The notes beneath the pieces were generated by a model. The model searched no databases, was not told where the DNA came from, and saw only the letters and a program-made list of their open reading frames with translations. The translations under genes and the position numbers were made by a program. This document shows positions 1 through 40,010 of a DNA stretch of 40,010 bases, in pieces (the stretch's first letter is position 1; the number at the start of each line of letters is the position of its first letter). Source of the DNA: Bacillota bacterium (lineage in GTDB: Bacteria > Bacillota > Sulfobacillia > UBA995 > UBA9673); contig QZJP01000083.1 in the NCBI GenBank assembly GCA_003599345.1, forward strand, positions 1 to 40,010, given 5' to 3'.

Positions 1-1116
1 TTACGTGATGAACAGGAAGATCATCGCCAGGGCCACCACCGAGATTATGACCTCGGACACCAGGCCGATCACGAACGGCGTGATTCCGGCCTTCAACCGA
101 GAGAACTCGGTGGAAAGGCCCACCCCGGCGAAGGTGAGCAGGAACAACCACTTGGACATGCCGGCTATGGCCGATATCTGCGGCTTGGCCAGGAGCCCCA
201 AGCTCACTACCACGGACAGGGCCAGGAAGCCGAGGACGAACTTCGGGAACCGGTCCCAGAGGAACTTGCCCTTGTTCTTCACCTCGCCGGTCATGCCCCT
301 GCGGGCATAGGAGACCGCCAGGTAGAGGATGACCAGGCCCATCAGCGCGTTCCGGCAGAGCTTGACGAGGGTGGCCACTTTGCCGGCGCCCTCGGAGTAG
401 GCGAAGCCGGCCGCGACGCATTCGGCTGTGTTATCGACGGCTAGGCCGGCCCAGAAACCGAACTGGGTGTCGCTCATGCCCACGTAGTGCCCTATCACCG
501 GGTAGAGGAATATCATCGCCGCGCCGAAGAGCAGGATAGTGGCGATGGCGTAGGTGGCTTCCTCCTGTTTGGCCTCGATGGCCCCCGCGGCCCCGATTAT
601 GGCCGACACGCCGCAAATGCCGTTGCCGACCCCGATGAGGCTACCCAGCTTGTCACTCAACTTGAACCGCTTGGCCAGCCAGTTGGCGACCACCATGGCA
701 CAGGCTATCTCCACGACAACCAGGGCGATGCCCACGGCTCCTAGAGAAAGGATGCTCGACAGGGCGAACCTCACGCCCATCAGAACGATGCCGGCCTTCA
801 GCCACAACTCGTAGGTGGCGATGCCGGGCAGGAACACCTTGGGAAGGGGAATGGTGTTCCGGATGAGCATCCCGATGGCGATGGCCCAGATCACGTACTC
901 CGTGTGCGGGATCAAGGGAGTGACCAGCTTTCCCGCGTAGCCCACCAGGAACAGGAGTACGATGCCTGGTACGTACTGCAAACCCTGCTTGAGGGTGGCC
1001 CCCAGCCCCACGCCGGCCCCGACGCGGCGCCTGGCCTCGGCCTCGACCAGGCCGGGCACAGCCACGGCTGCCGGCGCGTCAGGCGACGGGCGGACCGGGG
1101 ACGGTGACAGTGTCAT
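1..1116 (-). CDS. YeiH-family putative sulfate/sulfonate exporter
   Basis: Polytopic inner-membrane protein of 371 aa, recognised as the YeiH / conserved hypothetical 698 family (putative anion exporters). About ten hydrophobic segments are visible. Two family-typical stretches are present: GNGICGVSAIIG near the middle and AGLAVDNTAECVAAG after it. I chose the ATG at 1116 rather than the ORF-track start at 1143 because AAGGAGG lies about 8 bases before it. The TAA stop occupies the first three bases of the window, so the gene is complete. It lies 45 bp downstream of a small membrane ORF and the phosphosulfolactate synthase gene on the same strand. That context suggests it moves a sulfur oxyanion or C3 sulfonate linked to this pathway. 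The transported substrate is an inference; the family assignment is firm. Confidence 0.85.
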   Translation of the reverse strand: MTLSPSPVRPSPDAPAAVAVPGLVEAEARRRVGAGVGLGATLKQGLQYVPGIVLLFLVGYAGKLVTPLIPHTEYVIWAIAIGMLIRNTIPLPKVFLPGIATYELWLKAGIVLMGVRFALSSILSLGAVGIALVVVEIACAMVVANWLAKRFKLSDKLGSLIGVGNGICGVSAIIGAAGAIEAKQEEATYAIATILLFGAAMIFLYPVIGHYVGMSDTQFGFWAGLAVDNTAECVAAGFAYSEGAGKVATLVKLCRNALMGLVILYLAVSYARRGMTGEVKNKGKFLWDRFPKFVLGFLALSVVVSLGLLAKPQISAIAGMSKWLFLLTFAGVGLSTEFSRLKAGITPFVIGLVSEVIISVVALAMIFLFIT

Positions 1117-1161
1117 GCCGCAAACCTCCTCCTTGAGACACACTCAGCGCCGGTCCCGCTT

Positions 1162-1269
1162 TCAGAAGGGTACCGACTTGACCAGACCGGTCGCGACGAG
1201 GAGCACGCCGGCGGTGGCCAGGATGACCGACCACCAGTCCAGCGTGATCCTCCGGCCGAAGAGCGTCAA
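1162..1269 (-). CDS. 35-aa single-pass membrane peptide between comA and the exporter
   Basis: This ORF is absent from the supplied track. It begins with TTG at 1269, overlapping the stop of the upstream synthase as TTGA, so the two are arranged for translational coupling. A purine-rich run (AAGGGGGGG) lies upstream as a possible ribosome binding site. The peptide starts MTLFGRRITLDWW and continues into one hydrophobic helix, SVILATAGVLLVATGLV, then ends KSVPF. Charged N-terminus followed by a single helix is typical of small accessory membrane proteins. The transporter start follows 45 bp later. I do not recognise a named family. It may be an accessory subunit of the transporter, or a spurious short ORF. 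The coupling and the clean helix favour a real gene. Confidence 0.5.
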   Translation of the reverse strand: MTLFGRRITLDWWSVILATAGVLLVATGLVKSVPF

Positions 1270-2108
1270 ACCCTATCCCCCCCTTCCAGCGCGAACGGAG
1301 TCTCGCTCGGCACGGTGACCTTGAGGGTATCGGCCCTCAGGCCGAGCCGCAAGGCCTCCAAGGCGTAGATGTCCGACGGCGGCACGTTCCCCAGGTTGAC
1401 GTTCACGCCCAGGCGCAGGATGAGGTAGGCCTGCTGGTTCTTCAGCGGAGCCTCCCACATGACCGCCTCGGGCCGGTCGAGGCCGGTGATGATGGACTCC
1501 AGCTCGGCCTCCTTCACCGACCCGTCACCGGTGAAGATGCCTACGCCCTTGCCGGACTCGCGGGCCTCGACGATGACCAGCCGCGCTCCGTAGTCGAGGT
1601 CGAACTTGAGGCGGTCCACGACTTCGGCGGGCGGTAGGTACTGCGTCGGGTCCTTCTTGCCGACCTCGCTGATGACGTCGAACCCGGCGTCGAGAACCGC
1701 GGTGATGACGGCGCCCCGTTGCGCGGCGCTCATCCTGATGGTCCCGTCGGACACCTCGATGGCGTCGAACCCCAGACCGGCGACGCGCGAAAGGAACTGC
1801 GACAGCCGGTTCTGCAAGACGGCTATTTCGAGCAGTGTCCCGCCTGGACAGACGGTGATGCCGTGCGAGCGGGCGGCCCTGATTTTCGCCCTGAGCTGCT
1901 CGAGTGGGTAAAGCGCCGCGGTGCCGAAGCTGATCTTCAGGATGTCGAAGTAGTCCGCACCCAGAGCCAGCATGTCGTGAGTCTCGGAAAGACCGAGGCC
2001 TTTGTCTATCACCATGGTGAGGCCTGACTGGCGAGGTTTGGAGCGGCGGCCGTCGAGCGGGCTGTGCAGGACGCCATTGAGGGCCTTCAAGCCAAGAATC
2101 TCTGACAA
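1266..2108 (-). CDS. comA: Phosphosulfolactate synthase (ComA family)
   Basis: TIM-barrel enzyme that adds sulfite to phosphoenolpyruvate to give (2R)-phospho-3-sulfolactate. This is the first step toward coenzyme M in methanogens and toward sulfolactate in some spore-forming bacteria. Family features include TMVIDKGLGL near the N-terminus, YFDILKISFGTAALYP, and VSDGTIRMS, GFDVISEVGKKD and VIVEARESG in order. I place the start at a TTG at 2108 (280 aa) because a GGAGG-rich stretch sits about 9 bases before it. The ORF-track GTG at 2168 would add 20 low-complexity residues. It is the first gene of a three-gene minus-strand set with a small membrane peptide and a YeiH-type exporter. No later CoM or sulfolactate genes are visible here, so the end product is not determined. 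Confidence 0.88.
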   Translation of the reverse strand: MSEILGLKALNGVLHSPLDGRRSKPRQSGLTMVIDKGLGLSETHDMLALGADYFDILKISFGTAALYPLEQLRAKIRAARSHGITVCPGGTLLEIAVLQNRLSQFLSRVAGLGFDAIEVSDGTIRMSAAQRGAVITAVLDAGFDVISEVGKKDPTQYLPPAEVVDRLKFDLDYGARLVIVEARESGKGVGIFTGDGSVKEAELESIITGLDRPEAVMWEAPLKNQQAYLILRLGVNVNLGNVPPSDIYALEALRLGLRADTLKVTVPSETPFALEGGDRV

Positions 2109-2245
2109 AGCTCTCCCCCCTCCCCCTGTGTCTCTCTGTGTTTTCCTTCTCTCCGGCCCCTTGAGCACTCCACACTATGCTCAGTCTCCGGGGCGGGTGC
2201 GGACCCGGCGACCGCCTATCAGCGCGCTTGGCGGGCCGTGGCCTC

Positions 2246-3553
2246 CTAGGATTCCCGCCCGGTGACCATGAGCGACTTCTGGTCGATGAGAACCAGAGCC
2301 AGGATAGCCGCCACGAGCCCTATGCCGCCTGCCGCCAGGAAGAGGACCAGATTGCCGCGGCCCATGAGCAGCCCGAACAGCGGAGGCCCCAAGGCCACGC
2401 CGAAGAAGCGCACGGCGCCGTAGTCGGACGTGATCATCCCCCGGCGCTCCTGTTTCACGGAGCTGGTCACCAGGACGTTGAGCGTCGCCAGTGCGGTCCC
2501 ACTCCCCACGCCGATGAGGAAGATCGCCCCGTAGAGGTAGTACGGGTTCTGGATGAGAGCCAGGCTGACAAGGGCGGCGGTGATGAGCGCGAGCCCTCCG
2601 AAGACGAGAAAGCGCCTGTCGACGAGCTTCTGAAGGTACGTGCCGGACCCGTAGGCCGCGATGGAACTGGCGAGCACCGGGACGGCCAGGACGAGGCCCT
2701 TGAGCACTCCCCGGAGGTGGAACCGGCTCTCGAGGGTCTCCGACAAGAAGAAGAGGGTGCCGAACAGGAGGAATAGAGCGGTCATGCCAGCCAGGAGCGA
2801 CGCGCCCAGGGCGGCTCCTTTCCGGCTGAAGACCTGTAGGACCGACCCGAAGTAGTCACGGGCCGACGACTGCGCGGGGGGCCTCGCCTCCTTGGCCAGG
2901 AGGGCGACGGCGATAGCCACGGGGACGGTAAGGACGGCGAAGAACACGAAAGGAGCGTACCAGGCGGCAAGACCCAGAGCCGCCCCGAGCACGGGGCTTA
3001 CCACCTTACCGAACCCGTTGGTGGCCTCGAGCACGCCCATGGCCTGGTCCCTGGCCGGTCCTGCGTAGAGGTCGCCGGCCAAGGCCAAGGCGATGCTGGC
3101 GGTACCCGCCGCGCCTATCCCTTGCATGACCCGGCCCACCATCAGCAGCGGGAACGCGCCCGCTTGAAAGAGGATGGCCGCGGCGGCCGCGACGAACCCG
3201 CCCAGGGCGTAGAGGCCGAGACCCGGGACCATCACCGCCTTCCGCCCGTAGCGGTCGGCAAGGAAACCCGAGAAGGGAATCATGATACCGGCCGGAACCG
3301 AGAACGCTGTGATGACGAGACCGCTCATGGCCGGGGACACGCCAAGAGCGCTCTTTATGGCCGGCAACACCGGTATCAGGATGGAGTTTCCGAGCACCAT
3401 CACGAACGGGACCAGGGAAAGGGAAACGAAGGCCGCGTCGAACTTCACCTTGTCCGACGCCTGACCCGAGGACCTGGCCTTGGAAGACCCGGCCCCCGTG
3501 GAACCGCGCCCACGCGCCAGGTTGGAGTCCCTGCCGTGCACCCTGGTGCTCAC
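2246..3553 (-). CDS. MFS multidrug-type efflux transporter
   Basis: Major facilitator superfamily transporter of about 435 aa with twelve apparent hydrophobic segments. The loop motif FLADRYGRKAVMVPG between helices 2 and 3 is the classic MFS motif A, and motif C-like glycines occur near LEATNGFGKVVSPVLGAALG. It resembles drug:H+ antiporters of the 12-helix type. The first ~35 residues before VKFDAAFVSLSLVPF are hydrophilic and low in conservation, and I see no clear ribosome binding site for the GTG at 3553, so the start is uncertain. It is transcribed divergently from the ThiF-like gene, with 36 bp between the proposed starts. The substrate cannot be read from sequence. Confidence 0.85.
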   Translation of the reverse strand: MSTRVHGRDSNLARGRGSTGAGSSKARSSGQASDKVKFDAAFVSLSLVPFVMVLGNSILIPVLPAIKSALGVSPAMSGLVITAFSVPAGIMIPFSGFLADRYGRKAVMVPGLGLYALGGFVAAAAAILFQAGAFPLLMVGRVMQGIGAAGTASIALALAGDLYAGPARDQAMGVLEATNGFGKVVSPVLGAALGLAAWYAPFVFFAVLTVPVAIAVALLAKEARPPAQSSARDYFGSVLQVFSRKGAALGASLLAGMTALFLLFGTLFFLSETLESRFHLRGVLKGLVLAVPVLASSIAAYGSGTYLQKLVDRRFLVFGGLALITAALVSLALIQNPYYLYGAIFLIGVGSGTALATLNVLVTSSVKQERRGMITSDYGAVRFFGVALGPPLFGLLMGRGNLVLFLAAGGIGLVAAILALVLIDQKSLMVTGRES

Positions 3554-3589
3554 GGGCGGTAGTATGTCCGGCAGGAAGGAGAAAGGCCC

Positions 3590-4456
3590 TTGCCCCGGTT
3601 GGACCTGGACAGAGCGGTGGCTGAGCTTGAACGAGAATCCGCCCCGACCGAGTTGGCTCCCGGCAGAGAAGTCCGCCTCGTCGACGAGGCGGTGGTTCTC
3701 CGGGTTGCCTCCGACTACGGCGTACCCAAGCGCCGCCTGGAACTGGCCGCTCTAGAGGCCGGGGTCGCGCCGCGGCGTTACCACAGGAACCTGGGACTCC
3801 TGGGCCTTCACGGCCAGGCTCGACTACTGGAGGCTAAGGTAGGTGTGGCCGGGCTGGGAGGCCTGGGAGGCCTGCTCACCGAGACCCTGGCCCGGGCCGG
3901 CGTGGGACGGCTGGTCCTGACGGACCCCGATTCGTTCGCGGACAACAACCTGAACCGCCAGGCCTTCTCGACCGAGGACAATCTCGGGCGCCCGAAGGTG
4001 GAGGAGGCCGCGGCCCGGCTGGCCAGAATCAACTCCGCCGTCGAGGTCGAGGTTCACCAGGTCGAAGGGGACCGGGACGAGTTTGAGAGGTTGTTCGCGG
4101 GGGCCGCGGTGGTGTGTGACGCCCTCGACAACCTCCCCGCCCGGTTCGCCCTGCTCGACGCAGCGCGCCGGCTCCGGGTCCCGTTCGTCCATGGGGCCAT
4201 AGCCGGCATGACCGGACAAGTCACGACGGTGTTCCCGGAAGACCCCGGGCTCGAGGTGCTCTACGGGCCGCCCCGCGAGGCCCCTTCCCGCGGCGTGGAG
4301 ACCGTTCTCGGGAATCCTTCCCCCACGCCCCCGATGATCGCCGCTCTCGAAGCCCAAGAGGTCGTGAAGATAGTCACGGGCGTGGGGCAGCCCCTACGCC
4401 GGAAATTGCTGATCGTCGACGCCTTCACGCCCTACGCGGCGGTCATCGACCTGTAA
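3590..4456 (+). CDS. ThiF/MoeB/HesA-family E1-like adenylyltransferase
   Basis: Enzyme of the E1-like superfamily, which adenylates the C-terminus of a ubiquitin-like sulfur carrier (ThiS or MoaD type). The nucleotide-binding loop GLGGLGG is at residues 88-94. It is followed by the family acidic residue in LTDPDSF (112) and the NLNRQ motif (120-124). About 80 N-terminal residues precede the Rossmann fold, longer than in ThiF. The start is TTG at 3590 with AAGGAG eight bases before it. The CxxC zinc pairs usual in MoeB/ThiF are absent, and the only cysteine is in the strand VVCDAL, so no catalytic cysteine is evident at the usual position. No carrier-protein gene is adjacent. The exact pathway (thiamine, molybdopterin, other) is unresolved. 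Confidence 0.85.
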   Translation: MPRLDLDRAVAELERESAPTELAPGREVRLVDEAVVLRVASDYGVPKRRLELAALEAGVAPRRYHRNLGLLGLHGQARLLEAKVGVAGLGGLGGLLTETLARAGVGRLVLTDPDSFADNNLNRQAFSTEDNLGRPKVEEAAARLARINSAVEVEVHQVEGDRDEFERLFAGAAVVCDALDNLPARFALLDAARRLRVPFVHGAIAGMTGQVTTVFPEDPGLEVLYGPPREAPSRGVETVLGNPSPTPPMIAALEAQEVVKIVTGVGQPLRRKLLIVDAFTPYAAVIDL

Positions 4457-4468
4457 GGAGCCTCCCGG

Positions 4469-5230
4469 CTAGCTTCCCGCGCCCCTCAGGCCGCCCAGCT
4501 CGCGTGCGGCCTTCGCCAGCCGGACGACCAGGTCCAGGCGCTCCTTGACCAGTTCCGCGCTCGATACCTTGCCTTCCTCGTGCAGGAAGACCCCGTAGCG
4601 GTTGACCTCAATGCCCCTGAACCCCGTCCCACCGGATTCCAGGAGGGCCGCCCGCACCTCGGGCGAAAGGACGGCCAAGGCCTCGTCCGGCCGGTGAGCG
4701 AGAACGAGGAAGCGCCGGTCGAACTCCGGCTCGTCCAGGAGCACCTGGCGCCCGGCAGGCGGTTTCCTGACCTTGGAGCGGTCGTAGATGGTGAACCCCG
4801 TCATCTTCACGTTGTGGTAGGCCACAATGCGCGTCGAGTCCGGGGCACCCGCGTCGAAGGCCACGCCCACCGGGACCCTGACCGTGACCGCGAAACCTTC
4901 GTACTCCCCCACGATGGCCGGCAGGCGCCCGTCGACCTTCCAGCGGAAGACATCGGCCTCGCTGGTCACGCGCATGCGCTCGAGGATCGCCGACCCGCGC
5001 TCCTCGGCGCCTGACGTGAGACACGCTAGGCCGAGTTCTCCCGCGGCCTGCTTGAGAACGGCCGTGTAGCGGGAGTGGGCGATCCTGGCCATGACGAACC
5101 AGCCGAATGACCCCGCGGCCAGCACTGCCACCGCGGCGCGGCCGGGGTTCGGGACGAAGGCGATCACGGCCGCGATCCCAGCGACAGTGGCGAAAACAAG
5201 GAACCACGTGAGTCTCTTGAGTAGCGGCAT
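4469..5230 (-). CDS. Membrane-anchored protein of unknown function
   Basis: Unrecognised 253-aa protein. I moved the start from the ORF-track position to ATG 5230, which has GGGGAGGTGA seven bases upstream; the residues before it look non-coding. Two hydrophobic helices lie close to the N-terminus (about residues 7-23 and 30-48). A soluble alpha/beta-looking domain follows, ending in a probable helix (ELVKERLDLVVRLAKAARELGG). No catalytic motif is evident. It is convergent with the ThiF-like gene, with 12 bp between stops. Upstream it faces the Crp/Fnr regulator gene across a 154-bp divergent intergenic region, so that regulator could control it. This last point is inference from layout only. 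Confidence 0.7.
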   Translation of the reverse strand: MPLLKRLTWFLVFATVAGIAAVIAFVPNPGRAAVAVLAAGSFGWFVMARIAHSRYTAVLKQAAGELGLACLTSGAEERGSAILERMRVTSEADVFRWKVDGRLPAIVGEYEGFAVTVRVPVGVAFDAGAPDSTRIVAYHNVKMTGFTIYDRSKVRKPPAGRQVLLDEPEFDRRFLVLAHRPDEALAVLSPEVRAALLESGGTGFRGIEVNRYGVFLHEEGKVSSAELVKERLDLVVRLAKAARELGGLRGAGS

Positions 5231-5384
5231 CCGGGTATCACCTCCCCGGGCAGTTTCAACCGGCGGCGGCCCCAGTCCTTCGTGGAGAGGGATACAGGTT
5301 TGAAGCTTCTGACCTCGAAACATCTTCTCTCTTGCTGCGTAATAACACCGTGATACTAACCAGAGGAGAGGATATCTAACCACC

Positions 5385-6104
5385 ATGGTCGGTTCGGCTC
5401 TTGCGCCCGGGGCAGCCCGCGGGACGGCGGGCCCCACGTCTCGTTTCGCAAGACATCTCCACCTGGCGGAGGTCATCCGCTTCCGCGAGGGCCAGACCCT
5501 TTTCGACGAGGGCCAGCGGACGCCGAGAGGTCTCTACTGGCTGGAGTCCGGTCGCGTCAAGTTCTCCCTCTTGACCAGTTCGGGGGTGGAGCGGGTCGTG
5601 GGTTTCGCCGGCGCGGGGGCCGTGTTCGGTGAGGAGTCGGTCCTGGAGGAAGTCGAGCGTCCGGTCATGTGCCAGGCCACGAGCGATGGAGTCGCCTACT
5701 TCTTCGATTGGGCGGCCATCCGGTCGGTGCTCCGCGGCGATCCCGACCTCGCGCTCGAACTCCTGTCCGCCATGGCCCGGAAGCTCGTCTTCTCGGTCAG
5801 GCTCGTGGAGGAGATGACTTTCCTCGGGGTCAAGGACCGCGTGGCTCGTACCTTGGCCCGTCTCGCCACGGGAGGGACCGACCTTGGAATGGCTACGCCG
5901 GCGCGAGCGGTCGAGGTTACTCACCAGGAACTCGCTAGCATGGTCGGGGCCTCTCGGGTCATGGTCTCGCACGCGCTGGCCGAACTCAGAGAAGAGGGTG
6001 TGATCGAGCAACACCGGAGGAAGCTGGTGGTCCGCGACCTCGCCTCGCTGCGCCTGCAGGCCGGGCTAGGACACGCAAGAGCGACCCCGGTGGGCGACCC
6101 ATGA
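5385..6104 (+). CDS. Crp/Fnr-family transcriptional regulator
   Basis: Regulator of 239 aa with the usual two-part layout. An N-terminal cyclic-nucleotide-type beta-roll (about residues 25-140, with FREGQTLFDEGQ and GAVFGEES) precedes a C-terminal winged helix-turn-helix (about 180-220, VTHQELASMVGASRVMVSHALAELREEG). The Fnr N-terminal cysteine cluster is absent, so it is not an iron-sulfur oxygen sensor of the E. coli Fnr kind. The effector is unknown. The ATG at 5385 is 13 bases from GGAGAGG, a rather long spacing, so a slightly different start is possible. It is divergent from the membrane protein at 4469-5230. A GC-rich stem-loop follows the stop (about 6111-6165) without a clear T-tract. 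Confidence 0.9.
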   Translation: MVGSALAPGAARGTAGPTSRFARHLHLAEVIRFREGQTLFDEGQRTPRGLYWLESGRVKFSLLTSSGVERVVGFAGAGAVFGEESVLEEVERPVMCQATSDGVAYFFDWAAIRSVLRGDPDLALELLSAMARKLVFSVRLVEEMTFLGVKDRVARTLARLATGGTDLGMATPARAVEVTHQELASMVGASRVMVSHALAELREEGVIEQHRRKLVVRDLASLRLQAGLGHARATPVGDP

Positions 6105-6179
6105 GAAGCGACAGGTCCGCGGCCCGGTGGACCGTGGACCTGCCCTCAAGCATCGAGGCCGGCACGCGCCGGTCTTTCG

Positions 6180-6293
6180 TCACTTCTTCGCTTCCGCGAC
6201 CTCTTCGTCGCCTGTCTTTTTGGCCGGCCAGATGAAGACAAGAAGCAGGATCGCCGCCAAGATGATGCCGGTTACGGCCAAGAGCTTGAGCAT
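6180..6293 (-). CDS. 37-aa single-pass membrane protein
   Basis: Short gene taken from the end of the longer ORF-track entry. ATG at 6293 is preceded by GGGAGGGTGA with good spacing, whereas the upstream in-frame residues look non-coding. The product is MLKLLAVTGIILAAILLLVFIW, one strongly hydrophobic helix, followed by a charged tail (KKTGDEEVAEAKK). It faces the Crp/Fnr gene tail to tail. On the same strand it lies 160 bp downstream of the hydrolase gene. No family is recognised. The strong ribosome binding site and the clean helix-plus-charged-tail composition support a real gene. Confidence 0.6.
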   Translation of the reverse strand: MLKLLAVTGIILAAILLLVFIWPAKKTGDEEVAEAKK

Positions 6294-6453
6294 CTTCACC
6301 CTCCCTCGACCCGGGCCCTGTGTTGGTCGTGAGCCACGCAGCCGGGGAGGATTGTACCATCTTGCTACAAGCGTTTCTGTAAACTGCTTGACATTCAGAT
6401 CCACTGCCCCCACGCCTGGGCCGTGCCGTTCGGCCATGGCCCCCGGGCTCTCT

Positions 6454-7320
6454 CTACGCCGCCGCGACCAGGCCCTGGTCGACCAGGAACGATAACACCT
6501 CTCTGAAGACGTCCTCTTTCTCGTCTTCCTGGAAGAGTTCGTGGTAGAAGCCGTCCCACAGCTTCAGAGCCTTGGGGATGTCGCCCAGACCATCGTAGAA
6601 TAGACGGCTGCCCTCGAAGTGGGTCAGGCGATCCGCGGTCCCATGCATGATACAGGCGGGAATGCGGACACTCGCCGCGCTCGCCGCGGTCTCAGCCATG
6701 CCCTCCGTCAGCGATATGAAGAAACGGGCGGTGACTTTCCGCTCGACAAGTGGGTCGGCCACGTATTTCCGCCCCACCTCCGGGTTGCGGGCCAGGTCTC
6801 CCGGGTCGAGTTCGTTGGTCATGGCGAACTTCGGGGCAATCCCGGAGAGGATCTTCCCGAGGGTGGCCTTCCAGCCCGGGACCTCCAGGGCCAAACGAAG
6901 GGGCGGCCCGGAGACCGTCACGGCCGCGAAGCGGTCGCCGTGACGGGCCGCGGTCGCCAGCGCGATTAGGCCGCCCAGGGAGTGCCCGATGAGGACGACC
7001 TTCGCCCCCGGGTGGCGGGTGCCCACCATCTCCCGGAAGAACAGGACGTCGTCGACGTAGTCCTGGAAACGGTCCACGTGACCCCGGGTGCCGCCGGACT
7101 GCCCGAACCCGCGAAGGTCGAAGGCGAAGACGGGCATCCCCCGCGAGGCGAAATACCGGCCCAGGTCCTCATACCGGCCGGAATGCTCCCCCATGCCGTG
7201 GACGAACAGCGCGACGGTCTTCGGCCGCGCCCCCGGCGTCGACCACTCCCGCCAGAAGAACCCGGTTCCCTTGGGGCCGGTCACTCTCCCGGCCTCGACT
7301 CTCACATCCGCTGTAGCCAT
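6454..7320 (-). CDS. Alpha/beta hydrolase, monoacylglycerol lipase-like
   Basis: Serine hydrolase of 288 aa in the lysophospholipase/monoacylglycerol lipase group. It contains the oxyanion-side motif HGMGEHSGRY (residues 41-50) and the nucleophile elbow GHSLGG (Ser114). Asp230 is in HGTADRLT and His260 in FYHELFQE, completing a full triad. There is no signal peptide, so it is probably cytoplasmic and would hydrolyse fatty-acyl esters. The ATG at 7320 follows a G-rich AAGGGGGGG stretch. It is downstream of a ferredoxin gene on the same strand, with a 109-bp gap. I see no functional link between the two. Confidence 0.88.
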   Translation of the reverse strand: MATADVRVEAGRVTGPKGTGFFWREWSTPGARPKTVALFVHGMGEHSGRYEDLGRYFASRGMPVFAFDLRGFGQSGGTRGHVDRFQDYVDDVLFFREMVGTRHPGAKVVLIGHSLGGLIALATAARHGDRFAAVTVSGPPLRLALEVPGWKATLGKILSGIAPKFAMTNELDPGDLARNPEVGRKYVADPLVERKVTARFFISLTEGMAETAASAASVRIPACIMHGTADRLTHFEGSRLFYDGLGDIPKALKLWDGFYHELFQEDEKEDVFREVLSFLVDQGLVAAA

Positions 7321-7429
7321 CGAGCAAGACCCCCCTTCACATCCTGAGGGGGTAATTCGACGGCCCGTGACGGGGACCTACTATCGTGGCGGGGGGTTCC
7401 GCGCGGGGCGCGGCGGGCGGCGGGGCCTC

Positions 7430-7717
7430 CTAGGTGGCGGGGCGCCAGGTGTCCACGTTCTCGGGCTCGCGGTCGGGGTGCAAGGCCCGGTACTGCGTGA
7501 GGAGTTCGTCCTTGGACTCGCGGTGCTCCGGATCCGGCACGATGGCATCCGTGGGACACACGCCCACGCACTGCTGTTCGTCATAGAAACCAAGGCACTC
7601 GGTGCATCGCTCCGGGTCGACGACGTAGTAGTCGTCTCCGGGGCTGATGGCGTCGTTGGGACAGGTCGGCTCGCAAGCCCCGCAGTAGACACATTCCTCG
7701 TTTATCTTGACGGCCAA
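7430..7717 (-). CDS. 2[4Fe-4S] ferredoxin, YfhL/Alvin type
   Basis: Electron carrier of 95 aa with two [4Fe-4S] sites. The first is the standard CVYCGACEPTCP. The second is CTECLGFYDEQQCVGVCP, with the extended loop between the second and third cysteines that marks the YfhL/Allochromatium-type ferredoxins, plus a C-terminal helix extension. Such proteins usually have very low, widely separated potentials. The start is TTG at 7717 with GGGAGGT at good spacing. The annotation as a low-potential cytoplasmic carrier is secure. Its redox partner is not apparent, since neighbours are a hydrolase and a glycosyltransferase. Confidence 0.92.
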   Translation of the reverse strand: MAVKINEECVYCGACEPTCPNDAISPGDDYYVVDPERCTECLGFYDEQQCVGVCPTDAIVPDPEHRESKDELLTQYRALHPDREPENVDTWRPAT

Positions 7718-7772
7718 AGTACTCGACCTCCCGGACCGGGGTCTCGGCTATTCTTGCCCCGGCCGGCCGTGG

Positions 7773-8603
7773 CTATGTGGCCCGGAGGACGCTCAAGTCC
7801 CGGCCGAGGTCGGAGAACCCTCCGCGCGGGCCCCGGCGCTCCAGGACGGCCCCAATGGCTTGAAGGTGATCACCGAGGATGAGCTCGGCCATGTCCGGGC
7901 CTGCCCACGGCCGGGGGCCTGAGCCCGTCCCCCGGTTGGCGACTATGGTGTTGACCGTGTGCACCGACCGCACGTCGAGGCCGGCCATCACCGCCAGGGC
8001 CTGGGCGAGCGGCGGCACGGCAAGGGCGGCGTACCCCACGAGCCTGACCGCCCTGGGCGACAAGGCGTGCGGAACCGACAAGAGGCTGTCCAGACCGAGA
8101 TCGGGGCGCCCGAGGACTCCGTTGAGCGTCCGGCGAGCCGAGGCCACCGGTCCCGAGGAGGCCCAACCCTCGACAAGCGGTGTCAGCCGGTTGAGGGCGA
8201 GGTCTACCCCGCCCCTCACGGCCTGCACGAAGGGGGTGATATCGCTCGCGGGGATGGGGAAGTCCGCGTCCAGAAAAACGAGGACTCCGGCCCCTTCGGC
8301 CAGGGCCCACCGTGCGGCCACGGCGCGACCGACGTCGTGGCCCAGCCGTCCTCCGTAGTCCCGCACCCTGATATTGAGGCGGCCGGCGGTCCGGCCGGCT
8401 GAACGGATGGTCGAGGCGACCTCAAGCACCCGACGGGCTGTGCCGTCGGTGGTACCGTTCACGACCACGTAGGCCGAGTCGACCTCCGGGCACAGGGCGG
8501 CCTGGGTGAGAACGTCACCTATGGTCTTCTCTTCGTCGAGAGCGGGTACGCACACGACGGCGGGTCCCGCTTCGGGTCGTCCGGCGCAGGTGGAATCGGG
8601 CAT
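7773..8603 (-). CDS. GT2-type glycosyltransferase
   Basis: GT-A fold nucleotide-sugar transferase of 276 aa. The opening strand CVPALDEEKTIGDVL is the family 2 signature, followed by VVVNGTTDGT and the metal-binding DAD (residues 112-114, in VFLDADFPIP). The layout resembles the DPM1/glucosyl-3-phosphoglycerate synthase subgroup, which acts on soluble or lipid-phosphate acceptors. No transmembrane segment is evident. It follows the MFS gene on the same strand by 24 bp, so the two are probably co-transcribed. Donor and acceptor are not predictable from sequence alone. Confidence 0.8.
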   Translation of the reverse strand: MPDSTCAGRPEAGPAVVCVPALDEEKTIGDVLTQAALCPEVDSAYVVVNGTTDGTARRVLEVASTIRSAGRTAGRLNIRVRDYGGRLGHDVGRAVAARWALAEGAGVLVFLDADFPIPASDITPFVQAVRGGVDLALNRLTPLVEGWASSGPVASARRTLNGVLGRPDLGLDSLLSVPHALSPRAVRLVGYAALAVPPLAQALAVMAGLDVRSVHTVNTIVANRGTGSGPRPWAGPDMAELILGDHLQAIGAVLERRGPRGGFSDLGRDLSVLRAT

Positions 8604-8627
8604 CGCCCAGCCCCCCGGTAGCGAATC

Positions 8628-10016
8628 CTACGCGGGAAGCCCCGTCCCCGCTTCCTCACACGAAATCCTGCCGGCGGCCCGCCTCTCGGACCGGAGGACG
8701 AGGTAGAAGGATAGAGAGCCAATGAGCCGGCCCAGCCCGCAGATGAGGAACGCCCAGAAGAACCCGAGGAGGTTCAGGAGAGCGACCCCGATCATGGGAG
8801 CGAACACGGCCGTAAGGGTGATTGCGGTGTTGTAGTAGGCCATGTAGGTAGTCGTGTGCTCGTCCGGGGTCTTTTCCAGGAGCACGTTGAAGAGAGACAG
8901 GTTGACGCCGGAAAACACGGCACCGACCGCCAGGTTCAGCGCGGCTATGGCGGTCAGGTCATGGGAGAACGCGTAGAGGACCGGCACGACGAAGATTCCC
9001 GCGGTGGAGACGCAGAGGGTCTTGAGGTGTCCGTGGCGTTCCGCGAACGAGGCCCAGAAGCCGTAACCGAAGACCGAACCGCCGGTGTTCGCCAGGGTCA
9101 GCAGGCTTATCCAGAGGTTGTTGGCCCCCAGGACTTTCACCTGGTAGAGAGTGAACAGCGGCCATGCTATCTGCCACATGAAGTAAAAGACCATCGAGGC
9201 CAGCGTGTAGCGGACGAACCTCGGGTGAGCCAGGATATCGCGGACCGCCTCCCGGAACGAGCCCTGCAGCCGGATGAGGCGGCGGTGCAGGCCGTGCTCG
9301 CTGCCATTGGCACGGACAGCCGTCATGGCACCGGCCGTGACGGGAAACGGGGGAGACTCCGGCTCCTCGATCCGCTGGAAGATGCGCAGTTCCACCAAGG
9401 CCGCGACGAAGGCGAGGAAGAACGTGACCTGGTAGCCGATGGGATAGGACATGATGTCGAGCGCGCGACCGGCGATGACCACCGCCCCGGTGCCGACTAT
9501 GTTCATGAGCCGGTTCCTGTGGGCGAACGCCTTGGCCCGATGAGCGGGAGGAATCACACGGGAGATGAAGGATTGCCAGGCCACGTTGCCGATGGCCCCC
9601 GGCAGGTTCATGAGAGCCACCGCGACAACCAGCGCCGCGGCTCTCCTGTCGGCGGTCATGAAGGGAATGCAGGCAAGGACTAGGAAGAAAACACGGTGCG
9701 CCAGGAAGAAGAGCGTAGTGATGCGCTTCTTCTGCGGGAACCGGTCGACGTAGACGGCCCCGGGTATCATCGCCAGGAGAGACACCACGGCCGGCGCCGA
9801 TGAGAGCAAGGCTACCTGGTAGTTGGAGGCGCCGAGCTTGAGGGCGAAGATACCGAAGAACGGGACGGCGAGGTTGACGGCCAGGATTGAGGCCACGCCG
9901 TGGTGCACGTTGTGGAGCATGTTGCGCTCTGTCTGTGTCGACGGGACCGAGGTCGGTGTCACAGAGTCGGGGGTTTCTGGACCGCGCGGACTTTCCCTCC
10001 TCCCAGATTCGGCCAC
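8628..10016 (-). CDS. MFS transporter
   Basis: Major facilitator transporter of up to 462 aa with about twelve hydrophobic segments. The N-terminal half has the loop VYVDRFPQKKRITT in place of canonical motif A. A cytoplasmic loop of about 50 residues lies between helices 6 and 7. The GTG at 10016 lacks a good ribosome binding site. An ATG 32 codons later (MLHNVHHGVASILAVN) would remove a hydrophilic Ser/Pro/Thr-rich leader, so the start is uncertain. It is divergent from the HxlR-type regulator (175 bp between starts), a common arrangement for a regulator and its target. It is probably co-transcribed with the downstream glycosyltransferase. Confidence 0.82.
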   Translation of the reverse strand: MAESGRRESPRGPETPDSVTPTSVPSTQTERNMLHNVHHGVASILAVNLAVPFFGIFALKLGASNYQVALLSSAPAVVSLLAMIPGAVYVDRFPQKKRITTLFFLAHRVFFLVLACIPFMTADRRAAALVVAVALMNLPGAIGNVAWQSFISRVIPPAHRAKAFAHRNRLMNIVGTGAVVIAGRALDIMSYPIGYQVTFFLAFVAALVELRIFQRIEEPESPPFPVTAGAMTAVRANGSEHGLHRRLIRLQGSFREAVRDILAHPRFVRYTLASMVFYFMWQIAWPLFTLYQVKVLGANNLWISLLTLANTGGSVFGYGFWASFAERHGHLKTLCVSTAGIFVVPVLYAFSHDLTAIAALNLAVGAVFSGVNLSLFNVLLEKTPDEHTTTYMAYYNTAITLTAVFAPMIGVALLNLLGFFWAFLICGLGRLIGSLSFYLVLRSERRAAGRISCEEAGTGLPA

Positions 10017-10190
10017 GACGACGCGTCCGCGGTAACTCCATTTCCGGCAGGCACGGCCCTCGTAAAGGTGAAGGAACTTCCGAAACGCTATTAAGTGGGT
10101 GGAATGGGCAGTGGGCAGAACGGGGTCCGGCCCCGCGCTGCCCGATCCAAGCGACGCGGAGCACCACGTACAGAAGAGAGTGTCTCTACC

Positions 10191-10550
10191 ATGATTTCAG
10201 GCGATGGTGTCTCGAGGCGTCGGCCCAGCACTTCCTACTCCGCGCGCCTCCTAGGCAGCAAGTGGAACATCCTCATCATCCGGGAACTCACCGGGGGACC
10301 CAGGCGCTTCAGCGAACTGCAGGCGGCTCTTGCCGGCATCAGCCCCCGCACCCTCTCTGACCGGCTGCGCTGGCTCAAGACAGAGAAAGTTGTATCGAGG
10401 ACCGTCTATTCGGAAGTGCCCCCCAGGGTGGAGTACGCTCTCACCGTCAAGGGTCGCGCTCTCGGCCCCGTCCTCACGGCCATGAAGGACTACGAGCGTG
10501 TCTGGGGACCTCCCGACGGACCCGCCGCCCACCCGCCGGGCCTGGAGTGA
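10191..10550 (+). CDS. HxlR-family winged-helix regulator
   Basis: DNA-binding protein of 119 aa. The family core is plain: LLGSKWNILIIRELTGGPRRFSELQ, then GISPRTLSDRLRWLKTEKVVSRTVY and the wing region VEYALTVKGRAL. I chose the ATG at 10191 because family members are about 105-125 aa. The ORF-track start adds 32 Arg-rich residues with no ribosome binding site. The N-terminal cysteine used by redox- or aldehyde-sensing HxlR proteins is replaced by serine (STSYSARLLGSKW), so thiol sensing is unlikely. It diverges from the MFS gene, its probable target by inference. Confidence 0.85.
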   Translation: MISGDGVSRRRPSTSYSARLLGSKWNILIIRELTGGPRRFSELQAALAGISPRTLSDRLRWLKTEKVVSRTVYSEVPPRVEYALTVKGRALGPVLTAMKDYERVWGPPDGPAAHPPGLE

Positions 10551-10666
10551 CCGGTCCACGTAGTCGGTGAGGGCCGGCTTGGCATGGGTCTTGTCGCCCC
10601 GCCGGCGGCATAGGGTTTCCCCGTGGAGTGGCCCCGAGAAAGGGGCTCTCCCCGGGAGGCGGGAAG

Positions 10667-11830
10667 ATGGCCGGCCGCCGGCATCCCCAGGACAGGCTCT
10701 CCACCCCCCGGGCGGAGGGCCGGGCCGGTCCCCAGGCTGACCTGCCGGCCGACGCGCGGACCGGCCCCGGACAGCGCTCGCAGGCCTGGAGGCCGGCGAC
10801 GCGGCATCGCGCGGGCCTGAGCGGGGCGCGCCGTTCGGCGGCCTCGGACCTGGTCCTCTACGCCGCCCTGGCCGCCGCTCTGGTTTCGTCTCTCTACCTC
10901 TGGCACCTGAGTTCGCCGGCCGTCCGAGCCCTGTGGGTGTGGTCGAGCGGCCTACCCCAGCCGTCGTGCGAGAGGACGCGCCTCATCGAACTCCGGGACC
11001 CGCCGATGACCGGGGACGACGTGGCCGAAATCCAGGTGGCCCTGGCGCAGTTGGGCCTGTACGAGGGCCCGGCCGACGGCGTCTTCGGCCCGGAGACGGC
11101 CGGGGCCGTGACCGTCCTCCGGATGCAGAACGATCTCAGCGCTTCGGCGAAGGTCGATTCCGCCTTCTGGACGACCCTCGAGCAGGAGTGGTTCGCGTCA
11201 ACGGCGTCGGGGCGCGCCCTGGCGGCCGCGGCGGCGCAGGGTTCCACCCCGCCCCCGGAAGGTGAGCTCATCATCCGCATCAACATCGAGCGACGTCAAC
11301 TCACCCTCTACGCCGACGGCTTCCCCTACAAGACCTATCCGGTGGCGGTCGGCAAGCCGAGCACTCCCAGCGCCGTCGGGCAGTGGACCATCCGGAACAA
11401 GGGCGTCAACGTGGGGCCCCAGTTCGGCACAAGGTGGATGGCCCTGACGGTCCCCTGGGGGACTTACGGCGTCCACGGGACGAACAACCCGGGCTCTATC
11501 GGTTCGGCGGCCAGCGGCGGCTGCATCAGGATGTTCAACCACAACGTCAACGAGCTCTACGAGTGGGTCGGAATCGGGACCCCGGTCCACATCTACTCCC
11601 CCAGCTGGCGGGCCTCGGTGTGGCCCTCTCTCCCCAAAGGATCCGCGGGACTGAGCGTGGTGTTCCTCCAGTGGCAGATGCAGCGGCTGTCCTGGGACCC
11701 GGGTCCGGCGGACGGACGGCTGGGGCAGGCGACCGCCGACGCCGTCAAGGATCTCGAGACGTTCTACGGTCTCGCGGTCGACGGCCTGGCCGATACGGAC
11801 GTCCTCTGCCTTCTGGATCTTGACCGCTAG
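10667..11830 (+). CDS. L,D-transpeptidase (YkuD) with two peptidoglycan-binding domains
   Basis: Cell-wall enzyme of 387 aa forming or remodelling 3-3 peptidoglycan cross-links. The ATG at 10667 has GGGAGG seven bases upstream, so the ORF-track start was shortened. Order: a basic Arg/Pro-rich N-terminal region, one transmembrane helix (about 62-80), a PG_binding_1 domain (about 106-172, DVAEIQVALAQLGLYEGPADGVFG), and the YkuD catalytic domain (about 200-312, with GVHGTNNPG and SGGCIRM, catalytic Cys286). A second PG-binding-like domain follows at the C-terminus (about 329-385). It should be membrane-anchored with the catalytic part outside. It lies 45 bp before the solute-binding-like gene, so co-transcription is likely. 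A different YkuD enzyme lies at 37633-39078. Confidence 0.92.
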   Translation: MAGRRHPQDRLSTPRAEGRAGPQADLPADARTGPGQRSQAWRPATRHRAGLSGARRSAASDLVLYAALAAALVSSLYLWHLSSPAVRALWVWSSGLPQPSCERTRLIELRDPPMTGDDVAEIQVALAQLGLYEGPADGVFGPETAGAVTVLRMQNDLSASAKVDSAFWTTLEQEWFASTASGRALAAAAAQGSTPPPEGELIIRINIERRQLTLYADGFPYKTYPVAVGKPSTPSAVGQWTIRNKGVNVGPQFGTRWMALTVPWGTYGVHGTNNPGSIGSAASGGCIRMFNHNVNELYEWVGIGTPVHIYSPSWRASVWPSLPKGSAGLSVVFLQWQMQRLSWDPGPADGRLGQATADAVKDLETFYGLAVDGLADTDVLCLLDLDR

Positions 11831-11875
11831 GGCCGGCCGACAAGCCCCGGCCGCCCTCAGGGGAGTGGTCATGGC

Positions 11876-13465
11876 GTGTTCCTGGCGCATCTTCGCAGGC
11901 CCGGCCCGCGCGGAAGACGCCGGCCGGTCCTCATCCTCGTCGCGGCCGGCGTGGTGGCCGCCGGCATAGCCGCCGCGGTCGTCTTCTCGGACTTCACGGA
12001 GACAGGTCTGTCCGGCCTGGACTTCACCTGGCCCTGGAGCCGCAAGCCGGAAGCTCTCGATCCGAAGGCCCCCATCGACCCGGCCAGGCAGTACCACCTG
12101 TCGGTCTGGGACTACGAACTGCCTTTCCGGTCACCCGGAGGAGCCCCGTTCAGCGACGCGGCCCGCCGGGCCATCGAGCGGTTCGAGCGCCGATACCCCA
12201 ACGTCAAGGTCGACCTGACCGTCCTGGATCCGGCGGACGGCCAGGCCAAGCTGGCTGAGGCGCTGCAGGCCGGATACCCGCCCGACGTCTACTGCAGCCC
12301 GTTCGGCCCCGGAGCCGTGGGTTCTGACTACCAGGTCCCGGTGGGGCTCTACCTCGACTACGACATCTGGGCAGGCTACGATCCCGTTGCCTGGCAGACG
12401 GTCAAGGTCGAGGGGACGGTCTGGTCCTACCCCCGCTGGCTCATGCTGTGGCCGTGGCTGGGAAACCGCGAGCTGCTGGCGGCGGCCGGCGTGGACACGG
12501 CCCGGGTCGCGGCCGAGGGCTGGACGAGGGATGAGTTCGCCGCCGCGATTGTCGCCCTCGCGGGTACGGGACGGCAGGCCCGACCCTCCGTTGCGGCGAC
12601 ATCGCCGGCCGTAGTCTTGAGGGACCTTCTCCTGCCGGGGCACCTGGCGGGCGAGACCCCCCAGCCGGCGGACCTCTACTGGCTCGGCGCCGAACCGGGA
12701 GCCGTAGCCCTGTGGCTGTCGGAGCTCAGAGACGCCGGAGCGCTTGCCGAGGACGGCAGGGGCACCAATCCGGGGGTCATCGATTCCTTCGTCCACGGGC
12801 GGACGTCTATCCTGGTGGCCCCGTCGCCGTGGGCGACGATGTTCATCCTGGAACCGGTCAGGCGCCCGCCGGCGTGGGAGTTCTCGCTTCCTCCCCGCGA
12901 CCGGCCGGCCATGGTCCTCCTTCCTCCCCCGCACGCCGCGGACCAGCCGTCGGCGGTGTGGGTGTCCGCGGCCACCGTCTCGGTCTTCCGGCAGGCCCGC
13001 TACAAGGGTGACGACCACACCCGCCTGGCCGCCGAACTGGCGCGCGAGCTGAGTGTCGGGACTCGCCCGTGGCTCCGCGACCAGCCCCTCTGCATACCCG
13101 CGGCTTACTCCGAGCAGGTCTCCTGGCGGCTGAGGGTGGGACGCTACGGGCAGGCCGGGGAGTTCGCCACCGGCTCCCTCCACCGGCTCGCCGAACTACC
13201 CAAGGACCGCCTCAGCCTGGCCCTGTCCGCTCTCACGTACGGGCCCCGTCCGCCAATCCCGAGCGACCAGCCTGAACCGGGCGACGCCGGGACGGGATTG
13301 GAGGTCCGCGGGAAGGAGCCGGCGGGGCCGCGTCTCACGTGGGGGTATCTTGGGCCCTTCCTGGCTGAGACCGTCGCGCCTGCCGCGGCCGACTTCTGGG
13401 CGGGCAGGACGGGGCCGGGGGACCTGGTGAGCGAGCTGACCGAAGGAATCCTAACTGGTGACTAG
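11876..13465 (+). CDS. Membrane-anchored family 1 solute-binding-like protein
   Basis: Protein of 529 aa resembling extracellular solute-binding proteins of sugar ABC transporters. It has an uncleaved-looking N-terminal helix (about 17-37, PVLILVAAGVVAAGIAAAVVF). The periplasmic-binding-type fold then begins YHLSVWDYELPF and continues through RRAIERFERRYPNVKVDLTVLD and ALQAGYPPDVYC. There is no lipobox, and no ABC permease or ATPase gene is nearby. Ligand-binding proteins without a transporter may act as sensors or wall-associated scaffolds (inference). The GTG at 11876 is about 10 bases from GGGGAG. Its 3' end overlaps the convergent histidine kinase ORF by 131 bp. Confidence 0.75.
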   Translation: MFLAHLRRPGPRGRRRPVLILVAAGVVAAGIAAAVVFSDFTETGLSGLDFTWPWSRKPEALDPKAPIDPARQYHLSVWDYELPFRSPGGAPFSDAARRAIERFERRYPNVKVDLTVLDPADGQAKLAEALQAGYPPDVYCSPFGPGAVGSDYQVPVGLYLDYDIWAGYDPVAWQTVKVEGTVWSYPRWLMLWPWLGNRELLAAAGVDTARVAAEGWTRDEFAAAIVALAGTGRQARPSVAATSPAVVLRDLLLPGHLAGETPQPADLYWLGAEPGAVALWLSELRDAGALAEDGRGTNPGVIDSFVHGRTSILVAPSPWATMFILEPVRRPPAWEFSLPPRDRPAMVLLPPPHAADQPSAVWVSAATVSVFRQARYKGDDHTRLAAELARELSVGTRPWLRDQPLCIPAAYSEQVSWRLRVGRYGQAGEFATGSLHRLAELPKDRLSLALSALTYGPRPPIPSDQPEPGDAGTGLEVRGKEPAGPRLTWGYLGPFLAETVAPAAADFWAGRTGPGDLVSELTEGILTGD

Positions 13466-14843
13466 CAAGCGGCAACCAGACCCGGACCGTGGTGCCGTGC
13501 CCGGGCCGGCTCTCCAGGGCGATTCTCCCGCCGTGAGCTTCCACGATTCGGCGGCACACCGCTAGTCCGAGGCCGGTGCCGGATTGCTTCGTAGTGAAGA
13601 ACGGCTCGAAGACGCGGTTCCGGTTCTCGCTGCTGATGCCGACACCGGTGTCTCGGACCTCCAGCAAGACCTCGCCTCCCTCGCGCCGGGCCTGCAGGGC
13701 GAGCTCGCCCCCGCGCGGCATAGCCTCGATGGCGTTGCGGCATAGGTTGAGGAGGACTTGTTTGAGGCGGGTGGGATCGGCCGTCACCTGCAAGGCCGGG
13801 TCGCACCCGGCGTAGGAGACACCCACCGGCTCGCGGCCCACGCACATGCTCCTCGCGAGGACCGCCGCCTCGGAGAGGAGGCCGTCCACGCTCATGTCGG
13901 TAGTGGGTTGGAGCCTCGGAGCCCTGCTGAACAGGGAGTAGTCCTCGAGAAGGCTTATGGCCCTGTCGAGCTCGCGGAGAGCCAGCCCGGCGTACTCCGG
14001 GACCTTGTTCCTCTGGACGAGAGTGAGCTGGAGAAAGCCCCTGACGGCCGTGAGAGGATTCTTGACCTCGTGGGCCAGGCCGGCCGCGGCCTCGAGGTGA
14101 GCGGAACGTTCCTGCCTCAGGCTGAGGCTGAGGTCGATGGCCTTGGCCGAGAACAGGGCCTGACCAAGAAGCGCCTCGGTGGCAGGTTGGAGCCTGGGCG
14201 GGAGAAGTACGGCTAGGCAACCCACCGGGACCGCGCTGCCCCCCAGCGGGACTCCGATGCCGCACAGGGTCGGAGACCTGTGTCTTCCGGGGGCCCGGCC
14301 GGGTTCCACCACGGCGACGGCCCCCTCGCTCAGGGCGAGACCGGCCGGGGTCAGCCCCGCGGCCTGGAGCGACAGGATTAGACCGGGCCTCGGCACGCAG
14401 GTCTCGGACCCGTAGCCCGCGGGGTCGGATGCGTCCGTCGCGACAACGTCCAGGACGACGCTCGAACTCTCTAAGACAGCAACCCACCCGGCCAGGCCGA
14501 GAGTGTTTCCGGCCCGCGCCAAGGCCTCGACATAGTCCCGGCAGGCGTTGACCAGCCAGTCGTTGTCCAGCCGGAAAGAAGATAGGTTCGACGCGTCCAC
14601 CGCCAGCGTGCCCCGGAGGGCCCTGCTCCGTGGAGTGAGAGACCCACCCCCGGGCCATTGGCCGGACCCGCTGACGACACGGAAACCGAGGCTCTGGGCC
14701 ACCGGCCTGATGGCGTCAAGTAAGACCCTCTTCGGGGCACCGCCCGGTGCCTTGTGTAGTTCCAGCCGAGCCACCTCGTCCCTCACGCTTCGGCGGTAGG
14801 AACTGCTCCCCGATGGCTCAAGGGCGCGGTGCAAGGGGGTCAC
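13335..14843 (-). CDS. Sensor histidine kinase of sporulation-kinase type
   Basis: Cytoplasmic kinase of 502 aa without transmembrane segments. A poorly conserved GAF-like sensory region occupies about residues 35-235. It is followed by a HisKA domain with AAGLAHEVKNPLTAVRGFLQL (His258) and a HATPase_c domain with NLCRNAIEAMP (N box), DTGVGI (G1), EPFFTTK (F box) and GTGLGLAV (G2). The H-box closely matches the KinA/KinB/KinE group feeding the Spo0A phosphorelay. The GTG start is 2 bp after the stop of the upstream Spo0E-like gene, so translation is coupled. The last ~40 residues after the HATPase domain are Pro/Ser/Arg-rich and antisense to the convergent solute-binding-like gene. They may be a read-through extension. 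Spo0F or Spo0A as target is inference. Confidence 0.9.
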   Translation of the reverse strand: MTPLHRALEPSGSSSYRRSVRDEVARLELHKAPGGAPKRVLLDAIRPVAQSLGFRVVSGSGQWPGGGSLTPRSRALRGTLAVDASNLSSFRLDNDWLVNACRDYVEALARAGNTLGLAGWVAVLESSSVVLDVVATDASDPAGYGSETCVPRPGLILSLQAAGLTPAGLALSEGAVAVVEPGRAPGRHRSPTLCGIGVPLGGSAVPVGCLAVLLPPRLQPATEALLGQALFSAKAIDLSLSLRQERSAHLEAAAGLAHEVKNPLTAVRGFLQLTLVQRNKVPEYAGLALRELDRAISLLEDYSLFSRAPRLQPTTDMSVDGLLSEAAVLARSMCVGREPVGVSYAGCDPALQVTADPTRLKQVLLNLCRNAIEAMPRGGELALQARREGGEVLLEVRDTGVGISSENRNRVFEPFFTTKQSGTGLGLAVCRRIVEAHGGRIALESRPGHGTTVRVWLPLASHQLGFLRSARSPGPPAPSCPPRSRPRQARRSQPGRAQDTPT

Positions 14844-14845
14844 GC

Positions 14846-16036
14846 CTATTCGTGGTAGCGTGTAAACCCCATGAACCGCTGCATCACGACGATGAGCCTA
14901 TCAAGATGCTCGCTCATCTCCCTGACGCGGGTGTCCTGGAAACCGAGTCCGCTGGCTACCGCTTCCTCTAGGACTTGCCGTTGCCGGTCGATTTCTTCGG
15001 CCAGGAAATGGCTGTCCATGACTATGGCCGTTGCATCGCCGGGCAACTGGTACACCGGGTCCCTCCCTTCCCTGTCCCTCGCCGCGGCGAGGTATGTTTG
15101 AAGGTCCAGAAGGTCACAGGCGGCCGCCAGAAGCGTTCCGGGGTCCGCCGTGTCGTCGGGGCAGACGGTGATGGCCATCGCCGCGATTTCGGGTCTCACA
15201 CCCCTGGTGTTGCCCGGCGGCCCAACGAGTCCCCAAAGAGACAAAGCTCTCGACATGTGCGGAGTGAGCATTCTCACCGCTTTGGCCCTCCCGGTTCGAA
15301 GGAGGACAAGGGCGATCTGGCTCGACTCAGGCCCGAAGCAGCTGAAACCCCGGCCGGTGTTCGCTCCTTTGGACGTGACGATGGGCCGCCCTCGCGAGGG
15401 GAGAAACCCGCGGCTGCCGGTACCGGCCAGGCGGGCCATGACCACCGTGACCGGTTCCTCGAGGCAAGTCCGTTCAAGGGCCGAGGACAAGTATCTCCAG
15501 AGATAGGGGTTCATGGCCTCGAGGCTCGAAGTCCGAAATGGCTGGGGATGCGACCTCATGTCCTCGTGCGGGACGGCGCGGGTGGACCGGGCGACGGTTA
15601 TGGAGATGGCGGTTCCGTAGGACAGAGCGCGGGCAAGGTCCACTTGCGCCCGGGTGAGGCTTGAGCCCTTGATCGGCTGGCCCGACACGACCCCGTGGAG
15701 ATGGCGGCTATCGTAGAGAGGTAGCGCGAAGCCTCCCGGCCCAGCCTCGAGATCGGATTCGAGAGCCCCGCGCTCAAGGGATATCGGGTGGGGTTCCGGT
15801 GAGACCTCGCTCCCGGCCCTCACCGCCCTGGCCGTCTCTATGAGATGGACCCGCTCGGAATCGTAGAGGAAGACGACGCAGGTCTCAAGGGGCAGCAGGT
15901 GGACTAGTCGCTGCGCGAGGTGGTCGGCTATCTCGCCGACCCCCGTGCCCCCCAACACGGGGGCCTTCCGCCGTTCGCCGCTGTCCGCTCCCCATTCCGG
16001 TTTGGGCCGGCTCCTGGCACTGTGATATCCGGTCAC
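14846..16036 (-). CDS. GAF and degenerate GGDEF-like protein with C-terminal Spo0E-like domain
   Basis: Protein of 396 aa with no close named relative that I recognise. Residues ~33-150 look like a GAF sensory domain (GVGEIADHLAQRLVHLLPLE, then GFALPLYDSRHLHGVV). Residues ~175-320 may be a degenerate GGDEF fold without active-site residues. The C-terminal ~50 residues match the Spo0E aspartyl-phosphatase pattern: an EIDRQRQVLEEAV helix, a Gly-containing turn, then SEHLDRLI (375-382). This lines up with the SQELD signature in which the aspartate is catalytic. Stand-alone Spo0E proteins are only 50-90 aa, so a large sensory fusion is unusual. The GTG at 16036 has GGAAGGAG upstream. It is coupled to the kinase downstream and lies 45 bp after the KaiC-like gene. 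Spo0E domain assignment is by eye. Confidence 0.7.
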   Translation of the reverse strand: MTGYHSARSRPKPEWGADSGERRKAPVLGGTGVGEIADHLAQRLVHLLPLETCVVFLYDSERVHLIETARAVRAGSEVSPEPHPISLERGALESDLEAGPGGFALPLYDSRHLHGVVSGQPIKGSSLTRAQVDLARALSYGTAISITVARSTRAVPHEDMRSHPQPFRTSSLEAMNPYLWRYLSSALERTCLEEPVTVVMARLAGTGSRGFLPSRGRPIVTSKGANTGRGFSCFGPESSQIALVLLRTGRAKAVRMLTPHMSRALSLWGLVGPPGNTRGVRPEIAAMAITVCPDDTADPGTLLAAACDLLDLQTYLAAARDREGRDPVYQLPGDATAIVMDSHFLAEEIDRQRQVLEEAVASGLGFQDTRVREMSEHLDRLIVVMQRFMGFTRYHE

Positions 16037-16081
16037 GACGGACTCCTTCCGATCCGACTTCCGGTGGTTGCCCCGGCCGTT

Positions 16082-17464
16082 CTATGAGCCCACGACAAAG
16101 CCGGAACCCTCCTCGATAGTGAAGGGGAGGGCGCGGACACTCGCGCTCAGGCCGCGGCTCTTCAGGACGCGGAGTACGCGACGCGAGCCATTGTCGGGAC
16201 TTAGTAGCTCCAGATGCAGGGCGAAGTCGGCCAGCCGCTCACCTGAAACCTTGCGGGGAGCTACCGCGCCGTATGGGCCGAGGGTTGTGGTGGTCATCAC
16301 CGTGGTCACGCCGCGTCCTTGGAGAAGTTGGGAGATTGTGTAGAGGAATGCCTGGTAGTCGTCTTCCGGGATCGCCTGGGTGCTGAGATCGCTTACGGCG
16401 TCGAGGACCACCCGGCGCGCCCCGACACTATCCACCGCCTCCAGGAGGAGGTGGCCGAAGCGGTCGACCTCGACGTCGAGCGGCGGAGTGTGAAACATGA
16501 CAAGCAGCCGGTTCGCCTCGAGAGTCTCTGGGTCCCAACCGAAGTTGGAGCCGACCTGTTTGAGGCGCAGCGGGCTTTCCTGGAAGGAGGCGAAGACACC
16601 GGGCTCCCCCGCGGCGGCCCCCTGTAGGAGGAAGCTCAAGGCGAAAACTGTCTTTCCGCTGCCCACGGGACCGGACACGAGGGTCGTCGTGCCGCGGAGG
16701 ACACCCCCGCTAAGGTGTTCGTCAAGGCCCGCGATACCTGTCGCACAACACCCGTCGGTGGCTCCGACGGGCGCGGGCGTGATCGAACCCAGGCGAGGGT
16801 AGACGACCGCCCCGGCGCCGTCAATCACGAAGAGATGTGAGCCGGGCAGGAACGCCGAACCGCGCAGCTTGAGAATCTGCAGTGATCGCCTGCCGGACCG
16901 TCCGCTGGGCTCGTAGTCGATGTTGACGATGCCGTCGGCCACGGCGCTCGCGCGCGAGGTCAGTAGCTTATCGATCGGGCTTTCGTCAAGAAGGAATGTC
17001 ACGCAATCGAGCGCGCTCAAGGTGCCCGAAAGCTCGTACAGGAACACCGCCATCTCCCGGTCGCTCGAGGACAGGCCCTCAATGGCTCGGAAGCTGTCGA
17101 TCACCACGAACCCCGGAAGGTACTTGGACACCTCTTCTCTTATCACCGCGAGTGCCGCTTCCACCCCCCCGGTCGCCAGCGCACGGCCGAGATCGCGGTA
17201 GTGGATGACGCGGCCCGGGTAGTCGCGTCGGAAGAAGCCGAACGATTGGACATGGACGATGATCTTCTCGTAGGGCTCGGCCACGGTCGAGAAGTACAGC
17301 GCGGGACGGTCCGGAGCCGCGGCGCTGTAGACCACTTGCTGCGCCAGGACCGTCTTACCCCCGCCCGGCACACCTGACACCAGGTTGATGCTGGCCGCGG
17401 GAAGCCCGCCTCCCAGGATCTTGTCAAGACCTGGGATTCCCGTAGCCACACGACCGAAGGGCAT
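16082..17464 (-). CDS. Two-domain KaiC-like (RAD55/RecA-fold) ATPase
   Basis: Protein of 460 aa with tandem KaiC domains. Walker A motifs are GVPGGGKT (31-38) and GPVGSGKT (265-272), with Walker B strands FVVIDSFRA and RVVLDAVSD. Each domain opens with the KaiC-type TGIPGLDKILGGGLP or TGIAGLDEHLSGGVL. Compared by eye with cyanobacterial KaiC, the paired catalytic glutamates are lost in the first domain (FSTVAEP) and half kept in the second (SFQES). The Ser-Thr autophosphorylation pair is not conserved (SGERLADF). This argues for a signalling ATPase rather than a clock phospho-cycle. The ATG at 17464 has GGGAGG eight bases upstream; the ORF-track GTG overlaps that site. No KaiB or KaiA is nearby. 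It lies between the pseudo-receiver and Spo0E-like genes. Confidence 0.88.
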   Translation of the reverse strand: MPFGRVATGIPGLDKILGGGLPAASINLVSGVPGGGKTVLAQQVVYSAAAPDRPALYFSTVAEPYEKIIVHVQSFGFFRRDYPGRVIHYRDLGRALATGGVEAALAVIREEVSKYLPGFVVIDSFRAIEGLSSSDREMAVFLYELSGTLSALDCVTFLLDESPIDKLLTSRASAVADGIVNIDYEPSGRSGRRSLQILKLRGSAFLPGSHLFVIDGAGAVVYPRLGSITPAPVGATDGCCATGIAGLDEHLSGGVLRGTTTLVSGPVGSGKTVFALSFLLQGAAAGEPGVFASFQESPLRLKQVGSNFGWDPETLEANRLLVMFHTPPLDVEVDRFGHLLLEAVDSVGARRVVLDAVSDLSTQAIPEDDYQAFLYTISQLLQGRGVTTVMTTTTLGPYGAVAPRKVSGERLADFALHLELLSPDNGSRRVLRVLKSRGLSASVRALPFTIEEGSGFVVGS

Positions 17465-17504
17465 CCGTTGCACCTCCCATTGCTGCTTACCACAGCGATC
17501 AGGC

Positions 17505-17897
17505 CTATCCCCGTTCGATCAACCCGGCCACCAAGCCCGCCAAGGCGTGCCGTTGAGCCGGCTTCCGGAGGAACACGTCGGCTCCCGATTCGGCTGCTTC
17601 GTCCGCGGCGTCCAGCACGCTGAAGAGAACCACGGGCACGGACGAGATGCCGGGCCTCGACTTTATCTGCCGGCAGAGTTCCAGGCCGTCGGTCCCGGGC
17701 AGCAGGATCTCCAGGACGATGGCGGAAGGCCGGCGCGAGGCCATAGTTCTGAGGAGGGCGTCAGGCCGAAGGAACTCCAGGTGGAAGGACCTCAGCATCA
17801 CCCGCTGCATCTCGGCCATGAACGGGTTGGGTTCGACTACGTAGACCAGCTGGCCGCTGGCCGCGCCCGACGATTCGTGGGAAACCGCCCTGGGCAT
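17505..17897 (-). CDS. Pseudo-receiver (CheY-like) single-domain protein
   Basis: Stand-alone receiver-fold protein of 130 aa and first gene of the KaiC-like cassette. The fold is clear from VYVVEPNPFM (strand 1), AIVLEILLPGTDGLELCRQIK (strand 3 and loop), VPVVLFSV (strand 4, Ser93) and VFLRKPAQ (Lys112). The phospho-accepting aspartate is replaced by Glu63; the codon is GAG, read directly. The acidic pair of strand 1 is reduced to Glu-Pro. Without this pocket, magnesium binding and phosphorylation are not expected. Glu at this site can mimic a constitutively active state in some receivers. The ATG at 17897 has GAGGAG eight bases upstream. The KaiC-like gene starts 40 bp after its stop. Confidence 0.85.
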   Translation of the reverse strand: MPRAVSHESSGAASGQLVYVVEPNPFMAEMQRVMLRSFHLEFLRPDALLRTMASRRPSAIVLEILLPGTDGLELCRQIKSRPGISSVPVVLFSVLDAADEAAESGADVFLRKPAQRHALAGLVAGLIERG

Positions 17898-17989
17898 CGC
17901 TTAGACTCCTCACAGAGGTTAGCTGGTCCCTTCTGCCGGATTGCCCCTCTTCCTGCCCATGTCGGAAAACAATGGGGAGGGGGTCGAAT

Positions 17990-19252
17990 TCAGGCCTTTC
18001 CCGCAAGTATCTCAAGAAACGCGTCGACCCTTGTCGCGGTGGGCCCGGCCGAGTAAGCGCGGGAATCCGCCATATCGGCCTCGATGACCAGTGTGGGCAG
18101 CCCCAACTCGTCTCTGACGGCGCGCGCCAGCTCGTACTGGCCGAGGGAGTAGGTCTTGCAGCTCCGGCAGGAATGGAAGACAACCCCGTCCGCGCGTTGT
18201 GACCTCACCATGCGGAAGAGACGCTCCTTGCGTATCCCAAGACCGATGTTCAGGAGGATCAGGGAGTACTGCCTGGCCATGGCCTGGAGGGGATCGTGGG
18301 CGTCCGATGGGTCGAAATCGTAGATGCCCCAGGCATCGGTGTAGGTTTCGCCGACAAAGGCCGCGCCCCGCGCATGGAGGTATCGGACGAGGTCGAAATC
18401 GTACCAGATGGCGATGTTGTCCCAGATCAGACGGTACTTCTCCAGCGGCACCGCGCCGTAGCCCTGCTTCACGCGCTCCGAGAGTTCCTCCGTCACTTTG
18501 CGGTAGTAGTCGACGCAGGTCTTGGTGCCCCTCAGAGTGACGATAGGGAACATGTTCGTGAACATGTCCAGGGCCGAAGCCGGGGTCGGCGAGGCTTGGC
18601 GAAGGGCCTGGATGCCGTTCCAGAGCGAGACGGTCTGTCGCGTCAGCTCTAGGACCTCCGAGAGCTTCGACTCGAAGGCTTCCTTCGACGGGACACGCCG
18701 CCTAGCGGCCTTGGACGCGAAAACCACCAGGTCCTCGAGTTGTCCCTTGACGTAGGCGACCTGGTCGGGGTTCAGGCCGTCGGCGGCGTAGGGCGTGTCG
18801 AGGATGAAGAGCGGGCAGCCGAAGTGCCTGGCCGCAACCTCCCACCACTTCACGACCACGTCACAGATGTTCTTGGCCGCGACCAGCAGATCGGGAGGGG
18901 GTAGGGGTCTGCCCCCCAGCTCCCCCTGCCCGAGGAGGAAGGTGCCGATGTTGGTGCGAGCGTAGGCGCACAGGTCCAGGCTGTAACCAGCCTGCTCCGC
19001 CGCCTCACAGTAGGGTAGAGCGGCCTTCCGGCTGGCAACGAGGGCCCCGTAGTTCTCGGGGTAGACCGGCAGGATGCCGAGGGCCAGCAGGATCTCGACC
19101 GGGGCACCGCTGGTCACCCAGGCCACGGGCTTCCGGCCCAGGGGGCTCTTGGCCCGGAAGGCCGACATGTAGTGCTTGAGGATGAGGCCCTTGAGTTCAC
19201 GATCTACGGTCAGCCTACGGTCCTGGGCGATCTCACGCACAGGTTCGCTCAC
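17990..19252 (-). CDS. 2-hydroxyacyl-CoA dehydratase / benzoyl-CoA reductase subunit (HgdB/BcrB-like)
   Basis: HGD-D family protein of 420 aa, one half of an iron-sulfur heterodimer that carries out radical dehydration of 2-hydroxyacyl-CoA or ATP-driven reduction of an aromatic-ring acyl-CoA. Family features are the opening PVAWVTSGAPVEILLALGILPVYPEN, Cys82 and Cys95 (PYCEAAEQAGYSLDLCAYAR), VAAKNICDVVVKWWEVAARHFG, and a C-terminal CRSCK (362-366) with LVIEADMADSR. The pattern is closer to BcrB/BzdO than to HgdA by eye. The GTG start overlaps the stop of the upstream partner gene as GTGA, so expression is coupled. The ATPase activator needed to energise such enzymes is not in the window. Substrate is unknown. 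Confidence 0.87.
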   Translation of the reverse strand: MSEPVREIAQDRRLTVDRELKGLILKHYMSAFRAKSPLGRKPVAWVTSGAPVEILLALGILPVYPENYGALVASRKAALPYCEAAEQAGYSLDLCAYARTNIGTFLLGQGELGGRPLPPPDLLVAAKNICDVVVKWWEVAARHFGCPLFILDTPYAADGLNPDQVAYVKGQLEDLVVFASKAARRRVPSKEAFESKLSEVLELTRQTVSLWNGIQALRQASPTPASALDMFTNMFPIVTLRGTKTCVDYYRKVTEELSERVKQGYGAVPLEKYRLIWDNIAIWYDFDLVRYLHARGAAFVGETYTDAWGIYDFDPSDAHDPLQAMARQYSLILLNIGLGIRKERLFRMVRSQRADGVVFHSCRSCKTYSLGQYELARAVRDELGLPTLVIEADMADSRAYSAGPTATRVDAFLEILAGKA

Positions 19253-20514
19253 ATCCGGCCACCTCCCCGACCGGCCCGCGATGCGGCGGGGCCTCGCGCG
19301 CCGGCGGCCGCCCCCCGCGGATGACCCGGCCCGCGAGACGTACGCGCCGTCTGGCGCAGGGTCTCGATGAAGGCTTCGAGTCTCGTGCGGGCCTGACCGG
19401 TCGAGACCGCGCCGAGTTCCACCTCGATGACGAGCGACGGCACCCCTGCCTCCGCGAGAGTGTCGCGTAAGGCCGGGTAGTCGAAGGCGTGAGGATCGCA
19501 GAACTTCTGGAGGAGGAAGATGGCGCCGTCGACGCCGTCAGTGGTGGCCCGGCTCCGGATCTCCTCGAAGCGCCGGTCGGGCGGGTGCTTCGTGGGGCAC
19601 GGGGTGCGGCCGAGGTACATGGCGGCAAGACGGCGGTACGGGTCGGAGTCGTCCCCGGCGCCGAACTCCAGACGTCGACCGCCAAGGCAGAGGTCGTCCG
19701 AGACGATGTCCGCCCCCGATTCCTCGATGAGCCGCAAGGGCTCCTCGGTCTCGAGATAGCCTCCCAGCACCAGGACCCTGGGGCGGCCTCCGCCAGGCCG
19801 GGGCGGCGCCCCGGACGGCGTCCGGGACGGCGACACGGTCGCTCCCATCGCGGCTGTGAGCTCGTCCGCCACGGCCGCCGTCAGCGTCGCGGCCTCCCTG
19901 CGGTCGAGGACCGCGGCTCCGCGCGCCATCGCCATGTAGGTCGACCCGGGAAGGAGGTCCGGCCTCGCGCGGCGCACGCGGGCCAGGCCTTCGAGGTTCT
20001 GCCGGACTGCGCCGATGAGCCCGATCGCCCAGGCCAGGTCGTCGGGAGTCGGCGGGTGGGCGCCGTCGACTCCGCCCAGGGCCTCGGACAGCCGTCGCAT
20101 CTCGGACGCCGCGTAGTCGAGGACACCAGGACCTTCGATTCGTGCGGGGAGATTAAGAAAGTGCACGAGACGCCCCGGCGGGGCGCTGATGCGCCACGAT
20201 TCGAACGCCGCCCGGAGCGAGTCGCAGGTGTAGGCGAAGACGAAACCTTCGAGGCCGTTCCACCGGCCGGACAGCAGCCCGTCGAGGAGGGCCCGGGCGA
20301 AGGAGCACGAGAAGCTCTGCAGACGGCTGTCGGCCGGGCCCGTGGGTCCGGGCCTCGCCCCCAGCCTGACCGGGTGGAGACCCGCAGCCAGGATGATCTC
20401 CTCCGGGACGTAGGAACACACGTAGCCGACGGCCGGGCCTGGAGCGTGAGCGGCCGGGTCGGCACCGGCGGCCAGGAGCCGGTCCATGGCCCCGCTCGCC
20501 GTGCTGTTGGTCAT
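19249..20514 (-). CDS. 2-hydroxyacyl-CoA dehydratase / benzoyl-CoA reductase subunit (HgdB/BcrC-like)
   Basis: Second HGD-D family subunit (421 aa from ATG 20514, preceded by GGAGGG; the ORF-track GTG is six codons earlier). Typical motifs are VGYVCSYVPEEIILAAGLHPVRL (Cys33), QSFSCSFARALLDG (Cys70), FAYTCDSLRAAF (Cys97) and the C-terminal LQKFCDPHAFDYP with LVIEVELGAVSTGQARTRLEAF. These conserved cysteines are the expected ligands of a [4Fe-4S] cluster. The last ~35 residues are Gly/Ala/Arg-rich and outside the family core. Together with the downstream subunit it should form the catalytic heterodimer. It lies 34 bp after the DUF362-ferredoxin gene. Confidence 0.87.
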   Translation of the reverse strand: MTNSTASGAMDRLLAAGADPAAHAPGPAVGYVCSYVPEEIILAAGLHPVRLGARPGPTGPADSRLQSFSCSFARALLDGLLSGRWNGLEGFVFAYTCDSLRAAFESWRISAPPGRLVHFLNLPARIEGPGVLDYAASEMRRLSEALGGVDGAHPPTPDDLAWAIGLIGAVRQNLEGLARVRRARPDLLPGSTYMAMARGAAVLDRREAATLTAAVADELTAAMGATVSPSRTPSGAPPRPGGGRPRVLVLGGYLETEEPLRLIEESGADIVSDDLCLGGRRLEFGAGDDSDPYRRLAAMYLGRTPCPTKHPPDRRFEEIRSRATTDGVDGAIFLLQKFCDPHAFDYPALRDTLAEAGVPSLVIEVELGAVSTGQARTRLEAFIETLRQTARTSRGPGHPRGAAAGARGPAASRAGRGGGRM

Positions 20515-20548
20515 TGCCGGAGCCCCCTCCACCCGCTAGCGCTGCCTA

Positions 20549-21706
20549 CTAGTTCTTCCTGAACATCTTGTCGAAGAGCCCGGCGGCCTCTCCGGCGGGG
20601 ACTTCCATCGCCCCCTCGGTGCACAACTCGGCGCAGCAGAAACACGCTATGCACTTCGCCGGGTCGACCACGGGGTACGGGTCGAGAGTGATGGCTCCAG
20701 GCGGGCAGTTCTCGGCGCAATCACCGCACATGATGCACAGGCTCTCGTTGACGACCGGGTTGATGTTGCCGAGAGAGACCAGGATTTGAGCCTGTTCGTC
20801 GAGAGAGACCCCAATGGTATTCGGCATGGCGAAGTCCGGGATGGGTTCGATGTCGATGGGGCGGCCCTCGCCGTCGAGGGCCCGGAACTCCCCTGGACGG
20901 TACCTCCCCAGTGGGGCCTGGCCCTGGGCCTCGAGTTCGGCGGCCTTCTGGAACACCCTGAGTTGCATCGGTTCGACACCCATCATCAGCGACAGCACGG
21001 CGTCGACCGCCAGGCCGTCGGTCCCGGCGACCAGCTTCCCGAGCGGTCTTACCCGGCCGTGGCTCGGCCCATTCCCGTCCATGATGTAGAGAGCGTCGAC
21101 GATGTGCAGATCCGGCACCCGCAGGGAGTAGATGTCGAGGAGAACGTGGGCGAACCGCCCGCGGGAGAAGGCCGCCAGGTGCAGCTTGGCCTTGTTCGTG
21201 CCGGCGACATAACCGAAGCAGTTCTTGACCGCTCCCGTGAGGGTTGTGAGCATGTGCGTCTTGAAGACGGGGACGTTGATGACGTGGCCGGCCTCCAAGA
21301 TGTACTTGGAGATGACGAGCTTCCCGGCGTACGGGTTGGATACGGCCTTCTCCACGACCTCGTCGGACAGGTTGCGGAAGCAGCCCTCCGCGGCGTCGTA
21401 GATGCCGCAGGTCCTTGCGGTATGAAGCGAGTTCCTATCCACTCCGCCCGGGTTGTCGCCCACCGCGGGTTGCCCTCCCGCCCGCCGGACGGCCCTCACG
21501 ATGGCCGTCACCAGCGACGGTGTGGTCGTCACATGCAGCTCGGGCGGCGCCGGCGCCAGGATGTTCGGCTTTATGAGCGCGCTTCGCCCCTTGAGCCGCT
21601 CCCCGGCGCCGGTAAGGGCGAAGATGGTGTCGACCGCCTGTTCGAGGGCTGGCAGCCCGGGGTCGGGGCCGCCCAGGTCCAGTATGTAGACGTCGCTCGT
21701 GTCCAC
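20549..21706 (-). CDS. DUF362 protein with C-terminal 2[4Fe-4S] ferredoxin domain
   Basis: Protein of 385 aa. The N-terminal ~290 residues are a DUF362 domain (ALIKPNILAPAPPE, GGQPAVGDNPGG, VFKTHMLTTLTGAVKNCFGYVAG). The C-terminus carries two [4Fe-4S] motifs, CIMCGDCAENCPPGA and CIACFCCAELCTEGA. Proteins of this kind are common in anaerobes and are thought to be electron carriers or metallo-cofactor proteins; the DUF362 chemistry is unknown. The operon position between an acyl-CoA ligase and two HgdB/BcrB-type subunits suggests it delivers electrons to that enzyme (inference). GTG start at 21706; an AGGTG sits a little far upstream. Confidence 0.88.
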   Translation of the reverse strand: MDTSDVYILDLGGPDPGLPALEQAVDTIFALTGAGERLKGRSALIKPNILAPAPPELHVTTTPSLVTAIVRAVRRAGGQPAVGDNPGGVDRNSLHTARTCGIYDAAEGCFRNLSDEVVEKAVSNPYAGKLVISKYILEAGHVINVPVFKTHMLTTLTGAVKNCFGYVAGTNKAKLHLAAFSRGRFAHVLLDIYSLRVPDLHIVDALYIMDGNGPSHGRVRPLGKLVAGTDGLAVDAVLSLMMGVEPMQLRVFQKAAELEAQGQAPLGRYRPGEFRALDGEGRPIDIEPIPDFAMPNTIGVSLDEQAQILVSLGNINPVVNESLCIMCGDCAENCPPGAITLDPYPVVDPAKCIACFCCAELCTEGAMEVPAGEAAGLFDKMFRKN

Positions 21707-21758
21707 AGGTAGGACGCACCTGCCTTTCCCGATGGCTCTCGCGGCCGTGACGGTTCGC

Positions 21759-23450
21759 CTAGCCCGCTTCCTCGCGCTTCTTCCGCTCCTCCTCGGCCAG
21801 AACCCTCCTCAGGACCTTCCCGACGAATGTCCTCGGCAGTTCGGAGCGGAATTCCACGTACTTGGGGACCTTGTACTTGGCGAGCTTGCTCTTGCAGTAG
21901 TCGATGACCTCCTCGGCCGCGAGGTGCTCACCGGGCTTGAGGACGACGAACACCTTGACCGCCTCGCCCCGGTACTCGTCCGGCACGCCGACCGCCGCGG
22001 CTTCGAGGATGGCCGGGTGCTCGTAGAGGACCTCGTCGATTTCGCGTGGGTAGATGTTGAACCCGCCGGCGATGATGAGCTCCTTCTTCCGGTCGACGAT
22101 GTAGGTGTAGCCGTCTTCGTCCATCTTGGCGATGTCTCCCGTGTAGAGCCAGCCGTTTCGGAGCGTCTCCTTCGTCTCGTCCGGACGGTTCCAGTAGCCC
22201 TTCATCACCTGGGGGCCCTTGAGGATGAGCTCGCCGGTCTCGCCAACGGGCATTTCCTTGTCACCGGTGTCCGGGTCTACCACTTTCGACACCGTGTCCG
22301 GGAAGGGCAGGCCGATGCTGCCGGCCTTCCGGTTCCCGAAGAGCGGGTTAGAATGAGTCACCGGCGACGCTTCGCTCAACCCGTAGCCTTCCGAGAGATA
22401 GCCGCCGGTGATCTCCTCGAACCTCTTCTGGACCTCGACCGGCAGGGCTGCGGAGCCGGATAGACAAGCCCCGACGGACTTGAGGTCGTACTTCTTCACG
22501 TCGAGGTGGTTGTTGATCGCGATGTACATGGTCGGAGCGCCGGGGAACAGGGTCGGCTTCCACTTATCGATGGCCTTGAGAATGTCCTCGACGATGAACC
22601 TCGGAATGAGGATCATCGAGGCGCCGATCGCCGAGGATAGGTTCATGCAGCAGGTCATGCCGTAGCTATGGAAGAGCGGCAGGACGGTCATGATGCGCTC
22701 CTGGCCCGGCTTGGTCTCCGGGTACCACCTGTAGACCTGGGTCGCGTTGACGACCATGTTCCGGTGGGTCAGCATGCATCCCTTGGAAACGCCCGTGGTC
22801 CCGCCGGTGTACTGCAGGCAGCAGAGGTCCTCAGCCAGGTCGAACTCGTAGGCCGGCGGGTTCGGCCCGTACTGCTTCAAGAGGTCGGTAAGCTGGTAGT
22901 TGCCGGCGGTGGGCGGGACCTCGACGTAGGTTCCGTCCTTCTTGGCCTTGATCGGGTAGAGCTGCCTCAGGGGGAAGGGGAGGAAGTCCTTCATGCTGGT
23001 CCAGATGATCTTCTCAAGTCCGGCACCCTCCCGGACCTTGGAGAGGCGTCCGAAAAGGAGATCGAGAGCGATCATCACTTTCGACCCGGAGTCAGTGACC
23101 TGGTGGTGTATCTCGCGCTCCACGTAGAGGGGGTTGAAGGCGACCACGACCCCGCCCGCCTTGAGCACGCCGTAGTAGGCGATGACCATCTGCGGAGAGT
23201 TCGGGAGCATTATCGCCACCCTGTCACCCTTCCTGACTCCCAGGGCGGCGAGGGCGGCGGCGAACCTGTAGACCTTGTCCAGGAGCTGGCGGTAGGTTAG
23301 CTTGCCCCCCATGAAGATGGTGGCGACGTTGTTCGGGTACCTCTCGGCCGCCTCCTCGAGAAGCCCGTGCACCGGGATGCCCGGGTAGTCGATGTGCCGC
23401 GGCACCCCTTCGGAGTAGTTCTTGACCCAGACAGACTCAAAGTCCGGCAC
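21759..23450 (-). CDS. Long-chain-type acyl-CoA synthetase (AMP-forming)
   Basis: Adenylate-forming ligase that activates a carboxylic acid to its CoA thioester with ATP. It has the P-loop YTGGTTGVSKG (about residues 214-224), GYGLSEASPVTH (A5-like), GELILKGPQVMKGYWNRPDET, GWLYTGDIAKMDEDGY with the ribose-binding Asp, and the hinge VDRKKELIIAGGFNIYPREIDEVL. The C-terminal catalytic Lys is in GKVLRRVL. I placed the start at GTG 23450 (563 aa; AAGGGGG seven bases upstream), because the 32 preceding residues in the ORF-track entry are not family-like. It is the first gene of the four-gene operon, 52 bp before the DUF362 gene. Chain length or aromaticity of the substrate is not evident. Confidence 0.9.
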   Translation of the reverse strand: MPDFESVWVKNYSEGVPRHIDYPGIPVHGLLEEAAERYPNNVATIFMGGKLTYRQLLDKVYRFAAALAALGVRKGDRVAIMLPNSPQMVIAYYGVLKAGGVVVAFNPLYVEREIHHQVTDSGSKVMIALDLLFGRLSKVREGAGLEKIIWTSMKDFLPFPLRQLYPIKAKKDGTYVEVPPTAGNYQLTDLLKQYGPNPPAYEFDLAEDLCCLQYTGGTTGVSKGCMLTHRNMVVNATQVYRWYPETKPGQERIMTVLPLFHSYGMTCCMNLSSAIGASMILIPRFIVEDILKAIDKWKPTLFPGAPTMYIAINNHLDVKKYDLKSVGACLSGSAALPVEVQKRFEEITGGYLSEGYGLSEASPVTHSNPLFGNRKAGSIGLPFPDTVSKVVDPDTGDKEMPVGETGELILKGPQVMKGYWNRPDETKETLRNGWLYTGDIAKMDEDGYTYIVDRKKELIIAGGFNIYPREIDEVLYEHPAILEAAAVGVPDEYRGEAVKVFVVLKPGEHLAAEEVIDYCKSKLAKYKVPKYVEFRSELPRTFVGKVLRRVLAEEERKKREEAG

Positions 23451-23744
23451 TGCTCTTCCCCCTTTCCCCCTCCTAGAGGACTCCGACCGAAGCACCTTCG
23501 AGGCTGGGGTGCGGCCCGCGCGGTCGTGCCCGGACCTTGCACCCAAGCTCGGTGATAGTGCCTGGTATGGAGCTAATTGCTGGGGGGAGCAGTGGATTCC
23601 TGCCTGAGTTGAGCCAATAGTCAGCCTACCCTGGCAATTGCCCGGGCTGGGTCGAAGGGCCGGGTCGTGGACTTAGTGGGAAGTCAGAAAGGCCTGTGCG
23701 ATGACCACACAGACCCCTTGGTTCCTGCTGGGAGGGGACTGGCA
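23451..23744. other. Intergenic stretch without recognisable genes
   Basis: About 290 bases between the acyl-CoA synthetase start and the gene remnant beside hicB. I find no ORF with a convincing ribosome binding site or family match. It should contain the promoter of the acyl-CoA synthetase operon, but I cannot point to a clear -35/-10 pair. A short palindrome (ACTAGC-4-GCTAGT, near 23743-23758) marks its lower-numbered side of the remnant and may be a weak terminator for it. Confidence 0.4.
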
Positions 23745-23957
23745 CTAGCTAGGGCTAGTCCTTTCCTGGACTCCCCCTTGACTCAGATGGCCGAGGTTCA
23801 CGACCTTCCCGGTCGCGTTTGGCCTTGCGAAGCTTCTTAGCTTCTTCCCACACGGGATTGAGTTCTGGCGGTCAACCGTACCAGATCCTGTCGACGAATC
23901 GTCAAAGGTGGCGGACACCTCCTTTAACTGTATGCGCTTCACTTGAATGTCTGCCAT
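23745..23957 (-). pseudogene. Possible decayed third gene of the hicAB island
   Basis: A 70-codon ORF starting at ATG 23957, 32 bp after the hicB stop, with GGAG ten bases upstream. Its start (MADIQVKRIQLKEVSATF) looks like real protein. The second half in this frame looks unlike protein, whereas another frame of the same strand reads PELNPVWEEAKKLRKAKRDREGREP up to a stop near 23757, with an in-frame TGA before it. The simplest reading is a gene broken by a frame change and a nonsense codon. The N-terminus is faintly like SecB-like chaperones found in toxin-antitoxin-chaperone loci, but that is weak. It could also be an intact tiny unknown gene. Confidence 0.35.
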
Positions 23958-23989
23958 CGCGCACGTTCTCCTTCCGAACCGACAACCTT

Positions 23990-24479
23990 CTAGTATCTCG
24001 GGAACATGCCCCGCTTCAGACAGAAGTCCGGAGGCGTACGGAGTCTCTTCTTGGCAGGGTCAAGCGTCTCCCATTGCTCCTTCACAGCCTCGCTTGTTCT
24101 CTCAAAGGGCGTCATGGTCACATGAAGGACGTATCTGGGAGAACCACCACTCAGCAGATAAAGCACATACTGGTTTAGGCTCACTCCCTCCAGATACGCC
24201 ATGAGGACAAGGCGCCGGTGGAGGCTCTTTGGCATGCGTATCGTGAACTTCCCGCTATACTCAGACAGATCGAATACCTCTTCGGGGAGCTCCCAGCCTT
24301 CCTCCAGAGCTGCAGCAATCCACCGCTCTTTGGCGTCCATGATACTCTCGAGGGCTTCTTCGGGAGTATCCGCCGTACGACAGACAGCCGTCCAATTCTG
24401 GAATCTCCGCAGCCCACTGTACCTTGCCACTATCGAGCTCTGGACTAATGAGTATCCGGTAGCTACGATCCCCCGCCAT
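23990..24479 (-). pseudogene. hicB: hicB-type antitoxin, frameshifted
   Basis: The HicB antitoxin is split between two ORF-track frames. The first frame (ATG 24479) gives YRILISPELDSGKVQWAAEI and then PELDGCLSYGG. The second continues TPEEALESIMDAKERWIAAALEEGW and ends with the DNA-binding-type region SGKFTIRMPKSLHRRLVLMAYLEGVSLNQ. Removing one base at about 24370-24371 restores the family consensus YGDTPEEAL, so a single-base insertion is the likely cause. The ATG lies directly after the hicA stop with no gap. If the frameshift is real, the antitoxin is truncated and the C-terminal ribbon-helix-helix part is not made. A sequencing error is the main alternative. Confidence 0.75.
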
Positions 24480-24695
24480 TCAGCACACCCCCAGTTCGTC
24501 CAAAGCCTCTAGCGCTAGGCGAACATAACCTTTCTTCACCACGGGTTCGTACTTAACAGTGATGATTCTCCTCAGGGACGGGTGCCGAAAGGAGACGTGC
24601 GAAGAGCCGGACCGTGGTCGGGTCACGCGAAAGCCTGCCGAGACCATGACCTTCTCGTACTCTTCGTACCGAACGTTGCCAGGGCTATCCCTCAT
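24480..24695 (-). CDS. hicA: HicA-family mRNA interferase toxin
   Basis: Small protein of 71 aa with the HicA double-stranded-RNA-binding-like fold: RYEEYEKVMVSAGFRVTRPRSGSSHVSFRHP, then the basic strand ITVKYEPVVKKGYVRLALEALDELG. The conserved active-site histidine is present in GSSHVSF. HicA proteins cleave mRNA and are neutralised by HicB. It is transcribed with hicB, with the antitoxin start immediately after the toxin stop. The region is less GC-rich than its neighbours and lies next to tRNA genes, which fits acquired DNA. An intact toxin beside a frameshifted antitoxin is odd. Confidence 0.75.
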   Translation of the reverse strand: MRDSPGNVRYEEYEKVMVSAGFRVTRPRSGSSHVSFRHPSLRRIITVKYEPVVKKGYVRLALEALDELGVC

Positions 24696-24761
24696 CTTCC
24701 GTATTACACCCCCGGGCAGAGCAAACGCCAGTCCGGACCTTCATCCGGCGCCTTGAGCGAC

Positions 24762-24803
24762 CAAAAGAAAGCAGAAGGTCCGCGCCTACTTCTGGGCGGA
24801 CCC
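24762..24803 (-). terminator. Rho-independent terminator after tRNA-Leu(GAG)
   Basis: On the minus strand a GGTCCGC/GCGGACC stem with a 12-base loop is followed by TTCTGCTTTCTTTT. It lies about 16 bases after the encoded CCA of the tRNA, the expected place for the end of the tRNA transcript. Confidence 0.8.
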
Positions 24804-24818
24804 TCACGTACAAAGTCT

Positions 24819-24903
24819 TGGTGTCCGGAGGGGGACTTGAACCCCCACGGGTTTCCCCATACGCCCCTCAAACGTACGCGTCTGCCAGTTCCGCCATCCG
24901 GAC
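24819..24903 (-). tRNA. tRNA-Leu (anticodon GAG)
   Basis: An 85-base gene including encoded CCA. The acceptor stem GTCCGGA pairs with TCCGGAC. The D-arm has TGGCAGAC, the anticodon stem TACGT/GCGTA encloses loop TTGAGGG with anticodon GAG (reads CUC/CUU), a long variable arm typical of tRNA-Leu follows, and the T-arm contains GGTTCAAGTCC. It is the second of two tRNA-Leu genes and is followed by a terminator. Confidence 0.95.
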
Positions 24904-25014
24904 AACTCAATATGGAGCGGGCCTACGGAATGTACGGCGCCTGCGGATCCAGCCTTGGGCTGGTGGTCAGCGATTCGAGCGCCGCAATCGCAAATGTGCC
25001 CGTCGTTTTCAAAG

Positions 25015-25102
25015 TGGTGCCGAAGGTGGGATTTGAACCCACACGAGCGCTAGGCTCACGGCGCCCTGAACACCGCGTGTCTGCCAGTTCCACCACTTCG
25101 GC
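25015..25102 (-). tRNA. tRNA-Leu (anticodon CAG)
   Basis: An 88-base gene including encoded CCA. The acceptor stem GCCGAAG pairs with CTTCGGC. The anticodon stem CGGTG/CGCCG encloses loop TTCAGGG with anticodon CAG (reads CUG, likely a very common codon at this GC content). A long variable arm and the T-arm GGTTCAAATCC are present. A sigma-A-like promoter lies just upstream. The second tRNA-Leu is 111 bp downstream on the same strand, probably on the same transcript. Confidence 0.95.
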
Positions 25103-25120
25103 ATCCGAACTGCGAAATCA

Positions 25121-25150
25121 ACTATAGCACACAGGTCAAGAAGCTATCAA
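25121..25150 (-). promoter_or_regulatory. Sigma-A-type promoter for the tRNA-Leu pair
   Basis: On the minus strand TTGATA (-35) and TATAGT (-10) are separated by 18 bases. The predicted transcription start is about 12 bases before the 5' end of tRNA-Leu(CAG). The fit to consensus is five of six at both boxes. Confidence 0.65.
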
Positions 25151-25223
25151 GGAACGAGGGTACAGCGCCGGCAAACCTGCGCCAAGCCGCTCATAGACGT
25201 GCCGAGGACGTGTCGATGCCGCC

Positions 25224-25898
25224 TCACGTCCCCGACGACGGCACGTCACTCGGGAGCGTCTTCTGGTATATGTCGCGGTAGCATTCCAGAGCGCTGAGGA
25301 CGCCCCGAACGTAGTTTCTGGTCTCCTGGTACTCAATGGCGGAGAGCGGGAAATCCTCGACGACCTCGGGCGGAGGCCATAGCGCGGGGTCTACCGCCGA
25401 GGGCGGGTCAAGGCTGTCACCGTGCCTCTCCGCCCACTCCCGGACCCGTCCACGCCCGCAGTTGTAGGCCGCTACTACGAGGACCACCTTGCCGGAAAAC
25501 TCACGTCTCAACTCGGCCAAGTACCACGACCCTATCATGATGTTCGTGGCCGGGTCCTTCAGCATTTCCGGGTCGTAGCCGGCGAACCCGAGTTGCTCCG
25601 CAACCCATCGCCCCGTCTCCGGCATGACCTGCATCAGCCCCACCGCGCCCTTCTTCGACACGGCGCTTGGGTTGAAGCGGCTTTCGTTCTTGATAATCGA
25701 CGCGATAAACAGCGGGTCCAGGCCGTTTTCGCGGGCGTAGGTGATGATCTCATCCCTGTAACCGAACGGGTAGAGACGCTCGAGAACAGCCTGGCGTCCC
25801 CCCCAGAAGGCGAGGATGGCCACGACCACCCCGAGGGCCGCGAGTAGCCACGTTCTTCGTCTGAGGAGCCGATTTCGCCCGGTGATCTTCGTCGTCAT
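25224..25898 (-). CDS. Lytic transglycosylase (SLT domain)
   Basis: Membrane-anchored murein-cleaving enzyme of 224 aa. An N-terminal basic stretch and one transmembrane helix (about 16-33) precede the goose-lysozyme-like SLT domain. Motifs are ASIIKNESRFNPSAV (catalytic Glu72), GAVGLMQVMPETG, MIGSWYLAEL and VVAAYNCGRGRV, ending in ETRNYVRGVL. It cuts the MurNAc-GlcNAc bond to form 1,6-anhydro ends. A role in growth or spore cortex/germination is possible but not shown. It follows coaE by 56 bp, an arrangement I associate with clostridial polA-mutM-coaE-slt clusters. No clear ribosome binding site precedes the ATG at 25898. Confidence 0.92.
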   Translation of the reverse strand: MTTKITGRNRLLRRRTWLLAALGVVVAILAFWGGRQAVLERLYPFGYRDEIITYARENGLDPLFIASIIKNESRFNPSAVSKKGAVGLMQVMPETGRWVAEQLGFAGYDPEMLKDPATNIMIGSWYLAELRREFSGKVVLVVAAYNCGRGRVREWAERHGDSLDPPSAVDPALWPPPEVVEDFPLSAIEYQETRNYVRGVLSALECYRDIYQKTLPSDVPSSGT

Positions 25899-25954
25899 TC
25901 GCGCGGTTAGTGTATCGGCCCAGTGGGTGGATGATGCCCGGAAACGCCTTCTGG

Positions 25955-26569
25955 CTACCCGGCCTCACGGACGATCCTGTCCCATAACCTCCTCACCCTG
26001 GCCCTAGTCTCGCGGACGGGTCCGGTGTTGTCGATTATGACGTCCGCGTACTTCTTCTTCTTCTCGAGCGGGATTTGTGCGTTGATTCTGTTCAGAGCCT
26101 GCTCGACCCCGAAATGGTCACGGGCCATGAGTCTCTGAATCTGGGTCTTCTGGTCTACGACCACAAGCCAGACTTCGTCGACCATGTCGACCATCCCGGC
26201 CTCGATGAGGACCGGGGCGTCCACCACCACGGCGGGTGGCCTCTCCTTAGGGTCGGCCTCGGCGAACTTCCTGAGCCTCTCCCGTATCTCGCCGATGATG
26301 CGGGGGTGGGTGATGGCGTTCAGCCGCGCGACCGCGCCGGGGTCGCCGAACACCCTGTCTCCCAGCTTGCGCCTGTCGATGGTGCGGTCTTCGAGGAGGA
26401 TGTCGTCGCCGAAGGCCTCGACGAGTTCTCTCCAGGCCTCCGTACCTGGTCGAACGACCTCCTTGGCGACCAAATCGGAGTCAATGACCGGCGCGCCCAG
26501 CTCTCGAAGGACCCGGGACACCGTGGACTTGCCGCTGGCGATACCTCCCGTGAGACCGATGATGATCAG
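25955..26569 (-). CDS. coaE: Dephospho-CoA kinase, apparently with a CTG start
   Basis: Last enzyme of coenzyme A synthesis; it phosphorylates the 3'-hydroxyl of dephospho-CoA. The ORF-track entry starts at 26521 and lacks the P-loop. Reading upstream in frame gives IIIGLTGGIASGKST, the complete CoaE nucleotide-binding loop, directly joined to VSRVLRELGAPVIDSD. No ATG, GTG or TTG exists in frame before it back to at least 26632. The best-placed initiation codon is CTG at 26569, giving MIIIGLTGG and 204 aa, the normal family length. A GGGGG run lies 11 bases upstream. Other motifs are THPRI and DAPVLIEAGM. A non-canonical start or an upstream sequence error are the two explanations. The functional assignment is firm. 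Confidence 0.85.
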   Translation of the reverse strand: MIIIGLTGGIASGKSTVSRVLRELGAPVIDSDLVAKEVVRPGTEAWRELVEAFGDDILLEDRTIDRRKLGDRVFGDPGAVARLNAITHPRIIGEIRERLRKFAEADPKERPPAVVVDAPVLIEAGMVDMVDEVWLVVVDQKTQIQRLMARDHFGVEQALNRINAQIPLEKKKKYADVIIDNTGPVRETRARVRRLWDRIVREAG

Positions 26570-26738
26570 GAGTTGGACCCCCAGGACTGACTCGGCGACC
26601 GGCCGGGTTTCGACCGGGGCTTTGTCAGATTCTATAACCCGCCTGAGTGAGGGTCAACCGGTGGACCGCCGGGAAACGTGCTGGTAGACTAGTACTGACG
26701 CACGGCGTGTGACGTAGGAGGAAACCCGAGGACAGGGA

Positions 26739-26996
26739 GTGATGCGCGTGGTGGAGGGTCTTGTCGCGGTCCTCATCATAGGGCTCCTGGCGCTGGTGGG
26801 CGGCCTGGTTCTCGGCTCGCTGGGCCTGGCTCTGGGCGTGGGGGTCGTGACCTTGGCGTTGGTTCTGTTCGTGCTGGTGCCCCTGGCCGTCCTCTTCGTC
26901 CCGCTCCTGTTGGGTCTCCTGCCGTTCATCCTCCTCTTCGCGCTCGCCTGGGCGTTCCTCAGACCGCCGCGTCCGGCAAGGCGAGGCCCGCGATAG
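26739..26996 (+). CDS. Small hydrophobic membrane protein
   Basis: Protein of about 80-85 aa made almost entirely of two or three hydrophobic helices (VEGLVAVLIIGLLALVGGLVLGSLGLALGVGVVTLALVLF and onward), with a basic Pro/Arg-rich C-terminal tail. No family is recognised. Start choice is open between GTG 26739, ATG 26742 and GTG 26751: a GAGG-AGGGAG purine region sits before all three. It is the only plus-strand gene between 13.5 and 31.6 kb, lies divergently from coaE, and is followed by a good terminator, so it is a single-gene unit. Confidence 0.6.
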   Translation: MMRVVEGLVAVLIIGLLALVGGLVLGSLGLALGVGVVTLALVLFVLVPLAVLFVPLLLGLLPFILLFALAWAFLRPPRPARRGPR

Positions 26997-27047
26997 AGCC
27001 AAGCAGCTCGGCCTTGAGCGTCCACCGGTCCACCGGAAACCGTGGCG

Positions 27048-27084
27048 GCCGACCGGAATCGTGAGTGCCGACCGGAATCGTGAG
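27048..27084. repeat. Tandem 18-bp direct repeat
   Basis: Two identical copies of GCCGACCGGAATCGTGAG (27048-27065 and 27067-27084) separated by one base. They lie between the small membrane gene and its terminator. They could be a local duplication or a binding site; nothing else marks their role. Confidence 0.8.
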
Positions 27085-27117
27085 CGGCCACCGGGATGGG
27101 TGGCCGCTCTTGTTCCT
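27084..27117 (+). terminator. Rho-independent terminator of the small membrane gene
   Basis: Perfect 9-bp stem GCGGCCACC/GGTGGCCGC with a six-base loop, followed by TCTTGTTCCT. It lies about 90 bases after the stop at 26996. Confidence 0.75.
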
Positions 27118-27170
27118 CGCTCCCCGATGTTGCGGCCTCGGGGCGAGACGCCCCAGACGCGGCAGCCTGT

Positions 27171-27401
27171 CTAGGTGCCGGCTTCCCTCAATTCGAGAGA
27201 GGCGGCGTCTACCCTCCGGCCCTGCAGTTTATCGAGAGTCGTGTCGCGTAGTTCTTTCTCCGACGAGACCTCCAGGAGCCACTTCCCTCCGGCTAGAGGC
27301 TTCATCTCTATCTCTCCGGTGACTCCGTGCTTGGTCATGAGCCGCCTGGCCCCGTTGCGGAGGGCGTCCTCCGTGTCGAAGATCATGGCAAACGACTGCA
27401 A
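27171..27401 (-). CDS. Conserved-looking 76-aa protein of unknown function
   Basis: Small soluble protein beginning MQSFAMIFDTEDALRNGARRLMTKHGV and continuing GEIEMKPLAGGKWLLEVSSEKELRDTTLDKL. The alternating beta/alpha/beta pattern suggests a compact ferredoxin-like fold. I do not recognise a family. The start is TTG at 27401 with GGAGGT nine bases upstream. It has its own strong promoter at 27469-27498 and a GC-rich hairpin in the leader, so it is an independently transcribed unit and probably well expressed. It lies between mutM and coaE, interrupting an otherwise housekeeping cluster. Confidence 0.7.
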   Translation of the reverse strand: MQSFAMIFDTEDALRNGARRLMTKHGVTGEIEMKPLAGGKWLLEVSSEKELRDTTLDKLQGRRVDAASLELREAGT

Positions 27402-27428
27402 GGACCGTCCACCTCCCCTCCATGACGA

Positions 27429-27454
27429 CCCCCGGCCCGCTCGCGGACCGGGGG
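27429..27454 (-). other. Leader hairpin before the 76-aa gene
   Basis: A CCCCCGG/CCGGGGG stem-loop lies in the predicted leader between the promoter at 27469-27498 and the ribosome binding site. No T-tract follows, so it is not a plain terminator. It may stabilise the mRNA or regulate translation. Confidence 0.5.
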
Positions 27455-27468
27455 TTGCTTCCGTCCTT

Positions 27469-27498
27469 ATTATACCAGGTTTCGCCCGCTTCGGTCAA
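27469..27498 (-). promoter_or_regulatory. Sigma-A promoter for the 76-aa gene
   Basis: On the minus strand TTGACC (-35), an 18-base spacer and a perfect TATAAT (-10). The predicted start is about 60 bases before the TTG codon at 27401. It is the clearest vegetative promoter I see in the window. Confidence 0.8.
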
Positions 27499-27629
27499 AC
27501 ATTTGTTCGGGGGATTTTCCTTGGTTTTTCGCGGCTTCTTGCGGCTAGGCTACCCTTCCCCAGTCACCCGGGCGGGGCACCGACCACGGCCACCGGCCTC
27601 CGCCGGCCCGCGGCCCGGGCCGCGAAGAG

Positions 27630-28607
27630 CTAGCGCCCCGGCTCATCCTCTAGCTGGCACTTCGGGCAGAAGTGGGAACCCCGGCCCGCGATAACGATAC
27701 GACTCACCTTCGTGCCGCAGCGGGGGCAGGGCTCGCCTGTGCGGCCGTAGGCCTGGAGCCTTTCCGCGAAGCTGCCCTCCCGGCCGTCGCCGTCGACGTA
27801 GTCCCGGACGGACGTTCCGCGGTGGGTGATGGCCTCGGCGATGACTTCCCTCATGCACCGGTAGAGGGTGCCGGCCTCGTCCTCGGTGAGCGATGAGGCC
27901 CGCCTGAGCGGATGGATACCCGCCCTGAAGAGGCACTCGTCGGCGTAGATGTTGCCGAGGCCGGCCACGAAGGCCTGGTCGAGGAGCAGGGGTTTGATGC
28001 GCGCGTTTCGAGAGCCGAGCCTATGCCGGAAGGTCTCCCATTCGAGGCCGCCCTCCCTCGGCTCGGGGCCGAGGCCAGCCAGGGTGCGCAAGGCCCGGTC
28101 GAGGAGCGGGTCGGAGCGGTCGCCGCGAAGGTAGTAGACGCGGCCGAAGTGGCGGGTGTCTACGTACCGGAGCTCGTTACCGTCGTCCAGCCGGAAGACG
28201 ACATGCGTGTGCCTCTCCCGGGTGGGTCCGAGGTCGCGGTCGGGCGGGCAGTAGACGAGTTGGCCCGCCATCTTCAGGTGGACGGCGATGTCGCCGTCAG
28301 CCGCGGGCAGCTCCTTCCCGAGCAGCCCGTCCCCGCGCCGCTCCCGGTCGGTACTGCCGGTACGGTCGCCGTCGGTACGGTTGAGGTCGTTACGGCCGGC
28401 GGCGGGACGTTCGGTGTCGATGATGAGGAACTTGCCTTTTCTGCTGAGGCCCGTGATCCGCGATCCTTCGACTGCCCGCGCGAACTCCTCGGGGGTGGCT
28501 CCCGCTACGAACTTCGGGTTTCTGACCTCGAGTCTTTCCACGCGCCGGCCTACGAGGTGGGGCTCCAGCGTCCTGCGTATGGTCTCAACCTCGGGCAGTT
28601 CAGGCAA
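27630..28607 (-). CDS. mutM: Formamidopyrimidine-DNA glycosylase with an insertion
   Basis: Base-excision repair enzyme that removes 8-oxoguanine and FaPy. The N-terminus MPELPEVETIRRTLEPHLVG carries the catalytic Pro2 and Glu3. VHLKMAGQL, the helix-two-turn-helix GLGNIYADECLFRAGIHP and a C-terminal zinc finger CPRC/CPKC are intact. At 325 aa it is about 50 residues longer than usual. Most of the excess is a hydrophilic Asp/Arg-rich insertion at about residues 66-106, between GKFLIID and DIAVHLKM. Its DNA consists of imperfect repeats of a GGTACGG-like unit. It is 17 bp after polA and probably co-transcribed. Confidence 0.95.
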   Translation of the reverse strand: MPELPEVETIRRTLEPHLVGRRVERLEVRNPKFVAGATPEEFARAVEGSRITGLSRKGKFLIIDTERPAAGRNDLNRTDGDRTGSTDRERRGDGLLGKELPAADGDIAVHLKMAGQLVYCPPDRDLGPTRERHTHVVFRLDDGNELRYVDTRHFGRVYYLRGDRSDPLLDRALRTLAGLGPEPREGGLEWETFRHRLGSRNARIKPLLLDQAFVAGLGNIYADECLFRAGIHPLRRASSLTEDEAGTLYRCMREVIAEAITHRGTSVRDYVDGDGREGSFAERLQAYGRTGEPCPRCGTKVSRIVIAGRGSHFCPKCQLEDEPGR

Positions 28608-28624
28608 TCAGCTCGTCCTTTCGT

Positions 28625-31549
28625 CTAAGACACCGCCTGCATCTCGTACCAGTTGGGCCCGGCCTTGAGGTCGACGACGAGCGGCACATCGAGACTGACC
28701 ACCCGCTCCATCCGGTCGCGGAGGAGTTCGGACATGACCGCGACTTCCTCGGGTGGGACCTCGAAAAGAAGCTCATCATGGACCTGGAGAATCATCTTCG
28801 AGGCCAGCCCTCTCGCCTCCATGTCCCGCGCCATACGCACCATAGCCAGCTTGACGATGTCCGCCGCCGTCCCCTGGATGGGAGTGTTCCGGGCGGCTCG
28901 CTCGGCCATCTGACGCTGAACCCGGTTGGAGCTCGAGAGCTCAGGGAGGTAGCGGCGCCGGTTGAACAAGGTCGTCACGAAACCCCGGCTCCGGGCCTCC
29001 ATCAGAGTGCGCTCGACGTAGGCCTGTATGCGGGGGTACCGGGAGAAGTAGCCCTGGATGTACCGTCCGGCCTCCTCGCGGTCGACTCCGAGGTTCCGGG
29101 CCAGCCCGAAGTCGGAGATGCCGTAGATGATGCCGAAGTTCACCGCCTTCGCCCTCGAACGAAGGTCGGGCGTGACATCCTCCATGGGTACCCCGAAAAC
29201 CTCGGACGCGGTGCGCTGGTGGATGTCCTCTCCGCGGCGGAAGGCCTCGATGAAGGCCTCGTCCCCGGACAGGTGGGCCATCAGGCGGAGTTCTATCTGT
29301 GAGTAGTCGCCCGCCAGGAGAGTGCGACCGGGGGCCGGCACGAACACCCGGCGAATACGCCGGCCTTCCTCCTCACGGATGGGGATGTTCTGGAGGTTGG
29401 GCTCGGCTGATGAGAGCCGGCCCGTGGCCGTCGCGCACTGCTTGAACACGGTGTGGATCCTTCCGGTGACGGGGTTGATGAGTTCGCCCATGCCGTCGGT
29501 GTAGGTACCCTTGAGTTTGGAGAGCTGCCTGTGTTCCAGAATCTTGGCCACTATCTCGTGCGAGGCGGCCAGCTCCTCGAGGACCTCCGCACCCGTGGAG
29601 TAGGTGCCGGTCGAGGTCTTCCGCCCGACCGGCAGGTTCAGCTTCCCGAAGAGGACCTCCCCGAGCTGCTTCGGGGAGTTGAGGTTGAACTCGACCCCGG
29701 CCATCTCGTAGACCTGGCCGGCCAGTCCGTCGATGCGCCGGCCCAGTTCGGCCGACATCTCCTTCAACGCGGCGGCATCCACCCCCACACCGGCATACTC
29801 CATGGCCGCGAGGACACTCTGAAGCGGCATCTCCATCTCGTCGAGCAGCGCCTCGAGATCCTTGTCGGCAAGCTCGGACCGGATGGGGTCGGCCAGCCCG
29901 AGGGTCATGTCGGCCTCAAGACAGAGCCGCTCCGCGCGCCAGTCCATACCCGGGCTCGCCGGTTCCCAACCCTCGGGCGGATCGTCCGGGAGCAGAATGT
30001 CCTGCCCGGCGAACTCCCGGAACAGGGACTCGATGCTGTACTTGGACCTCGAGGAGTCCAGGAGGTAAGCTCCGACCTCCGTGTCGAGAACCAGACCGTC
30101 CAGCTTCAGGCCCATGGCGGCGAGCCAGACCCGGAAGGGCTTGGCTCCGTGAGCTATCTTGACCGGCTCACCGGCCGACAGAAGCGGGCCCAGGATGTCG
30201 GCCACGTCTCCGAAGCCGACGCCCGGGGCGTCGTCCCCGGAAGCCGCCACGGCGCCTGGGCCGGGTGCCGGCCCGTCGCCGGCCCCGCCGGTCGGGAAGA
30301 GACCGCCCGACCACTCGGAGAGCCCGCCGGCCGGCGACACCGGGGCAATCGGGATGTAGGCCGTCTCGGTGAGGCCGTCTGCGGCGATGGCCAGAGATGT
30401 CAGCCTCGACCGGAGTGGCCTGTCGCCGTCGAGCGCGACGGCCAGGGCGAAGCGCGGGACCCGGGCGAGCGAGGACGCGAACGCGGCGAGGTCGCGGCGC
30501 GAGGCGATGACCCTGTGACCCTTGATGGGCCCCCGGACCGTTCGCGGTCCCGCCCCTTCGGCCCCCGGCTCGCCGGCACCGGCGTCGCCAGGCGCCCCGT
30601 CCGGGGCCGCGCCGGGTGCCGCGCCATGGGCCGTGTCCGGGAACAGCGTCCCGGCCGCGGCCGCCTTCTCGGCCAGACCCAGCCGCCGGAGAAGTGCCCG
30701 GAACTCGAGCCGCCGGAGGAGCCCGGCGAGCTTGTCGGCGTCCCACCCGCGGTACCGGAAGTCTTCGAGCCGCGGGGGCTCATCGAAGGGAACATCGCGC
30801 CTGATGGTAGCCAGGGTGCGGCACAGGCGGGCCCCGTCACCGTGCTCACGAAGGGCGGTCCGCAGCCGGTCGGGCGTCACCTCGTCCACGTGGCTCAACA
30901 CCTCTTCCAGGGTTCCGTAGCGGGCAAGCAGGCTGACGGCAGTCTTCTGGCCCACCCCGGGAATGCCCGGCAGGTTGTCGGAGGCGTCGCCCATGAGGCC
31001 CTTCAAGTCAGGGAGGCGTGGCGGCTCCACGCCGTACTTCTCTTCCACCACCTTGGCGTCGAACAGGGCTGTCTCGCTGATGCCCTTCAAGGTGATGATG
31101 GCCTTGACCCCCGGACCCAGGAGTTGGAGGGTGTCGCGGTCCCCCGTCAGGATGAGGACCTCTACGCCGTTCTTCCTGGCGAGGTCGGTCAGGGCCGCCA
31201 GGATGTCGTCGCCCTCCCACCCGTCGACTTCGACCACCGGTGCCCGCAGAGCGCCGAGGAATTCCTTTATGAGCGGGAACTGGGGTCGGAGCTTATCGGG
31301 CGTGGGCTTTCGCTGGGCCTTGTAGTCCGGGTATTCCTTCATCCGGAACTCGGGCTTGCCCTTGTCGAAGGCTACTCCGATGTAGTCCGGCTTCTCTTCC
31401 GCCAGGATGCGGAGGAGCATCTGGGCGAACCCGAGGACGGCGTTCGTGGGCTGACCTTCCGCGGTCGACAACGTGTCGGGCAGGGCGAAGAACGCCCTGT
31501 AAGCCAAGCTGTGCCCGTCGACGAAGAGTGCCTTCGGTATGGCCGCCAC
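28625..31549 (-). CDS. polA: DNA polymerase I
   Basis: Full-length repair and Okazaki-fragment polymerase of 974 aa. The 5'-3' exonuclease domain (about 1-290) includes FVDGHSLAYRAFF and GDRDTLQLLGPG. The 3'-5' exonuclease region (about 340-560) lacks the catalytic acidic pair: the usual DxE strand reads ALAVALDGDRP. Proofreading should therefore be inactive, as in Taq and Bst enzymes. A Gly/Ala/Pro-rich linker (about 305-335) joins them. The polymerase domain has motif A (GDYSQIELRLMAHLS), motif B (RSRAKAVNFGIIYG) and motif C (QVHDELLFEVP). The GTG at 31549 has no obvious ribosome binding site. It begins the polA-mutM pair. Confidence 0.96.
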   Translation of the reverse strand: MAAIPKALFVDGHSLAYRAFFALPDTLSTAEGQPTNAVLGFAQMLLRILAEEKPDYIGVAFDKGKPEFRMKEYPDYKAQRKPTPDKLRPQFPLIKEFLGALRAPVVEVDGWEGDDILAALTDLARKNGVEVLILTGDRDTLQLLGPGVKAIITLKGISETALFDAKVVEEKYGVEPPRLPDLKGLMGDASDNLPGIPGVGQKTAVSLLARYGTLEEVLSHVDEVTPDRLRTALREHGDGARLCRTLATIRRDVPFDEPPRLEDFRYRGWDADKLAGLLRRLEFRALLRRLGLAEKAAAAGTLFPDTAHGAAPGAAPDGAPGDAGAGEPGAEGAGPRTVRGPIKGHRVIASRRDLAAFASSLARVPRFALAVALDGDRPLRSRLTSLAIAADGLTETAYIPIAPVSPAGGLSEWSGGLFPTGGAGDGPAPGPGAVAASGDDAPGVGFGDVADILGPLLSAGEPVKIAHGAKPFRVWLAAMGLKLDGLVLDTEVGAYLLDSSRSKYSIESLFREFAGQDILLPDDPPEGWEPASPGMDWRAERLCLEADMTLGLADPIRSELADKDLEALLDEMEMPLQSVLAAMEYAGVGVDAAALKEMSAELGRRIDGLAGQVYEMAGVEFNLNSPKQLGEVLFGKLNLPVGRKTSTGTYSTGAEVLEELAASHEIVAKILEHRQLSKLKGTYTDGMGELINPVTGRIHTVFKQCATATGRLSSAEPNLQNIPIREEEGRRIRRVFVPAPGRTLLAGDYSQIELRLMAHLSGDEAFIEAFRRGEDIHQRTASEVFGVPMEDVTPDLRSRAKAVNFGIIYGISDFGLARNLGVDREEAGRYIQGYFSRYPRIQAYVERTLMEARSRGFVTTLFNRRRYLPELSSSNRVQRQMAERAARNTPIQGTAADIVKLAMVRMARDMEARGLASKMILQVHDELLFEVPPEEVAVMSELLRDRMERVVSLDVPLVVDLKAGPNWYEMQAVS

Positions 31550-31627
31550 CCCCGGGGACTAGCTGTCTAAGGAGGGAGGAAAGCGTGGTCTCGGGCCTAG
31601 TATTCACCGGTAAAGAGCCATCACCTT

Positions 31628-31683
31628 CGGGGCACGCGGCCGGGTAGTCCCGCCTCGGGGGCATGCGGCCCCGGTAGTTCCGC
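31628..31683. repeat. Imperfect direct repeat in the polA/deacetylase divergent promoter region
   Basis: Two ~26-28 bp units (31628-31653 and 31656-31683) share the pattern CGGGGCAyGCGGCC followed by GGTAGTyCCGC. They lie just before the deacetylase start and 80 bp upstream of polA. Tandem operator sites or a local duplication are both possible. Confidence 0.6.
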
Positions 31684-31689
31684 GTATGC

Positions 31690-34368
31690 TTGGACATGTC
31701 CCCACGCGGAAACCGAACGTGTCCGTACCGGCGTGTCCTCGCGGCGCTCCTCGCCCCCGCGCTCCTTGTCCCCGCGCTCTTTGTCCCCGCGCTCCTCGCC
31801 CTCGCCACCCCTGCCCTCGCTGCCGCGGATGTCTCCACGGGCGCCGCCCTGCCCGGCGCCACGGGCGAAGCTGACTTCAGTGAGCCGGGTTCGGGACCGC
31901 TTCCCGCGGCGGAAGTAGTCATCGCGGTGGTCGACCCATCCTTGCGGGGAATGCCGGGGCAGAGCCTGCCGCCGCCCGACCCGGAGGCGGACTCCCCCCT
32001 TGCCCTTGCCGTGACCGTGGTAGCCAGGGGTCTCGAGCCCGGGGAGTGCGCGTGGCGTCCTCTAGAGGGGCCGTTCCCACACCCGGCGGGAGTCACTCAG
32101 CTTCCCGTGGCCGGTGCCCGGCTCTGCGGCCCGGATGGCGCCACTGTCCCGTGGGAGGCGGAACCGGGCTGCCGACCGTTGACGGCGGTCCTGGCCGCTC
32201 CCGGCGACTACACCCTGACCTACACGGTCGATGGCCCATCCGCCGGGCAAAGCCTCGCGCCCGGCGCCCTTGTGCTCCTCCCCGACGTCCTTCGCGGCCC
32301 CGCGACGGCCGCCGTCTCCCTGCTCGTCTTGCCCCCTGAGCGATGGCACCTCCTGACCAACGTCCCCGAGGTCCTGCCTGGAGGGGCACAGGTCGATCGC
32401 GAGCTGGGGGGAATTCGTCTGGTCCTTGATGTCGTCACCTTGCCGCACGTCCGCATCCTTCTCTCCCCCACGGAGCCCCACGTGCTTCTCGAGGCCCCGG
32501 CTCCCGCCGAGGCGGCTCAGAACGGGCAGCCGCCGGCGCCGGTAGCCGTCCTCAGGGTGTGGGTGGCCCCGGGCCCGCGAGAGTCTGGACCGCCGGTAAG
32601 TGAGCCGGAGCAGCCGGCACAGGCTGGGCAGCCGGCACAGGGCGAACAGGCGACGCAGGTCGACGAGATACGGCTCGCCCTCGCGAAAGTCGCGGGCCTG
32701 TTCGCCAGCCACGCAACCTGGGTAGCGGCCTTCCACGGCTCGGCGGGCTCGTCCGCCGACACCGCTCTTCCGCCGGGCACCGCCCCCCTGGTGGTCAACG
32801 TCCCACTGCCTCCGGCTGGGGACGATGCCGGGCTCTTCCGCGACGCCCTCGACACCCTGTGGCTCCTCACCTCCGCGAAGCCGCGCGACCCCGTCGCGGC
32901 CCGTTTCGTGGCCCTGGGAGCCTGGCCCCTCGCGCGGGCAGCTCTCCTGGAGCAGGCCGGGATCAACGACCCGCACGCCGGCCCAGTGGCCCTGGCCGGA
33001 GCCGTCTGCGCCGAGCACCGGTCCTACCAGGAGACCCTGCCTACTCCCTCTCCAGGGCCGGCCCCGCCCGCACCGCCCGCCATCGAAGCGGCGCCGCTCG
33101 TCAGCGCCTGCCTTCTCGCCCGGGCCGCCGGCGTGGGCCCGTCCGACTTCCTCGGGCTGGTCGTCTCGGCCCTGCAGGCGGGCGAGGAGTTCCTCCCCGG
33201 GCTGAAAGCCGCCCTCGAGAGGGCCCGCGGCCCGCTCGCCGGTGACAGCCTCCGGCTGCTCGAATCCCTTGCGACGGCCGGGAGCCTCCCCCGTCTCCCC
33301 GAGGACATCCTGGCCATGGGCGATCCGGACGCCGACGGCGACGGCTTGCCCGATAGGCTCGACCCGGCCCCGAACGTGAAGGGCGTATCGGTCACCGTGG
33401 ACGGTAGGGTCGTCAGATGGGATGTCCCGCCGGACCTCGTCCGCGGGCGAGTCATGGTCCCCGTCCGGTTCCTGGCCGAGACGCTCGGGGCCGAGGTGAC
33501 CTGGGACGCGATCGCCCGCCAGGTTGTGGCCCGCTATGGCTCAAGGGTGATCGTGTTCCCGGCGGACTCGTGGAGCTACACGGTCAACGGCCGGACTTAC
33601 TTCAGCGACGCGCCGGCCCGGGTATCCGCGGGCCGGACCTTGGTGAGCCTGAGGTTCGCGGCCAAGGCCCTCGACGTGAGCGTGGAGTGGGACGCGGCCA
33701 CCCTCACGGCCATCGTCGACCGCTCTCTTCCGTACCGGGACAGCTACCCGCCGCCCGTGTCGGGACGCCTCGCCTACCTCACGTTCGACGACGGGCCGCA
33801 TCCGTCGTTGACCCCGCGCATCCTCGACGTCCTCGCGGCCTACGAGGTGAAGGCCACGTTCTTTGTCGTCGGCAGGGCCGTCGCCCGCTACCCCGACATC
33901 GTGCGCCGCATCGCGGCGGAGGGGCACGCCCTGGCCAACCACACCTACAGCCACGACCTCGACCCGCGGTCGGCCACCTGGATCTACCGCTCGCCCGAGG
34001 CCTACGTAGCCGAGCTAGACGCTTGCGACGCGGAGATCGCGGCCGTGACCGGTCTTCACCCGGTGGTGACGAGGCCCCCGGGAGGCTCGTACCCGTACCT
34101 CACCCAGGAGTTCCGCGACCTTTTGCGGGACTGTGGGTACGTCACGTACGACTGGGACGTGAGCGCGGCCGACTCGGCCGTCCCGCGACCGGCGGCCGAC
34201 CAGATCCTTGCCCGCGTAGTCGCCGGCGCGCGGGAGGGGCGGCAGTCGCGCCTCATCATCCTGATGCACGACGGCGGGAGCGGCCACGAAACCACGCTCG
34301 AGGCCCTGCCGGCGGTCATCGAGTTCCTACGCCACACAGGCTACTCGTTCGCCGTGCTGACCGGCTGA
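31690..34368 (+). CDS. Secreted polysaccharide deacetylase with copper-amine-oxidase-like domain
   Basis: Exported protein of about 892 aa. A signal peptide (~1-45, ending ALATPALAAA) is followed by a ~490-residue Ala/Pro-rich region I do not recognise. A calcium-loop-like stretch DPDADGDGLPDRLDP is at ~545. A copper-amine-oxidase N-terminal-like stalk domain (~567-676) contains MVPVRFLAETLGAEVTWD and LVSLRFAAKALDVSVEWD. The C-terminal NodB domain (~695-892) has TFDDGPHPS, HTYSH (metal ligands), RPPGGSYPY and MHDGG. NodB enzymes remove N-acetyl groups from peptidoglycan or chitin-like polymers. The start is TTG 31690 or ATG 31696; neither has a strong ribosome binding site. The same stalk-type domain occurs in the L,D-transpeptidase at 37633-39078. 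Confidence 0.9.
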   Translation: MDMSPRGNRTCPYRRVLAALLAPALLVPALFVPALLALATPALAAADVSTGAALPGATGEADFSEPGSGPLPAAEVVIAVVDPSLRGMPGQSLPPPDPEADSPLALAVTVVARGLEPGECAWRPLEGPFPHPAGVTQLPVAGARLCGPDGATVPWEAEPGCRPLTAVLAAPGDYTLTYTVDGPSAGQSLAPGALVLLPDVLRGPATAAVSLLVLPPERWHLLTNVPEVLPGGAQVDRELGGIRLVLDVVTLPHVRILLSPTEPHVLLEAPAPAEAAQNGQPPAPVAVLRVWVAPGPRESGPPVSEPEQPAQAGQPAQGEQATQVDEIRLALAKVAGLFASHATWVAAFHGSAGSSADTALPPGTAPLVVNVPLPPAGDDAGLFRDALDTLWLLTSAKPRDPVAARFVALGAWPLARAALLEQAGINDPHAGPVALAGAVCAEHRSYQETLPTPSPGPAPPAPPAIEAAPLVSACLLARAAGVGPSDFLGLVVSALQAGEEFLPGLKAALERARGPLAGDSLRLLESLATAGSLPRLPEDILAMGDPDADGDGLPDRLDPAPNVKGVSVTVDGRVVRWDVPPDLVRGRVMVPVRFLAETLGAEVTWDAIARQVVARYGSRVIVFPADSWSYTVNGRTYFSDAPARVSAGRTLVSLRFAAKALDVSVEWDAATLTAIVDRSLPYRDSYPPPVSGRLAYLTFDDGPHPSLTPRILDVLAAYEVKATFFVVGRAVARYPDIVRRIAAEGHALANHTYSHDLDPRSATWIYRSPEAYVAELDACDAEIAAVTGLHPVVTRPPGGSYPYLTQEFRDLLRDCGYVTYDWDVSAADSAVPRPAADQILARVVAGAREGRQSRLIILMHDGGSGHETTLEALPAVIEFLRHTGYSFAVLTG

Positions 34369-34394
34369 GCGCTGGTAGTGGGGCGAACGCGTGA

Positions 34395-34426
34395 AAGCCG
34401 GGAACCCGCTCAGGGATCCCCGGCTT
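34395..34426. terminator. Stem-loop between convergent genes
   Basis: An AAGCCGGG/CCCGGCTT stem of 8 bp lies between the ends of the deacetylase and SIMPL genes, where a shared bidirectional terminator is expected. The T-tract is poor on both strands. Confidence 0.45.
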
Positions 34427-34491
34427 CCGACCACATACTCTGGAGTTTCCCCGCTCCCTACCGCTGGTCGCGGGGCCGGTCCCGGTCCCGG

Positions 34492-35253
34492 CTATTGGAT
34501 ACCGTACTCGACCCTGACGTAGATCACCATCTCGACCATGCCCGGCTCCACCGGCACGGACGAGCCGGCGGCTGCGGCCATGCCCCTTTCGAGCACGACG
34601 GGTCCGGGAACGTAGGACTCGAGGCTCATGTTCTTTACCGATCCGACACGGCACCCGGCCGCGGCGGCGAGGGCTTCGGCCTTGGCCCTGGCGTCGCGGA
34701 CGGCCTCGGCTATGGCCTCGAGATAGAGGGCCTTGGAATCGGCTACGCTGAAGGTGATGCCGTAGACGTTGTTGGCGCCCGCCTGCACCGCGTCGTCGAT
34801 GAGATCACCTATCTTGTCGAGCTGGGTCCAGGTGCAGCTCACCTGGTTCGAGGCCTGGTAGCCGACAATCCGGCCCGGTCCCCGTTCCTGGTATTCGTAC
34901 TGCGGGTAGAGGTTCACGTTGGTGGTCTGGATGTTCGCGCGGGGCACGCCGGAGGAGATGATGGTGGCAATGACCCGGTTCATGGCCGAAGTGCACTGGG
35001 CCATGGCGTCCGCGGCGTTCGAGGCCTGGGCCTGGACTCCGAAGGTAATCGTGGCGGTGTCCGGGGCGGCCTTGATGGTCGCCTGCCCGTTCACGGAGAT
35101 GCTGCCCGTCGACGCGTCCGTCCCGTCGGCGGCGAGAGCGACGCCCGGGCCTAACCCGCGGGCAACTAGGACACCGGCGATAGCGACTAGGACGGCGAGG
35201 GCTAGGGCGCCGGCGTAGAGCGTGGGACGGCGCCTGACAAACGCGATCTTCAT
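34492..35253 (-). CDS. SIMPL (DUF541) domain protein, secreted
   Basis: Exported protein of 253 aa of the SIMPL/DUF541 family (periplasmic or outer-surface proteins often linked to envelope or oxidative stress; biochemical role unclear). The ATG at 35253 has GGGAGG eight bases upstream and begins a clean signal/anchor sequence (MKIAFVRRRPTLYAGALALAVLVAIAGVLVA). The domain starts at SISVNGQATIKAAPDTATITFGVQAQ. It includes NVNLYPQYEY and IVGYQASNQVSCTW, and ends MVEMVIYVRVEYGIQ. A candidate ECF-sigma promoter lies 38 bp upstream of the start. It is next to the ECF sigma/anti-sigma pair, which supports a stress-response role. Confidence 0.9.
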   Translation of the reverse strand: MKIAFVRRRPTLYAGALALAVLVAIAGVLVARGLGPGVALAADGTDASTGSISVNGQATIKAAPDTATITFGVQAQASNAADAMAQCTSAMNRVIATIISSGVPRANIQTTNVNLYPQYEYQERGPGRIVGYQASNQVSCTWTQLDKIGDLIDDAVQAGANNVYGITFSVADSKALYLEAIAEAVRDARAKAEALAAAAGCRVGSVKNMSLESYVPGPVVLERGMAAAAGSSVPVEPGMVEMVIYVRVEYGIQ

Positions 35254-35290
35254 TCCGTATCCCTCCCGAGTGGGTATTCGTTCGCCGCGT

Positions 35291-35318
35291 ATTGACGCCG
35301 GGAGGCCCTGTTTGTTCC
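35291..35318 (-). promoter_or_regulatory. Candidate ECF-sigma promoter of the SIMPL gene
   Basis: On the minus strand GGAACAA (-35), a 15-base spacer and GTCAAT (-10). This fits the general ECF pattern GGAAC-N15/16-GTC. It shares the exact GGAACAA with the element upstream of the ECF sigma gene at 37565-37593. Confidence 0.55.
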
Positions 35319-35421
35319 ATCGGCCCGTACAGGCCATCAGCCCGTACAGTAACAGGGCGGCGGGTGCAAACCCACCGCCCGTCGGTTCCCGCCGGCTCCC
35401 GGCCGGTCCCCCCGGCCGGCC

Positions 35422-36792
35422 CTACATCCCGGCCCGCCGGCGCCGCCTGGCCTGCACGGCCAGGACGACGAACCACACCAGCCCGGCAAACACGACCAAC
35501 GGAACCGCGATGGCCGCCAGGAAGACGACAAATCCGCCGGCCACTCCGGCCAACCACTCAAGGCTCTTGAAGAACGCGTCGACAATCCTGTCCCAGAGCC
35601 CGGCCTCGGGGCCCGGACCAGGCTGAACGGGCTGCAGGTTCAGGACTATCGTGGACAAGGCTATTTGTTCGTCCAACGCCCTGAGCTGCGCCTCGTAGCT
35701 CTCGATCTCGGTCCTCACGCGGGCCAGCTCGTTCTCGATGGCGAACATCTCCCCCAGGTTCTGGGCCTGGCCGAGCAAGAGCAACAAGCGCTGCTCCTGG
35801 AGCTTGAGATTCCTCACATGAGCCGACAGGTCGATGTGCCGGGCGGTAACGTCCTGCCGGCTGATCTGCTCGGTGACCACCCTGCTCCCGAGTAGCCGGA
35901 TGCGCTCGAGCACCGAGTACAAGGAGTCTGTCGGGACGCGCAGGGTCAAGGACGCTCCGGTCACCCCGGCTTGATCGGTCCAGTAGCTGAGGGACTCGAC
36001 GAAGCCCCCGGCCGAGGAGGAGGCGGCGATCGCCTTATCCTTGGCCTCGGCGATGTTCTCGCACTCGAGATTCATGAACACGTGAAGGATGACCTTGCGG
36101 CCGGTCTCAGCCCCGGCGGCCAGCGTGACGGCCTCCGAGCCCGCACCGGCCCCGGCCGCGCCTAGGTCTTCTCCGGACCCGCCGCGGCCCCCCTCATCGG
36201 TCGCGATCGAGTACCCACCCGTGTCGCCGCCGGGAGCCTTGTCCGTGGCCGCGAAGTCGCCGCTATAGCCCGTGGCCCCCGGCGGGGCCCCCGGCTCCGC
36301 TCCGATTCCGGCGCCCCCCATGCCTTGGGGAGCGCTCCCCTCTTGCCCTGGGGACCTCAGGCCGAGCAGGTCGGCCCCCGGAATGGGCACGCCCATGAAG
36401 TAGGCGAAGCTTCCGGCCCACACGAAGATGAGCAGGGCCGCGGCGGCGTAGGCCAGCCTCCTTGTGGGAAGGCGACGGAACCACTCGCCGAGACCGTCCA
36501 GCAGCCTGGCCACACTCGCGGCCGCGTGGCTACCGGGCACTGCCCGCGCCACGGCCGGCGCTTCGGCCCGTATCCGCCGGACCAAGCCGGCGTGGAAATC
36601 CTCGGGCAGTTCAGGCCTGGGCATGTTCCGGGCCATAGCCACGACCGCCCTAAGGGACTCCATCTCGGCGGAGCAGGCCGGGCACCCGGCCAGGTGATTC
36701 TCGACCATAAGGCGTGACGGGGGACTGAGTTCGCCGTCGATGAAGGCGGATAGAAGTCCGCGGACCTTTCCGCAACGCGCAGGAGACATCAC
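35422..36792 (-). CDS. Zinc-finger anti-sigma factor fused to a DUF4349 domain
   Basis: Membrane protein of 456 aa. Residues 7-40 form a zinc-binding anti-sigma domain (Cys7, then NHLAGCPAC with His33, Cys37 and Cys40). A transmembrane helix follows at ~112-132. A Gly/Ala-rich low-complexity linker of ~90 residues leads to a DUF4349 domain (~235-440). That domain contains a coiled coil (LKLQEQRLLLLLGQAQNLGEMFAIENELARVRTEIESYEAQL), and a second long hydrophobic segment lies near the C-terminus. The layout suggests an outside sensor that releases the cytoplasmic sigma factor. The start overlaps the stop of the sigma gene (GTGATG), so the two are translationally coupled. GTG 36792 or ATG 36789 may initiate. 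Confidence 0.88.
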   Translation of the reverse strand: MMSPARCGKVRGLLSAFIDGELSPPSRLMVENHLAGCPACSAEMESLRAVVAMARNMPRPELPEDFHAGLVRRIRAEAPAVARAVPGSHAAASVARLLDGLGEWFRRLPTRRLAYAAAALLIFVWAGSFAYFMGVPIPGADLLGLRSPGQEGSAPQGMGGAGIGAEPGAPPGATGYSGDFAATDKAPGGDTGGYSIATDEGGRGGSGEDLGAAGAGAGSEAVTLAAGAETGRKVILHVFMNLECENIAEAKDKAIAASSSAGGFVESLSYWTDQAGVTGASLTLRVPTDSLYSVLERIRLLGSRVVTEQISRQDVTARHIDLSAHVRNLKLQEQRLLLLLGQAQNLGEMFAIENELARVRTEIESYEAQLRALDEQIALSTIVLNLQPVQPGPGPEAGLWDRIVDAFFKSLEWLAGVAGGFVVFLAAIAVPLVVFAGLVWFVVLAVQARRRRRAGM

Positions 36793-37502
36793 GCGTCAAC
36801 TCCTTTCGCCTGGCCGGCCCCCGGCCCGCTGGAAACGGCTTCCGGTCGGCCAAGGCCTGGCCGGCCCCCAGGCGGAGGGGAACCCGGCCGAGCAGAGTCG
36901 ACACTATAGACGCCCGCATGAGCGAGAAGTTCCCGACTTCTGAGCCGGTCGCGCAATGTCGAACGCGCTCGGCTGATTCTCGACTTCACCGTGCCGAGGT
37001 TACACCCCAGGACACGGGCTATCTCCTCGTAGCTGAAACCCTCGAAATCCCTCAGGACGATGGCCATTCTGTGGTCGAGAGGAAGTCCGGCGACGGCGGC
37101 CCGGATCTCGGCCTGCACCTCGGCCCGCAGGGCAAGCTCCTCCGGCTCGTAGGTAACGTCGCCCACGTCCCGCCGCAGCCCCCCCGTGTCGGTGTCTATC
37201 GGGTCGTCCATTGAGACAACCGGCACGGACCGGCGCCGCCGCCGCAATTGGTCCAGGCAAGCGTTGGACACGACGCGATAGAGCCACGTGGAAAACGAGG
37301 AGTCTCCCTTAAACCGGCCTAGTGCCCGGAAGACTTTCAGGAAGGCCTCTTGCGCAAGGTCGGCGGCGTCGTCCCTGTTGCCCGAGATACGGTAGGCGAG
37401 GCTGTAGACTTTGGCTTCAAAAGGCCCGATGAGCTGGGCGAATGCGCCCCCGTCACCCACAACCGCCCGGGCGATGAGTTCGGACTCCGCTTCCTTCTGC
37501 AA
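36789..37502 (-). CDS. ECF-type RNA polymerase sigma factor
   Basis: SigW/RpoE-type sigma factor. I chose TTG 37502 (GGGAGG eight bases upstream; 237 aa) over the longer ORF-track start. Region 2 spans about residues 20-90 (FAQLIGPFEAKVYSLAYRISGN, AADLAQEAFLKVFRAL, FSTWLYRVVSNACLDQLRRRRR). Region 4 spans about 130-185 (LPLDHRMAIVLRDFEGFSYEEIARVLGCNLGTVKSRISRAR). A ~45-residue Gly/Pro-rich tail beyond region 4 is unusual for the group. It is coupled to its anti-sigma gene. A matching ECF promoter lies upstream, suggesting autoregulation. The neighbouring SIMPL gene is a likely target. Confidence 0.93.
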   Translation of the reverse strand: MQKEAESELIARAVVGDGGAFAQLIGPFEAKVYSLAYRISGNRDDAADLAQEAFLKVFRALGRFKGDSSFSTWLYRVVSNACLDQLRRRRRSVPVVSMDDPIDTDTGGLRRDVGDVTYEPEELALRAEVQAEIRAAVAGLPLDHRMAIVLRDFEGFSYEEIARVLGCNLGTVKSRISRARSTLRDRLRSRELLAHAGVYSVDSARPGSPPPGGRPGLGRPEAVSSGPGAGQAKGVDA

Positions 37503-37564
37503 CTTGCGCACCTCCCGCCGGCCGGCCAGGCCGAGCTTGCCGAGGCACAACGGACCTTTCGACT

Positions 37565-37593
37565 TTAGACGTTGGATGGGCGTGGCTTGTTCC
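37565..37593 (-). promoter_or_regulatory. Candidate autoregulatory ECF promoter of the sigma gene
   Basis: On the minus strand GGAACAA (-35), a 16-base spacer and GTCTAA (-10), close to the sigma-E-type consensus. The predicted start is about 55 bases before the TTG codon at 37502. The -35 element is identical to the one before the SIMPL gene. Confidence 0.6.
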
Positions 37594-37632
37594 CTGTCCG
37601 GAGAGATGTGTTACCGCCGGCAGGCCCCCCGG

Positions 37633-39078
37633 CTAGTTCGGACCCCCGGTGACCCTCGTGATGGAGACGCCGTCCGCCGTCGCCTCCACGACCCAAGAGC
37701 TCGAGACAGCCGCTGCCAGGTCCCGGGCTTCGATGAAACTCGTGGCGTCGACTATCTTCACCGGGACGGGCTGCCCGGCCAGGGTCACGGTGCGAGTGCC
37801 GGAATCCCAGGTGACTCCGAGCCCGAGCGACCCGGCCACAGTCCTGAGAGGGACATAGGTTCCACCATTCTCGTGGAATGCCTCCCTGGAGACGACCAAT
37901 CCGTCAACCCGGACGTAACCGAGGTGTCCGGTCAATTCCGCGGAGAGCACGTTGTTGGGTGGAGGCCCTAGAGCCGTGACGTCCCAGACCCAAGACACGT
38001 GGCAGCCCGTGGCCGCGGCGAGCGAGTCGAGCGTGGCGTAGGCCCGGTCGGCGACCACCACCCCTTCGACGGACCTTCCGTTGACGGATGCTGTCTTACT
38101 GGTGGCATCCCAGCTCACGCTGAACCCCATCGCCGAACAGAACGGGCGCACGGCGACGAGAGTCACGACGTCCGGCGCGCGGCCCAGCCTGAGCACGGGC
38201 GAGTCGACCCGCCGCGTTCCCACCCACACGGGGGAAGCAGTATCCAGGGACACCGCCCCGTGGCGCGAAACGGCGGCAATCAGCCAATCGAGGACCCCCC
38301 GGTCGATCGTGTAGCCGGCCACTGCCAGCCGTGATTCGACGAAGGCCCGGTAGGGGCCGACCCGGCCGTAAACATCCGGATGCAGCGAGAGGACGAACCC
38401 AGGCTCGGGCTGGGTGCCGCCCGCCTCGAGTCCGGCGCTGAACGCGGCCAGCTCGACAGGTTCGTAGACAATCTCTACGGGGGCACCGATAGGGGTGATC
38501 TCGTAGAGGCGTTCCACGTCGGCATTGTGGAGCCGGACGCACCCCCCCGAGACGGTGTGCCCGATAGACCAGTCGGAATTCGTGCCGTGGAACCCGAACC
38601 TCCCGTACCAACCCAGCCACCGCGAGCCCAGGGGATTGTCCGGCCCCGGCGGGACCGGGTCTCCTCCGGGCGGGTAGTAGGTGGGATACGTGGCCTTGCT
38701 GACTATCGAGTAGCGCCCGATGGGCGTGTGGTGGTACAGGCTGCCGACAGCCGTGGGGTAGGTGGCGGTCAAGGTGCCTTGGTGGTAGACGTAGAGCTGG
38801 CGCGCGGCCACGTTCAGGACGAGGTAGATGGAGTGGGCCGGCGGGGCGGTCCGGCCGTCCTCTCCCGGAACGCCCGGCAGCACCTCGGGCGGCACCCGGA
38901 GCGGAGTCCAGCACTCGTCCGGGTCCGGGCCGTATTCCGGCGGGAACGGCCTCGGGGCGGCGGGGTCGGGGACAGTCGGGTCGTCGACCGCGGCGTGCAC
39001 ACCCGGCCGGGGACACTGACAGACCAGCAAGGCGAGAAGAGCGAGGACAACCGCGATGCGGTGGTTGATCGAGGGCAC
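37633..39078 (-). CDS. Secreted L,D-transpeptidase with C-terminal copper-amine-oxidase-like domains
   Basis: Exported cell-wall enzyme of 481 aa. A signal peptide (~1-29, VVLALLALLVCQCPRPGVHA) precedes a Pro-rich segment. The YkuD domain (~82-207) contains YLVLNVAARQLYVYHQG, GFHGTNSDWSIG and VSGGCVRLHN with catalytic Cys180. Residues ~300-480 hold copper-amine-oxidase-like repeats (RPFCSAMGFSVSWDATSKTASVNG and TYVPLRTVAGSLGLGVTWDSGTRTVTLAG), probably wall-binding stalks. It is a different architecture from the L,D-transpeptidase at 10667-11830, which carries PG-binding domains. GTG start with GGGAGGAG about 10 bases upstream. It is 130 bp upstream of the ECF sigma gene on the same strand. 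Confidence 0.92.
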   Translation of the reverse strand: MPSINHRIAVVLALLALLVCQCPRPGVHAAVDDPTVPDPAAPRPFPPEYGPDPDECWTPLRVPPEVLPGVPGEDGRTAPPAHSIYLVLNVAARQLYVYHQGTLTATYPTAVGSLYHHTPIGRYSIVSKATYPTYYPPGGDPVPPGPDNPLGSRWLGWYGRFGFHGTNSDWSIGHTVSGGCVRLHNADVERLYEITPIGAPVEIVYEPVELAAFSAGLEAGGTQPEPGFVLSLHPDVYGRVGPYRAFVESRLAVAGYTIDRGVLDWLIAAVSRHGAVSLDTASPVWVGTRRVDSPVLRLGRAPDVVTLVAVRPFCSAMGFSVSWDATSKTASVNGRSVEGVVVADRAYATLDSLAAATGCHVSWVWDVTALGPPPNNVLSAELTGHLGYVRVDGLVVSREAFHENGGTYVPLRTVAGSLGLGVTWDSGTRTVTLAGQPVPVKIVDATSFIEARDLAAAVSSSWVVEATADGVSITRVTGGPN

Positions 39079-39251
39079 TCCGTTCTATCTCCTCCCGGCC
39101 TGGAGCATCGCGGTCTACCGGAGTATACGCCCGTCTGGGACGGGCCTATGCGGCTTGACCGCTTGAATAGGGACCTGAATACGGGAGTTCCAGGAGAAGA
39201 ACCCTAGGTGTCGAGAAGAGCCGGCCTAGGGCCGAACTTGGAGGGATACCT

Positions 39252-40010
39252 TTGTTCAAGCACGAGAAGCCACTGCTCCATCCCGCCAGAGTGGACCGTC
39301 CGAACCCGAACTACGCCCAGATCCTGCAGGAGAATCTGGGCGGCCCCAACGGCGAGCTGAAAGCGGCGCTTGAGTACCTCACGCAGAGCTTCAGGGTGAA
39401 GGACCCCGCGATCCGCGATCTCATGCTCGACATCGGCGCCGAGGAACTGAGCCACATGGAGATCATTGCCACGACCATCAACATGCTCAACGGTCACGAC
39501 CTGGCGGGCACCGGTGCGACCGTGGGCGCGATCGAGGCTCAAACGCTGGGCGGCCTCCTGCCCATGCTGACAAACTCCTCCGGCCAGCTCTGGACGGCGG
39601 CCTACGTCAACGCTACGGGCGACCTGGCGGCCGACCTGCTCTCCGATATCGCCGCCGAGCAGAGCGCCAAGGTGGTCTATGAGTACCTCTACCGGCAGAT
39701 AAACGACCAGGGGGTCAGGGAGACCATCGATTTCCTCCTCAACCGGGAGGAAGCCCACAACGCGCTGTTCCGGGAAGCGTTCAACCGCCTCCCGAAGGAC
39801 GCCGGCTCACTGGCCGATTTCGGGGTGGAGCGGCACGCCCAGCAGTACTTCGACACGTCGACGCCGGGCCGGTTCTTCGACCGCCCGCAGGGAACACCAC
39901 CTCACTTCACTCAGCCCGACCGCAACCAGCAGCGTGTCTACCAGCCGGGCTCGCAGAGCATGCAAGTGCCGGGCGAGCACCAGCGCTACGGGACTCCGGG
40001 AGGGACGTAC
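39252..40010 (+). CDS. Manganese catalase, CotJC-like (3' end outside window)
   Basis: Missing from the ORF track because it runs off the window; only an antisense shadow is listed. TTG at 39252 has GGAGG seven bases upstream, and the frame stays open to the end (253 codons). The four-helix di-manganese core is clear: GELKAALEYLTQSF (Glu35), DIGAEELSHMEII (Glu65 and His68), IAAEQSAKVVYEYL and LNREEAHNALFREAF. It breaks down hydrogen peroxide. CotJC-type members occur in spore coats and in the cytoplasm of anaerobes. The start MFKHEKPLLHPARVDRPNPNYAQ is typical. A weak TTGACC-17-AATACG element upstream (near 39156) may be its promoter. Confidence 0.92.
   Translation, partial: MFKHEKPLLHPARVDRPNPNYAQILQENLGGPNGELKAALEYLTQSFRVKDPAIRDLMLDIGAEELSHMEIIATTINMLNGHDLAGTGATVGAIEAQTLGGLLPMLTNSSGQLWTAAYVNATGDLAADLLSDIAAEQSAKVVYEYLYRQINDQGVRETIDFLLNREEAHNALFREAFNRLPKDAGSLADFGVERHAQQYFDTSTPGRFFDRPQGTPPHFTQPDRNQQRVYQPGSQSMQVPGEHQRYGTPGGTY

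Follow-up and report, generated by a model that had tools for sequence, protein, structure and literature searches.

What can a receiver domain contribute to a signaling operon once the aspartate at its phospho-acceptor site has given way to glutamate, and is such a replacement an accident of one genome or a state that related bacteria have kept? The question is raised by a small gene in the window, by which we mean the whole 40,010-nucleotide stretch of contig QZJP01000083.1 analyzed here, from a member of the Bacillota whose genome assembly is 2.3 Mb and 82% complete and which belongs to a family of four genomes in an order of eight. The gene (17505..17897, minus strand) encodes a stand-alone Glu-type pseudo-receiver of 130 amino acids. 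A TGAGGAG motif about 8 nt before its ATG supports this start, and its G+C content by codon position (0.68/0.47/0.85) has the pattern of a coding frame. Residues 18-120 match Pfam Response_reg (PF00072) at 46.1 bits against a cut-off of 30.2, and an AlphaFold2 model, whose input included six aligned relatives, predicts a complete receiver fold of (beta-alpha)5 type (pLDDT 88.8, pTM 0.81). The top Foldseek matches were receiver domains, the best PDB entry, 3gt7, among them.

Translation, codons, and alignment bore out every residue that the first-pass annotation had named. The acceptor position is occupied by Glu63 (codon GAG, CTC on the plus strand; 17709..17711); the acidic pair reads Glu22-Pro23 (GAA CCC; 17829..17834), so that the first acid is retained and the second, metal-binding acid, at the position of CheY Asp13, is proline; Ser93 (17619..17621) fills the T position and Lys112 (17562..17564) the K position. 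Phe109 (17571..17573), the aromatic residue three before the lysine, marks the position of Y-T coupling. With the acceptor aspartate missing and a proline in the pocket, the protein is, by sequence, a member of the aspartate-less or pseudo-receiver class.

The receiver gene lies within an operon. It had been described as the first gene of its cassette, a placement that does not hold: it is the fifth of eight genes that lie on one strand, the first at 21759-23546 and the last at 13335-14843, and follows conserved dehydratase-like genes. The run opens with an acyl-CoA ligase-like gene (21759-23546) and continues, on the minus strand, with a protein combining DUF362 and a 4Fe-4S ferredoxin (20549..21706) that is conserved with the operon, and with two HGD-D subunits (19249..20532 and 17990..19252), the latter a 2-hydroxyacyl-CoA dehydratase/benzoyl-CoA reductase-like protein immediately upstream of the receiver, in a context kept across the family. 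Only 31 bp past the receiver gene starts kaiC (16082..17473), whose product, a probable partner of the receiver, is a KaiC-like ATPase of two RecA domains in which the Walker A motif occurs twice (GVPGGGKT and GPVGSGKT; Pfam KaiC, 230 bits). This is followed by a family-specific protein with a weak GAF domain and a C-terminal Spo0E-like domain (14846..16036; Pfam SpoOE-like, 24.7 bits against a cut-off of 23) and by a cytoplasmic histidine kinase (13335..14843; Pfam HisKA and HATPase_c) with the H-box HEVKNPLTAVRGFLQL. Promoter and terminator scans at this locus returned no more than chance expectation. The DUF362-ferredoxin protein and the two HGD-D subunits (17990-21706) accompany the kinase operon in 4/4 family genomes and represent an uncharacterized enzyme, a dehydratase or a reductase, that is linked with a sensor kinase. 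The N-terminal half of the KaiC-like protein aligns best with CII of cyanobacterial KaiC and the C-terminal half with CI, and its domain order thus looks exchanged.

Orthologues of the receiver were found in the family genomes G003 (L068:4244-4660) and G001 (L069:8964-9380) and in the sister-family genome G004 (L070:9651-10022), with 52%, 50%, and 37% identity to the window receiver, respectively; the three come from two genera of the window family and from one sister family. All three carry the acceptor Glu together with a nonacidic second pocket residue (acidic pairs E-P, D-P, and E-R, respectively), which rules out a one-off mutation and agrees with the earlier proposal that conservation of Glu63 would mark selection. 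A canonical receiver at first taken for the occupant of the receiver slot in G004 is a neighboring gene, and the true orthologue there is the Glu-bearing one. Applied to 399 genomes of the phylum, a profile of the window receiver and its orthologues added two proteins from another class, in G467 and G423, in which the Glu receiver forms the N-terminal domain and KaiC the second (Pfam receiver, 71-86 bits; KaiC, 90-98 bits), with acceptor Glu and the acidic pairs E-N and D-G. The six aligned proteins, at 33-53% identity, share Glu63, Gly71, Phe109, and Lys112 without exception and have S or T at position 93; each carries an acid at the first pocket position, and none does at the second (P, P, P, R, N, G). 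The suggestion of a selected pseudo-receiver is thus strengthened, as Glu63 is present and the second pocket acid lost in 6/6 related stand-alone or KaiC-fused receivers, a group that so far counts six members from few genomes, in three families and two classes.

This group is sharply bounded: across 154 genomes of the class, the receiver profile scored the four class members at 173-185 bits and the next receiver at 101. Among 89 aligned receiver matches, which were collected by their similarity to a query with Glu and are therefore only indicative, Asp was the acceptor residue in 76; Gln occurred in 3 and Glu in 10. Nine of these ten are the window receiver and its three orthologues, counted repeatedly through overlapping loci, and the tenth is an unrelated Myxococcota receiver. 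For comparison, about 4% of receivers are reported to be without the acceptor Asp, and Glu makes up 26% of those substitutions (PMC4395418; PMC12632262). Further searches for Glu receivers gave distant receivers only in a scan of genome contigs and a single distant match in viral contigs, and a DNA pattern for the motif VV(D/E)PNPFM matched exactly in the three family members only.

A tree built from 64 receivers placed the six Glu proteins together, along with a receiver from G154 that is fused to a kinase, on one side of a 99/97 branch, set against 56 other receivers. In the G154 domain, the acceptor position is Asp, but Asn replaces the second acid and Arg the Lys, so that by its pocket residues it is also a pseudo-receiver; it forms a long branch whose exact place is unsure, and its locus is syntenic with those of the receiver-KaiC fusions, sharing metK, a Gfo/Idh-type oxidoreductase, and a recD2-like helicase. 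The sole clade member with Asp is fused to a kinase and devoid of two other pocket residues, and among the orthologues in the same context we found none that combines Asp with a full acidic pocket, the case that, according to the first-pass annotation, would have made the substitution a one-off mutation. In G154, the pseudo-receiver is fused to a GAF-PAS-kinase (L145:3957-6496), and the gene after it encodes a canonical single-domain receiver that groups with the canonical receiver adjoining the Glu receiver of G004 (94/82).

Association with KaiC recurs outside the window. KaiC adjoins the Glu receiver in the window and in G004, and in G467 and G423 a GAF histidine kinase comes after the N-terminal Glu-receiver fusion. 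The KaiC proteins of G004, G423, and G467 group at 98/94, and that of the window, a long branch, joins them weakly (51/90). At 18 other related KaiC loci from the phylum and class samples, kaiC is preceded by an unrelated protein of about 120 amino acids without a Pfam family, which places the Glu receiver in a conserved KaiC partner position. The receiver had been proposed as a possible fixed partner of KaiC or of the kinase; an association with KaiC is supported, by adjacency and by fusion, but a strictly fixed partnership is not, and KaiC is neither adjacent to nor fused with every clade member, given the kinase-fused G154 domain. In G003, kaiC was not found in the assembly and the Glu receiver gene is kept, overlapping the next, GAF/Spo0E-like gene by 4 bp; in G001, a 41-aa kaiC remnant follows the Glu receiver. 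KaiC is thus dispensable for retention of the receiver, which two family members keep without an intact kaiC, and within the window family something else must account for its persistence, the kinase or the Spo0E-like protein being the simplest candidates. The G002 operon, from dehydratase to kinase, is without receiver or KaiC. The KaiC block itself (L147-L162, L080, L081), which is conserved across many genomes of the phylum, consists of a helical-looking protein of about 120 amino acids, KaiC, and then commonly a sensor protein, which in one example examined carries a PocR domain.

The kinase at the end of the window operon has the specificity residues TAGFQL, identical to those of KinA/KinE of Bacillus subtilis (Table 1 of PMC6136694), and is by these residues a putative Spo0-type sporulation kinase; the G001 and G002 kinases read TAGFEL and AAGFQL. 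The protein family encoded at 14846-16036 is present in 4/4 genomes of the window family and in 0/150 other class genomes, with its Spo0E-like domain above the Pfam cut-off in the window, G003, and G001 and below it in G002. Taken together, the KinA/KinE-type residues and the Spo0E-like neighbor suggest, at the level of sequence, a sporulation-input setting for the window operon. Spo0A was detected in 6/8 genomes of the order and was not found in the 82%-complete window assembly, and a search for a clear Spo0F found none. Identity of the window receiver with Spo0F can be ruled out, since its helix-1 specificity residues are NFMMVM, not QGILEV, and its acceptor is Glu63; as these residues also bear no resemblance to the NEFLDY of the relatives' Spo0A, the receiver is no plain decoy of either protein. 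Helix 1 is only slightly conserved in the family (identity of 0.63 versus 0.55 overall), a difference to which we give no weight.

A Glu kept by relatives, sometimes in fusion with KaiC, points to a probably nonphosphorylated adaptor and away from a mutational accident. We therefore favor, with moderate confidence, a phosphorylation-independent pseudo-receiver that serves as a protein-protein adaptor between the KaiC-like ATPase and the cytoplasmic sensor histidine kinase. The acceptor substitution, its conservation, the clade, and the adjacency and fusion to KaiC are read directly from the sequences. Having Glu for Asp and no second metal-binding acid, the protein would take up no phosphoryl group from a kinase and would not bind Mg2+ normally, and its predicted intact fold, with Glu63, Ser93, Phe109, and Lys112 retained, may offer a docking surface. 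The ancestral receiver would have been seated on, or next to, KaiC's N-terminal RecA domain, to which it is fused in one lineage, and we infer that signaling would run from KaiC, whose nucleotide or assembly state the receiver would pass to the kinase, which in the window family resembles a Spo0-type sporulation kinase. A broader version is more tentative and, in our judgment, rather doubtful: the Glu pseudo-receiver lineage as a whole might be a dedicated subunit of noncyanobacterial KaiC-like ATPases that relays to a kinase and, in the window family, through the KinA-like kinase and the Spo0E-like protein to sporulation entry.

Two other accounts, each of which we regard as unlikely yet deserving of weight, are partly compatible with the adaptor. 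Glu63 might contact Ser93 and Lys112 and hold an active-like surface, in which case the protein would signal whenever it is made and would be regulated by expression alone. Such a constitutively active phosphomimic would fit the conservation of Glu63, Ser93, Phe109, and Lys112, and both Asp-to-Glu changes and CheY D13K activate some regulators (PMC4671073; PMC4395418; PMC12632262), the latter recalling the Arg at the second-acid position in G004. Published Asp-to-Glu changes in receivers are, however, sometimes activating and often not (PMC4395418; PMC12632262; PMC4671073): equivalent changes failed to activate EpsW (PMC4671073), ChxR activity survived replacement of its Glu (PMC4395418), and the window receiver comes without an output domain or known target. 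About equally improbable to us is direct regulation of the kinase, in which the pseudo-receiver would bind the DHp domain as a nonreacting look-alike of the substrate and inhibit or tune the enzyme in the manner of Osp and CckA. A kinase lies in the receiver's block in the window, G003, G004, G467, and G423, the G154 member of the clade is fused to one, G003, in which KaiC is missing, still has the receiver, the Spo0E-like protein, and the kinase, and Osp provides a published precedent (PMC9430884). Yet the helix-1 residues resemble those of neither Spo0F nor Spo0A while the window kinase is of KinA type, the kinases beside Glu receivers differ in type between families and lineages, and the G001 receiver is unlinked to the kinase operon.

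Far less probable is neutral decay, or a one-off mutation, of a formerly canonical receiver, despite the loss of both the acceptor Asp and the second acid, the absence of the gene from G002, and the decay of kaiC in G001: open frames with the same Glu persist in six genomes from three families and two classes, well beyond the background frequency, and the predicted fold is intact (AlphaFold2). We give slightly less credence still to the idea that Glu63 is itself phosphorylated or methylated and the protein still a switch, a possibility raised for Glu pseudo-receivers in a paper that knew of no example in bacterial signaling (PMC4395418) and one at odds with the missing second metal-binding acid of the window receiver.

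Relative to described systems, the adaptor that we favor combines familiar parts. Pseudo-receivers of the cyanobacterial clock, namely the KaiA N-domain and CikA, work with a KaiC system. The likeness to them is one of role with KaiC, with no sequence relation implied, and unlike them the window protein belongs to the Response_reg family of Pfam; the partners described for it here are a KaiC-like ATPase and a kinase, not KaiA or KaiB. It resembles the Glu-class aspartate-less receivers ChxR, plant PRRs, and ascomycete Rim15 in its receiver fold, acceptor Glu, retained first acid and Lys, and lost second acid, a common pattern in this class (PMC4395418), and differs from them in standing alone in a block with KaiC and a kinase instead of being a DNA-binding regulator or kinase tail. 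Methanosarcinaceae KaiC-receiver fusions (PMC5847659) likewise link a receiver to a KaiC-family ATPase; those are archaeal, whereas the receivers described here are bacterial and, when fused, N-terminal to KaiC; they are of Glu type. Osp of Rhodobacter sphaeroides (PMC9430884) is also a single-domain receiver-like protein with a broken pocket and acts without phosphorylation, but unlike the window receiver it keeps Asp and has lost both acids and the Lys, and no counterpart of CckA, its target, emerged from this analysis.

Glu pseudo-receivers and archaeal KaiC-receiver fusions were thus already known, and the new part is the conserved pairing and fusion with KaiC; a limited search of the open-licence literature found no description of a Glu receiver lineage tied to KaiC with a kinase alongside. 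According to published accounts, the way in which bacterial pseudo-receivers are switched is not known (PMC12632262), and most noncyanobacterial KaiC proteins are of unclear function (PMC5520375). A Glu receiver that neighbors KaiC in two families, forms a fusion with it in a third, and is kinase-fused in a relative offers a small, directly testable pair for both pseudo-receiver switching and KaiC function; should the kinase of the window operon prove to be of Spo0 type, a KaiC-like ATPase would also be linked to sporulation control. The acceptor Glu also occurs independently in a Myxococcota protein (L062:7566-8405), in which a receiver of the pattern D-P-N ... Glu stands behind an N-terminal region that appears PilZ-like by eye.
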